The position numbers and the translations under genes were made by a program. The notes below the pieces were generated by a model. That model saw nothing but the letters and a program-made list of their open reading frames with translations, did not search any database and was not told the DNA's origin. From positions 1-41,253 of the forward strand of contig JAFXRI010000079.1 of the NCBI GenBank assembly GCA_017526445.1: a stretch of 41,253 nt of DNA. Direction: 5' to 3'. Origin of the DNA: Ruminococcus sp. Its GTDB lineage: Bacteria > Bacillota > Clostridia > Oscillospirales > Ruminococcaceae. Below, piece by piece: positions 1 to 41,253 of the stretch (its first letter is position 1; each line of letters starts with the position of its first letter).

Positions 1-147
1 CGCCTCTGCACGTCATCTGCTTGCCAGCTTTCCGTCATATTACCCAAATTCTCCTTGACTTGCGCCAGCAAACCTGCGTCGAATTTAGGCAATCTGACGA
101 AAATCTGGACATCGCATCTGACGCACAGGGGTTGTGCGGTATTGCCC
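1..147 (+). repeat. MITE-like structured repeat, copy 1 (left end cut by the window edge)
   Basis: This is the reverse complement of the intact copy at 6363-6538. By eye there are about four differences over the 147 shared bases, so the two are recent relatives. The right end reads GGGTTGTGCGGTATTGCCC and matches the terminal inverted repeat of the intact copy except at its last bases. The left terminal repeat lies outside the window. A central hairpin has arms at 59-63 and 68-72 with loop GCCA. The copy ends about 75 bases before ruvA. No ORF in it is convincing. It may be a non-autonomous mobile element or a structured RNA element; the sequence does not decide between them. Confidence 0.8.
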
Positions 148-220
148 AAAAAACCGCCGCCTGAGAACAGACGGGAAACAGTGACAAGGTCGGAACTTAC
201 AGAGCTAAGGAGTGAATGAG

Positions 221-814
221 ATGATATACTCGGTCTCGGGGAAACTAATACATACAGACGCAGAGCTTGCCGTGGTGGAACGCGGCGGAGTGGGCTATGC
301 GTGCAGAACAACCCTTGCAACGCTGCAGAAGATCGCAGGCAAGACGGAGGTCACGCTGCTGACTCATCTTTCAGTGAGGGAGGACGGCATAGATCTTTTC
401 GGCTTCGCGGATGCGGAGGAGCTCAGGAGCTTCAGGCTCCTTATCTCGGTATCTGGTGTGGGCCCCAAAGCGGCTATTGCCATACTCTCGGCTATGAGCC
501 CCCAGCAGTTCGCTCTTGCAGTCGCCACAGGGGATGCCAAGAGCTTCACTCAGGTCAAGGGCATCGGAAAGAAGACTGCCGAGCGTTTGTGCCTTGAACT
601 CAAAGACAAGGTGGCAGGCGAGACTATCTCGGTAAGAGGACAGAAGTCCATAGCCGCCCCTGTAGGCGGAGGCAGTATAGGCGAGGCGATAACCGCCCTC
701 GAAGTACTGGGCTACTCGGCGGCAGAGGCCGCAGGCGCAGTCTCGAAGCTGGATCCGTCGCTGTCGGTGGAGGAACTCATCAAGGGCTCCCTGAAGCAGC
801 TGGCGAGGTACTGA
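221..814 (+). CDS. ruvA: Holliday junction branch migration protein RuvA
   Basis: RuvA binds the four-way DNA junction and loads RuvB helicase rings for branch migration in recombinational repair. The protein opens MIYSVSGKL, the usual RuvA N-terminus. It has the helix-hairpin-helix segments VSGVGPKAAIAIL and VKGIGKKTAERLCLELKDK and a C-terminal RuvB-contacting domain (from about residue 148). At 197 residues it is the normal size. I chose ATG 221, not GTG 212, because AAGGAG at 207-212 is 8 nt upstream and overlaps the GTG. ruvB follows after 61 nt, so the pair is an operon. ruvC, which often precedes ruvA, is not in the 220 bases upstream, where repeat copy 1 sits instead. Confidence 0.97.
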   Translation: MIYSVSGKLIHTDAELAVVERGGVGYACRTTLATLQKIAGKTEVTLLTHLSVREDGIDLFGFADAEELRSFRLLISVSGVGPKAAIAILSAMSPQQFALAVATGDAKSFTQVKGIGKKTAERLCLELKDKVAGETISVRGQKSIAAPVGGGSIGEAITALEVLGYSAAEAAGAVSKLDPSLSVEELIKGSLKQLARY

Positions 815-875
815 TGTGTCCTCGGACAGGGACTTTGAACGGATAACCATATTGAAGTAATAACGGAGAACTGAA

Positions 876-1916
876 ATGATAGAAAACAGCGAATTCGATT
901 TTGATAACAGATATGTCTCTCCCGAGCCCATACGCTCGGATGACGGCGACGACTTTGAAGTCACCCTCCGCCCGAAGACTCTCACGGAGTATATCGGCCA
1001 GGATAAGGTCAAAGAGAATATGTCGGTCTATATACAGGCAGCTAAGAAGCGCGGTGACAGTCTCGATCATATCCTGCTGTATGGCCCTCCGGGACTCGGC
1101 AAGACCACGCTCTCGACCATAATCGCCCACGAGATGGGAGTCAATATCAGGACCACCTCCGGCCCCGCTATCGAGAAGCCCGGCGACCTCGCCGCGATAC
1201 TTACAAATCTTGAGAAGGGCGACGTGCTCTTCATCGACGAGATACACAGGCTTTCCAGACAGGTGGAGGAGGTGCTCTATCCCGCCCTCGAGGACTATGC
1301 TCTGGATATAATTATGGGTAAAGGCCCCGCCGCAAGAAGCATCCGCATCGAGCTCAATAAATTCACCCTCATAGGGGCTACTACCCGCTCAGGTCAGCTC
1401 TCTGCTCCGCTCAGAGACCGCTTCGGCGTTATCGAAAGGCTGGAGCTTTACAGTCCCGAGCAGCTGTGCGAGATAATAATGCGCTCCGCCGTGATACTCG
1501 GCGTGCCCTGCGATAAGGACGGCGCTATGGAGCTTGCATCCCGTTCGAGGGGCACCCCCCGTATCGCAAACAGGTTTTTGAAGCGCGTGCGCGACTTCGC
1601 AGATATAATGGGCGACGGCAGGATAACCCGCGGGATAGCCAAGCTCGCCCTCGATAAGCTGGACGTCGATGACCTCGGTCTCGACAGGCTGGACAGACGT
1701 ATGCTGGAAATGATAATCAAAGGCTACGGCGGCGGCCCTGTGGGCCTGGATACCCTTGCCTCCGCTATCGGAGAGGAGGCAGTCACCCTTGAGGATGTCT
1801 GCGAGCCCTATCTGATGCAGCTGGGCTTCATAGCCCGCACTCCGAGGGGAAGATGTGCCACACAGCTGGCCTATAAACATCTCGGGATATTGAAGGACGG
1901 ACAGACTATGCTGTGA
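876..1916 (+). CDS. ruvB: Holliday junction branch migration ATPase RuvB
   Basis: RuvB is the AAA+ hexameric motor that pulls DNA through RuvA-bound Holliday junctions. The 346-residue protein has Walker A GPPGLGKT (about 70-77), Walker B with DEIH (about 121-124), the sensor 1 stretch [18 protein letters not shown], and a C-terminal winged-helix domain ending [10 protein letters not shown]. Length and motif order are normal. The start ATG has a ribosome site (CGGAGAA) about 7 nt upstream. It is co-directional with ruvA, 61 nt behind it. The gene commonly found after ruvB in related bacteria (queA) is absent; a 30-codon ORF and then the ilv promoter follow. Confidence 0.98.
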
Positions 1917-1940
1917 AAACACTTTCCGGGAGGAAAGGAA

Positions 1941-2033
1941 ATGCTTTATGAGACAGCCGTGACCGGCGGGAAAAAGCTCGCTTTTGTAAGACAGAACGGT
2001 CAGTTTGTCTGCAGCGCCATATTTACGAGATAA
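1941..2033 (+). CDS. Possible small protein, 30 residues
   Basis: ATG 1941 is preceded by a purine-rich ribosome site (GGGAGGAAAGGAA), better than many in this window. The frame runs 30 codons to TAA, reading MLYETAVTGG..VRQNGQ..SAIFTR. It begins 24 nt after the ruvB stop, so it could be cotranscribed. I recognise no family. It could be a genuine small protein, the remnant of a decayed longer gene, or chance. The only positive evidence is the ribosome site and the position. Confidence 0.35.
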   Translation: MLYETAVTGGKKLAFVRQNGQFVCSAIFTR

Positions 2034-2062
2034 AATAGGCGCGGGATTATATAAATTTGCTC

Positions 2063-2091
2063 TTGATTTCAGCGCATTAGTGTGCTATAAT
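2063..2091 (+). promoter_or_regulatory. Sigma-A-type promoter of the ilv operon
   Basis: TTGATT at 2063-2068, 17 bp, then TATAAT at 2086-2091, with TGC immediately before it (extended -10). The predicted start near 2098 leaves only about 35 nt before ilvB. There is no room for a T-box, leader peptide or attenuator, which commonly control branched-chain amino-acid genes in related bacteria. Confidence 0.8.
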
Positions 2092-2132
2092 AATATATTG
2101 GTAATGAAAAATGTAAGTCGGAGGCGATCGTG

Positions 2133-3752
2133 ATGAAAATGAAGGCTTGTCAAGCTATGGTTGAATGTCTGAAAGCGGAGAATGTCAAGGTCGTCTATGG
2201 ATATCCCGGTGCGGCTATCTGCCCGTTCTATGATGCGCTTATGGATTCGGGCATCAGGCACGTCCTCGTAAGACACGAGGCCAATGCCGGACATGAGGCC
2301 AGCGGCTATGCAAGGATCTCCGGCAAGCCCGCAGTCTGTATAGCTACCTCGGGCCCCGGCGCAGTCAATCTGATAACCGCTATCGCTACGGCCTATGCCG
2401 ATTCAATACCGATAATCTGTATCACCGGACAGGTCAATACCGATCAGATTGGCTCGGATGTCTTCCAGGAAGCAGATATAACAGGCGCCGCCGAGCCTTT
2501 TGTAAAACACAGCTATCTCGTCAAGGATCCCAATGACGTCCCGAGAGTGTTCAAGGAGGCTTTTTATATCGCCGGCTCCGGCAGACCTGGCCCCGTGCTC
2601 ATAGATATGCCTATGGACGTCCAGAATGCCGAGATAGATTTCAAGTATCCCAAGCATGCGGAGATAAGAAGCTATAAGCCCACTACCAAGGGCAACGCCT
2701 TCCAGGTCAAAAGGGTAATGGCTGAACTGGAAAAGGCCGAGAAGCCCCTTATCTGTATCGGCGGCGGAGTCTTCGCCTCCAAAGCAGAGGAGGAGGTCGT
2801 GGAGCTCGCTCATCTTATGAATATCCCGGTCATCACCACGATGATGGGAATATCCGTATTTTCCGACGACGATCCGCTGTTCTACGGAATGCTGGGTACC
2901 CACGGCGTCAGAAGCGCCAATACCGCAGTCAATGAGTGTGACGTGCTTTTCCTCGTCGGCGCAAGAGTTGGCGACAGAGCAGTCAAAACTCCCCTCGCCC
3001 TCGAGCAGAATACCAGGATACTGCATATCGATATAGATCCCGCCGAGATCGGAAAGAATATCGGCGCCGACCTCCCGCTGGTGGGAGACGCCAAGGACGT
3101 GCTCCGTCAGCTCATCGAACGCGCAAAGCCTATGGAGCATAAGGAGTGGATCGCCCGGCTGGACAGCTTCAGGACTGAAAGAGTCTTTGAGACTCCCAGG
3201 AAAGGTACCGTCGATCCGAGACAGTTCATAGATAAGCTTTCAAAGGCTATGCCGGACGATACCGTAGTCGTGGCAGATGTGGGACAGAATCAGATATGGA
3301 CAGCCACCGGCTATCACTTCGGCAAGGGCGGCAGGTTCCTCACATCCGGCGGTATGGGTACTATGGGGTATTCACTGCCAGCAGCTATCGGCGCGAAAAT
3401 GGCAGCACCCGACAGACCGGTCATGGCCGTGTGCGGCGACGGAGCGCTCCAGATGTGTATGATGGAGCTGGCTACCGCCATCCAGCACGACGTAAAAGTC
3501 AAGCTCGTTGTTATGACCAATAACCGCCTGGGTATGGTAAGAGAACTCCAGACGCGCGGCTATAACGACAGAGAGATCGCCGTGTTCCTTGACGGCTCGC
3601 CGGATTTCATAAAGCTGGCCGATGCTTACGGCATAAAAAGCTGCCGTGTCACTGACGATAAGTCGGCAGACGAGGCTGCAGAGCTGTTAAAGAATTACGA
3701 CGGCATCACACTTGTAGAAGTCAGAGTGGACGAAAATACGGCTACTCTGTAA
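2133..3752 (+). CDS. ilvB: Acetolactate synthase, large catalytic subunit
   Basis: Acetohydroxyacid synthase condenses two pyruvates, or pyruvate with 2-ketobutyrate, at the start of valine/leucine and isoleucine synthesis. The protein (539 residues) has the TPP-activating glutamate in RHEANAGHEASG (E49), the FAD/TPP domain architecture of the family, and the TPP-magnesium motif from GDGALQM to TNN (about 435-462). This size suits the short bacterial form. ATG 2133 is preferred: GGAGG at 2120-2124 is 8 nt upstream, against 5 nt for GTG 2130, so the difference is one codon. It is first in the operon with a lipoprotein gene, ilvN and ilvC. Other TPP enzymes are possible in principle, but ilvN and ilvC settle the call. 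Confidence 0.95.
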   Translation: MKMKACQAMVECLKAENVKVVYGYPGAAICPFYDALMDSGIRHVLVRHEANAGHEASGYARISGKPAVCIATSGPGAVNLITAIATAYADSIPIICITGQVNTDQIGSDVFQEADITGAAEPFVKHSYLVKDPNDVPRVFKEAFYIAGSGRPGPVLIDMPMDVQNAEIDFKYPKHAEIRSYKPTTKGNAFQVKRVMAELEKAEKPLICIGGGVFASKAEEEVVELAHLMNIPVITTMMGISVFSDDDPLFYGMLGTHGVRSANTAVNECDVLFLVGARVGDRAVKTPLALEQNTRILHIDIDPAEIGKNIGADLPLVGDAKDVLRQLIERAKPMEHKEWIARLDSFRTERVFETPRKGTVDPRQFIDKLSKAMPDDTVVVADVGQNQIWTATGYHFGKGGRFLTSGGMGTMGYSLPAAIGAKMAAPDRPVMAVCGDGALQMCMMELATAIQHDVKVKLVVMTNNRLGMVRELQTRGYNDREIAVFLDGSPDFIKLADAYGIKSCRVTDDKSADEAAELLKNYDGITLVEVRVDENTATL

Positions 3753-3774
3753 TAAAATAGAAGGAGAGTAAAAA

Positions 3775-4746
3775 ATGAACATTTCCAAGAAGATCATTGC
3801 AGCAATACTGAGTATGGTGGTTTGCCTTTCAATGGCAGCCTGCGGAGACAGCAGCTCCAGCAGCTCCAGCTCCAAGGCAGATTCTTCCGCAGCTTCCGTT
3901 GCCGAGAGCAAGGCGGAGGAGTCCACAGCAGAGGAGTCTAAGGCTGAGGAATCCAAGGCCGAAGAGTCAGTGGCTGATACCGAGACACAGCCCGCAGAGT
4001 CCGAAGCAGAGCCTGTTGAGTCTGAAGCAGAGCCCGTTGAGTCTGAGGCAGAGCCCGTTGAGTCTGAGGCAGAGCCTGTTGAGTCTGAGGCAGAGCCCGA
4101 AGAGTCTGAAGCAGAGCCTGAGGAGTCTGAGGCAGAGCCCGACGAGTCTGAGGCAGAGCCTGAGGAGTCTGAGGCAGAGCCTGATGAGTCCGAAGCAGAG
4201 CCCGCACCTTCCGGTGACGCCGGCGTGGTAAAGGGCGACGGCTATGAGGTACAGCTCCCTGCAAGATGGATGGAGTTTGAAAGCTACAAGACCAAGCTCA
4301 CCGATGCCCTCAAGAAGGACGGCAAGACACTTATCGGCTTCTTCAAGCCCATCGGCGTTGACTTTGCATACTATAACAGCGAAGACCTGGAGAACACCGA
4401 CGGCGTTGCCACATTCTGCGGCAAGGCTCAGAAGAACAGCCTGTTCAAGAGCGTTAAGCTCGCTGACCTCGAGGCACAGCTCACTCCTACCGTAGAATCC
4501 AAGTACAGCAGTGTTGAGGGCCTGAAGTTCGAGAAGAAGACTGATGTCAAGGTAGGCGGCGCAGATGCTATCGAGTACGATGCTTCCGGTACGCTCAACG
4601 GTATCGCTTTCAAGGACCGTCAGTATGTTGTACTTAACGGCGATCTCCTTATGACATTCAGCTTCTCTGTTCCTGAATCGGACTATGATGCACTCAGCGG
4701 TGATATAGACCAGATCCTCGGAGCTGTTAAATTTACGGAGGCATAA
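3775..4746 (+). CDS. Lipoprotein with Glu/Ser/Ala/Pro heptapeptide repeats, between ilvB and ilvN
   Basis: A type II signal peptide ends in the lipobox SMAAC (Cys23), so the protein should be lipidated and held on the outer face of the membrane. A Ser/Ala/Glu-rich linker follows, then ten copies of xESEAEP (residues 74-143), an acidic stalk. A globular domain of about 175 residues (roughly 149-323) begins DGYEVQLPARW. It resembles, in outline only, small extracytoplasmic domains such as DUF1795/PsbP-like folds. The function is unknown. Its last bases (GGAGG, about 4736-4740) form the ilvN ribosome site and its stop is 2 nt before the ilvN ATG, so the two are translationally tied. A surface lipoprotein inside an acetolactate synthase operon is unexpected. 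Confidence 0.85.
   Translation: MNISKKIIAAILSMVVCLSMAACGDSSSSSSSSKADSSAASVAESKAEESTAEESKAEESKAEESVADTETQPAESEAEPVESEAEPVESEAEPVESEAEPVESEAEPEESEAEPEESEAEPDESEAEPEESEAEPDESEAEPAPSGDAGVVKGDGYEVQLPARWMEFESYKTKLTDALKKDGKTLIGFFKPIGVDFAYYNSEDLENTDGVATFCGKAQKNSLFKSVKLADLEAQLTPTVESKYSSVEGLKFEKKTDVKVGGADAIEYDASGTLNGIAFKDRQYVVLNGDLLMTFSFSVPESDYDALSGDIDQILGAVKFTEA
3994..4203 (+). repeat. Ten tandem 21-bp units encoding xESEAEP
   Basis: Ten contiguous 21-bp units encode A/V/E/D-ESEAEP. The first residue runs A,V,V,V,V,E,E,D,E,D, and third-position changes mark individual units. The array is in frame, so gain or loss of units would change stalk length without breaking the gene. There are no spacers, so it is not a CRISPR array. 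Confidence 0.95.
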
Positions 4747-4748
4747 TT

Positions 4749-5246
4749 ATGAAGCATACGATCTCTGTCCTTGTCGAGAATCACAGCGGTGTGCTCTCCC
4801 GTATAACCGGCCTGTTTTCAAGACGTGGATTCAATATCGAAAGCCTTGCTGTGGGTCCTACTCACGATCCCGAGGTGTCCCGTATCACTATCATCGCCGA
4901 CGGTGACGAGCATACGGTCGAGCAGATAGAAAAGCAGCTCAACAAGCTCATAGAAGTCATCAAGGTAAGGACTCTCAAAAAGGACGAATGCTTTGCCAGA
5001 GAACTTATGATGGTGAAGCTCAACTGTCCCGCAGAGAAGCGCAGCGAGATCATGACCGTTGCTGAGATGACCGAGGCCAAGATCGTGGACGTTACCCTTA
5101 CCACCGTAACGCTGGAGATCTGTGCAAGATACAACAAGCTCGAACGCTTCATCGAGATCGTTGCACCCTACGGTATAATCGAACTCGTGCGCACCGGCAC
5201 CATTGCCATCCAGAAGGGCGCCGATACTATGGACAGAAAGAAGTAA
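4749..5246 (+). CDS. ilvN: Acetolactate synthase, small regulatory subunit
   Basis: IlvN activates the catalytic subunit and confers feedback inhibition by valine. The 165-residue protein starts with an ACT domain (about 1-78: HTISVLVENHSGVLSRITGL, then RRGFNIESLAVG) and has the C-terminal domain with LERFIEIVAPYGI and ELVRTGTIA. Length is typical. It begins 2 nt after the stop of the lipoprotein gene, whose 3' end supplies its ribosome site, so its translation probably depends on ribosomes finishing that gene. IlvN partners IlvB (2133-3752) although the genes are about 1 kb apart. Confidence 0.96.
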   Translation: MKHTISVLVENHSGVLSRITGLFSRRGFNIESLAVGPTHDPEVSRITIIADGDEHTVEQIEKQLNKLIEVIKVRTLKKDECFARELMMVKLNCPAEKRSEIMTVAEMTEAKIVDVTLTTVTLEICARYNKLERFIEIVAPYGIIELVRTGTIAIQKGADTMDRKK

Positions 5247-5254
5247 AGTATTGT

Positions 5255-6326
<1,072 letters not shown>

Positions 6327-6362
6327 TCTGCTGAGCGCAGTTCTCTCAGGCTGATGCTTTTT

Positions 6363-6538
6363 AAGGCAATACCGCACAACCCCTGTGCGTCAGATGCGAC
6401 GTCCAGATTTTCGTCAGATTGCCTAAATTCGACGCAGGCTTGCTGGCGCAAGTCAAGGAGAATTTGGGTAATATGGCGGAAAGCTGGCAAGCAGATGACG
6501 TGCAGAGGCGTTAGCCGTGGGTTGTGCGGTGTTGCCTT
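6363..6538 (-). repeat. MITE-like structured repeat, copy 2 (complete, 176 bp)
   Basis: This is the only full copy. Its ends, AAGGCAATACCGCACAACCC at the left and GGGTTGTGCGGTGTTGCCTT at the right, are inverted repeats of 20 bp with one difference. TT/AA just outside makes TTAA symmetry at both ends, compatible with insertion at a TA-type site, though the palindrome hides any duplication. The central hairpin is CTTGC (6439-6443), loop TGGC, GCAAG (6448-6452). It is given as minus so that copies 1 and 3 are plus. It lies 36 nt past the ilvC stop and before the terminator at 6560, so it should be part of the ilv transcript. It encodes no plausible protein. Confidence 0.88.
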
Positions 6539-6559
6539 AATTGAAATGATGTATTGATC

Positions 6560-6591
6560 GCCCTGCGGCTTTGCTGCGGGGCGGTTTTTTT
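6560..6591 (+). terminator. Intrinsic terminator of the ilv operon
   Basis: A 10-bp stem (6560-6569 with 6573-6582, two G-U pairs) has a 3-nt loop and is followed by GG and seven T. It is the first good terminator after ilvC, so repeat copy 2 falls in the 3' untranslated region. Nothing recognisable was found from 6592 to about 6810. Confidence 0.85.
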
Positions 6592-6810
6592 GCGCATAAG
6601 CGGCGGAAGCAGGACCTGCCGGGCCGAAATTTGCAGGGCAGGTGCAGAAGGCGGGTGCTGCTCTCGTTACGCCCTGATCGGCTTTCCGGCTTATATTTCC
6701 CTGTTTTTTCTCCTGAAAAGATGGAATACAAGCCTTGTGCAAAATGCACAAAAGAAAACGCCCCAATTATTGCGGCTCGCCAAAATTTGCGTATGGACTG
6801 AAAATTTGTA

Positions 6811-6861
6811 TTTACATTTTAGAAAAGTTGTTATATAATTAGTACAAATAATTCAGTACAA
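6811..6861 (+). promoter_or_regulatory. Promoter and candidate operators of the AraR-like regulator gene
   Basis: TTTACA (6811-6816), 17 bp, TATAAT (6834-6839). AGTACAA occurs just downstream at 6841-6847 and again at 6855-6861, covering the expected transcription start. GTACAAAT resembles one half of the AraR boxes known from Bacillus, so autorepression is plausible. The promoter is clear; the operator reading is inference. Confidence 0.65.
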
Positions 6862-6920
6862 CTCCGCAAATGTGTACATACATATCGCGGAAAGTGATAT
6901 TGGAGGAGGGCTTTTGCATT

Positions 6921-8003
6921 ATGGATAATTATAAATACCTGTCTATAGTGGAGTGGGTAAAAAACTATATCGCCTCCGAAAAACTTAAACCGAATGACCG
7001 GTTCCTGACCGAAAAACAGCTCTGCGCGATCCACGGCGTCAGCAGACAGACCGTCAGACAGGCTCTGATGATGCTCGAAAGCGAGAACGTCATCTGCCGT
7101 GTCCGCGGGAGCGGTACCTTCGTCAGCGGCAGACCTGCACCCCAGACCATCGCTCCGGTCAAGAAAAGCATCGGCGTGATCTCTACCTATTTCAGCGATT
7201 ATATCTTCCCCCATATCGTCACGGGGATCGAAAGCGTACTCAATGATTCGGGCTACGCTATGCAGCTGGCTATTACCCACAATCAGGTCCTTGAAGAGAC
7301 TCAGGCTCTCGAATCTATGATATCCCACGGCGTGACAGGGCTTATCGTCGAACCCTCAAAGAGCGCCCTGCCTAATCCCAACAGAGCCCTTTACGAGGAG
7401 CTGAAGCGCAGCGAAATACCCCTGGTGTTCTTCAATGCCAAGTACCCCTGGGCCGATTTCCCCTGCGCCGCAATGGACGACGAGGCCGCAGGCAGGATAG
7501 TCACCGATCACCTGTACAACTGCGGACACCGCAGTATCGCAGGATTATTCGCCCTCGATGATATACAGGGGCATATGCGTTACAGCGGTTATATGAAAAG
7601 CTGCCTTGAGCATAATATATCCGGCTGGGAGAACAACGTGTTTTGGTTCGCGACCTCCGACAGGAGCGCTATGTTCAGGTTCGCCAAGACCAAGCTCCTT
7701 GACCTGATAGACAGCGTTTCCGCAGTTGTGTGCTATAACGACAAGCTGGCCATAAGCCTCCTGCAAATGTGCAAGGAACGCGGCATAAGAGTCCCCGACG
7801 ATCTTTCCGTCGTGGGTATAGACGACTCGCGCTATGCCTCTATCTGCGATGTTCCGCTGACCACCGTGCATCACCCCCACAGCAAGCTGGGCGAGGCTGC
7901 CGCGGAAATGCTCCTCGGCATCATCGACCGCCGCAATACCTCTCCCGATGACCGTCTGTTTGTTCCCGAACTGATCGTCCGCGACTCAGTCGCCAAGGTC
8001 TGA
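6921..8003 (+). CDS. araR: AraR-like repressor: GntR DNA-binding domain fused to a sugar-binding LacI-type domain
   Basis: Residues 1-70 form a GntR winged helix (EKQLCAIHGVSRQTVRQAL, then VRGSGTFVSG). From about residue 83 there is a periplasmic-binding-protein-like effector domain as in LacI/GalR proteins (IGVISTYFSDYIFPHIVTGI; VPDDLSVVGIDDSRYA near the end). This architecture, at 360 residues, is that of AraR, the L-arabinose-responsive repressor of Firmicutes. ATG 6921 has GGAGGAGGG 10 nt upstream; an upstream in-frame ATG at 6870 lacks one. The gene heads a locus with transporter, kinase and araA, as expected. The ligand is inferred from neighbours, and a relative responding to another pentose is possible. 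Confidence 0.85.
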   Translation: MDNYKYLSIVEWVKNYIASEKLKPNDRFLTEKQLCAIHGVSRQTVRQALMMLESENVICRVRGSGTFVSGRPAPQTIAPVKKSIGVISTYFSDYIFPHIVTGIESVLNDSGYAMQLAITHNQVLEETQALESMISHGVTGLIVEPSKSALPNPNRALYEELKRSEIPLVFFNAKYPWADFPCAAMDDEAAGRIVTDHLYNCGHRSIAGLFALDDIQGHMRYSGYMKSCLEHNISGWENNVFWFATSDRSAMFRFAKTKLLDLIDSVSAVVCYNDKLAISLLQMCKERGIRVPDDLSVVGIDDSRYASICDVPLTTVHHPHSKLGEAAAEMLLGIIDRRNTSPDDRLFVPELIVRDSVAKV

Positions 8004-8025
8004 GCGGCAGCGCGAAGGATAGGCG

Positions 8026-8733
8026 GTGACAGGTATGGATGATACGAATATGAATGCAGCCTGCGGCAATGTCAAACGGCTGGATATAAAAAGAGTGGAG
8101 CAGCTGCTCAGGAGCGGCTGCATAGAGGACTGCGGGGCCGAGCTGGACAGCATCCTGGAGGATATAAGCTTTCAGGCGCTGAAGTCACTGGTGCTGAGAT
8201 TGTATGTGGCTACGGACATCTATCTTGCAGCGAGGACTTTTACCGATGAAATAGGCATCCCGAACGAGGATTTCGTCGAAAAGTTCGGGAATGTTGACGA
8301 CATAGACGACAAATTGCTTACAGTTGACGGTACAACTTCTTATCTTCATAATGCAGTTGAACAGTGCATCCGGTGGCGTATGGAAAAGGCCAGGGACAGC
8401 GGCAGCAACCCGGTCAAACTCGCCCGGGAATATATCGACAGCAATTATATGCACGAGGACATATCGCTGAGCAGCGTGGCATATGCAGTGGGGCTCAGTC
8501 CTGCGTATCTGAGTGCGCTTTTCAAGAAGGAAACAGGCCGTAAACTCTCGGAATACCTGAATTTGGTGAGGATCGACAGATCCAAGGAACTGCTGTGCTG
8601 CACCTCGAAAATGATATACGAGATCGCCTTTGAGGTGGGCTTCCAGGATTACCGGTATTTCAGCCAGATCTTCAAGAAATATACCGGCCAGACACCGAGA
8701 CAGTTCCAGAACAATGTTAACATAAATGTATGA
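8026..8733 (+). CDS. AraC-family transcriptional regulator without a recognisable sensor domain
   Basis: The C-terminal hundred residues (about 132-231) are a double helix-turn-helix AraC domain: AREYIDSNYMHEDISLSSVA, then LSPAYLSALFKKETG and VGFQDYRYFSQIFKKYTGQT. The N-terminal 130 residues show neither the arabinose-binding cupin of AraC nor a receiver domain. They resemble the helical linker of YesN-type response regulators, as if the receiver had been lost. The start GTG 8026 has AAGGA 7 nt upstream; ATG 8035 is an alternative with a poorer site. It is 22 nt behind the AraR-like gene and just before the sugar-binding-protein promoter, which it probably controls. Confidence 0.85.
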   Translation: MTGMDDTNMNAACGNVKRLDIKRVEQLLRSGCIEDCGAELDSILEDISFQALKSLVLRLYVATDIYLAARTFTDEIGIPNEDFVEKFGNVDDIDDKLLTVDGTTSYLHNAVEQCIRWRMEKARDSGSNPVKLAREYIDSNYMHEDISLSSVAYAVGLSPAYLSALFKKETGRKLSEYLNLVRIDRSKELLCCTSKMIYEIAFEVGFQDYRYFSQIFKKYTGQTPRQFQNNVNINV

Positions 8734-8805
8734 AAAGCATCATATCATTAACGGAATCGTAAAAAATTAAACATTTTGAGTAAAAAAATCGGTATAAATG
8801 TATGC

Positions 8806-8834
8806 ACAAGTTGTATATAATGTAAATACAAGTT
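8806..8834 (+). promoter_or_regulatory. Candidate activator-dependent promoter of the sugar transporter operon
   Basis: A perfect TATAAT at 8816-8821 has no good -35 at 17 bp (TATAAA at 8793-8798). It is flanked by two direct copies of ACAAGTT, at 8806-8812 and 8828-8834, 22 bp or two helical turns apart. A -10 without a -35 and with direct repeats suits control by an AraC-type protein, although repeats over the -10 could equally mediate repression by the AraR-like protein. Confidence 0.5.
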
Positions 8835-8884
8835 AAGACCGTTAATTACAAATCACTTGATGTCAATTTAAGGAGGAAACTATC

Positions 8885-9922
8885 ATGAAGGCAAAAAAGT
8901 TCTTGGCAATTTTCACAAGTACAGCACTCTGCGCAGCAATGCTGGCAGCCTGCGGCAGCTCTGACAGCTCAAGCAAGGCAGCAGACAGCACAGCGGAAAA
9001 CGTCAGCACAGCTGAAGGCGGCGCCGGCGGCTCAGGTGAGCTCATCAAGGTCGGCATCATCAACAACGACCCTAACGAGTCCGGATACAGAACCGCTAAC
9101 GATAAGGACCTGAAAGCAGCATTCTCCAAGGAGAACGGCTTCGACGCTCAGTTCTCTTACAGCCTGAAGAATGACGAGCAGATCGCTGCTGCACAGAAGT
9201 ACATCCAGGACGAAGTTGATTATCTGCTTCTCTCTGCTGCTGATACAGCAGGCTGGGACGGCGTTCTGAAGGAAGCTCAGACAGCCGGCGTAAAGGTCAT
9301 CCTGTTCGACCGTACCATCGATGCTGACGAGAGCCTGTATGAGGCTTCGATCGTATCGGATATGGCTAAGGAAGGTCAGACCGCTGTTGATTGGCTGAAG
9401 GGCCAGGGCCTTGATTCTTACAAGGTCATCCACATCCAGGGCGTTATGGGCTCGGCTGCTCAGAAGGGCCGCTCAGGCGCACTCACAGATGCAGCTGCTG
9501 CAGATTCTTCCAAGTGGGAGATCGTTGCTGAGCAGACCGCAGAGTGGAACGCAGAGAAGGCACAGCAGATCGTTCAGTCCGTTATCGATCAGGGCAAGGA
9601 CTTCAACGTGATCTATGCTGAGAACGACGATATGGCTAAGGGCGCAGTTGCAGCTCTCGATAAGGCTAACATCGAGCACGGCGTTGGCAAGAAGGTCATC
9701 GTTATGGGCTTCGACTGCAACAAGTGGGCTCTTGAGGAACTGCTCAACAAGAACTGGAACTATGACGGACAGTGCAATCCTTTCCAGTCGCAGTATATCA
9801 AGGAAGTTATCGACAAGCTCCAGAAGGGAGAGAAGCTCGAAAAGAAGACCATCATCATGGATGAGAAGGGCTTCGACGCTTCGACTATCACTCAGGAAGA
9901 CGTAGATAAGTACGGAATCTGA
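8885..9922 (+). CDS. ytfQ: Lipid-anchored sugar-binding protein of an ABC transporter, YtfQ-like
   Basis: A signal peptide with lipobox LAAC (Cys23) anchors the protein outside the membrane. A Ser/Ala-rich linker leads to a periplasmic-binding-protein type 1 fold: KVGIINNDPNESGYRTANDK, VDYLLLSAADTAGWDGVLKE, VKVILFDRTID, and MGFDCNKWALEELLN. The arrangement matches YtfQ, the furanose-binding protein (galactofuranose in E. coli). With araA and a sugar kinase downstream the physiological substrate may be an arabinose form; that is inference. Strong ribosome site AAGGAGGAAAC. It is separated from the ATPase gene by a terminator hairpin, so it is probably made in excess. Confidence 0.9.
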   Translation: MKAKKFLAIFTSTALCAAMLAACGSSDSSSKAADSTAENVSTAEGGAGGSGELIKVGIINNDPNESGYRTANDKDLKAAFSKENGFDAQFSYSLKNDEQIAAAQKYIQDEVDYLLLSAADTAGWDGVLKEAQTAGVKVILFDRTIDADESLYEASIVSDMAKEGQTAVDWLKGQGLDSYKVIHIQGVMGSAAQKGRSGALTDAAAADSSKWEIVAEQTAEWNAEKAQQIVQSVIDQGKDFNVIYAENDDMAKGAVAALDKANIEHGVGKKVIVMGFDCNKWALEELLNKNWNYDGQCNPFQSQYIKEVIDKLQKGEKLEKKTIIMDEKGFDASTITQEDVDKYGI

Positions 9923-9960
9923 TCCGGAACAGGAACATATTGATCAAAATTTAGACCGAT

Positions 9961-10009
9961 AAGTGCGGTGAGGCATATGGGATGATGCTCTTATGTCCCC
10001 GCACTTTTT
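9961..10009 (+). terminator. Hairpin terminator between binding-protein and ATPase genes
   Basis: AAGTGCGG (9961-9968) pairs with CCGCACTT (9999-10006); further inner pairing is possible, and a short T run ends at 10009. Sitting 38 nt after the binding-protein stop inside the operon, it would let most transcripts stop there and a minority read into the ATPase and permease genes. RNA processing or stabilisation is an alternative role. Confidence 0.7.
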
Positions 10010-10038
10010 ATAAGAGTACACTCTCGGGAGGGGCAGAA

Positions 10039-11568
10039 ATGCGCGATAAAGCAATATTGGAAATGCGCGGTATCTATAAATCTTTTCCCGGCGTAAAGGC
10101 CCTGCAGAACGTTGATTTCACGCTCTGCAAGGGCGAGATACACGCCTTGATGGGAGAAAACGGCGCAGGTAAATCCACACTTATAAAAGTATTGACCGGC
10201 GTCCATATAAAGGACGAGGGAAATATATTTATCAGGACAGAGAGCGGGGAAGAGCAGGAGGTGCAGATACACTCTCCTCAGGAGGCACAGGAAAACGGCA
10301 TCAGTACCGTTTACCAGGAGATCTCCCTTTGCCCGAACCTTTCTGTTGCTGAGAATATATATATCGGCCGCGGAGATTCGGCTTTTATCAGCTGGAGAAA
10401 AATGAATAAGAGAGCCGATGAATTGCTTAAATCGCTGGGCATCGACGTAAAGGCCACTCAGCAGCTCGCCAGCTGCTCGATAGCTGTGCAGCAGATGGTC
10501 GCTATCGCAAGAGCCGTCGATATGGACTGCCGTGTGCTCATCCTTGACGAGCCTACGTCTTCGCTGGATGATTCCGAGGTAAAGAAGCTCTTCGGACTTA
10601 TGCGTCAGCTGAAGGACAGGGGAGTCGGCATCATCTTCGTTACTCACTTCCTCGACCAGGTATATGAGGTCTGTGACAAGATCACAGTGCTTCGTGACGG
10701 TACACTGGTGGGCGAGTATGAGATCGAGAACCTGCCGAGGCTCCAGCTCGTTTCCAAAATGCTCGGCAAGGACCTCGACGATATGGCCGATATCAAGGAA
10801 GAAGCCCCCGTCTTTGAGGATAAGGGCGCCGCTCCCGTTTACGAGGGCGAAGGCCTTTGCAGCAGCGAGGGTATCAAGCCCTTCGATTTCTATATCCGTC
10901 CCGGTGAGGTCAACGGTTTTACCGGACTTCTGGGCTCCGGACGAAGCGAGTGCGTCCGCACTATATTCGGTGCAGATAAGGTTACCGGCGGCAAGGTTAA
11001 GATGGACGGCAAGGAAGTCAGGATCACCAAGCCCCGTGAGGCTATGGACAACGGCATCGCCTACCTGCCCGAGGACAGAAAGCGCGACGGTATCGTCGGA
11101 GATCTTTCGGTAAAAGACAATATCATCCTGGCCCTACAGGTGAAGACCGGCTTCTTCAAGCCCTTCTCCAAGGCCAAGGCTACCGAGTTCGCCAACGAGT
11201 ACATCAAGCTGCTCGACATCAAGACCGCTTCGGTCAACACACCTATCAAATCCCTTTCGGGAGGCAATCAGCAGAAGGTAATCCTTGCCCGCTGGCTGCT
11301 TACTAACCCGAAGTACCTGATACTCGACGAGCCGACACGAGGCATCGACATCGGTACCAAAACAGATATCCAGAAGCTGGTGCTCAAGCTCGCATCAGAG
11401 GGTATGAGCGTAACGTTCATCTCCTCCGAGACTGACGAGATGCTCCGCACCTGCTCAAGACTTCTTGTAATGAGAGACAGAAGACTTGTGGGAGAACTGA
11501 CAGGCGATCAGCTCACACAGTCGGCTGTAATGAATACCATCGCCGGAGGTGATAAGAATGCCGAATAA
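10039..11568 (+). CDS. ytfR: Sugar ABC transporter ATPase with two nucleotide-binding domains, YtfR-like
   Basis: The 509-residue protein is two fused ABC ATPase domains, as in importers of the ribose/galactose/YtfR class. The first has Walker A GENGAGKST (39-47), signature-like CSIAVQQ and Walker B VLILDEPTSSL. The second has a degenerate Walker A (LLGSGRSE), a proper signature LSGGNQQK and Walker B YLILDEPTRGID. One weakened site per half is normal for this group. ATG 10039 follows GGGAGGGG at 5 nt; the longer frame from 9982 would start inside the upstream terminator. The 3' end overlaps the first permease by 11 nt, and the ribosome site of that gene lies within it. Confidence 0.93.
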   Translation: MRDKAILEMRGIYKSFPGVKALQNVDFTLCKGEIHALMGENGAGKSTLIKVLTGVHIKDEGNIFIRTESGEEQEVQIHSPQEAQENGISTVYQEISLCPNLSVAENIYIGRGDSAFISWRKMNKRADELLKSLGIDVKATQQLASCSIAVQQMVAIARAVDMDCRVLILDEPTSSLDDSEVKKLFGLMRQLKDRGVGIIFVTHFLDQVYEVCDKITVLRDGTLVGEYEIENLPRLQLVSKMLGKDLDDMADIKEEAPVFEDKGAAPVYEGEGLCSSEGIKPFDFYIRPGEVNGFTGLLGSGRSECVRTIFGADKVTGGKVKMDGKEVRITKPREAMDNGIAYLPEDRKRDGIVGDLSVKDNIILALQVKTGFFKPFSKAKATEFANEYIKLLDIKTASVNTPIKSLSGGNQQKVILARWLLTNPKYLILDEPTRGIDIGTKTDIQKLVLKLASEGMSVTFISSETDEMLRTCSRLLVMRDRRLVGELTGDQLTQSAVMNTIAGGDKNAE

Positions 11569-12655
11569 GAAAGTGCTGCCGCCCAATGCATCTGCTTTGG
11601 CCAGGATAACACGTCACCAGATAATTATCCCCCTTGCAGCTCTGCTTCTGCTGGCTGTATTCAATCTTATCAACGATCCGTCATTCTTCAGCATCTCGCT
11701 GAAACCCAACTCCAACGGCGATCAGATACTCAGCGGAAATATCATCTCGATCATCGATAACGGCTCCGAGCTTGCTATACTCGCCCTCGGTATGACGCTC
11801 GTTACCGCTGCATCGGGCGGACAGGATATATCCGTGGGCGCTGCAATTGCTATAAGCGGAAGCGTTATGCTCCGTGTGCTCTGCGGCGCAGACGCCCGTG
11901 CCGAGACCTTGCAGGCTCCGATAATCGTGGCGTTCCTCGTTGCCTGCCTCGTTTCTATGGCATTCGGCGCATTCAACGGCGCTCTCGTGGCTTTCTTCAA
12001 GATACAGCCCATGGTCGCAACACTGATACTCTTTACCGCAGGACGCAATATCGCATCCTGGATCAATAACAGCCAGCTGCCGATCGTTAAGGAGGAGAGC
12101 TTCTCCTACTTCGGCAACTACATCCCCGGGATCCCTATACCCACACCGTTCATCATAGCGATAGTCTGCTTCATAATAATGTTCCTTGTTCTGAAATTCA
12201 CGAACCTGGGACTGTATGTTCAGTCTGTGGGTATCAATGAGAAGACATCCCGCCTGAACGGCCTCAACCCTGAGCTCATCAAGCTTATGACCTATGTGAT
12301 CCTCGGCCTCTGCGTTGCGGTAGCCGCACTCATCAAGGTCAGCCGTATATCCACTATCAACTATTCAGTAGTTGCCAAGGATATCGAGATGGACGCTATC
12401 CTTGCGGTAGCCCTGGGCGGAAATGCCCTTAGCGGAGGTAAGTTCAGCATGGCTGCTTCAGTGATCGGTGCATATGTTATCCAGTTCCTGACGACCACGC
12501 TCTATGCTTTAGAGGTAAATGCTGCAGCTCTGCCGGCATACAAGGCAGTCGTTGTTATCCTCCTCGTTGTAATGAGCTCTCCCGCAGTCAAGGAAAAGCT
12601 TGCCGTTGTCGGAAAGAAGTTCCGCAAGAACGGCGCTGCTGCTGAGAAGGCCTGA
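11558..12655 (+). CDS. ytfT: Sugar ABC transporter permease 1, YtfT-like
   Basis: A polytopic inner-membrane protein of the BPD_transp_2 (ribose/AraH/YtfT) family, 365 residues, with about eight to ten hydrophobic segments. The conserved stretches are ALGMTLVTAASGGQDISVGA near residue 80 and LAVALGGNALSGGKFSMAAS near 290. It pairs with the permease encoded next to form a heterodimeric channel for the YtfQ-like protein. ATG 11558 is preferred to GTG 11549 because GGAGG (11545-11549) is 8 nt upstream. Translation should be coupled to the overlapping ATPase gene. Confidence 0.92.
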   Translation: MPNKKVLPPNASALARITRHQIIIPLAALLLLAVFNLINDPSFFSISLKPNSNGDQILSGNIISIIDNGSELAILALGMTLVTAASGGQDISVGAAIAISGSVMLRVLCGADARAETLQAPIIVAFLVACLVSMAFGAFNGALVAFFKIQPMVATLILFTAGRNIASWINNSQLPIVKEESFSYFGNYIPGIPIPTPFIIAIVCFIIMFLVLKFTNLGLYVQSVGINEKTSRLNGLNPELIKLMTYVILGLCVAVAALIKVSRISTINYSVVAKDIEMDAILAVALGGNALSGGKFSMAASVIGAYVIQFLTTTLYALEVNAAALPAYKAVVVILLVVMSSPAVKEKLAVVGKKFRKNGAAAEKA

Positions 12656-12678
12656 CGTCACAGAAGGAGGTACAGAGA

Positions 12679-13743
12679 ATGCTTAATATGTTAAGAACGG
12701 ACGGCGCACCCAAGCCGCCCTCCAGAAAAATGACAGATACCAACCTGCTGATGACGATCACGATAGTCGTGTTCTTTGCAATGTATATCTGCTCGATAGT
12801 GTTCCTCGGCGAGGGCTTCCGCAAGCCCCAGACGATGCTGAACCTTATCAGCACAAACTCCTACATGATAATACTTGCCTGCGGTCTGAGTATAGTAATG
12901 ATAACCGGCGGTATAGATATTTCAGTCGGCGGCGTTACCGCTCTGGTCGCCATGAGCTGTGCGGTGTATCTCGAAATGCACGACGGAAATGTATTCGTCG
13001 CGGTACTGATAGCTATCGGCATAGGCCTGGCCTTCGGTATCGTTCAGGGATACCTGGTCGCATATCTGCAGATACAGCCGTTCATAGTCACCCTTGCGGG
13101 AATGTTCTTCGCAAGAGGTCTGACGACGATAGTCCATACCGATCCCTTCAATGTTACCAATGAAGCCTTTGTTACTCTCAAAGACTCCAGGATCACTATC
13201 CCGCTGCTGGGCTCTACCACGAAAAAGGGTGTCTATATACCCGCAACTATCGAAATAGGCGTCATAGTGGCCATAGTTATCGTAGCTGTACTGTTCTGCG
13301 TGCTGAAGTGGACCAAGCTTGGACGCAGCTTCTATGCAGTCGGCGGAAACAGACAGAGCGCATTGCTGCTTGGCCTGAATGTCCGCAGGACCACCTTCAT
13401 CTCCCACGTTATATGCGGCCTGCTGGCAGGCATAGGCGGCTTCGTGTACTTTATGCACGTAGGCTCCGGCTCGCCCTCTCACGCTTCGGGAGCCGAGATG
13501 AATGCTATCGCATCCTCCATCATCGGCGGTACGATGCTGACGGGCGGCGTAGGAAATATAGTAGGAACACTGTTCGGCGTGCTGTCGCTCGCACTTATCC
13601 AGAGCATAGTGGCTTCGCTCGGACTTGACGATCCCTGGTGGACAGGAATAACCATCGCAGCAATGCTCTGCATCTTCCTGGTAGTTCAGAGCATCATAAT
13701 CGCACGCCGCAAGAAGGCCAACAAGGCTGCCGGTGCAGTCTGA
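12679..13743 (+). CDS. yjfF: Sugar ABC transporter permease 2, YjfF-like
   Basis: The second BPD_transp_2 permease (354 residues). It shows the same landmarks as the first: LACGLSIVMITGGIDISVGG, AYLQIQPFIVTLAGMFFARG and SGAEMNAIASSIIGGTMLTG. Two different permeases with one double ATPase is the arrangement of the E. coli ytfQRT-yjfF galactofuranose system and distinguishes it from arabinose AraFGH, which has one. A good ribosome site (AGAAGGAGG) lies upstream; it starts 23 nt after permease 1 and the kinase follows 14 nt after it. Confidence 0.92.
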   Translation: MLNMLRTDGAPKPPSRKMTDTNLLMTITIVVFFAMYICSIVFLGEGFRKPQTMLNLISTNSYMIILACGLSIVMITGGIDISVGGVTALVAMSCAVYLEMHDGNVFVAVLIAIGIGLAFGIVQGYLVAYLQIQPFIVTLAGMFFARGLTTIVHTDPFNVTNEAFVTLKDSRITIPLLGSTTKKGVYIPATIEIGVIVAIVIVAVLFCVLKWTKLGRSFYAVGGNRQSALLLGLNVRRTTFISHVICGLLAGIGGFVYFMHVGSGSPSHASGAEMNAIASSIIGGTMLTGGVGNIVGTLFGVLSLALIQSIVASLGLDDPWWTGITIAAMLCIFLVVQSIIIARRKKANKAAGAV

Positions 13744-13757
13744 AAAGGAGAATTGAC

Positions 13758-15347
13758 ATGAACACAGCGCCCTTGATCTCAAACGGAAAAGCCGTTATAG
13801 GCATCGAGTTCGGCTCTACAAGAATAAAAGCAGTGCTCATAGGCGAGGGGTATGAGCCCCTTGCCTCGGGCGTACACGACTGGCAGAACAGTCTCGTTGA
13901 CGGCGTATGGACCTATCCTCTCGAGGAGGTAAGGGAGGGGCTGAGAGACTGCTTCGGAGACCTTATGAAGAATGTTGAGCAGCAGTACGGCGTAAAGCTC
14001 ACCAAAGCTGCCGGTATAGGCATCTCTGCTATGATGCACGGCTATCTTGCCTTTGACGAAAAGGATGAGCTGCTGGTGCCCTTCCGCACCTGGAGGAACA
14101 CCATTACCGAAAAGGCTGCTGACGAGCTTACCCGGGAGCTGGGCTTCAATATCCCTCAGCGCTGGAGCATAGCTCATCTCTATCAGGCCATACTGAACGA
14201 TGAGCCCCATATAGACAGGATAGCATTCGTGACCACCCTGGCAGGATATGTGCATATGCTGCTCACAGGGAAAAAGGTCATCGGTATCGGTGATGCTTCG
14301 GGTATATTCCCGATAGATCCTGTTGAGAAGATCTATGATGAAAAGATGACCGTCCGCTTTGACGAGCTGACGGGAGGCACACGCTTCGGAAAGAAGCTCC
14401 TTGACGTGCTGCCGGCTATCGTGCCGGTGGGCGAGGAGGCAGGCGTCCTCACGGAAGAGGGCGCAAGACTGCTGGATCCTACCGGGACCTTCGGTGCAGG
14501 CGTACCCCTTTGCCCTCCCGAGGGAGATGCCCAGACAGGTATGGCCGCCACTAACAGCATCACTCCCAAGACGGGAAATGTTTCGGCAGGCACATCCATT
14601 TTCTCTATGATCGTTCTTGAAAAGAATCTCGCAAAGGTACACCGCGAGATAGATATAGTTACCACTCCCAACGGGGATCCCGTTGCTATGGTACACTGCA
14701 ACAACTGTTCCTCCGACCTGGATGCCTGGGTGAAGGTCTTCGGCGGAGTGCTCAGAAAGGCCGGAGTGGATATGCCCAAGGGCAAACTCTACGATATGCT
14801 TTATGAGCTGGCGGCAGCGGGCGAGCCCGACTGCAGCGGGATAGTATCCTATAACTACTATGCAGGCGAGCAGGTGACTGAACTGCAAAGCGGCAAGCCT
14901 ATGGTGTTCAGGCGCCCGGATTCCTGCTTCACTCCCGAAAACCTGCTCCGCAGCCTGGTGTATTCCACCGTGGCTACCCTCAAGATCGGTATGGATATAC
15001 TGACCGAGGAGGAGAACGTTAAGCTTGACCGCATCTATGCTCATGGCGGACTGTTCAAGACTCCCGTGCCCAGCCAGGGGATACTTGCCTCGGCACTGGG
15101 TACCGATGTAACGCTGATGCAGTCGGCGGGTGAGGGCGGAGCCTGGGGCATCGCTTTGCTGGCAGCTTATATGCTGCGCGAAGATAAGCAGCAGACTCTT
15201 GAGAGCTTCCTCAGCGGCTGTGTGTTCAAGGGTATGAGCGGCAGCACCGTTTCTCCCGAGCAGTCCTGCGTGAACGGCATCAATGCATATATGAAAGACT
15301 ACAAGGCCGGCCTTGCTGCTGAAAGAGCAGTAGCCGAAGCAGAATAA
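13758..15347 (+). CDS. FGGY-family sugar kinase, probable L-ribulokinase role
   Basis: The 529-residue protein starts with the ATPase fold phosphate-1 loop VIGIEFGSTRIKAVLIGE (about 14-31). It has IGISAMMHGYLAF and the adenosine-region glycine stretch RIYAHGGLFKTPVPSQGILA, and ends near GGAWGIALLAAY. This is a hexokinase-fold FGGY kinase. Placed immediately before araA and after the pentose-type importer, it most likely phosphorylates L-ribulose. It does not look like classical AraB in its opening residues and may belong to a Clostridia subgroup, so I leave the symbol blank. ATG 13758 (AAAAGGAG 7 nt upstream) excludes a 40-codon longer frame overlapping permease 2. 12 nt separate it from araA. 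Confidence 0.85.
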   Translation: MNTAPLISNGKAVIGIEFGSTRIKAVLIGEGYEPLASGVHDWQNSLVDGVWTYPLEEVREGLRDCFGDLMKNVEQQYGVKLTKAAGIGISAMMHGYLAFDEKDELLVPFRTWRNTITEKAADELTRELGFNIPQRWSIAHLYQAILNDEPHIDRIAFVTTLAGYVHMLLTGKKVIGIGDASGIFPIDPVEKIYDEKMTVRFDELTGGTRFGKKLLDVLPAIVPVGEEAGVLTEEGARLLDPTGTFGAGVPLCPPEGDAQTGMAATNSITPKTGNVSAGTSIFSMIVLEKNLAKVHREIDIVTTPNGDPVAMVHCNNCSSDLDAWVKVFGGVLRKAGVDMPKGKLYDMLYELAAAGEPDCSGIVSYNYYAGEQVTELQSGKPMVFRRPDSCFTPENLLRSLVYSTVATLKIGMDILTEEENVKLDRIYAHGGLFKTPVPSQGILASALGTDVTLMQSAGEGGAWGIALLAAYMLREDKQQTLESFLSGCVFKGMSGSTVSPEQSCVNGINAYMKDYKAGLAAERAVAEAE

Positions 15348-15358
15348 GGAGGAGACAT

Positions 15359-16795
15359 ATGAAATTTTGGTTCATCACAGGCTCGCAGTTCCTGTACGGT
15401 GAGGAGACTCTGAAACAGGTGGAGGAAAACTCGCTGAAGATAGTCGAGGGGCTGAAACTGCCTTTCCCTGTGGAATATAAGCTCACCGCCAAGACCGAGG
15501 GAGAGATCGAGAAGATCGTCAAGGAGGCCAACTTCGATGATGACTGCGCAGGTATCATCACTTTCTGCCATACCTTCTCGCCTTCCAAAATGTGGATAAA
15601 CGGTCTTGCAATGCTCCAGAAGCCCTGGCTGCATCTCCACACCCAGTTCAATGAGACGATACCCAATGAAGAGATCGATATGGATTATATGAACCTTCAC
15701 CAGTCTGCACACGGTGACCGCGAGCACGGTTTTATCGGAGCACGTCTGCGCGCACCGAGGACAGTCGTTGCGGGTTACTGGAAGGATCCCGCTGTGCAGG
15801 AGCGCATTGCTGACTGGCAGAGGGCTGCTGTGGGCGCTATGTTCAGCCGCAGCCTGAAGATCGTAAGGTTCGGTGACAATATGCGTGAAGTCGCTGTTAC
15901 CGAGGGCGACAAGGTCGAAGTACAGCTCAGGCTGGGCTGGCAGGTCAACACCTGGCCGGTGGGTGATCTTGTTGAGGTGATGAACGCTGTCACCGAGGCG
16001 GAGATCGACGCGCTTTGTGAAGAGTATGCAAAGCTTTACGACTATGACGAGAAGGATATAGCATCCATACGCTGCCAGGCGAAGGAAGAGATCGCTATCG
16101 AGAAGATACTTGTCCGTGAGGGAGCAATGGCATTCTCCAACACTTTCCAGGATCTTCACGGTATGGATCAGCTGCCCGGACTTGCTGCACAGCACCTTAT
16201 GTCCAAGGGCTACGGCTTCGGAGCCGAGGGCGACTGGAAGACCGCAGGTATGACCGCGGTGATAAAGGCTATGTATCCCGACGGCTGCGCTTCCTTTATG
16301 GAAGACTATACTTATGACTATAAGCACGAACTGATACTCGGGGCCCATATGCTGGAGGTATGCCCCAGCATCGCTGCCGGAAGACCGCGCATCGAGGTGC
16401 ATCATCTCGGTATCGGCGGTAAGAACGATCCCGCAAGGCTCGTCTTTGAAGGCAAGGCAGGCAAGGCCAAAGCGCTGTCGCTTATCGATGTCGGCGGAAG
16501 GCTGCGACTGATCGCACAGGATGTTACCTGCGAGAAGCCCTTCCAGGATATGCCTAATCTTCCCGTGGCACGCGCTATGTGGAGACCGGAGCCTTCCTTC
16601 CTCAAAGGACTCGAGTGCTGGCTCATCGCCGGCGGCGCACATCACACTGTGCTCACCTATGACCTTACCGAAGAAACATTAAGGTCCTTCGCCAGGATAT
16701 TCGGCATCGAGCTCGTTGAGATCAACAGCTCTGTAACGCCCGTTTCTCTTGAGCGCGAGCTTATGCTCGGCGACGTGATCTACTCACGCCGGTAA
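15359..16795 (+). CDS. araA: L-arabinose isomerase
   Basis: AraA interconverts L-arabinose and L-ribulose using Mn2+ or similar. The 478-residue protein opens KFWFITGSQFLYG, a family hallmark. Likely metal ligands and catalytic residues are Glu290 (GFGAEGDW), Glu315 (SFMEDYTY), His330 (LGAHMLEVCPSI) and His428/429 (GGAHHTV), matching E. coli E306, E333, H350 and H450. It is slightly shorter than E. coli AraA (500). Ribosome site AAGGAGGAG. Last gene of the arabinose operon, with a terminator 52 nt after the stop. The next step enzyme, ribulose-phosphate epimerase (AraD), is not in the window. Confidence 0.97.
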   Translation: MKFWFITGSQFLYGEETLKQVEENSLKIVEGLKLPFPVEYKLTAKTEGEIEKIVKEANFDDDCAGIITFCHTFSPSKMWINGLAMLQKPWLHLHTQFNETIPNEEIDMDYMNLHQSAHGDREHGFIGARLRAPRTVVAGYWKDPAVQERIADWQRAAVGAMFSRSLKIVRFGDNMREVAVTEGDKVEVQLRLGWQVNTWPVGDLVEVMNAVTEAEIDALCEEYAKLYDYDEKDIASIRCQAKEEIAIEKILVREGAMAFSNTFQDLHGMDQLPGLAAQHLMSKGYGFGAEGDWKTAGMTAVIKAMYPDGCASFMEDYTYDYKHELILGAHMLEVCPSIAAGRPRIEVHHLGIGGKNDPARLVFEGKAGKAKALSLIDVGGRLRLIAQDVTCEKPFQDMPNLPVARAMWRPEPSFLKGLECWLIAGGAHHTVLTYDLTEETLRSFARIFGIELVEINSSVTPVSLERELMLGDVIYSRR

Positions 16796-16846
16796 TAATA
16801 TCTGATAATTTCTATTCCTCCTTTTCCCTCTTTGCATTTGCGGAAG

Positions 16847-16884
16847 CAGAGCTCTGTGCATCATTCACAGGGCTCTGTTTCTTT
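16847..16884 (+). terminator. Terminator of the arabinose operon
   Basis: A 12-bp stem (16847-16858 with 16866-16877, one G-T pair) has a 7-nt loop and is followed by TTTCTTT. It lies 52 nt after the araA stop. Confidence 0.85.
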
Positions 16885-16969
16885 ATGGCAGCAATTATCT
16901 GAAAAAGGGATAGTCATATTTTTATGGTATATACAGCCCCCTTCACTTATAGCCGGAAATGGGGAAAAA

Positions 16970-17074
16970 GTTGCATACAAAATATGCAACCTGAATGAAA
17001 TATGTCTAAATTAAAACAAAAAACGTGATATTGCACTAACCTGGTCGGAAGCTTTTGTGCAGTATTCCGGAATA
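16970..17074. other. Non-coding gap between convergent operons with two palindromes
   Basis: The 417-bp gap from 16796 to 17212 contains two terminators and no convincing gene. In its middle are an inverted repeat GTTGCAT (16970-16976)/ATGCAAC (16984-16990) with a 7-nt loop, and a perfect 12-bp palindrome TATTCCGGAATA (17063-17074). Neither has a T run or a promoter beside it that I can see. Protein-binding sites or leftovers are both possible. Confidence 0.35.
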
Positions 17075-17146
17075 TCTGGAAACATATGGAAGTCGGCCGG
17101 CGGGAGAAAAAGCTTACAAAAATATATCCGCAGGCTGTGAGAAAGC

Positions 17147-17177
17147 AAAAAAAGTGCCCGGGGCATCTGCTCCGGGC
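17147..17177 (-). terminator. Terminator of the SPFH operon
   Basis: Read on the minus strand, GCCCGGAGC pairs with GCCCCGGGC (one A-C mismatch) around loop AGAT, followed by AC and seven T. It lies 36 nt beyond the stop of the SPFH gene. Confidence 0.8.
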
Positions 17178-17212
17178 AAAGCTATATATTGGCACAGTGT
17201 GTGGTGTAAGCG

Positions 17213-18106
17213 TTATTTCTTGGTCTCGGTATCAGGCTCCGTATCTTCAAGCCCCATTGAGATCAGGGGACTTGCGGAGGAGGCAACCTTCGGAACAGAG
17301 CCGTCCCACTTCTCGATAGTCTGATACTTTATCAGTTCGGGGCTTAGGGACTCGCTGATGACCTTGTTGGCCTCGGCCTGGGCATCGGCCTTGAGTTTGA
17401 TGGCATTGGCTTCAGCTGTGGCTGCCTTGACCTTCTTCTGGGCCTCGGCGTCAGCGATGACCAGCTGCTCCTCCTGCTCGGTCTTGGTCTTGAGCAGGTT
17501 CTGCTCGGCTACCTGCTTCTGCTCGATAGCGGAATTGAACTCAGCCGAGAAGTCGAAGTTGACGATGTTGAACTTTTCGATCTGTATGCCGTACTCGGAC
17601 ACTTTGGATTCCAGCTGCTCCTTGATCTCCTGGCCGACCTGGTTGCGGTTGGTGATGAGCTGTTCGGCGTTATACTTGGCGCTTGTTGCCTTCATAGACT
17701 CCTGAACGGCAGGCATCAGGATGACCTGCTGATAGTCGGGGCCGATGTTCTTGTATATAGAGGCCGAGGCATCGCTGCGAACGCGGAAGTTTACGGCGAT
17801 CTTTGAATTAACGGTCTGCAGGTCCCTGGATACGGCGCTGGCTTCGGTCTCATACACCTGGATCTTGTTGGAGACGATCTCAACCTGCTGGATGAAGGGT
17901 ATTTTCAGGTGGAAGCCTTCGGAGTAGGTGTCCTCGGATACAGAGCCCAGCGTCACTACAACTCCTGTGGAGCCTGCGGGAACGATAGCTCCCGCCGAGA
18001 ATATCACTATGGCGCCCAGTATCACTATGGCAGCGATCAGAGCGATCATGCCGCCTTTCGGCTTGTTGGTCTTGTTTTTGATATCTACGAATCCATTCTT
18101 ATCCAT
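17213..18106 (-). CDS. SPFH/band-7 (prohibitin-like) membrane protein
   Basis: The 297-residue protein has one N-terminal membrane segment (about 19-41), then a band-7 domain: GSTGVVVTLGSVSEDTYSEG, FHLKIPFIQQVEIVSNKIQV, and a long charged coiled-coil EQKQVAEQNLLKTKTEQEEQ. It is closest in look to prohibitin/HflK-HflC types that form rings on the membrane surface and organise proteases or lipid domains. The start at 18106 follows AAGGAGAAAAG; the longer frame to 18196 has none. It overlaps the upstream gene by 8 nt. No protease partner such as FtsH or NfeD is adjacent, so the role is open. Confidence 0.88.
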   Translation of the reverse strand: MDKNGFVDIKNKTNKPKGGMIALIAAIVILGAIVIFSAGAIVPAGSTGVVVTLGSVSEDTYSEGFHLKIPFIQQVEIVSNKIQVYETEASAVSRDLQTVNSKIAVNFRVRSDASASIYKNIGPDYQQVILMPAVQESMKATSAKYNAEQLITNRNQVGQEIKEQLESKVSEYGIQIEKFNIVNFDFSAEFNSAIEQKQVAEQNLLKTKTEQEEQLVIADAEAQKKVKAATAEANAIKLKADAQAEANKVISESLSPELIKYQTIEKWDGSVPKVASSASPLISMGLEDTEPDTETKK

Positions 18107-18464
18107 TATACTTTTCTCCTTTTTCTGAGGTATTATCTTTGTTTGATCTTTCGATGCATACCGATGACCGCACTGCATATACCATAAGCGCTGCAAAGAC
18201 TGCGGCTTCAGCGATCATCAGCGGCAATGCGTCCACAAGGATATACAGTCCTTCCAGCAGAGCCGTCAGGGCGAGCATAAGGAAGACCACGCCCGACTGT
18301 CTGTAATAGGGTGTAAGATCCTTTTCCCTGCGCTCCTGCTCCGATGCCCAGATATAGGCATTGTTGAAGCAGTACCCCCGGCATATGAGGCTTCGTACTG
18401 CAAGCAGCGTGAGCACAGCAGATAATACGAACATTATCACTGCGAAAACGATCCTTGTTGTCAC
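18099..18464 (-). CDS. Small integral membrane protein, DUF3784-like
   Basis: A 121-residue protein with about three hydrophobic stretches (roughly 4-26, 59-80 and 83-99) and a polar loop (CFNNAYIWASEQERREKDLT) between the first two. Size, the loop after the first helix and the Tyr/Arg motif PYYRQSG resemble DUF3784 membrane proteins of Firmicutes; function unknown. The start is GTG 18464 with GGAGG 9 nt upstream. The stop overlaps the ATG of the SPFH gene, so the two are translationally coupled and may act together. The family call is tentative. Confidence 0.75.
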   Translation of the reverse strand: MTTRIVFAVIMFVLSAVLTLLAVRSLICRGYCFNNAYIWASEQERREKDLTPYYRQSGVVFLMLALTALLEGLYILVDALPLMIAEAAVFAALMVYAVRSSVCIERSNKDNTSEKGEKYNG

Positions 18465-18483
18465 GGCATATCACCTCCGGGTA

Positions 18484-19050
18484 TCAGCAGCCGTATTCCA
18501 GCTCCTCATACTCCGCCTCGGCCATACGTCTGTAGTAGCTGGCGCGGTAGCCCAGTATCATTATGAGCAGCACCCTTTTCAGACGGTCGCGGCTCTTGCT
18601 CTCAAGGGAGTCGTCGAGGCGGTTCTCTATCTCCTGCTCGATCTCCTCACGGCTGTGAAGGTTTTTAAGGGACATCTCGGTGAGCAGCTGACACATAAGG
18701 TTATAAAGCTCGGTATCGTGCATGATATCGTCGCTGAGGTCATCCACCTGGCCGTTTATGTACTCCATAAGACGGGCGATGTCTTCAAGCTTTATGGTGC
18801 CGCGCAGTATGTTGATGAGCATTATCCTCACCACCTGCTGTTCGCCGTACTTCTTTCCGACGGTGGGGACCACCCAGCCGCGCTTTATCCAGTTCTGTAT
18901 CGTCGAGCCCTCAATGCCCGTAAGTGTGGCAAGCTGAGAAAGCGTCAGCCCGCCTGTGGCGTCAAGTATCGGTGAGATCACCGAAAAGGCATTTGACGCG
19001 CCGCGCTCGTCAAAATCGAGCGCTGTTCCCGGCAGCTTATCAAGCATCAT
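18484..19050 (-). CDS. DUF1836 protein, predicted DNA-binding regulator
   Basis: A 188-residue soluble protein. A MerR-like helix-turn-helix spans about 31-70: LTLSQLATLTGIEGSTIQNW, then KRGWVVP and KKYGEQQVVRIMLIN. The rest is helical (IKLEDIARLMEYINGQVDD). DUF1836 proteins are common in Firmicutes and thought to be transcriptional regulators without a proven ligand. The strong ribosome site TTAAGGAGGG contains the stop codon of the 27-codon ORF upstream. It is the first large gene of the operon, so it likely controls itself, the membrane protein and the SPFH protein. Confidence 0.88.
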   Translation of the reverse strand: MMLDKLPGTALDFDERGASNAFSVISPILDATGGLTLSQLATLTGIEGSTIQNWIKRGWVVPTVGKKYGEQQVVRIMLINILRGTIKLEDIARLMEYINGQVDDLSDDIMHDTELYNLMCQLLTEMSLKNLHSREEIEQEIENRLDDSLESKSRDRLKRVLLIMILGYRASYYRRMAEAEYEELEYGC

Positions 19051-19062
19051 ATCTATCCCTCC

Positions 19063-19146
19063 TTAAAGGAAAGCTTGTTTTGCCGCCTCTCTTTTGTTTT
19101 CTTTGCGAGTTTCTACACATATTTTTCTCTGTTTTGCTGTTTGCAT
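19063..19146 (-). CDS. Probable 27-residue basic leader peptide or small protein
   Basis: On the minus strand an ATG at 19146-19144 is preceded 5 nt by GGAGGGAG. It opens a 27-codon frame, MQTAKQRKICVETRKE..., with 10 Lys/Arg. Its TAA (19065-19063) is embedded in the ribosome site of the DUF1836 gene (TTTAAGGAGGG). The promoter at 19169-19197 would start RNA at about 19162, at the base of a 6-bp hairpin (19157-19162 with 19145-19150) whose loop holds part of the ribosome site. Placement between promoter and gene with exact stop/ribosome-site overlap argues for translation and coupling. I recognise no family. Confidence 0.55.
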   Translation of the reverse strand: MQTAKQRKICVETRKENKREAAKQAFL

Positions 19147-19168
19147 CGGATCTCCCTCCGATACTATG

Positions 19169-19197
19169 ATTATATCACAGGTTCAAATGAACCGCAA
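19169..19197 (-). promoter_or_regulatory. Promoter of the DUF1836-SPFH operon
   Basis: Minus strand: TTGCGG (19197-19192), 17 bp, TATAAT (19174-19169), with TGA just before the -10. The predicted start lies near 19162. The leader to the DUF1836 ATG is about 110 nt and holds the 27-codon ORF. Confidence 0.8.
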
Positions 19198-19360
19198 GCA
19201 CGATTTAGAGAACTCTAAGCAAGTTTTATGGTGTTTTTTGAATATACATCGCTATCTCTTTGAAAATCGTAATTTTTCTCACGAAATCGGCTGTTTTTGC
19301 AGTTTTGAAAACAGCGGTGGTTTTATGCATATGTTCTGCTGCTCCTGCACATAACATTAG

Positions 19361-19392
19361 CAGCTGCACCCGGTGTTCCGGGAGGGCAGCTG
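19361..19392 (+). other. Strong inverted repeat upstream of the 73-codon gene
   Basis: CAGCTGC (19361-19367) pairs with GCAGCTG (19386-19392), and inside it CCCGG pairs with CCGGG round TGTT, making a two-part stem 42 nt before the ATG at 19434. No T run follows on either strand, so a simple terminator is unlikely. It may be a leader structure or operator. The rest of 19198-19433 shows no clear promoter. Confidence 0.45.
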
Positions 19393-19433
19393 CCGAAAAA
19401 AACCGGGATGCACCGGGAGAAAGGGAGTACAAA

Positions 19434-19655
19434 ATGGGCAAGAAACGCAAAAGGCCGGCAGAGGCGATATTTGACGATGAAAAGGAGTTGGAGCTTGAAA
19501 GAGAGGGCGGAGCAGGCACGCCTCTTGACTCTGGGGCGGCTTCGGTCTCGGAGATGACCGGCCTTGTACCCTCCGGAGGGGATATGACCGGTGACGGATA
19601 TGAGTCACAGAAGGATCTGTTCCCGTTTTCGCTGACGGATACTCTGCCGAGATAA
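19434..19655 (+). CDS. Small acidic hypothetical protein, 73 residues
   Basis: The short hydrophilic protein opens MGKKRKRPAE, becomes very acidic (FDDEKELELERE), and ends MTGLVPSGGDMTGDGYESQK with a Phe/Leu-rich tail. The pattern MTGL.PSG..., ES..., PF near the C-terminus looks like a short conserved tail motif, but I cannot name a family. ATG 19434 has AAGGGAG 6 nt upstream; the longer frame from 19260 has no ribosome site and a biased N-terminus. A strong terminator follows directly, which supports a real transcription unit. Confidence 0.6.
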   Translation: MGKKRKRPAEAIFDDEKELELEREGGAGTPLDSGAASVSEMTGLVPSGGDMTGDGYESQKDLFPFSLTDTLPR

Positions 19656-19659
19656 AAGC

Positions 19660-19711
19660 AAAGCTCAAGCTTCCGCCTGCCGCAGGGCAGCAGGGACAGC
19701 TTGAGCTTTTT
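19660..19711. terminator. Bidirectional terminator between the small gene and pepF
   Basis: AAGCTCAAGCT (19661-19671) pairs with AGCTTGAGCTT (19698-19708). T runs flank it on both strands (TTTTT on plus, TTTGCTTTT on minus). It can end both the plus-strand small gene and the minus-strand pepF. Confidence 0.85.
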
Positions 19712-19727
19712 CGTATTGCGGGATCTT

Positions 19728-21524
19728 TCAGAAGAGCGATCCCATTTCCTTTATAAGGCTGCCGAAGAGCTTCAGAGCGTCGGTGACGGGCTTCTCGGTG
19801 GCCATATCCACGCCGGCACCCTTCAGAAGGGTGATAGGATCGGCGGAGCAGCCTCCCGACAGGAAGCCGAGATAATCCTTCACGGCAGTTTCGCCTTCGC
19901 TGAGTATGCGCTGGGAGAGCGCTATGGCAGCGGAGTAGCCGGTGGCATACTGATATACATAGTAGTCGTAGTAGAAGTGGGGTATCCTTGCCCATTCGAG
20001 AGCGATCTCGTCGTCGATGACGATGCCGCTGCCGAAGTACTGCTCGTTGAGTTCACGGTAGAGCGAGCAGAGCACATCGGGTGTGAGAGTCTCGCCGTCG
20101 GCGGCAAGCTCGTTTATTTTCAGCTCAAACTCGGCGAACATAGTCTGTCTGTAGAGAGTGGTGCGGAACTGCTCTAAGAAGTAGTTGATGAGGTAGGCCT
20201 TTTCCCGCTTATCATCGGTGTTTTTGAGCAGGTACTGCATCAGAAGCGCTTCGTTGCAGGTGGAGGCCACCTCTGCGACGAATATGACATAGTCCGAGTA
20301 CACTACGGGCTGGTTCTTGTTGGAGAGGTAGGAGTGTATCGCGTGTCCCATTTCGTGAGCGAGAGTGAACATACAGTTGAGGGTATCCTTATGATTGAGC
20401 AGGACATAGGGGTGTACCCTTGCGCCTGCCGAATAAGCGCCGGAGGTCTTGCCCTCGTTCTCATAGACATCTATCCAGCGCTCGCTGAAACCTTTGCGAA
20501 GCAGAGCGAGGTATTCCTCGCCCATAGGCGCCAGAGCTTTCAGCACAGTCTCCTTGGCTTCCTCAAAGGTGATCTTCATATCCAGATCGGAGACGATGGG
20601 GGTATAGAGGTCGTACATATGCAGTTCGTCAAGCCCCATAAGCTTTTTGCGCAGCTCCACATAGTCATACATATAACTCATATTGTCGTGTACTGCCCTG
20701 ATGAGGTTATGATATACCTCCACGGGGACCTCGTTGGCAGACAGGGCTGACTCCAGCGAGGAAGAATATTTCCTTGCCTGAGAGTAGAACTGTACGGCCT
20801 TGATCTGGGCATTGAGAGTGGCGGCGCAGGTGTTCTTGAACTTGTCGTAGGTGTGATACATCGACTCGAAGGCCGACTTGCGGAGCACACGGTCGCTGTT
20901 CTGCACCAGGGGGATATAGGAGCCGTGGGTGACCTGATGAGCCTTGCCGTCCTTATTGAAGGCATCCGGGAACTTCAGGTCGGCATCGGAGAACATAGAG
21001 AAGATATTCTCGGGGCTCTGGGACATCTCGCCGGCCAGAGCCAGGATCTTTTCCTCGGCGTCCGAGAGGATGTGATCCTTTTTCAGGCGCAGTCTGTCCA
21101 GGGCGCGTTTATACAGCGTAAGCTCCGGCTGCTCGCCGTAAAAGCGGTCGAGAGTCTCCTCGGGAATGGCTATTATCTCGGGAGTTTCAAAGCTGCCTGC
21201 GGCGTTGACTGCCACATAAGCGTTCATAAGCTGTCCCACCATACCCTGATACAGGGCGTTGGCTGTATCCTCATCCGAGCGGCGCTGGGCATAGTTCCCC
21301 AGGCTGTCACAGAGCACGGAGATCTCGTCCGAGAGCTTCAGAAACTCAAGCAGAGTTTCAGCGCTTTCGCCGAGCCTGCCCCGGTAGGAGCTTATCCTGT
21401 CCGGCAGCTGTAAGAGTTTATCGAGATCTTCCCGCCAGGCGTCGTCGGATGCATAGATGTCCTCCAGCGCCCACTTGAATTCCTCGGGTATCTCGCTTCT
21501 CTTGGGTATTCTTTTTTCGTTCAT
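19728..21524 (-). CDS. pepF: Oligoendopeptidase F, M3B zinc peptidase
   Basis: PepF cleaves short peptides of roughly 7-17 residues in the cytoplasm, in protein turnover or peptide nutrition. The 598-residue protein is all-helical. It has the zinc site HEMGH, preceded by CMFTLA, and a downstream third-ligand glutamate in VAEVASTCNEALL. The motif GIVIDDEIALEWARIPHFYYDYYVYQYATG, split by the family's flexible loop, marks the substrate-binding end. Length is standard. No signal peptide. A single-gene unit with its own promoter and terminator. Confidence 0.95.
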   Translation of the reverse strand: MNEKRIPKRSEIPEEFKWALEDIYASDDAWREDLDKLLQLPDRISSYRGRLGESAETLLEFLKLSDEISVLCDSLGNYAQRRSDEDTANALYQGMVGQLMNAYVAVNAAGSFETPEIIAIPEETLDRFYGEQPELTLYKRALDRLRLKKDHILSDAEEKILALAGEMSQSPENIFSMFSDADLKFPDAFNKDGKAHQVTHGSYIPLVQNSDRVLRKSAFESMYHTYDKFKNTCAATLNAQIKAVQFYSQARKYSSSLESALSANEVPVEVYHNLIRAVHDNMSYMYDYVELRKKLMGLDELHMYDLYTPIVSDLDMKITFEEAKETVLKALAPMGEEYLALLRKGFSERWIDVYENEGKTSGAYSAGARVHPYVLLNHKDTLNCMFTLAHEMGHAIHSYLSNKNQPVVYSDYVIFVAEVASTCNEALLMQYLLKNTDDKREKAYLINYFLEQFRTTLYRQTMFAEFELKINELAADGETLTPDVLCSLYRELNEQYFGSGIVIDDEIALEWARIPHFYYDYYVYQYATGYSAAIALSQRILSEGETAVKDYLGFLSGGCSADPITLLKGAGVDMATEKPVTDALKLFGSLIKEMGSLF

Positions 21525-21561
21525 CAGATCATTCCTTTACTTAGTCATTTATACAAATAGT

Positions 21562-21590
21562 ATTATACCACACCGGATGAAATAATTCAA
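21562..21590 (-). promoter_or_regulatory. Promoter of pepF
   Basis: Minus strand: TTGAAT (21590-21585), 17 bp, TATAAT (21567-21562), preceded by TGG (extended -10). About 30 nt leader. Confidence 0.8.
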
Positions 21591-21594
21591 GACA

Positions 21595-21638
21595 AAAAAA
21601 GCGGCCGGGGCTTACACCTCAGTCGCTTTGCAGATCAT
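21595..21638 (-). terminator. Terminator of the SH3-domain gene
   Basis: Minus strand: AAAGCG...CTGAGG pairs with CCCCGG..CGCTTT with a few mismatches and is followed by seven T. It sits directly before the pepF promoter, separating the two co-directional units. Confidence 0.65.
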
Positions 21639-21646
21639 ATCGCTGT

Positions 21647-22183
21647 TCAGGCCGGAGCCTCGGTAGCTGTGGGGCGCTCGCCGGTGAAGAAGTCGCCGTA
21701 GGCGTAGCCCTTCTGACCGTTATATTCCACATAGATCCAGTTGCCGTTGACTACCGCATAGGCCTTTACTGCTGCGCCAGCGGGGAGAACTGTCAGATTG
21801 GCAGAGCTGGAATTAGGCTCCGGATGCAGATAAACGGCGCTCTTGACTGTCATATCGGTAGCCGATCCGTTTATCATACTTGTCTTGTAAGGATCGTCGT
21901 CCTTATTTCTTGTAGTGGTGGTCTTCTTGGTGGTGGTGACCTGTTCTGTGGTAGTGGTGGTCACCGTAGTATAATCCGGCGGTGCGGTGAGCTTGCCGGT
22001 CTGCTTTTCAGCGGTATTATTGGTAATAAACAGGCTTTTCGCAAAGAGCATGACAACGATTATCACGATCAGAGCCGTTATCATTATCGCGATTATGCCT
22101 TTGATGACCGAGCCCCAGTTGGAGACTGCTTCTTCCTCGTACTCCTCGATCTCCTCAGCACGGCTGACTCTTTTCTTGCTCAT
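21647..22183 (-). CDS. Membrane-anchored protein with a bacterial SH3 domain
   Basis: A 178-residue protein: acidic cytoplasmic start (RAEEIEEYEEEAVSNWG), one membrane helix (about 27-51), a Thr-rich linker of about 45 residues containing TTTTTTEQ and TTKKTTTT, and a C-terminal SH3_3 domain (about 108-168) with VYLHPEPNSSSANLTVLPAG, GNWIYVEYNGQKGYAYGDFF. Bacterial SH3 domains usually bind peptidoglycan or metals. The orientation (N-in, SH3 outside) suggests a cell-wall sensor or anchor, but the partner is unknown. Ribosome site AAGGAGA. Confidence 0.85.
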   Translation of the reverse strand: MSKKRVSRAEEIEEYEEEAVSNWGSVIKGIIAIMITALIVIIVVMLFAKSLFITNNTAEKQTGKLTAPPDYTTVTTTTTEQVTTTKKTTTTRNKDDDPYKTSMINGSATDMTVKSAVYLHPEPNSSSANLTVLPAGAAVKAYAVVNGNWIYVEYNGQKGYAYGDFFTGERPTATEAPA

Positions 22184-22246
22184 TTTTATCTCCTTTCCTG
22201 CTTAGATCTTTTGTATAAAAAGCGGGATATTTCGACGTACAAAAAT

Positions 22247-22275
22247 ATTATACACTATTTATTTCGTCAAGTCAA
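22247..22275 (-). promoter_or_regulatory. Promoter of the SH3-domain gene
   Basis: Minus strand: TTGACT (22275-22270), 17 bp, TATAAT (22252-22247). It is divergent from the azlC promoter, 28 bp away. The leader is about 55 nt. Confidence 0.8.
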
Positions 22276-22303
22276 TTAATAAATGGTTACAGGTTAAAAA
22301 AAC

Positions 22304-22332
22304 TTGATTTTTATAAGCGGGTGTGTTATACT
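22304..22332 (+). promoter_or_regulatory. Promoter of azlCD
   Basis: TTGATT (22304-22309), 17 bp, TATACT (22327-22332) with TGT just upstream. The predicted start is about 22340, leaving a leader of about 65 nt. Confidence 0.75.
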
Positions 22333-22403
22333 GTATTGGTATGCACCGGGGGAGGCAGAATATGCATATCCCGGAGATCATTTTGTTTAAGGAGTCTTAT
22401 TCT

Positions 22404-23129
22404 ATGTCATCAGACGATCGCCGGGAGTTCCTCGGCGGCTTAAAGGACGGGATACCCATAGCTCTGGGGTATCTGTCGGTGTCCTTCGGGTTCGGGATAA
22501 TGGCAGTGTCGGGCGGCCTTTCGGTCTTTGCCGCTGTACTGATCTCAATGACCAATCTTACTTCGGCGGGGCAGGTGGCGGGGCTCACTGTCATCGCAGA
22601 GGGCGGCGCTCTCATAGAGATGGCTGTGGCGCAGTTCGTCATCAACCTGAGATACTCGCTGATGAGCCTTTCGCTGTCGCAGAAGCTCAACAACAGGTTC
22701 ACCTGGCTGTCACGTCTTGCGGTATCCTTCGGCATTACCGACGAGATCTTTGCGGTAGCCTCGGGGCGCAGCAAGGAGGTCTCGAAGCAATACATGGCGG
22801 GGCTGATATCGCTGCCCTGGGTGGGCTGGGCCCTGGGTACCTTTCTGGGTGCCGCAGCGGGAGAGATACTCCCCGAAAAGCTGAAAGCAGCACTTGGCAT
22901 AGCGATATACGGGATGTTCGTGGCGATCTTCGTCCCTGCGGCGAGAAAGGCTGTCGGTGTGCTTGCGGTAGTCCTCATCGCTGTGACGGCCAGCTGCTGT
23001 CTCAGATATATCCCGCTGTTTGACGGAGTTTCCGACGGCTTTGCTATCATAATCTGCACCGCCCTTGCGGCGGCGGCAGGTGCGCTGTTCTTCCCTGTAA
23101 AACAGCAGGAAGGGGGCGGTGAAGCATGA
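22404..23129 (+). CDS. azlC: Branched-chain amino-acid exporter subunit AzlC
   Basis: AzlC and AzlD form an exporter of branched-chain amino acids and analogues. The 241-residue protein is hydrophobic with the family start GLKDGIPIALGYLSVSFGFG, then VAQFVINLRYSLMSLSLSQK. ATG 22404 (TAAGGAG 9 nt upstream) is chosen over upstream ATGs in the same frame, which lack sites. azlD overlaps by ATGA. No Lrp/AsnC-type regulator such as azlB is adjacent. The pairing with ilv genes about 16 kb away may be coincidence. Confidence 0.9.
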   Translation: MSSDDRREFLGGLKDGIPIALGYLSVSFGFGIMAVSGGLSVFAAVLISMTNLTSAGQVAGLTVIAEGGALIEMAVAQFVINLRYSLMSLSLSQKLNNRFTWLSRLAVSFGITDEIFAVASGRSKEVSKQYMAGLISLPWVGWALGTFLGAAAGEILPEKLKAALGIAIYGMFVAIFVPAARKAVGVLAVVLIAVTASCCLRYIPLFDGVSDGFAIIICTALAAAAGALFFPVKQQEGGGEA

Positions 23130-23440
23130 GTCTCAGGCTGCTCATATACATTGCCGTTATGGCGGGAGTGACCTATATGGTGCGTATGCTGCCGATGATG
23201 GTGTTCCGCAGGAAGATCAGGTCGCAGTTCGTGCAGAGCTTTCTGTACTACGTACCCTATGCCGTTCTCGGGGCAATGACGATCCCCGCCGTATTCTATG
23301 CTACGGGCAGCGTTCTGTCAGCCAGCATAGGTCTTGCGGCAGCATTCATACTTGCCTTCTTCGGGCAGTCGCTGATAGTGGTGGCTCTTGCCGCAAGCGG
23401 TGCGGCCTTTATCGCCGAGCTTGTATCAGGCTGGGTGTAG
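23126..23440 (+). CDS. azlD: Branched-chain amino-acid exporter subunit AzlD
   Basis: A 104-residue protein with about four membrane helices, containing the AzlD motif VTYMVRMLPMMVFR near the N-terminus and YVPYAVLGAMTIPAV. It is the small partner of AzlC. The start overlaps the azlC stop (ATGA), giving coupled translation. A terminator follows 60 nt after the stop. Confidence 0.9.
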   Translation: MSLRLLIYIAVMAGVTYMVRMLPMMVFRRKIRSQFVQSFLYYVPYAVLGAMTIPAVFYATGSVLSASIGLAAAFILAFFGQSLIVVALAASGAAFIAELVSGWV

Positions 23441-23501
23441 GAGAGGTCATAGAACAGGCAGCCCCGGCAGCGCTTCTGCAAGGGGCTTGACAAAGACATA
23501 A

Positions 23502-23535
23502 ACAGGGAGATCCGGCCGGTCTCCCTGTCTTTTTT
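23502..23535 (+). terminator. Terminator of azlCD
   Basis: ACAGGGAGA (23502-23510) pairs perfectly with TCTCCCTGT (23520-23528), loop of 9 nt, then C and six T. Confidence 0.9.
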
Positions 23536-23696
23536 GGCGAGCGGGATACGCTCGATCGCTTTGCTTTGAAAATCGCTGTCTGCCGGAGGTGAAGCACCCC
23601 CGATTTTGATACCTGCCGCCGAATACCGCACAGCGTAAGGGGCATACTTTTACAGACCGAATTTACAAATAAGCTATTGCACCGGGGAGGGATTTG

Positions 23697-24839
23697 GTGT
23701 ATAATAAATCTAAGCATTTCGATGGGGCGCTTTTGCTGCTGACAGGTGCGTGCTGTGCTATTGGGCTGCTGCTGGCGGCTTCGATGGAGTATATCGGCGA
23801 GAACCGCAGCTTTACCTCCGGCAGCGTCGGGGGACTGTTCCTGCGGCAGACGGCGGCGGTATTTGCAGGAGCGTGTGCCTGCGGGATGCTCTCGTTTGTG
23901 AGTGCCCGGGGCTTTTGCAGGTCTGCGGCCGCGGTGATGCTTTTCGGTACCGCCCTCACGGCGCTGACCTTTACGCCTCTCGGAGTCTCCCCGGAGGGCT
24001 CGGATGACCGCGCCTGGATAGCTTTGGGAGCTTTCGGGATACAGCCCTCCGAGATCCTGAAGCTGTGCTTTATAATAAGCTTTGCTGCGCATCTCTGCGT
24101 AAGGCGGGACAGGATCAATACTCCCTCGGGGCTGGGGCTGCTGCTTCTGCACGCGGCTGTCCCGACAGGGATGGTCTGGATGCAGGGGGATCAGGGGACG
24201 GCGGTCGTCTTTATGGTGATAACAGCCGGGATGCTGATGACCGGCGGCCTGAAAGTGAAGTATATCATCGGGGCAATGCTCGCTTCTCCCGCTGCGGCGT
24301 GGGTGATGTGGCGTTTCGTTTTGCAGGAGCATCAGAAGCAGCGCCTTGCTGTGCTGCTCGATCCCTCGCTGGATCCCCTGGGTGCAGGGTTTCAGCAGAC
24401 ACAGTCCCGGCTGGCTATAGCCGAGGGCGGGCTGCTGGGCAGCGGATTGTTCTCACGTGGAGGGGAGCTCGTTTACGTTTCCCAGTCTCAGAACGACTTT
24501 GTTTTTTCCTATGCCGGACAGGTTGGAGGAGCGGTGCTGTGTGCTGCGGTGATCGTTCTGGAGTTTGCCCTTGTGCTGAGACTGCTGTCTCTCTCTGCTA
24601 AGAGGAGCGGTGCAGGCAGGCTGATTGCCTCGGGGACGGCGGCGATGCTTTTTGCCCACTCGTTTATAAATATCGCAATGGCACTGGGTTTTATGCCTGT
24701 GATCGGCGTGCCGCTGCCGTTTATTTCGGCAGGCGGGACTGCGGCGGTCTCGATGCTGGCAGCGGTAGGTGCGGTGCAGGGCAGCCTGTTCCGCGGCACA
24801 GAAAAGGATAACGTACAGAACTTGATAACGGAGGTATAA
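23697..24839 (+). CDS. FtsW/RodA/SpoVE-family peptidoglycan glycosyltransferase
   Basis: SEDS proteins polymerise lipid II into glycan strands together with a class B penicillin-binding protein. The 380-residue polytopic protein has the family marks PSEILKLCFIISFAAHL, GDQGTAVVFMVITAGMLMTG, the lipid-II-linked loop QSRLAIAEGGLLGSGLFSRG, then INIAMALGFMPVIGVPLPF and SAGGTAAVSMLAAVG. I cannot separate FtsW, RodA and SpoVE, so no symbol is given. It stands outside a division gene cluster. The start is GTG 23697 with GGGGAGGG upstream; TTG 23694 is possible. It ends 2 nt before the galactokinase-like ATG. Confidence 0.88.
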   Translation: MYNKSKHFDGALLLLTGACCAIGLLLAASMEYIGENRSFTSGSVGGLFLRQTAAVFAGACACGMLSFVSARGFCRSAAAVMLFGTALTALTFTPLGVSPEGSDDRAWIALGAFGIQPSEILKLCFIISFAAHLCVRRDRINTPSGLGLLLLHAAVPTGMVWMQGDQGTAVVFMVITAGMLMTGGLKVKYIIGAMLASPAAAWVMWRFVLQEHQKQRLAVLLDPSLDPLGAGFQQTQSRLAIAEGGLLGSGLFSRGGELVYVSQSQNDFVFSYAGQVGGAVLCAAVIVLEFALVLRLLSLSAKRSGAGRLIASGTAAMLFAHSFINIAMALGFMPVIGVPLPFISAGGTAAVSMLAAVGAVQGSLFRGTEKDNVQNLITEV

Positions 24840-24841
24840 AT

Positions 24842-26080
24842 ATGGCAGTTCATACACTTGAAGAGATCTATACGCCTGACGCGCTGGAGGCGCAGCGTGA
24901 GCGCTACAGCAGAGCGGCATCAGAGTTTGAGAAGCTTTACGGCACCACACCGGAGAGGATATTCTCCGCTCCCGGCCGTACCGAGGTGGGAGGGAACCAC
25001 ACAGACCACAATCACGGCAGAGTGCTTGCAGCGGGAGTCTCGCTGGATGTGATAGCTATGGTCATCCCGACGGAGGACGGTATCATCGAGGTCAAGTCGG
25101 AGGGCTTCCCGGCAGACAGGGTGGATCTGTCAGACATTTCTGTACATAAGGATGAGGAGGGTTCCTCGGCAGCGCTCATCAGGGGAGTTGCGGCAGGCTT
25201 TGCAAAGGGCGGTCACAGGATCGGCGGTTTCAGAGCCTATACCACGTCTAATGTGCTCAAGGGTTCGGGGCTCAGCTCTTCAGCGGCCTTTGAGGTGCTG
25301 ATAGGCAATATCCTGAACGGACTCTATAACGGACACGAGGTCTCCGCCGTGGAGATAGCTCAGGTGTCTCAGTATGCCGAGAACGTTTATTTCGGAAAAC
25401 CCTCGGGACTTATGGATCAGATGGCTTCCTCGGTGGGAGGGTTCATCACCATAGATTTTGCCGATCCCGCAAAGCCGGTGATCGAGTCGATAGATTTTGA
25501 TTTTGCCGCCTCCGGATGCAGTCTGTGCATCGTGGATACCAAAGGCAGCCACGCGGATCTTACTCCGGAATATGCCGCTATCCCGCAAGAGATGAAAGCG
25601 GTGGCGGGCTTCTTCGGCAAGCAGGTGCTGCGCGAAACGGATAAGCAGAGCGTGCTCGGCTCACTGCCGGAGCTGAGAGAGCGTTTCGGGGACAGAGCGG
25701 TGCTGCGTGCTCTGCATTTCTTTGATGACAATGAGCGTGTGACCGCCGAGAAGGAGGCTCTCTCCGCGGGAGATATAAAAGCCTTCTTTGAACAGATCAA
25801 AAGCTCGGGCAGATCTTCCTATATGTATCTGCAGAATGTTTTTGCAGTGAGCGATCCGGGCAGTCAGGGGCTGTCGCTGGCGCTGTATCTTGCCGGAAGT
25901 GTCCTCGGTGACGAGGGAGCATACCGCGTTCACGGCGGAGGCTTTGCCGGGACGATCCAGGCTTTCGTTCCTGCGGACAGGCTGGATACTTTCAGAAAGA
26001 CTATGGAGGACTGCTTCGGCGAGGGAAGCTGTTATGTACTGTCGGTAAGGCCTTTCGGCGGCACCGAAGTCAGGATGTAA
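24842..26080 (+). CDS. galK: Galactokinase-like GHMP kinase
   Basis: GalK phosphorylates galactose at C1 for the Leloir pathway. The 412-residue protein has the galactokinase N-terminal region (PGRTEVGGNHTDHNHGRVLA, about 44-63), the GHMP phosphate loop GSGLSSSAA (141-149), the catalytic-type SGLMDQ (Asp192) and the C-terminal GGGFAG. The usual GEHTDYN is GNHTDHN here, so the glutamate contacting the sugar is Asn52. Specificity may therefore differ from canonical GalK. Start ATG has ACGGAGG nearby. Its ribosome site lies in the end of the FtsW/RodA gene 2 nt away. galT and galE are absent here. Confidence 0.82.
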   Translation: MAVHTLEEIYTPDALEAQRERYSRAASEFEKLYGTTPERIFSAPGRTEVGGNHTDHNHGRVLAAGVSLDVIAMVIPTEDGIIEVKSEGFPADRVDLSDISVHKDEEGSSAALIRGVAAGFAKGGHRIGGFRAYTTSNVLKGSGLSSSAAFEVLIGNILNGLYNGHEVSAVEIAQVSQYAENVYFGKPSGLMDQMASSVGGFITIDFADPAKPVIESIDFDFAASGCSLCIVDTKGSHADLTPEYAAIPQEMKAVAGFFGKQVLRETDKQSVLGSLPELRERFGDRAVLRALHFFDDNERVTAEKEALSAGDIKAFFEQIKSSGRSSYMYLQNVFAVSDPGSQGLSLALYLAGSVLGDEGAYRVHGGGFAGTIQAFVPADRLDTFRKTMEDCFGEGSCYVLSVRPFGGTEVRM

Positions 26081-26116
26081 CAGGACGATAATAGTACTTA
26101 TAAATGAGGGATATGA

Positions 26117-26716
26117 ATGAAGCTGGGCAAGTTCGGGCTCATGAAGGAACAGCTCAAACAGATGAACAAGAAGGGCGTAAAGGTCAGCATCGCTTCCTGC
26201 GGGAAGGTGCTGATAGACGAGCTGCCGTTTTCCTTCTCGGTGGCCAGCGCCGGTGAGGCATCGCAGAAGGGGATAGTGGTCTCGTTCTCGGGGGAGCCGG
26301 TGGAGGACGGGAGACTGGTGCTCTCGACCATAGAGATGCGGTACACCCGGAACGGGCGGGCTCACAGCGAGACCAAGAAGCTGGCCAGGATCGTCAAGCG
26401 TGACGGCAAGCACATCTATCAGGCCAAGTTTACCAGCGTAGTTCTCGAAGAAGCCAGACCGATGAAAAAAAAGGCCGACAGCGATATGTTCCTGGCGGAT
26501 ATATCCTCGTCCTACAGCTTCAGGCTGATACCTTCCTACAAGCAGGATGAGGAGGCAGAGGTAATGCTGACTGTTTATCCGCTGGCTGATCCGCTGGGCG
26601 GGCTGGCTGTGGAGTGGAGGAGCTGTACCTCTGACAAGGAATGGTTTGAACATAACCCTGACGCCCTTAAACCTGTGTCCAGGTCAAAAGGCTTCTTTAT
26701 GAGACACAGGCGGTAA
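26117..26716 (+). CDS. Conserved-looking hypothetical protein, 199 residues
   Basis: I do not recognise a family. The protein is soluble-looking, starts basic (MKLGKFGLMKEQLKQMNKKG), has alternating beta-type stretches (KGIVVSFSGEPVEDGRLVLS, AEVMLTVYPLADPLGGLAVE), no signal peptide or membrane helix, and ends in a basic tail. It is 36 nt behind galK and in the same direction as trmB. ATG 26117 has GAGGG 6 nt upstream; the ATG at 26113 is out of frame. Codon use matches neighbours, so it is likely a real gene. Confidence 0.7.
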   Translation: MKLGKFGLMKEQLKQMNKKGVKVSIASCGKVLIDELPFSFSVASAGEASQKGIVVSFSGEPVEDGRLVLSTIEMRYTRNGRAHSETKKLARIVKRDGKHIYQAKFTSVVLEEARPMKKKADSDMFLADISSSYSFRLIPSYKQDEEAEVMLTVYPLADPLGGLAVEWRSCTSDKEWFEHNPDALKPVSRSKGFFMRHRR

Positions 26717-26772
26717 GCCTGATCCGGACGGAAGCATTATCCGGCGGAAAGACTATTCAAGGAGAGAACACT

Positions 26773-27441
26773 ATGCGGATGAGAAGAAAAAAACATCTGG
26801 AGGAACGGCTTGCGGAGTGCGGGGATATGATAATCTATATGGACCGCGAGGACCGCAACTATCAGATAAAGGACACCGAGAATATCCTTGACTGCAGGGA
26901 GCTTTTCGGCAATGACGCTCCCGTGGAGCTGGAGGTCGGCTGCGGCAAGGGGCAGTTCATATGTGAACTGGCTCAGCGCAGGCCGGAGGTCAATTACCTC
27001 GCTGTGGAAAAGGCCAGCAACGTTATCGTGGATGCCGCCGAGAAGGCGATAGCTTTGGGGATAAAAAATGTCCGCTTTCTCAGGGGAGGAGCAGAGTATC
27101 TCGAAAGCTACATACCCCAGCAGAGCATCGGAAGACTGTACCTCAATTTCAGCTGTCCCTATCCCAAGAAGTCCTATGCATCCCACAGGCTGACACACAG
27201 GCGGTTCCTGGCAATATATGAGACGCTTCTGAAGCCCGGCGCCGAGATCTGGCAGAAGACGGACAACCGCAATTTCTTCGAGTTCTCGCTGGAGGAGTTT
27301 TCCGACTGCGGCTGGACGCTGAAAAATATCTCGCTGGACCTTCACGCCTCTGATTTCGAGGATAATATCGTCACCGAGTACGAGCAGCGCTTCTCCGAGC
27401 AGGGGGCCCCGATATACAGATTGGAGGCGTACCGCAAATGA
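26773..27441 (+). CDS. trmB: tRNA (guanine-N7)-methyltransferase TrmB, with a divergent signature
   Basis: TrmB makes m7G46 in tRNA variable loops. The 222-residue protein has SAM-binding EVGCGKGQ (53-60), PEVNYLAVEKA, and TDNRNFFEF (163-171). The family's acidic signature, usually FSDPWPKKRHxKRRL, reads FSCPYPKKSYASHRL (126-140): the Asp is Cys and several basic residues are gone. Either a lineage-specific TrmB or a relative with changed activity. Ribosome site AAGGAGAG; the following gene overlaps by 4 nt. Confidence 0.82.
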   Translation: MRMRRKKHLEERLAECGDMIIYMDREDRNYQIKDTENILDCRELFGNDAPVELEVGCGKGQFICELAQRRPEVNYLAVEKASNVIVDAAEKAIALGIKNVRFLRGGAEYLESYIPQQSIGRLYLNFSCPYPKKSYASHRLTHRRFLAIYETLLKPGAEIWQKTDNRNFFEFSLEEFSDCGWTLKNISLDLHASDFEDNIVTEYEQRFSEQGAPIYRLEAYRK

Positions 27442-27992
27442 GTGAGGAGATGCCTGCGGTATTGCAGGAGCCGGAAAAGAAAAGACGCTTCCCCTTGAAG
27501 CTCGTTCTGATCGCTGCCGCACTGATCGCCTTTGCCGTGGGAATGGCAATAGAAGTGTACAAACATTCGGACAGCAGGATGAAATCCCTGCTTGAGAACA
27601 ATAAGCAGAGCTTTGAAGCCTGTGCCGAGTTCTTCGGCATAGGCGGCGGATCGGAGAGCGTCACTGTGACGGATAAAGAGATCGAAGCTGAGACGATCAA
27701 TGCTGATTCGGACAAGAAAAGAGCAGTGTTCACTTCGGCGCAGTTCCTTGCGGAAAAGTACAAGGAGCAGCCCGTAGGCAGCGATATAGCAAAGCTGTCG
27801 GACGCAGGTGTCCAAAAAATCTCCCTCGAAGGCTGGGAGGTAAGGTTCTATACCGATGTGGATTCGGGGATCTGCTACATCTCCGAAAAGGCAAAAAGCT
27901 CGCCGGGGTTCTATTATCCGGAGGGCTATCTGGACGACAACCGCGTCGAGGGCGACTGGTACCGCTTCGGAAGGGATGTAAAGAAAAAATAA
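27438..27992 (+). CDS. Hypothetical single-pass membrane protein, 184 residues
   Basis: A basic stretch (EKKRRFPLK) precedes one membrane helix (about 22-42); the rest, about 140 residues, would be extracytoplasmic and ends YRFGRDVKKK. The central part is Ser/Glu/Thr-rich, followed by a folded-looking region with GWEVRFYTDVDSGICYISEK. I know no family. The start overlaps the trmB stop (ATGA), so it is translated with trmB, although the roles look unrelated. Confidence 0.7.
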   Translation: MSEEMPAVLQEPEKKRRFPLKLVLIAAALIAFAVGMAIEVYKHSDSRMKSLLENNKQSFEACAEFFGIGGGSESVTVTDKEIEAETINADSDKKRAVFTSAQFLAEKYKEQPVGSDIAKLSDAGVQKISLEGWEVRFYTDVDSGICYISEKAKSSPGFYYPEGYLDDNRVEGDWYRFGRDVKKK

Positions 27993-28000
27993 CAGCACAG

Positions 28001-28040
28001 GCGCGTCTGTCATTATTCGGGACAGGCGCGCATATATTTT
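28001..28040 (+). terminator. Hairpin after the trmB unit
   Basis: GCGCGTCTGTC (28001-28011) pairs with GACAGGCGCGC (28021-28031), one G-T pair, then ATATATTTTCT. The T run is interrupted, so termination may be partial and cwlD could be read through. Confidence 0.6.
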
Positions 28041-28083
28041 CTCAGAGGGGCAGAGCACCCCATTTTCTGAGGAGATGAGACAT

Positions 28084-28845
28084 ATGAACTTCAAGCAGAA
28101 GCTTATCACATATTTCTGTGCAGCGGCGGTGATCGCTGCGGGCATCATCGGGCGGGAGTATGCCGGGAGCCGCATAAAGGAGGGTATGGACGGAGTACCT
28201 GCTTCGGCTTTGGTGAGCGATGCGCCTGTGATAGTCCTTGACGCAGGCCACGGCGGAGCCGACGGAGGCTGCGTCTCGGTGAACGGCGTGCCTGAAAAGG
28301 GCATAAACCTTTCCATAATGCAGACCGCGGCGGATACTCTGGAGCTTCTGGGATATAATGTTAAGTGTACAAGGAACTCGGATGTGTCTATCCACGATCA
28401 GGGTACAGAGGGGCTGGCAGATCAGAAGAAGTCGGATATGGATAACCGTCTGAAAATAATAAACGGCAGCGGTGCGGCACTGGCGGTCTCCATACATCAG
28501 AATCAGTTCACTGATCCGAAATACAGCGGCGCTCAGATGTTCTACAAGGCTGAAAGCAGTGAGAGCAGCCGCCTTGCCGAGGTGCTGAGGGGGAAGTTCG
28601 TTATGCATCTCCAGCCGGACAATGAGCGTGAGACCAAGCCTGTGGGCAGCGAGCTTTTTCTGATACATAACGCCGAATGTCCCGCTGTTATGGCAGAGTG
28701 CGGATTCCTCTCCAATCCGGAGGAGGCCGCAAAGCTGGAATCGCCTTCCTATCAGAGAGAGACAGCCTTTACCATCGCCGACGGGATAATCTGCTATCTT
28801 GCCGGGAGCCGTCCCCGGGATACTGAGGCGGAGGATGATTTGTAA
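28084..28845 (+). CDS. cwlD: N-acetylmuramoyl-L-alanine amidase, CwlD-like
   Basis: Amidase_3 zinc enzyme that cuts the bond between muramic acid and L-alanine in peptidoglycan. In spore formers CwlD makes muramic-lactam in the cortex. The 253-residue protein has a secretion/anchor segment (about 8-22) and then the amidase domain. Visible zinc and catalytic residues are His56 (DAGHGGADGG), Glu71, His138 (VSIHQNQF), and a Glu in MAECGFLSN. ATG 28084 is chosen because GAGGAG (28069-28074) directly abuts ATG 28075. Sporulation is not otherwise shown in this window, so a general cell-wall amidase is possible. Confidence 0.85.
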   Translation: MNFKQKLITYFCAAAVIAAGIIGREYAGSRIKEGMDGVPASALVSDAPVIVLDAGHGGADGGCVSVNGVPEKGINLSIMQTAADTLELLGYNVKCTRNSDVSIHDQGTEGLADQKKSDMDNRLKIINGSGAALAVSIHQNQFTDPKYSGAQMFYKAESSESSRLAEVLRGKFVMHLQPDNERETKPVGSELFLIHNAECPAVMAECGFLSNPEEAAKLESPSYQRETAFTIADGIICYLAGSRPRDTEAEDDL

Positions 28846-28929
28846 AAATATGCCTCCGTCACAAGCCTGACAGTATGATTATTGATAAAATAGAGTGTAA
28901 AATAATAATGAAATTTGGCATATTGGGGG

Positions 28930-28958
28930 TTGTATTTTACTGTACAATGGTATATAAT
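28930..28958 (+). promoter_or_regulatory. Promoter of the LytR-CpsA-Psr gene
   Basis: TTGTAT (28930-28935), 17 bp, TATAAT (28953-28958). The predicted start near 28965 leaves a leader of about 40 nt. Confidence 0.7.
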
Positions 28959-29003
28959 ATAAGGGTATAAGTTCTCATAACTGATGTTTAAGTGAGGTTA
29001 ATT

Positions 29004-31049
29004 ATGCCAGACAACAAAAAGAATACAGATGACAGCTCCGAGATGGAGCTGGAGGATATTATTTCGGCAGCTATAAATGCAAAAAAGAAACGCGCTGAAG
29101 AAAGCAAGCATAACGAAGAGGAATTATCCGATGCCGATGCTGTGCGGCTGAAAAGACAAAAAACGCTTGAAGAGCTCACAGGTATAAAGTTCGTGGAGGA
29201 AGAGGACAAGAGCAAGCTCGTCAAAAAAGAGAAAGCTCATACCGATCCCAAAAGTGAGCCGGAAAAGCCTGCTAAAAACGAAAAGCCTCAGGAGGAAAAG
29301 AATTCCGGGCACAGACAGGGCGAAAAACAGCCCGGACATAAACAGGGCGAAAGAGGACCAGGGCACAGGCAGGGAGGAAAGCCTCCTGCCCGCAAGCCGG
29401 GGGACAAGCAACCTGAGCATAAGCCCGGGGACAGGCATCCTGCCCGCAAGCCCGGAGACAAGCGCCCGGTACGCAAAAAGCCTGCGGCGGTCCCCGCGGA
29501 CGGCGAACTGGCGGAGGGCACTGAGGAAAGACCAAGGCGCAGAACAGCCCGTGAGGACGATATCAATCTTCCTGCAAGAAAAAAACGTCCCGCAGGTGAG
29601 AACGATCAGCGTGAGGAGAAGGATAATGCTCCCGATGACGGGAAGCTGCTGGAGCCCGTACCTGTCATAATCGACGACGATGACGAGGAGATGCTCCCCG
29701 GAAAGAAGTCCGGCGAGGATGCTCCTGAGGGCGCGGACGAGCCCGATACCGGGGACAAGCCCAAAAAGAAGCCCCAGGGCAGCGGAAAAAACAAAAAGAA
29801 GAAAAAGAAAAAATGGAACAAGAAGCAGAAGACCATATTTACAATAGGCGTGCTGTTCATAATACTTTGCCTGCTGGGTGTGGCGGTATATCTGATATTC
29901 CACTATTATTACGGCCTGCTGGGCGGTGAGTGGAACGACAGCATCACCCACGAGAAGCCGGTAGTCAGCGCGGATGCTTCTTCCAAGGAAGATACCTTCG
30001 ATCCCAGAACGGAAGAGGAAAAGATCAGAGAAGCTCTTGAGGCTATCAAGATCGACCTTATGAAGGACAGCGAGGTATTCAATATCCTGCTGGTAGGACA
30101 GGACCTCAGGTCCACCTCCGGCGAGACAAGGGGCAATACCGACGTTATGATGCTCATTTCTCTCAACCATAAGAAGAAGACCATCACGATGACTTCCTTT
30201 ATGAGAGATATATGGCTGTATATCCCGCCCTGCGATTATTCCGAGAGACTCAACGCCGCATACTACGCCGGCGGTCCCGAGTACCTCAGGGATACGCTCC
30301 AGTCCTACTTCGGCATCGGCATCGACAGGTATGTGGTCGTTACCTTCAACCAGTTCATTGATATCGTTGATACTCTGGGAGGACTTGATCTTTATGTAAC
30401 TCCCGACGAGGCGAACGGATACCAGGGCGCTGATCCCAACGGTGACAACACCCGCGGAATGCAGAATCCTCTGGATGAGCAGAACTACCTGCTCAAGAAC
30501 AAAAAGAAGACCGACTATATCAAGATGGACTATGACATCGACGGTAAGACTTTGCATCTGAACGGAAACCAGGCGCTGGCTTATTCGAGAATAAGACACG
30601 TGGATTATATCGACAAGGACGGCACCGTTCTGGGAAGCGACTTCGGACGTACAAAGCGTCAGAGGATCGTTATCTCGGAAATGATCAAGAAGGCCAAGTC
30701 GGCATCGCTGGTAACGCTCAACGATCTTGCGCATAAGGTGCTCCCGCAGACCTTCACGGATATCTCTGAGGGAGAGGCCGCTTCGCTGGTACTGAACATC
30801 CTCGACTATGTGGAATATGATGTTCAGCAGTTCCGCGTTCCCGAGGAGGGGACCTATTCCGGCCACTGGATCGACAGGAAGTCGGTTATTCTCTGCAACA
30901 CTGTAAAGAATGCACAGGATCTCCAGACACTGATCTACGGCCAGACAAACATCACTGAGGAGGAACTCAAGAAGTTCGCCCAGTACAATCAGTATTACGA
31001 TGACAACGGCAACTATGTTGACTATGCCAACGGTATCGTGAACTATTGA
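29004..31049 (+). CDS. LytR-CpsA-Psr family protein with a long basic cytoplasmic tail
   Basis: LCP proteins attach teichoic acids or other glycopolymers to peptidoglycan. Here residues 1-275 are hydrophilic and cytoplasmic, rich in Lys, Pro, Gly and acidic residues, with six 9-residue repeats (102-155). A Lys run and one membrane helix (about 277-300) follow, then the extracellular LCP domain from about 357: FNILLVGQDLRS, RGNTDVMMLISLNHKKKTIT, SFMRDIWLYIP and NGNQALAYSRIRH. The Arg/Asp motifs for pyrophosphate lipid handling are present. Typical LCP proteins have a short cytoplasmic tail. ATG 29004 has GAGG 6 nt upstream, preferred to GTG 28992. A terminator follows. Confidence 0.88.
   Translation: MPDNKKNTDDSSEMELEDIISAAINAKKKRAEESKHNEEELSDADAVRLKRQKTLEELTGIKFVEEEDKSKLVKKEKAHTDPKSEPEKPAKNEKPQEEKNSGHRQGEKQPGHKQGERGPGHRQGGKPPARKPGDKQPEHKPGDRHPARKPGDKRPVRKKPAAVPADGELAEGTEERPRRRTAREDDINLPARKKRPAGENDQREEKDNAPDDGKLLEPVPVIIDDDDEEMLPGKKSGEDAPEGADEPDTGDKPKKKPQGSGKNKKKKKKKWNKKQKTIFTIGVLFIILCLLGVAVYLIFHYYYGLLGGEWNDSITHEKPVVSADASSKEDTFDPRTEEEKIREALEAIKIDLMKDSEVFNILLVGQDLRSTSGETRGNTDVMMLISLNHKKKTITMTSFMRDIWLYIPPCDYSERLNAAYYAGGPEYLRDTLQSYFGIGIDRYVVVTFNQFIDIVDTLGGLDLYVTPDEANGYQGADPNGDNTRGMQNPLDEQNYLLKNKKKTDYIKMDYDIDGKTLHLNGNQALAYSRIRHVDYIDKDGTVLGSDFGRTKRQRIVISEMIKKAKSASLVTLNDLAHKVLPQTFTDISEGEAASLVLNILDYVEYDVQQFRVPEEGTYSGHWIDRKSVILCNTVKNAQDLQTLIYGQTNITEEELKKFAQYNQYYDDNGNYVDYANGIVNY
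29307..29468 (+). repeat. Six tandem 27-bp units encoding basic nonapeptides
   Basis: In-frame units encode GHRQGEKQP, GHKQGERGP, GHRQGGKPP, ARKPGDKQP, EHKPGDRHP, ARKPGDKRP. The units change from a GH.QG type to an A/EHKPGD type half way. They lie in the cytoplasmic tail of the LytR-CpsA-Psr protein. Confidence 0.9.
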
Positions 31050-31057
31050 TCCTGAAC

Positions 31058-31095
31058 TAAAAAACCGCAGCACACGAAGTGCTGCGGTTCTTTTT
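31058..31095. terminator. Bidirectional terminator between convergent genes
   Basis: AACCGCAGCAC (31063-31073) pairs perfectly with GTGCTGCGGTT (31079-31089) around ACGAA. T runs follow on plus (CTTTTT) and, via the A run at 31058-31064, on minus. Confidence 0.92.
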
Positions 31096-31149
31096 AGTGA
31101 TCAGCGGAGAAAACTGCTCCGGCTGAGAAACGGCTTCTGATCCTGTATG

Positions 31150-31815
31150 TCAGTACTTGACCGACTTGTTGTTCACCGAGATGCTGATGACGGGCATGCC
31201 GTCCTCCATATCGTCGAACATCACAACGACCTCCAGGTCGCCCTCGGTGTATGTCCAGTACAGCTCGGCAGAGGTGGGCTCGCCCATCCTGGCTCTTACA
31301 TCGTCCTGCTTGTCGCCGATCTTCAGACCGCAGGCAAGGGATACGTTCTCGCCTTTGTAGTCAGCGTCGGAGATAGTTGCGGCAAGGACCTTGCCCTCGT
31401 AGTTCTCCTCAACGTTCAATCCGTTGTACCAGTGGTATGTGATCTCGCCCACGGCGTTGGGATCGCAGGGCTTTGATGCCTTTGAGGGCCTTGCCTCATC
31501 GCCGAGACCGTCCTTGATGTCGGCGTAAGCAGCGCCGGGCAGGAAGGTATAGCCGTTATAGCTTACCGTTGCCTTTTCGCTGAGAGAAGCATTGTCGGGA
31601 ACGGCGGGGCTATCGGATGTGCTCTCCTCCGGCTTGCTCTCGGCGGGCTTGGTCTCATCAGGAGTGGACTCGGCAGGTGCTGCTTCGGACGAAACGGCAG
31701 CCTTGGTCTTGAGTGTTACCTTGCCCTCAGTTTCCGAGGAAAGATCGGTGCTGCCGCAGCCTGCCAGCATAAGTGCGGCCAGTGCCGCAGCAATAAAAGG
31801 GTATCTGATCTTCAT
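31150..31815 (-). CDS. Lipoprotein of unknown function, third gene of the MBOAT operon
   Basis: Signal peptide with lipobox LAGC (Cys20). A Ser/Thr/Glu/Pro-rich linker (about 21-80) leads to a domain of about 140 residues beginning SYNGYTFLPG with YADIKDGLGDEARPSKASKP, GLKIGDKQDDVRARMGEPTS and a beta-rich end VVVMFDDMEDGMPVISISV. The two GxxxxDV..xxGxP-type stretches resemble small BamE/OmlA-like or SmpA-like folds, a resemblance only. It starts 14 nt after the DHHW gene and probably shares the polymer-modification job. Confidence 0.75.
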   Translation of the reverse strand: MKIRYPFIAAALAALMLAGCGSTDLSSETEGKVTLKTKAAVSSEAAPAESTPDETKPAESKPEESTSDSPAVPDNASLSEKATVSYNGYTFLPGAAYADIKDGLGDEARPSKASKPCDPNAVGEITYHWYNGLNVEENYEGKVLAATISDADYKGENVSLACGLKIGDKQDDVRARMGEPTSAELYWTYTEGDLEVVVMFDDMEDGMPVISISVNNKSVKY

Positions 31816-31829
31816 ATAAAAAGCTCTCC

Positions 31830-33281
31830 TTATTTCTTTACGATGTTTACAGTGTCTCCGTTGTAGTCTATATTATTGCAGGTGACGGTGAGCTTGTACT
31901 CGCCTGAGAGGCCCTCCGAGGGATCAATGAGCATCGAGAAGCCGTTGTGATCTTCGCCTTCCAGCAGCTTGGTGTCATAGATCGGGAAGGCTTCATAGGT
32001 GAAGCTGCCGTTTTGACCGGTGAGGGTAACATACACCCTTCCGTCGCCGAGGTCGGCGTTATCGGAGAATACACCGAATATCCTGCACCCGTAACCTTCG
32101 TTAGAGAAGGAAACGCTCATGCTTCCGTCCTCCGCCACGAACTGTGAGGTTATGTCCGTCCTTTTCGGAGCGTACATATAAGGCGCTGTGGAGACGAGGT
32201 TTTTAAGATTTCTTTCAACTATCTCGTAAACAACATCCGTCCCGTCGGCCAGGGTGGAGATCTCGGGGCAGTCGGTGCGCTCGAAGGTGGACTGAGCGTA
32301 ATTGTCCATCATAAGCGGCAGCAATGCCCGCCCGAAGGAGTCTCTTGCCATATACAGCTTGCTGTCCTTGGGGCCGCCCTTGCTCCTGATAGTGAAGCGG
32401 TCGTCGCCTTCCTCCTTATCGCTCATAAAGAGTTCGAGCTGAGCGGGAGGATCCTTCACGCCTGCGGGAGTAACAAAGGTAAACGGGTCATACTCTATAT
32501 CCAGATAATACTGGTTGTCCAGAAAACCGCCTGCCGGGTAGAGCAGTTTGTCAAGGTCGCCCCGCCAGGTCTTGGTGACGGTATATTCGCAGTTGCTGTA
32601 GCTCTTGTGAGGAGCACCCAGGCTCTCCATAATGGCGTTGTATCCGATGAGAGCGCCGAGGTAGTTCCAGTGGCTGTCTCGCTTATGATATACGCCCAGC
32701 TTTTTGTTGTCGGTCATCACCTTTTTCATATTGGTGTAGTTCACGCCCAGCCTGTCCAGCTCCTTACACAGCCGCGAGAGGTTGTTCTCATCAGCCTGTC
32801 TGTAGCAGAAGGGCATATACTCGCCATAGACAGATGCCTTGTTGGGCATCGGTACAAAAGTGAACCTGCCGCCCTTTGCCTTGACCTGTTCCTCTATGAG
32901 CGAGAGAGTTATGGCTGCCTGCCTGATGCGGGCATCGGACATGGCATTGGTATCCATATAGTCCAGCTTCTCGTTGTCATAGAACAGCCAGCCGTCCCTG
33001 CCGCTTATCACATTGGAGGACGAGGTGCCGAGTATCTGTCCCTTTACGAAGTTTGCCGCCGAGAGGATCTCCGAACGCAGAGGGATCCTGTCGTTGAACC
33101 ATTCTTCAAACTGTACGGAAAAATCAGTATTGAGCGAGCCGTCCTTTATGTACGATGGCATCTCGGCAAGCTCTTTTTTCTCTATCTCGGCATTGCTCTT
33201 CACGAAGGGCAGCATAGCCAGAGGCGCTGCACATACCGCAAAGAATATTGCCGAATAAACGATCTTAAAAGCTTTATTCAT
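31830..33281 (-). CDS. DHHW/AlgX-like (SGNH-type) acyl-transfer partner protein
   Basis: A 483-residue secreted or membrane-anchored protein with an N-terminal hydrophobic segment (about 8-26). It has DRIPLRSEILSAANFVKGQI, SGRDGWLFYDNEK, FVPMPNKASVYGEYMP, the DxHW-type motif KRDSHWNYLGALIGYNAIM (Asp/His pair) and ARDSFGRALLP with a candidate catalytic Ser. This matches the DHHW / AlgJ-AlgX group, SGNH-like proteins that work with an MBOAT acyltransferase to O-acetylate extracellular polysaccharide. The gene follows the MBOAT gene by 18 nt, the expected pairing. Target polymer unknown. Confidence 0.85.
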   Translation of the reverse strand: MNKAFKIVYSAIFFAVCAAPLAMLPFVKSNAEIEKKELAEMPSYIKDGSLNTDFSVQFEEWFNDRIPLRSEILSAANFVKGQILGTSSSNVISGRDGWLFYDNEKLDYMDTNAMSDARIRQAAITLSLIEEQVKAKGGRFTFVPMPNKASVYGEYMPFCYRQADENNLSRLCKELDRLGVNYTNMKKVMTDNKKLGVYHKRDSHWNYLGALIGYNAIMESLGAPHKSYSNCEYTVTKTWRGDLDKLLYPAGGFLDNQYYLDIEYDPFTFVTPAGVKDPPAQLELFMSDKEEGDDRFTIRSKGGPKDSKLYMARDSFGRALLPLMMDNYAQSTFERTDCPEISTLADGTDVVYEIVERNLKNLVSTAPYMYAPKRTDITSQFVAEDGSMSVSFSNEGYGCRIFGVFSDNADLGDGRVYVTLTGQNGSFTYEAFPIYDTKLLEGEDHNGFSMLIDPSEGLSGEYKLTVTCNNIDYNGDTVNIVKK

Positions 33282-33299
33282 AGCTTCCCCTTTACTTTC

Positions 33300-34706
33300 T
33301 CAGAATCTGAAATATATGAATGGATTGTACTTGCTGGAGATGAGCGAGAGTATGCACAGCGCCAGTATCACCAGCGAACCGGCATAGGCTGCGTAGTCAT
33401 ACAAAGCAGCGCCGTCTGACTGTGACGCCTTTTCTCTCATATTCCTGAATACCGGTGTTGAGAGCACCAGTGCGAAGGCCAGCGCCAGCAGGAACACGAA
33501 GGAAGTGCAGGACAGTATCTCGGAATTCACCGCTGAGTCGCCGGAAGCAAAGGTGAACATATTACCGATGAGCGAGAAGCCTTGTGTAAGGGTATCTGCG
33601 CGGAATATTACGAATGCCAGCACCACTACCAGCAGGGTGTATATATGCCCGATGGGCTTGAACCATTTCTTCTTGGTGGGGATCACCTGATAGGTCTCAA
33701 GCATCTGACACGCACCGTGGAGCATACCCCAGACGATGAAAGTGAAGTTCGCGCCGTGCCAGAAGCCGGTCAGGAAGAACACGATGAGCTTGTTGAAGGT
33801 GGTCCTCAGTCTGCCCTTGCGGTTTCCTCCCAGAGGGATATAAACATACTCCTTGAACCAGGTGGAGAGGGAAATATGCCAGCGTCTCCAGAAATCCTGT
33901 ATGCTGGGGGCGATGAACGGGTAGTTGAAGTTCTCCTTGAAATCGAATCCGAACATACAGCCGAGGCCGATAGCCATATCGCTGTAGCCCGAGAAGTCGA
34001 AGAATATCTGCAGGGTGTAGCACACAGCACCTATCCAGGAGGGGAGCATACCCACCTGTCCGGGTTCGTAGCTGAACACCTTATCCGCCACAAAGCCCAT
34101 CTGATTGGCGATGAGCACCTTCTTGCCGAGACCGAAGATGAAGCGGCAGATACCGCGGGATACTCTGTCGGCGGTGAATTCTCTTTCACCCAGCTGCTTG
34201 GCGATGTCCTCGTATCTTACGATAGGTCCTGCTATCAGCTGAGGGAAGAAGGATATGTACAGCAGCACCGAGAAAAGGCTTTTCTGCACGCTCTTTTTAT
34301 CGCGGTAAACGTCGATAACGTAGCTCAGCCCCTGGAAGGTAAAGAATGAGATACCGATAGGCAGCCTGATATTCGGTACAGGCAGCGAGGTGCCGGCAAT
34401 ATCGTTTATTGTCTGAGCGAAGAAACCGGTGTACTTGTAGAATATCAGCAGTCCGATATTCACGCACACCGCCAGCAGCACTGCCAGCTTGTCGTGTTGT
34501 TTCTTCGAGGCCATGATACCGAACATATAGTTGAATATGATCGAGATTATCATGATGAACACCGCAATGGGCTCACCGAAGGCATAGAACACAAGGCTTG
34601 CCGCGGCAAGTATGATATTACGGGCAGTTTTCTGCTTTATCACCGCATACAGCAGGAATGTTACCGGCAGAAACATAAACAGAAAAATAACGGAACTGAA
34701 TGTCAA
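33300..34706 (-). CDS. MBOAT acyltransferase, AlgI/DltB-like
   Basis: A polytopic membrane O-acyltransferase that moves acyl groups (often acetate) across the membrane for surface-polymer acylation. It has FLPVTFLLYAVIKQKTARNI, LPIGISFFTFQGLSYVIDVY, the signature SIQDFWRRWHISLSTWFKEY, PLGGNRKGRLRTTFNKL and WHGANFTFIVWGMLHGACQ, including the family histidine. TTG at 34706 is taken as start because CGGAG is 9 nt upstream and the N-terminus then reads MTFSSVIFLF as in relatives. GTG 34715 is too close to that site but stays possible. First gene of the operon. Confidence 0.9.
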   Translation of the reverse strand: MTFSSVIFLFMFLPVTFLLYAVIKQKTARNIILAAASLVFYAFGEPIAVFIMIISIIFNYMFGIMASKKQHDKLAVLLAVCVNIGLLIFYKYTGFFAQTINDIAGTSLPVPNIRLPIGISFFTFQGLSYVIDVYRDKKSVQKSLFSVLLYISFFPQLIAGPIVRYEDIAKQLGEREFTADRVSRGICRFIFGLGKKVLIANQMGFVADKVFSYEPGQVGMLPSWIGAVCYTLQIFFDFSGYSDMAIGLGCMFGFDFKENFNYPFIAPSIQDFWRRWHISLSTWFKEYVYIPLGGNRKGRLRTTFNKLIVFFLTGFWHGANFTFIVWGMLHGACQMLETYQVIPTKKKWFKPIGHIYTLLVVVLAFVIFRADTLTQGFSLIGNMFTFASGDSAVNSEILSCTSFVFLLALAFALVLSTPVFRNMREKASQSDGAALYDYAAYAGSLVILALCILSLISSKYNPFIYFRF

Positions 34707-34751
34707 ACAGATCACACTCCGAATAATAATATTTTAGTTATTCATCTTGTT

Positions 34752-34780
34752 ATTATAGCATCAAATGACATATACGTCAA
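34752..34780 (-). promoter_or_regulatory. Promoter of the MBOAT operon
   Basis: Minus strand: TTGACG (34780-34775), 17 bp, TATAAT (34757-34752), preceded by TGC (extended -10). Confidence 0.85.
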
Positions 34781-34807
34781 GGAAGTGCCGTGCTTCTGAC
34801 GTTAATT

Positions 34808-34839
34808 TCGTCGGAACGCTCAAAAAGGCGTCCCGACGA
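34808..34839 (-). terminator. Hairpin after the transglutaminase-like gene
   Basis: Minus strand: TCGTCGGGACGC pairs with GCGTTCCGACGA with one G-T pair around CTTTTTGA, but only AATTAACG follows. A terminator without a proper T run, or a processing structure. It lies 5 nt past the stop. Confidence 0.45.
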
Positions 34840-34844
34840 CGTTA

Positions 34845-36632
34845 TCAATCTATTCTTATTTTCCCTACAGGATTGATCCTGTAGTCGGTATAGTCGGCAT
34901 TATAGTTGTTGGAGAAGTTTTTGGCCTCGGCGAAAAGGGGATCGAAAAGTTTGCCTGCTACCGTGAACCAGCTGTGGGAGGTATCGTGGCACACCCATAT
35001 GTCGGTGTAGCCGATCTCCAGGAAGAGGTATGCCGCCGCACAGGCATCCGACACGCAGCAGCCCGAGCCCCGCTGGAATATGTCGTTGGCAAAGTCAACG
35101 TCCCATTCGTCCGTGGTGCGGTAGATGTTCTCCAGCAGTCTCCAGCGGTGATAGGGATGCTGGCTGTACTCCCAGACAAATACCTTGTATCTCTTGTCTG
35201 CCATGGAATCGGCAGGCGAGGTCTGCTCGAGCATTATCTTGTGAGCAAGCATCATAGTCTTTATCTTCTTCTTGCCGTAGTCGGTGAGGGAGTATGCCTT
35301 GCCGTTCTTGTCAACGCTTATGCCGTTTATCTTTGTGCTCTTGTACAGCTTGCCGTTTGTGCGGTCGAAGCAGTAATACCCGCCGTCGATCTCCTGCCAG
35401 CCGGTCTGCATTACACCGCTGCCGTCAAAGAAGTATCCGTTCCCTCCGATGTCCACAAAGCCGGTGGTCTTCTTATTGTTGTAATAGTAATACTTGTTCC
35501 CGCCGGAGGTCTCCCAGCCTGCGCGGACGATAGAGTAGCTCTTTGATACCGAGCCGCTGAAATTGCCTGTGCCCTTGATCGTCACAGTTGCCGTGCCGAT
35601 GGCCTTGTTGTTCTTGTAGGTGAGGGTGAAGTCCGTCCCCTTTTTCAGGGTGCGGGAGTTGTATTTCAGCGTCGGGACGGGAGACACGCCGCTGCTGCTG
35701 TAGGCATAGGAGCTTTTCAGCCCCGATACCGATGCTTTGCTTATGGGAGCCGCCGCAATAGTAAACTTTTTTGTTACAGTCCCTGTATAGATGCCCTTGC
35801 CGGTGGCTTTGATCGTCGCTGTACCTACATTGGTCCCGTTTGATATGGTGTAGGTGTAGTCGGTGCCTTCGGTCAGCCTGTTGCCCCTGTTGTCCCACAC
35901 TTTGACCGAGGGCTGGAGCGCACGTCCCTTGTAGGTATAGGTCAGGGAGGGAATAGTGATCTTCTTCACCGGGCCCAGGACCTTTTTGCTCCTGACAGAG
36001 CTGTAGGTGCCGTATCTAGTGCTGTTCTTCACTATGTACGAGCGGACTTTTATATAGTAGATCTCCCCCGGCCTGGGTACCGAGGTAAGGTTCACATAGT
36101 TCCTCGACAGATCTGTTACCGTGGTGCTGTGGTATTCCGTAAAGGTCTTGTCGGTGCTGTACAGTATCTGATAACCGCTTGCCGACTTGTCGGTATTGAA
36201 GGTGACCTTTATCCCGCCGTTGCCTGTGGTCAGTGAGGTGATGCTGTTGACAGCGGGCTTGATTATGAACTCGCGGGAGAGCTTTCCGCTGTACTTGCCC
36301 TTTCCCCAGGCTGTAACGGTGGCAGTGCCCGCCTTATTGTTGTTTGTGTAGGTGAGAGTGTAGTCGGTGCCTTTGGTGAGCTTCTTGCCGCCGGCTTTGA
36401 CAGTAAGCTCATCCGCGCCGTTTCTGTTGTCGGGAGTGACCGGCACCCCCTTGTAGGTGTATGAAGCATATTTCAGAGTGATTTTTCCGTCAGCCAGCGA
36501 TACTGTCCCGGCAGCCTCCGCCGCGATCACGCAGCCGGAGCCCTCTGTCCCTCCGGGGAGGAGCCCTGTGCCGAATGAGGCCGTCACGGCGGCAAAAACC
36601 GTCAGTGCGGCAGCAATGAGTTTCTTTTTCAT
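34845..36632 (-). CDS. Secreted multidomain protein with Ig-like repeats, wall-binding repeats and a transglutaminase-like domain
   Basis: Signal peptide, then an MBG/Ig-like domain (about 43-125), a fibronectin type III domain (about 128-218), two more Ig-like domains (about 223-292, 296-369), choline-binding-type repeats (GWETSGGNKYYYYNNKKTT, GWQEIDGGYYCFDRTNGKLY), and a C-terminal transglutaminase-like core. The candidate Cys-His-Asp triad is Cys525/526 (RGSGCCVSDA), His553 (TSHSWF) and Asp564 (LFDPL). These domains suit a wall-bound enzyme that modifies or cleaves proteins or peptides outside the cell, possibly a protease rather than a cross-linker. Single gene with its own promoter. Confidence 0.85.
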   Translation of the reverse strand: MKKKLIAAALTVFAAVTASFGTGLLPGGTEGSGCVIAAEAAGTVSLADGKITLKYASYTYKGVPVTPDNRNGADELTVKAGGKKLTKGTDYTLTYTNNNKAGTATVTAWGKGKYSGKLSREFIIKPAVNSITSLTTGNGGIKVTFNTDKSASGYQILYSTDKTFTEYHSTTVTDLSRNYVNLTSVPRPGEIYYIKVRSYIVKNSTRYGTYSSVRSKKVLGPVKKITIPSLTYTYKGRALQPSVKVWDNRGNRLTEGTDYTYTISNGTNVGTATIKATGKGIYTGTVTKKFTIAAAPISKASVSGLKSSYAYSSSGVSPVPTLKYNSRTLKKGTDFTLTYKNNKAIGTATVTIKGTGNFSGSVSKSYSIVRAGWETSGGNKYYYYNNKKTTGFVDIGGNGYFFDGSGVMQTGWQEIDGGYYCFDRTNGKLYKSTKINGISVDKNGKAYSLTDYGKKKIKTMMLAHKIMLEQTSPADSMADKRYKVFVWEYSQHPYHRWRLLENIYRTTDEWDVDFANDIFQRGSGCCVSDACAAAYLFLEIGYTDIWVCHDTSHSWFTVAGKLFDPLFAEAKNFSNNYNADYTDYRINPVGKIRID

Positions 36633-36673
36633 ATAAACGACCTCCGTTCATCGGTTTGACTGTCTTTACAAAG

Positions 36674-36702
36674 ATTATACCATATTCTGCCTTGTTCGTC
36701 AA
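36674..36702 (-). promoter_or_regulatory. Promoter of the transglutaminase-like gene
   Basis: Minus strand: TTGACG (36702-36697), 17 bp, TATAAT (36679-36674), preceded by TGG. The -35 hexamer and extended -10 match those of the MBOAT promoter. Confidence 0.85.
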
Positions 36703-36808
36703 TGTCAGCCCTGCGGCACAGTTTTTATGCTTGTTCAGACAATTTGCGCTGAAATGTACAGGTAATTATATTTCGGCGTTGTAAACGTTATTACAAGAAT
36801 CAATGAAG

Positions 36809-36855
36809 TTTACATTCAGTTAACAATTAGTTAACTTTATATGCAATATTATAAT
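36809..36855 (+). promoter_or_regulatory. Promoter with three PhoP-box-like direct repeats, upstream of the two-component operon
   Basis: TTTACA (36809-36814), TTAACA (36820-36825) and TTAACT (36831-36836) are spaced exactly 11 bp. This is the repeat-and-5-bp pattern of PhoP boxes known from Bacillus. A TATAAT at 36850-36855 follows, so the boxes occupy about -53 to -26 and may replace the -35. A second TATAAT lies at 36868-36873. The gap 36703-36945 (243 bp) is very AT-rich and holds nothing else I can identify. Binding by the encoded regulator is inference. Confidence 0.6.
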
Positions 36856-36945
36856 GAGAACTTTTGTTATAATTAAAATATATATTATAAACACGTTTTT
36901 AACAAGCGATTAAAATAAGAATAAAACGCCAAGGAGGTTATTAAT

Positions 36946-37656
36946 ATGTCACTGGGAAGAGTTTTGGTAGTTGACGATGACAAAAATATTTGCGAGCTGT
37001 TGAGGCTCTATCTTGAAAAGGATGGCTACGGCGTTATTCTTGCTCATGACGGTGAAGAGGCGATCGTTAAGTTCAATGCCCTCAAACCCGATATTATCCT
37101 GCTCGACATTATGCTGCCCGGCATCGACGGCTGGCAGGTCTGCAGGGAGATCAGGAAGAAGTCCAATGTGCCGATAATAATGGTAACAGCAAAGCAGGAG
37201 ACTTTCGATAAGGTCCTCGGTCTTGAGCTGGGTGCTGACGACTATATCGTCAAGCCCTTCGATACCAAGGAGGTAATCGCAAGGATCAAGGCAGTTTACC
37301 GCCGTGTAGGTCAGTCTTCCGGTGAGCAGGAGATCAAGGAAGTCAAGTATGACAAGCTTTCCGTGAATATGACACGCTATGAACTCAGGGTGGATGATAA
37401 GGTAGTGGATACTCCTCCGAAGGAGCTTGAACTGCTGTTCCACCTTGCATCCAACCCCAACAGGGTTTATACGAGAGACCAGCTTCTTGATGAAGTCTGG
37501 GGATTTGAGTACTACGGCGATTCCAGAACTATAGACGTCCATGTCAAGAGGCTCCGCGAAAAGCTGGAGGGTGTTTCAGACAAGTGGGCTCTCAAGACCG
37601 TTTGGGGCGTAGGCTACAAGTTCGAGGTCGCAGAAGGCAGCCAGACACATGAATAA
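36946..37656 (+). CDS. OmpR/PhoB-family response regulator
   Basis: A 236-residue response regulator. Receiver (1-120): acidic pocket DDD (10-12), phosphoacceptor Asp54 (LLDIMLPG), Thr81 and Lys103 (VKPF). DNA-binding winged helix (about 131-230): PPKELELLFHLASNPNRVYT, YYGDSRTIDVHVKRLREKLE, WGVGYKF. It resembles PhoP/WalR-type regulators of Firmicutes. Strong AAGGAGG ribosome site. The 8-nt overlap with the kinase gene makes them a cognate pair. Repeats in its own promoter suggest autoregulation. Confidence 0.95.
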   Translation: MSLGRVLVVDDDKNICELLRLYLEKDGYGVILAHDGEEAIVKFNALKPDIILLDIMLPGIDGWQVCREIRKKSNVPIIMVTAKQETFDKVLGLELGADDYIVKPFDTKEVIARIKAVYRRVGQSSGEQEIKEVKYDKLSVNMTRYELRVDDKVVDTPPKELELLFHLASNPNRVYTRDQLLDEVWGFEYYGDSRTIDVHVKRLREKLEGVSDKWALKTVWGVGYKFEVAEGSQTHE

Positions 37657-39061
37657 AGGCAAAAGCATATTCTTTAAATATTTTGTTATATGTTCAGCAG
37701 TAATACTCATAAGCTTTATTTGCTTAGGGGCAGTATTACTGCTTGTTTCTTCCCGGTATTTTCTTCAGGAAAAGAAGGATCTGCTGCAGAAAAACACCGA
37801 AGCAGCAGCCTCGACCATCACCGCCATGATAACCAATTCTCCCACCGGATGGCGGGAAAGGGCAGAGCAGAGCATCAATGAGCTTTCCATAGGCTCCAGC
37901 ATCGATTTTGTGCTCTGCGACAAGAACGGGAAGATCATAATCGCTTCCGGCCCCCGCGGGAAGTTCATAGACCTAATGATCGACGATTCGCTGCTGCACG
38001 GCATCGGTGAGGATGCAAGCTATGCCCTCAGCGACTTCAGCGGTACCTATGAGGAATGCCATGTCGTCGGCAAGCGCTTCAGCGTAAACGGCCCCGATTA
38101 CTATATACTGGCACTCACGCCCAGATCGGAGCAGGATGACTATATCTGGCAGATAATGCGTATATTCATCATTTCTATGGTGATAGTGTTCTTTGCTGTT
38201 GTTATCGCCGTTTACTTCGTCGCCAAGAGACTGTCGGCACCGCTTATCGAGATAGCCCAGGTATCGAGAGAGATCGGTAAGGGCAATTTTTCGCTGCAGC
38301 TGCCGGCCTACAGCGTCTATGAGATGCAGGAGCTCAGCAACGCCTTCAACGATATGGCGGCTTCGCTGAAAAACTATGATACTATGCGTAACAGTTTCGT
38401 GGCCAACGTTTCTCACGAGCTGAGAACACCTATGACCTCCATAGGCGGCTTTGTGGATGGTATGCTCGACGGTACTATCCCGCCGGAGCAGCAGGGGCAT
38501 TATCTCAGGATAATCTCCAATGAGGTCAGCAGGCTCACAAGACTTGTGCGCTCGATGCTCAACCTTGCAAAGATCGAGGCGGGTGAGCTCAAGCTCAACC
38601 AGACCAGGTTCTCTGTCGTGGAGCCGATCGTGGATACCCTTGTCACCTTCGAGCCGAGACTGGAGGAAAAGCATATCGAGATCCGCGGTCTTGACGTTGA
38701 CAGGATGTACCTGTATGCGGATAACGACCTGATACATCAGGTGATGTATAACCTTATCGAGAATGCTATCAAGTTCGTCAACGAGGGCGGGTATATCGAG
38801 TTTTCGTTCTCCAGCGTCGGGTATATGACAGTCATCTCGATCAAGAACAGCGGCGAAGGGCTCAGCGAGGACGAGCTGCCGCTGGTGTTCGACAGATTTT
38901 ACAAGACCGATAAATCCCGCGGCCTTGATGCAACAGGCGTCGGGCTGGGCCTGAACATCGTCAAGTCGATAATAAGGCTCCACGGAGGAAAGATAATGGT
39001 AAGAAGCGTTCAGGGAGAATATACCGAGTTCGTGTTCACCGTCCCCAATAAAGCGCTGTGA
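37649..39061 (+). CDS. Sensor histidine kinase
   Basis: A 470-residue membrane kinase: first membrane helix (about 10-33), extracellular sensor region (about 35-165) with no family I can name, second helix (about 168-192), HAMP (about 193-245), HisKA with His256 (VSHELRTPM), and HATPase with N-box NLIENAIKF, G-boxes GEGLSEDELP and GLGLNIVKS. Partner of the upstream regulator. The layout with short PAS-less sensor and HAMP is like PhoR/ResE-type kinases. The signal is unknown; coupling to HtrA in the same operon points to cell-envelope stress. Confidence 0.95.
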   Translation: MNKGKSIFFKYFVICSAVILISFICLGAVLLLVSSRYFLQEKKDLLQKNTEAAASTITAMITNSPTGWRERAEQSINELSIGSSIDFVLCDKNGKIIIASGPRGKFIDLMIDDSLLHGIGEDASYALSDFSGTYEECHVVGKRFSVNGPDYYILALTPRSEQDDYIWQIMRIFIISMVIVFFAVVIAVYFVAKRLSAPLIEIAQVSREIGKGNFSLQLPAYSVYEMQELSNAFNDMAASLKNYDTMRNSFVANVSHELRTPMTSIGGFVDGMLDGTIPPEQQGHYLRIISNEVSRLTRLVRSMLNLAKIEAGELKLNQTRFSVVEPIVDTLVTFEPRLEEKHIEIRGLDVDRMYLYADNDLIHQVMYNLIENAIKFVNEGGYIEFSFSSVGYMTVISIKNSGEGLSEDELPLVFDRFYKTDKSRGLDATGVGLGLNIVKSIIRLHGGKIMVRSVQGEYTEFVFTVPNKAL

Positions 39062-39097
39062 CCGGAGGATAAACGCTGAAGGAAAGGAGGAGCTGCT

Positions 39098-40594
39098 GTG
39101 GATGAATTTGAAGAACTCGCCGCCGAAACGGGCGAGAGCGTGACAGAAGCCGCTGAACTTCCGGAAGAGCCCGGCATCGCAGCGGAAGGTACTGCCGCGG
39201 CTGAGGACACAGCTGATATGGCTGCCGTGCAGGATCAGCCATCCGGCAATGATACTGCGCAGGAGACGCCGGCAGAGGAAGCAGCTCCGGAGGAAAGTTC
39301 CACAGATGAAGCCGAAACAGAGTCTCCCGGACCGGGTGAGCCTGTGAGAGGCACCGCCTACAGCGATCCCTTTTTCAATATCCCGCCGGTGCTGGGTGCT
39401 ATGAACGGCCTTGACCGCGAAACGTTCTGGCAGGAGGTCGCCGATGTCAGGCCCAGACGCAGAAGGCCCTCGGCGGCAGTAGTCATACTGGCTGTGCTGA
39501 TGCTCATAGTTATGGTCTTTGCCTTTATCACCGCGATAAACGGACGCGGCTGGCTGATAAAGCTCATAAACGGCGGAAAGAATTTCGAGTTCACGCTCCC
39601 CGCCGCAGATAAGCCCCAGCTTGAAAGCAGCAAGTATCAGGCTGACGGGCGCTATACTATCGAAGGGCTCACCGAGGCAGTCTCGCAGTCGGTGGTGGCG
39701 CTGGAGATATACTCCTCCAAGCCTGCGCTCCTGCCGTCAAGTCAGGGCAGCGGGATCATAATGACTGAGGACGGATATATCGTCACCAATGCCCATGTGG
39801 TGGAGGACGCCGCAAAGATCAAGGTAGTGCTATATAACAGGGAAGAATTCTCAGCCTCCGTCGTCGGCAGCGACGAGGCTACTGACATCGCCGTGATAAA
39901 GATCGGTGCAGGAGGGCTCCAGCCCGCCGAGTACGGCAATTCCGATCAGGTCGCTCTCGGCGAGGACGTGGTCGCGATAGGTTCGCCCGCCGGTTTCTAC
40001 GGCTCGGTGACAAAGGGCATCATCTCCGGCCTTGACAGGCTTATCAAGGTGGAGAGCTTCTCTATGCCGATGCACTGCATCCAGGTGGATGCCGCCATAA
40101 ATCCCGGCAACTCGGGAGGAGCACTGTTCAATATGTGGGGGCAGGTCATAGGCATAACCAGCTCCAAGCTCTCATCCACAAAGTATGACGGGATAGGCTT
40201 TGCTATCTCCATAAATGACGCCAGACCTGTCATCGAAAGACTGCTGGCACTGGGATATATCGCTGACCGCCCGCTGATAGGCATAAGCTTCTATCCGATT
40301 TCGGAGGAGACAGCTGTTATGGCACAGTCCAAGGCGGGACTGCTCATTGCCGAAATCAAAGAGGATTGCGACATCGCCAATACCGAGCTTGCCGAGGGAG
40401 ATATCATCACCTCGATAAACGGCAAGCCTGTGTCCAGCACCGACGATGTTAAGGCCCTGCTCGATACTATGGTCCCCGGCGAGACTGTGACCTCTCACGT
40501 TTACCGCCCCAACGAGGACGGTACCGGAACGGAATTTGACATCACCTACAAACTCGCCCGCGACGAGGGCTCCTTCGTTCCCAAGGAGGGCTGA
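39098..40594 (+). CDS. HtrA/DegP-type membrane serine protease with PDZ domain
   Basis: A 498-residue protein: acidic, Ala/Glu-rich cytoplasmic segment (1 to about 120), one membrane helix (about 126-147), trypsin-like domain with His233 (NAHVVED), Asp263 (ATDIAVIKI) and Ser339 (NPGNSGGALF), and a C-terminal PDZ domain (about 395-485: EGDIITSINGKPVSSTDDV). The catalytic triad is intact. It should degrade misfolded exported proteins. Start GTG 39098 has AAAGGAGG 7 nt upstream. Located 36 nt after the kinase gene and likely in the same operon, so it is probably a target of the regulator. Confidence 0.92.
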   Translation: MDEFEELAAETGESVTEAAELPEEPGIAAEGTAAAEDTADMAAVQDQPSGNDTAQETPAEEAAPEESSTDEAETESPGPGEPVRGTAYSDPFFNIPPVLGAMNGLDRETFWQEVADVRPRRRRPSAAVVILAVLMLIVMVFAFITAINGRGWLIKLINGGKNFEFTLPAADKPQLESSKYQADGRYTIEGLTEAVSQSVVALEIYSSKPALLPSSQGSGIIMTEDGYIVTNAHVVEDAAKIKVVLYNREEFSASVVGSDEATDIAVIKIGAGGLQPAEYGNSDQVALGEDVVAIGSPAGFYGSVTKGIISGLDRLIKVESFSMPMHCIQVDAAINPGNSGGALFNMWGQVIGITSSKLSSTKYDGIGFAISINDARPVIERLLALGYIADRPLIGISFYPISEETAVMAQSKAGLLIAEIKEDCDIANTELAEGDIITSINGKPVSSTDDVKALLDTMVPGETVTSHVYRPNEDGTGTEFDITYKLARDEGSFVPKEG

Positions 40595-40641
40595 CGCGCC
40601 GCAGGACACCGGACGGAGGGATAGATACGGAAGGCTATATT

Positions 40642-41085
40642 ATGGAACTGCGCAAGACAGTGGGACACAGGCCGCTCATCCAGTGCGCAGGAAGTGTGAT
40701 AGTGGAAAACTCCGAGGGGCAGATACTTCTCGGAAAAAGAACGGACAACGGTATGTGGGGCTATTCCGGAGGCTCGGTGGAACTCGACGAGAAGGTGGAG
40801 GACTGCGCCAGGCGGGAGCTCTATGAGGAAATGGGCCTCGAAGCCGAAGACCTGGAGTTCTTTATGATAAACTCCGGGCCGGAGGCACATTACATCTACC
40901 CAAACGGCGACGAAGTCTCAAATGTGGAGATCATATATATCTGCCGCAAATACCGGGGCGAACCGAGACCTCTCGACTCCGAGATGAGCGAGCTCAGGTT
41001 TTTCTCCCCCGATGAGATCACCGACGGGATGATCTCGCCGCCGATCAGAGAAGTGATGCGCCGCTGGAAGACAGAAAAGAAATAA
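40642..41085 (+). CDS. Nudix hydrolase
   Basis: A 147-residue protein with the complete Nudix box (44-66): Gly44, Glu50, Arg58-Glu59, Glu62-Glu63, Gly65. Nudix enzymes hydrolyse nucleoside diphosphates linked to another group. The substrate cannot be told from the sequence, though WGYSGGSVEL suggests an MutT/ADP-ribose-type enzyme. It is 47 nt after htrA and likely cotranscribed. Its stop codon TAA shares its last A with the first base of repeat copy 3, so that element sits exactly at the gene's end. Confidence 0.9.
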   Translation: MELRKTVGHRPLIQCAGSVIVENSEGQILLGKRTDNGMWGYSGGSVELDEKVEDCARRELYEEMGLEAEDLEFFMINSGPEAHYIYPNGDEVSNVEIIYICRKYRGEPRPLDSEMSELRFFSPDEITDGMISPPIREVMRRWKTEKK

Positions 41086-41253
41086 AGGCAACACCGCACA
41101 ACCCGCGGCTTGAGCCTCTGCACGTCATCTGCTTGCATATTTTCCGTCATAGCACACAAATTTTCCTTGCCGGGCGTCAGCCCGCCTGCGTCAAATTTAT
41201 GCACTCTGACGAAAAATCTCAGCTCAACTTTGTTGAGCTTGCGCGCGATCTGA
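41085..41253 (+). repeat. MITE-like structured repeat, copy 3 (right end cut by the window edge)
   Basis: Begins AAGGCAACACCGCACAACCC, identical to the reverse-complemented terminal repeat of copy 2, then diverges to roughly three-quarters identity through the body. The central hairpin is CGGGC (41171-41175), loop GTCA, GCCCG (41180-41184). Near the right edge there is an extra perfect stem AGCTCAAC/GTTGAGCT (41221-41228 and 41232-41239) not present in copies 1 and 2. The right terminus is outside the window. It lies directly at the Nudix stop. Confidence 0.78.

Follow-up and report, generated by a model that had tools for sequence, protein, structure and literature searches.

The repeat family described here, from a Ruminococcus sp. 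genome, is a MITE by anatomy, and its body is under selection as a folded single strand. The body is not a decaying palindrome. With a probability of about one half, we read the element as non-autonomous and composed of two separable parts, IS5-type ends and a structured body selected on one strand, the latter being at best guess a cis-acting transcript element. The window referred to below is the whole stretch analysed, 41,253 nucleotides of contig JAFXRI010000079.1.

The complete copy in the window covers 172 bp (6365 to 6536, plus strand), has the conserved fold on plus and scores 183.9 bits with the covariance model. It is bordered by the target-site duplication TTAA on the left (6361 to 6364) and right (6537 to 6540), as read from the sequence. 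The sequence-only reading had set the element at 6363 to 6538, which was right about the element but not about its ends, since the AA and TT of the duplication were included. It had also ascribed shared 20-bp terminal repeats to the copies. The repeats exist, but their length is 18 nt (GGCAAYACCGCACAACCC), and copies 1 and 3 show one repeat each because the contig ends cut them. The A-end (GGCAATACCGCACAACCC, 6365 to 6382, plus) has its first 15 nt in common with an IS5-family element discussed below, and the B-end (GGGTTGTGCGGTGTTGCC, 6519 to 6536, plus) was located from the sequence and a terminal-repeat search. The three copies first recognised in the window are indeed there. Copy 1 (1 to 146, minus strand) is truncated at the contig start and, as had been claimed, nearly matches the complete copy 2 (98% identity). 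Copy 3 (41087 to 41253, minus) is truncated at the contig end and carries a slot-1 hairpin, AGCTCAACTTTGTTGAGCT. The stem change that had drawn attention to the family is real: the central slot-2 hairpin CTTGC-TGGC-GCAAG at 6439 to 6452 (plus, alignment A1) corresponds to a CGGGC/GCCCG stem at 41171 to 41184 in the opposite orientation. In the complete copy a conserved internal loop, CGCAG on the 5' side (6433 to 6437) and CAAGG on the 3' side (6454 to 6458), both on plus and taken from alignments A1 and A2, encloses this hairpin.

Both visible junctions lie just after genes, as originally noted. Copy 2 begins 38 bp past an ilvC-like gene (5310 to 6326, plus; an ORF named from reading alone), and copy 3 begins 1 bp past the preceding gene. 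Downstream of copy 2 stands a terminator-like site (6556 to 6586, plus; a consensus match only). This placement between gene and terminator-like site is consistent with a transcript-regulator role, and no more than consistent. Positions 6200 to 6700, the stretch scanned for promoter-like sites, contained none. The ORF list also holds a mechanical 159-aa TTG frame across the element (6287 to 6766, minus). Elsewhere in the window, the ORF at 3775 to 4746 is lipoprotein-like and contains an extended ESEAEPV/E repeat tract; it is flanked by ilvB-like and ilvN-like genes, all named from reading.

The ends of the family are of IS5 type. Terminal inverted repeats, a target-site duplication and high copy number place the element among MITEs, and at 172 bp it is too short for a transposase gene. 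Where both flanks could be read (104 elements), the 4 bp on either side agree exactly in 72 (TTAA 39, TAAA 20, TATA 6, others 7), compared with 10 of 104 matching over 2 bp and none over 3 or 5 bp; distant elements have identical 4-bp flanks in 39 of 60 cases. A search for ends lacking the usual body led to an IS relic (L245), whose 149-aa ORF (P0001) served as a query and led to a 1107-bp element in the congener G006 (L255:1198-2304). The latter has a TTAG duplication and an uninterrupted 322-aa ORF, and it matches the MITE in its ends and in the 4-bp length of its duplication. The outer 15-16 nt are all that the two have in common, and by-eye comparison indicates that the MITE body is not derived from the longer element. 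The assignment to the IS5 family rests on the 149-aa relative of the 322-aa protein, which reached 155.7 bits against the IS5 model NF033581 (cut-off 140), and not on a scan of the 322-aa protein itself.

A present-day partner transposase was often not found. The 149-aa query matched in 4 of 16 genus genomes and in none of the other 12, the source genome (78% complete) among them. With the 322-aa protein as query, distant partial matches (25-39% identity) appeared in 3 of 12 other carriers, and there was no match in genome G186, which holds at least 150 copies of the element. Four DDE_Tnp_1 matches were recovered in G186; two were inspected (L425, L427), and MITE-type ends were not found near them. 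Short derivatives of 32-99 nt without most of the body have identical 4-bp flanks in 19 of 31 cases, so the body was either unnecessary for their movement or lost afterwards. Fifteen elements of 32-33 bp consist of two terminal repeats back to back, eight of them with identical 4-bp flanks (examples are L100:11203-11235, L111:5641-5673, L144:1484-1516, L149:1504-1536 and L154:1504-1536); they are either very small mobile units or collapsed palindromes. Two further elements, L130:1504-1602 (99 bp) and L147:1471-1516 (46 bp), have the same ends around unrelated interiors, each with identical 4-bp flanks.

The family is abundant and widespread. The source genome (G000; 2.14 Mb in 116 contigs) contains 275 terminal-repeat matches with at most two mismatches (forward 141, reverse 134), where the reversed control gives 1 and 0. 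Among at least 40 body matches in this genome, 16 of the 40 that were scored begin at contig base 1, showing that it is the repeat that fragments the assembly. When the family was surveyed with a two-end pattern of limited gap, elements turned up in 24 of 297 genomes, spread over 13 of 126 genera, and most of those listed are 172 bp long. The covariance model R1, which counts the G186 copies given above, matches in 38 of 245 genomes and 24 of 127 genera of the order, some of these matches being weak; the weakest ones outside the family (e.g. L396) may be chance long hairpins and were given no weight. A plasmid search returned no match to the element. Phage-labelled records gave six matches, four of them across the full 172 bp at 70-73%, and the element pattern occurs in one IMG/VR contig. 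We do not claim phage carriage, as the ORFs beside one phage-labelled match look chromosomal by reading.

Selection maintains the fold, as the sequence-only reading had proposed from paired stem changes. The window element folds at -105.4 kcal/mol (z -11.9) on the plus strand, defined as the strand starting at the CCCCTGTGCGTCAGA end, and at -69.8 kcal/mol (z -6.8) on the minus strand. Alignment A1 comprises 70 distinct full-length copies, five loci having been set aside for ambiguous orientation (L060, L071, L075, L144 and L211, of which L075 and L144 look like true relatives), and RNAalifold predicts 47 pairs in it, 22 of them doubly changed. The check on a larger alignment that had been called for used A2, whose 62 copies represent at least 11 genera (the near set supplied 12, and 50 came from the 60 distant finds, of which the other ten were shorter, longer or repeats). 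The 65-pair structure of A2 has a standard pair in 95.7% of cells, compared with 82.1% in shuffles and 35.5-48.1% in slid structures. Double changes occur at 43 of the 65 pairs and in 453 cells, against 28.6 pairs and 130.1 cells in shuffles, and none of 500 shuffles matches any of five measures. Covariation of the kind that marks structured RNAs thus goes beyond both the shuffle and the slide controls, where the shuffle tests are inflated by related copies and the slid controls preserve relatedness but are biased towards a structure obtained from that very alignment. The body forms a single long hairpin, imperfect and interrupted by purine-rich internal loops, with the conserved CGCAG/CAAGG loop below a covarying apical stem-loop. 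Conserved G-A oppositions stand at 29/133, 34/128 and 53/111. In its covariation, G-U pairs and G-A oppositions the body resembles structured RNAs of Rfam.

The body also has optional hairpin modules. The main element lengths are 172, 191/192, 210/211, 230 and 250, and there are four slots, each empty or holding a hairpin of about 19 nt. Among the 70 copies, 13 of 16 slot combinations are seen and 33 copies have no slot filled. The slot-1 hairpins listed (17 distinct segments in 26 copies) have stems of 7-8 bp and loops of 3-4 nt, with six different stems, two of which come from another genus (g157: L308, L310). The stem variants of slot 2 in A1 are TTGC/GCAA, GGGC/GCCC, ATAC/GTAT, TTAC/GTAA and AGGC/GCCT, plus longer forms. 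A short frame following an AAGGAG-like motif (MTESWQADDVQR) was considered and dropped, because slot-4 hairpins interrupt it.

Similar bodies also occur between other ends. We read 20 of the R1-matched loci. At L398 a similar body lies between unrelated inverted ends, GGAACCTCTGAATAA, with a CTTA duplication, and L399, L400 and L401 have similar bodies between unrelated inverted ends with no duplication seen. In genus g64 (L383-L388) and in G477 (L389-L393), similar bodies sit in larger palindromes with the ends AGCAGTGGAGAGCCGAACCC and TAGGCATNCGGGAGTCGAACCC, respectively. A second, inverted match is present in 7 of 11 of these g64 and G477 loci, complete or nearly so in some and limited to the core in others. 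Homology is favoured over chance hairpins because letters are conserved, namely CAGATTTTYGTCA, CGCAG-stem-CAAGG and a TGRCGGAAA-like motif. L402 and L397 were excluded from the set with unrelated ends, as they look like diverged versions of the IS5-type MITE ends. The palindrome ends of G477 (GGGTTCGACTCCCGCATGCC) resemble a tRNA T-arm by eye; ARAGORN called no tRNA at these ends. Judged by these sequence comparisons, the body appears separable from transposon ends. A bolder reading, which we hold tentatively and with the odds against it, takes the folded body, rather than the transposon, as the unit of selection. The body would then be an order-wide mobile structured RNA, moved between unrelated ends (IS5-type GGCAAYACCGCACAA, the ends of L398, g64 and G477, and others), swapping hairpin modules and standing head-to-head in g64 and G477. 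With a second inverted body head-to-head, either strand would carry one plus-sense fold.

The likeliest of the rival explanations is nonetheless improbable. In it the body is selected for its own spread, its RNA or fold raising transposition or the tolerance of insertions, and the host gains nothing. Similar bodies with different ends speak for it, as do copy bursts such as that of G186 while the fold is kept across genera. The retention of the pair in 34 of 49 recent singleton changes at paired sites fits as well. The body-less short derivatives with duplications speak against this explanation, and we know of no mechanism by which the body would promote its own spread.

Selection on the fold is confined to one strand. 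In A2 the plus strand is the more stable in all 62 copies, averaging -92.6 kcal/mol where the minus strand averages -66.2. When the two arms are aligned in a strand-neutral way, G-U occupies 611 cells and A-C 264, and G-U is the more frequent in 68 of 70 elements. Over the 65 pairs, whose structure derives from the plus-strand fold and thereby accepts G-U, 17 pairs show G-U at a frequency of at least 10% and none shows A-C (25 against 2 at a frequency of at least 5%). The minus-strand fold of A2 has 44 pairs (45 G-U and 22 A-C cells in plus letters) and shares 43 of them with the plus fold, which means that the plus-derived structure did not hide a set of A-C pairs. A search for hidden A-C pairs at loop positions returned 35/128 (78%) and 71/93 (63%), both lying inside loops; pair 69/95 is 75% Watson-Crick and 22% A-C. 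In a set of 30 copies, the folds of the two strands have 46 pairs in common, and these are balanced (10 G-U and 13 A-C cells), whereas the whole plus structure has 222 G-U and 13 A-C cells. The asymmetry therefore resides in pairs that only the plus strand can form. Mutation bias is an unlikely cause of the G-U excess because singleton transitions at paired sites are symmetric: in six clusters, each with four copies or more, 18 were C>T or A>G and 21 were G>A or T>C. These counts, which are small, disfavour strand-biased mutation as the source. All 49 paired-site singletons comprise 18 giving G-U, 16 Watson-Crick, 7 A-C and 8 other. An early reading of the 30-copy table, that recent changes are unfiltered, was dropped, as the cluster singleton analysis did not bear it out. 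The evidence favours action of the selected strand as RNA or as one-strand DNA.

Enrichment at gene ends, which had been put forward as a sign of function, was not significant when copies were mapped to genes. Of the 68 copies in tandem gene pairs, 40 are closer to the stop of the upstream gene (p 0.18; near set 18 of 26, remaining sets 13 of 20 and 9 of 22), and antisense copies outnumber sense ones 41 to 27 (p 0.11). No called gene spans a copy among 135, with simple gene calls that are blind to insertion-broken genes, and coding sequence makes up 85% of the near DNA sampled. In G186 the strand of the copies (at least 150) tracks chromosome position: the best two-arc split, with origin and terminus unmapped, is concordant for 112 of 150 copies, a value reached in 0 of 20,000 permutations. 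A sense-strand 3'-UTR role finds no support in position or orientation within tandem pairs. The antisense lean and the strand-by-position pattern of G186 count against a simple role of this kind, which predicts neither.

Selection of the plus strand as single-stranded DNA, forming a hairpin for transposition, replication or transfer as in attC sites or single-strand origins, is a fairly improbable rival. It accounts for a fold on one strand and for strand following chromosome position in G186, and in DNA, too, a G-T pair is favoured over A-C. No IS5-family DDE element is known to depend on a single-stranded substrate. The plus strand also lies more often, if non-significantly, opposite the flanking tandem genes and is hence probably not the exposed lagging-strand template.

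Still more doubtful is the explanation as a plain palindromic MITE, in which the hairpin is a by-product of the inverted arms and paired changes arise by hairpin-templated repair, with template switching copying one arm into the other. The overall palindrome, the assortment of modules among copies and the balance of G-U and A-C cells where both folds share a pair suit it, and some paired stem alleles are explicable as one swap each. Yet templated repair yields Watson-Crick pairs without strand preference, at odds with the G-U states at 17 pairs and A-C at none under symmetric recent mutation. Slot-1 hairpins of constant size and varied sequence, and the conserved G-A oppositions in loops, are left unexplained. 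Of the two forms first proposed for the conserved fold, RNA is favoured, alongside one-strand DNA, and a cruciform recognised in double-stranded DNA, for all its fit to a long inverted repeat with covariation, is very improbable because the plus strand folds better in every A2 copy and frequent non-standard states are G-U alone, a bias unexpected where both strands are extruded and the cost of a mismatch does not depend on which of them has the G-T.

We return to the reading of IS5-type ends around a cis-acting transcript element. Here a transposase of the IS5 family would mobilise the element in trans, with insertion at AT-rich 4-bp sites. RNA of the body would most likely be made by read-through from adjoining promoters, and the fold as RNA may act on the transcripts that contain the element. 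Our best guess is that the double-stranded RNA serves as a landmark for a host factor that cuts or binds it, for example RNase III or an RNA-binding protein. By analogy with proposals made for Neisseria NEMIS and Yersinia ERIC, the landmark might set the stability or extent of the transcripts hosting the element.

Known families resemble the element in part. No Rfam family reached its gathering score in the window, and a permissive search of 6200 to 6700 gave weak matches only. Across 15 related loci, the only Rfam match above cut-off is a T-box in the flank of L397; the body of L394 overlaps a weak L20-leader match (24.4 bits, cut-off 58.7). Text searches of open-licence PMC papers turned up no description of this MITE family. 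The Correia or NEMIS elements of Neisseria are described in a review as small MITEs with long terminal repeats whose stem-loop transcript is a proposed RNase III target; they have 24-bp repeats with TA at the termini and occur as 107- and 155-bp species (PMC2229807). The Ruminococcus element is likewise a small MITE with terminal repeats and a stem-loop, but it has 18-nt IS5-type ends, 4-bp duplications that are mostly TTAA or TAAA, a length of 172 bp that is kept from genus to genus, hairpin modules that may be present or absent, and similar bodies that occur between other ends. ERIC, also called IRU or RU-1, is described in the same review as a 127-bp intergenic repeat of enterobacteria with 7-bp ends and a stem-loop transcript implicated in mRNA stability (PMC2229807), and our element differs from it in sequence, hosts and ends (18 nt). 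The CIR elements of Caulobacter and Brucella appear there as small repeats with a phylogenetically conserved, two-armed RNA fold and without terminal repeats (PMC2229807). The Ruminococcus MITE shares with them a small size and a conserved RNA-like fold, whereas it has terminal repeats and its fold is not two-armed.

Bacterial MITEs are usually treated as decaying palindromes, and here one strand keeps a covarying fold of 65 pairs across genera. Setting G-U against A-C states, and using the mutation spectrum as a control, provides a simple test for selection as RNA, single-stranded DNA or cruciform in any palindromic repeat. If the RNA is active, some genomes would have more than 100 copies of one structured RNA beside as many genes.
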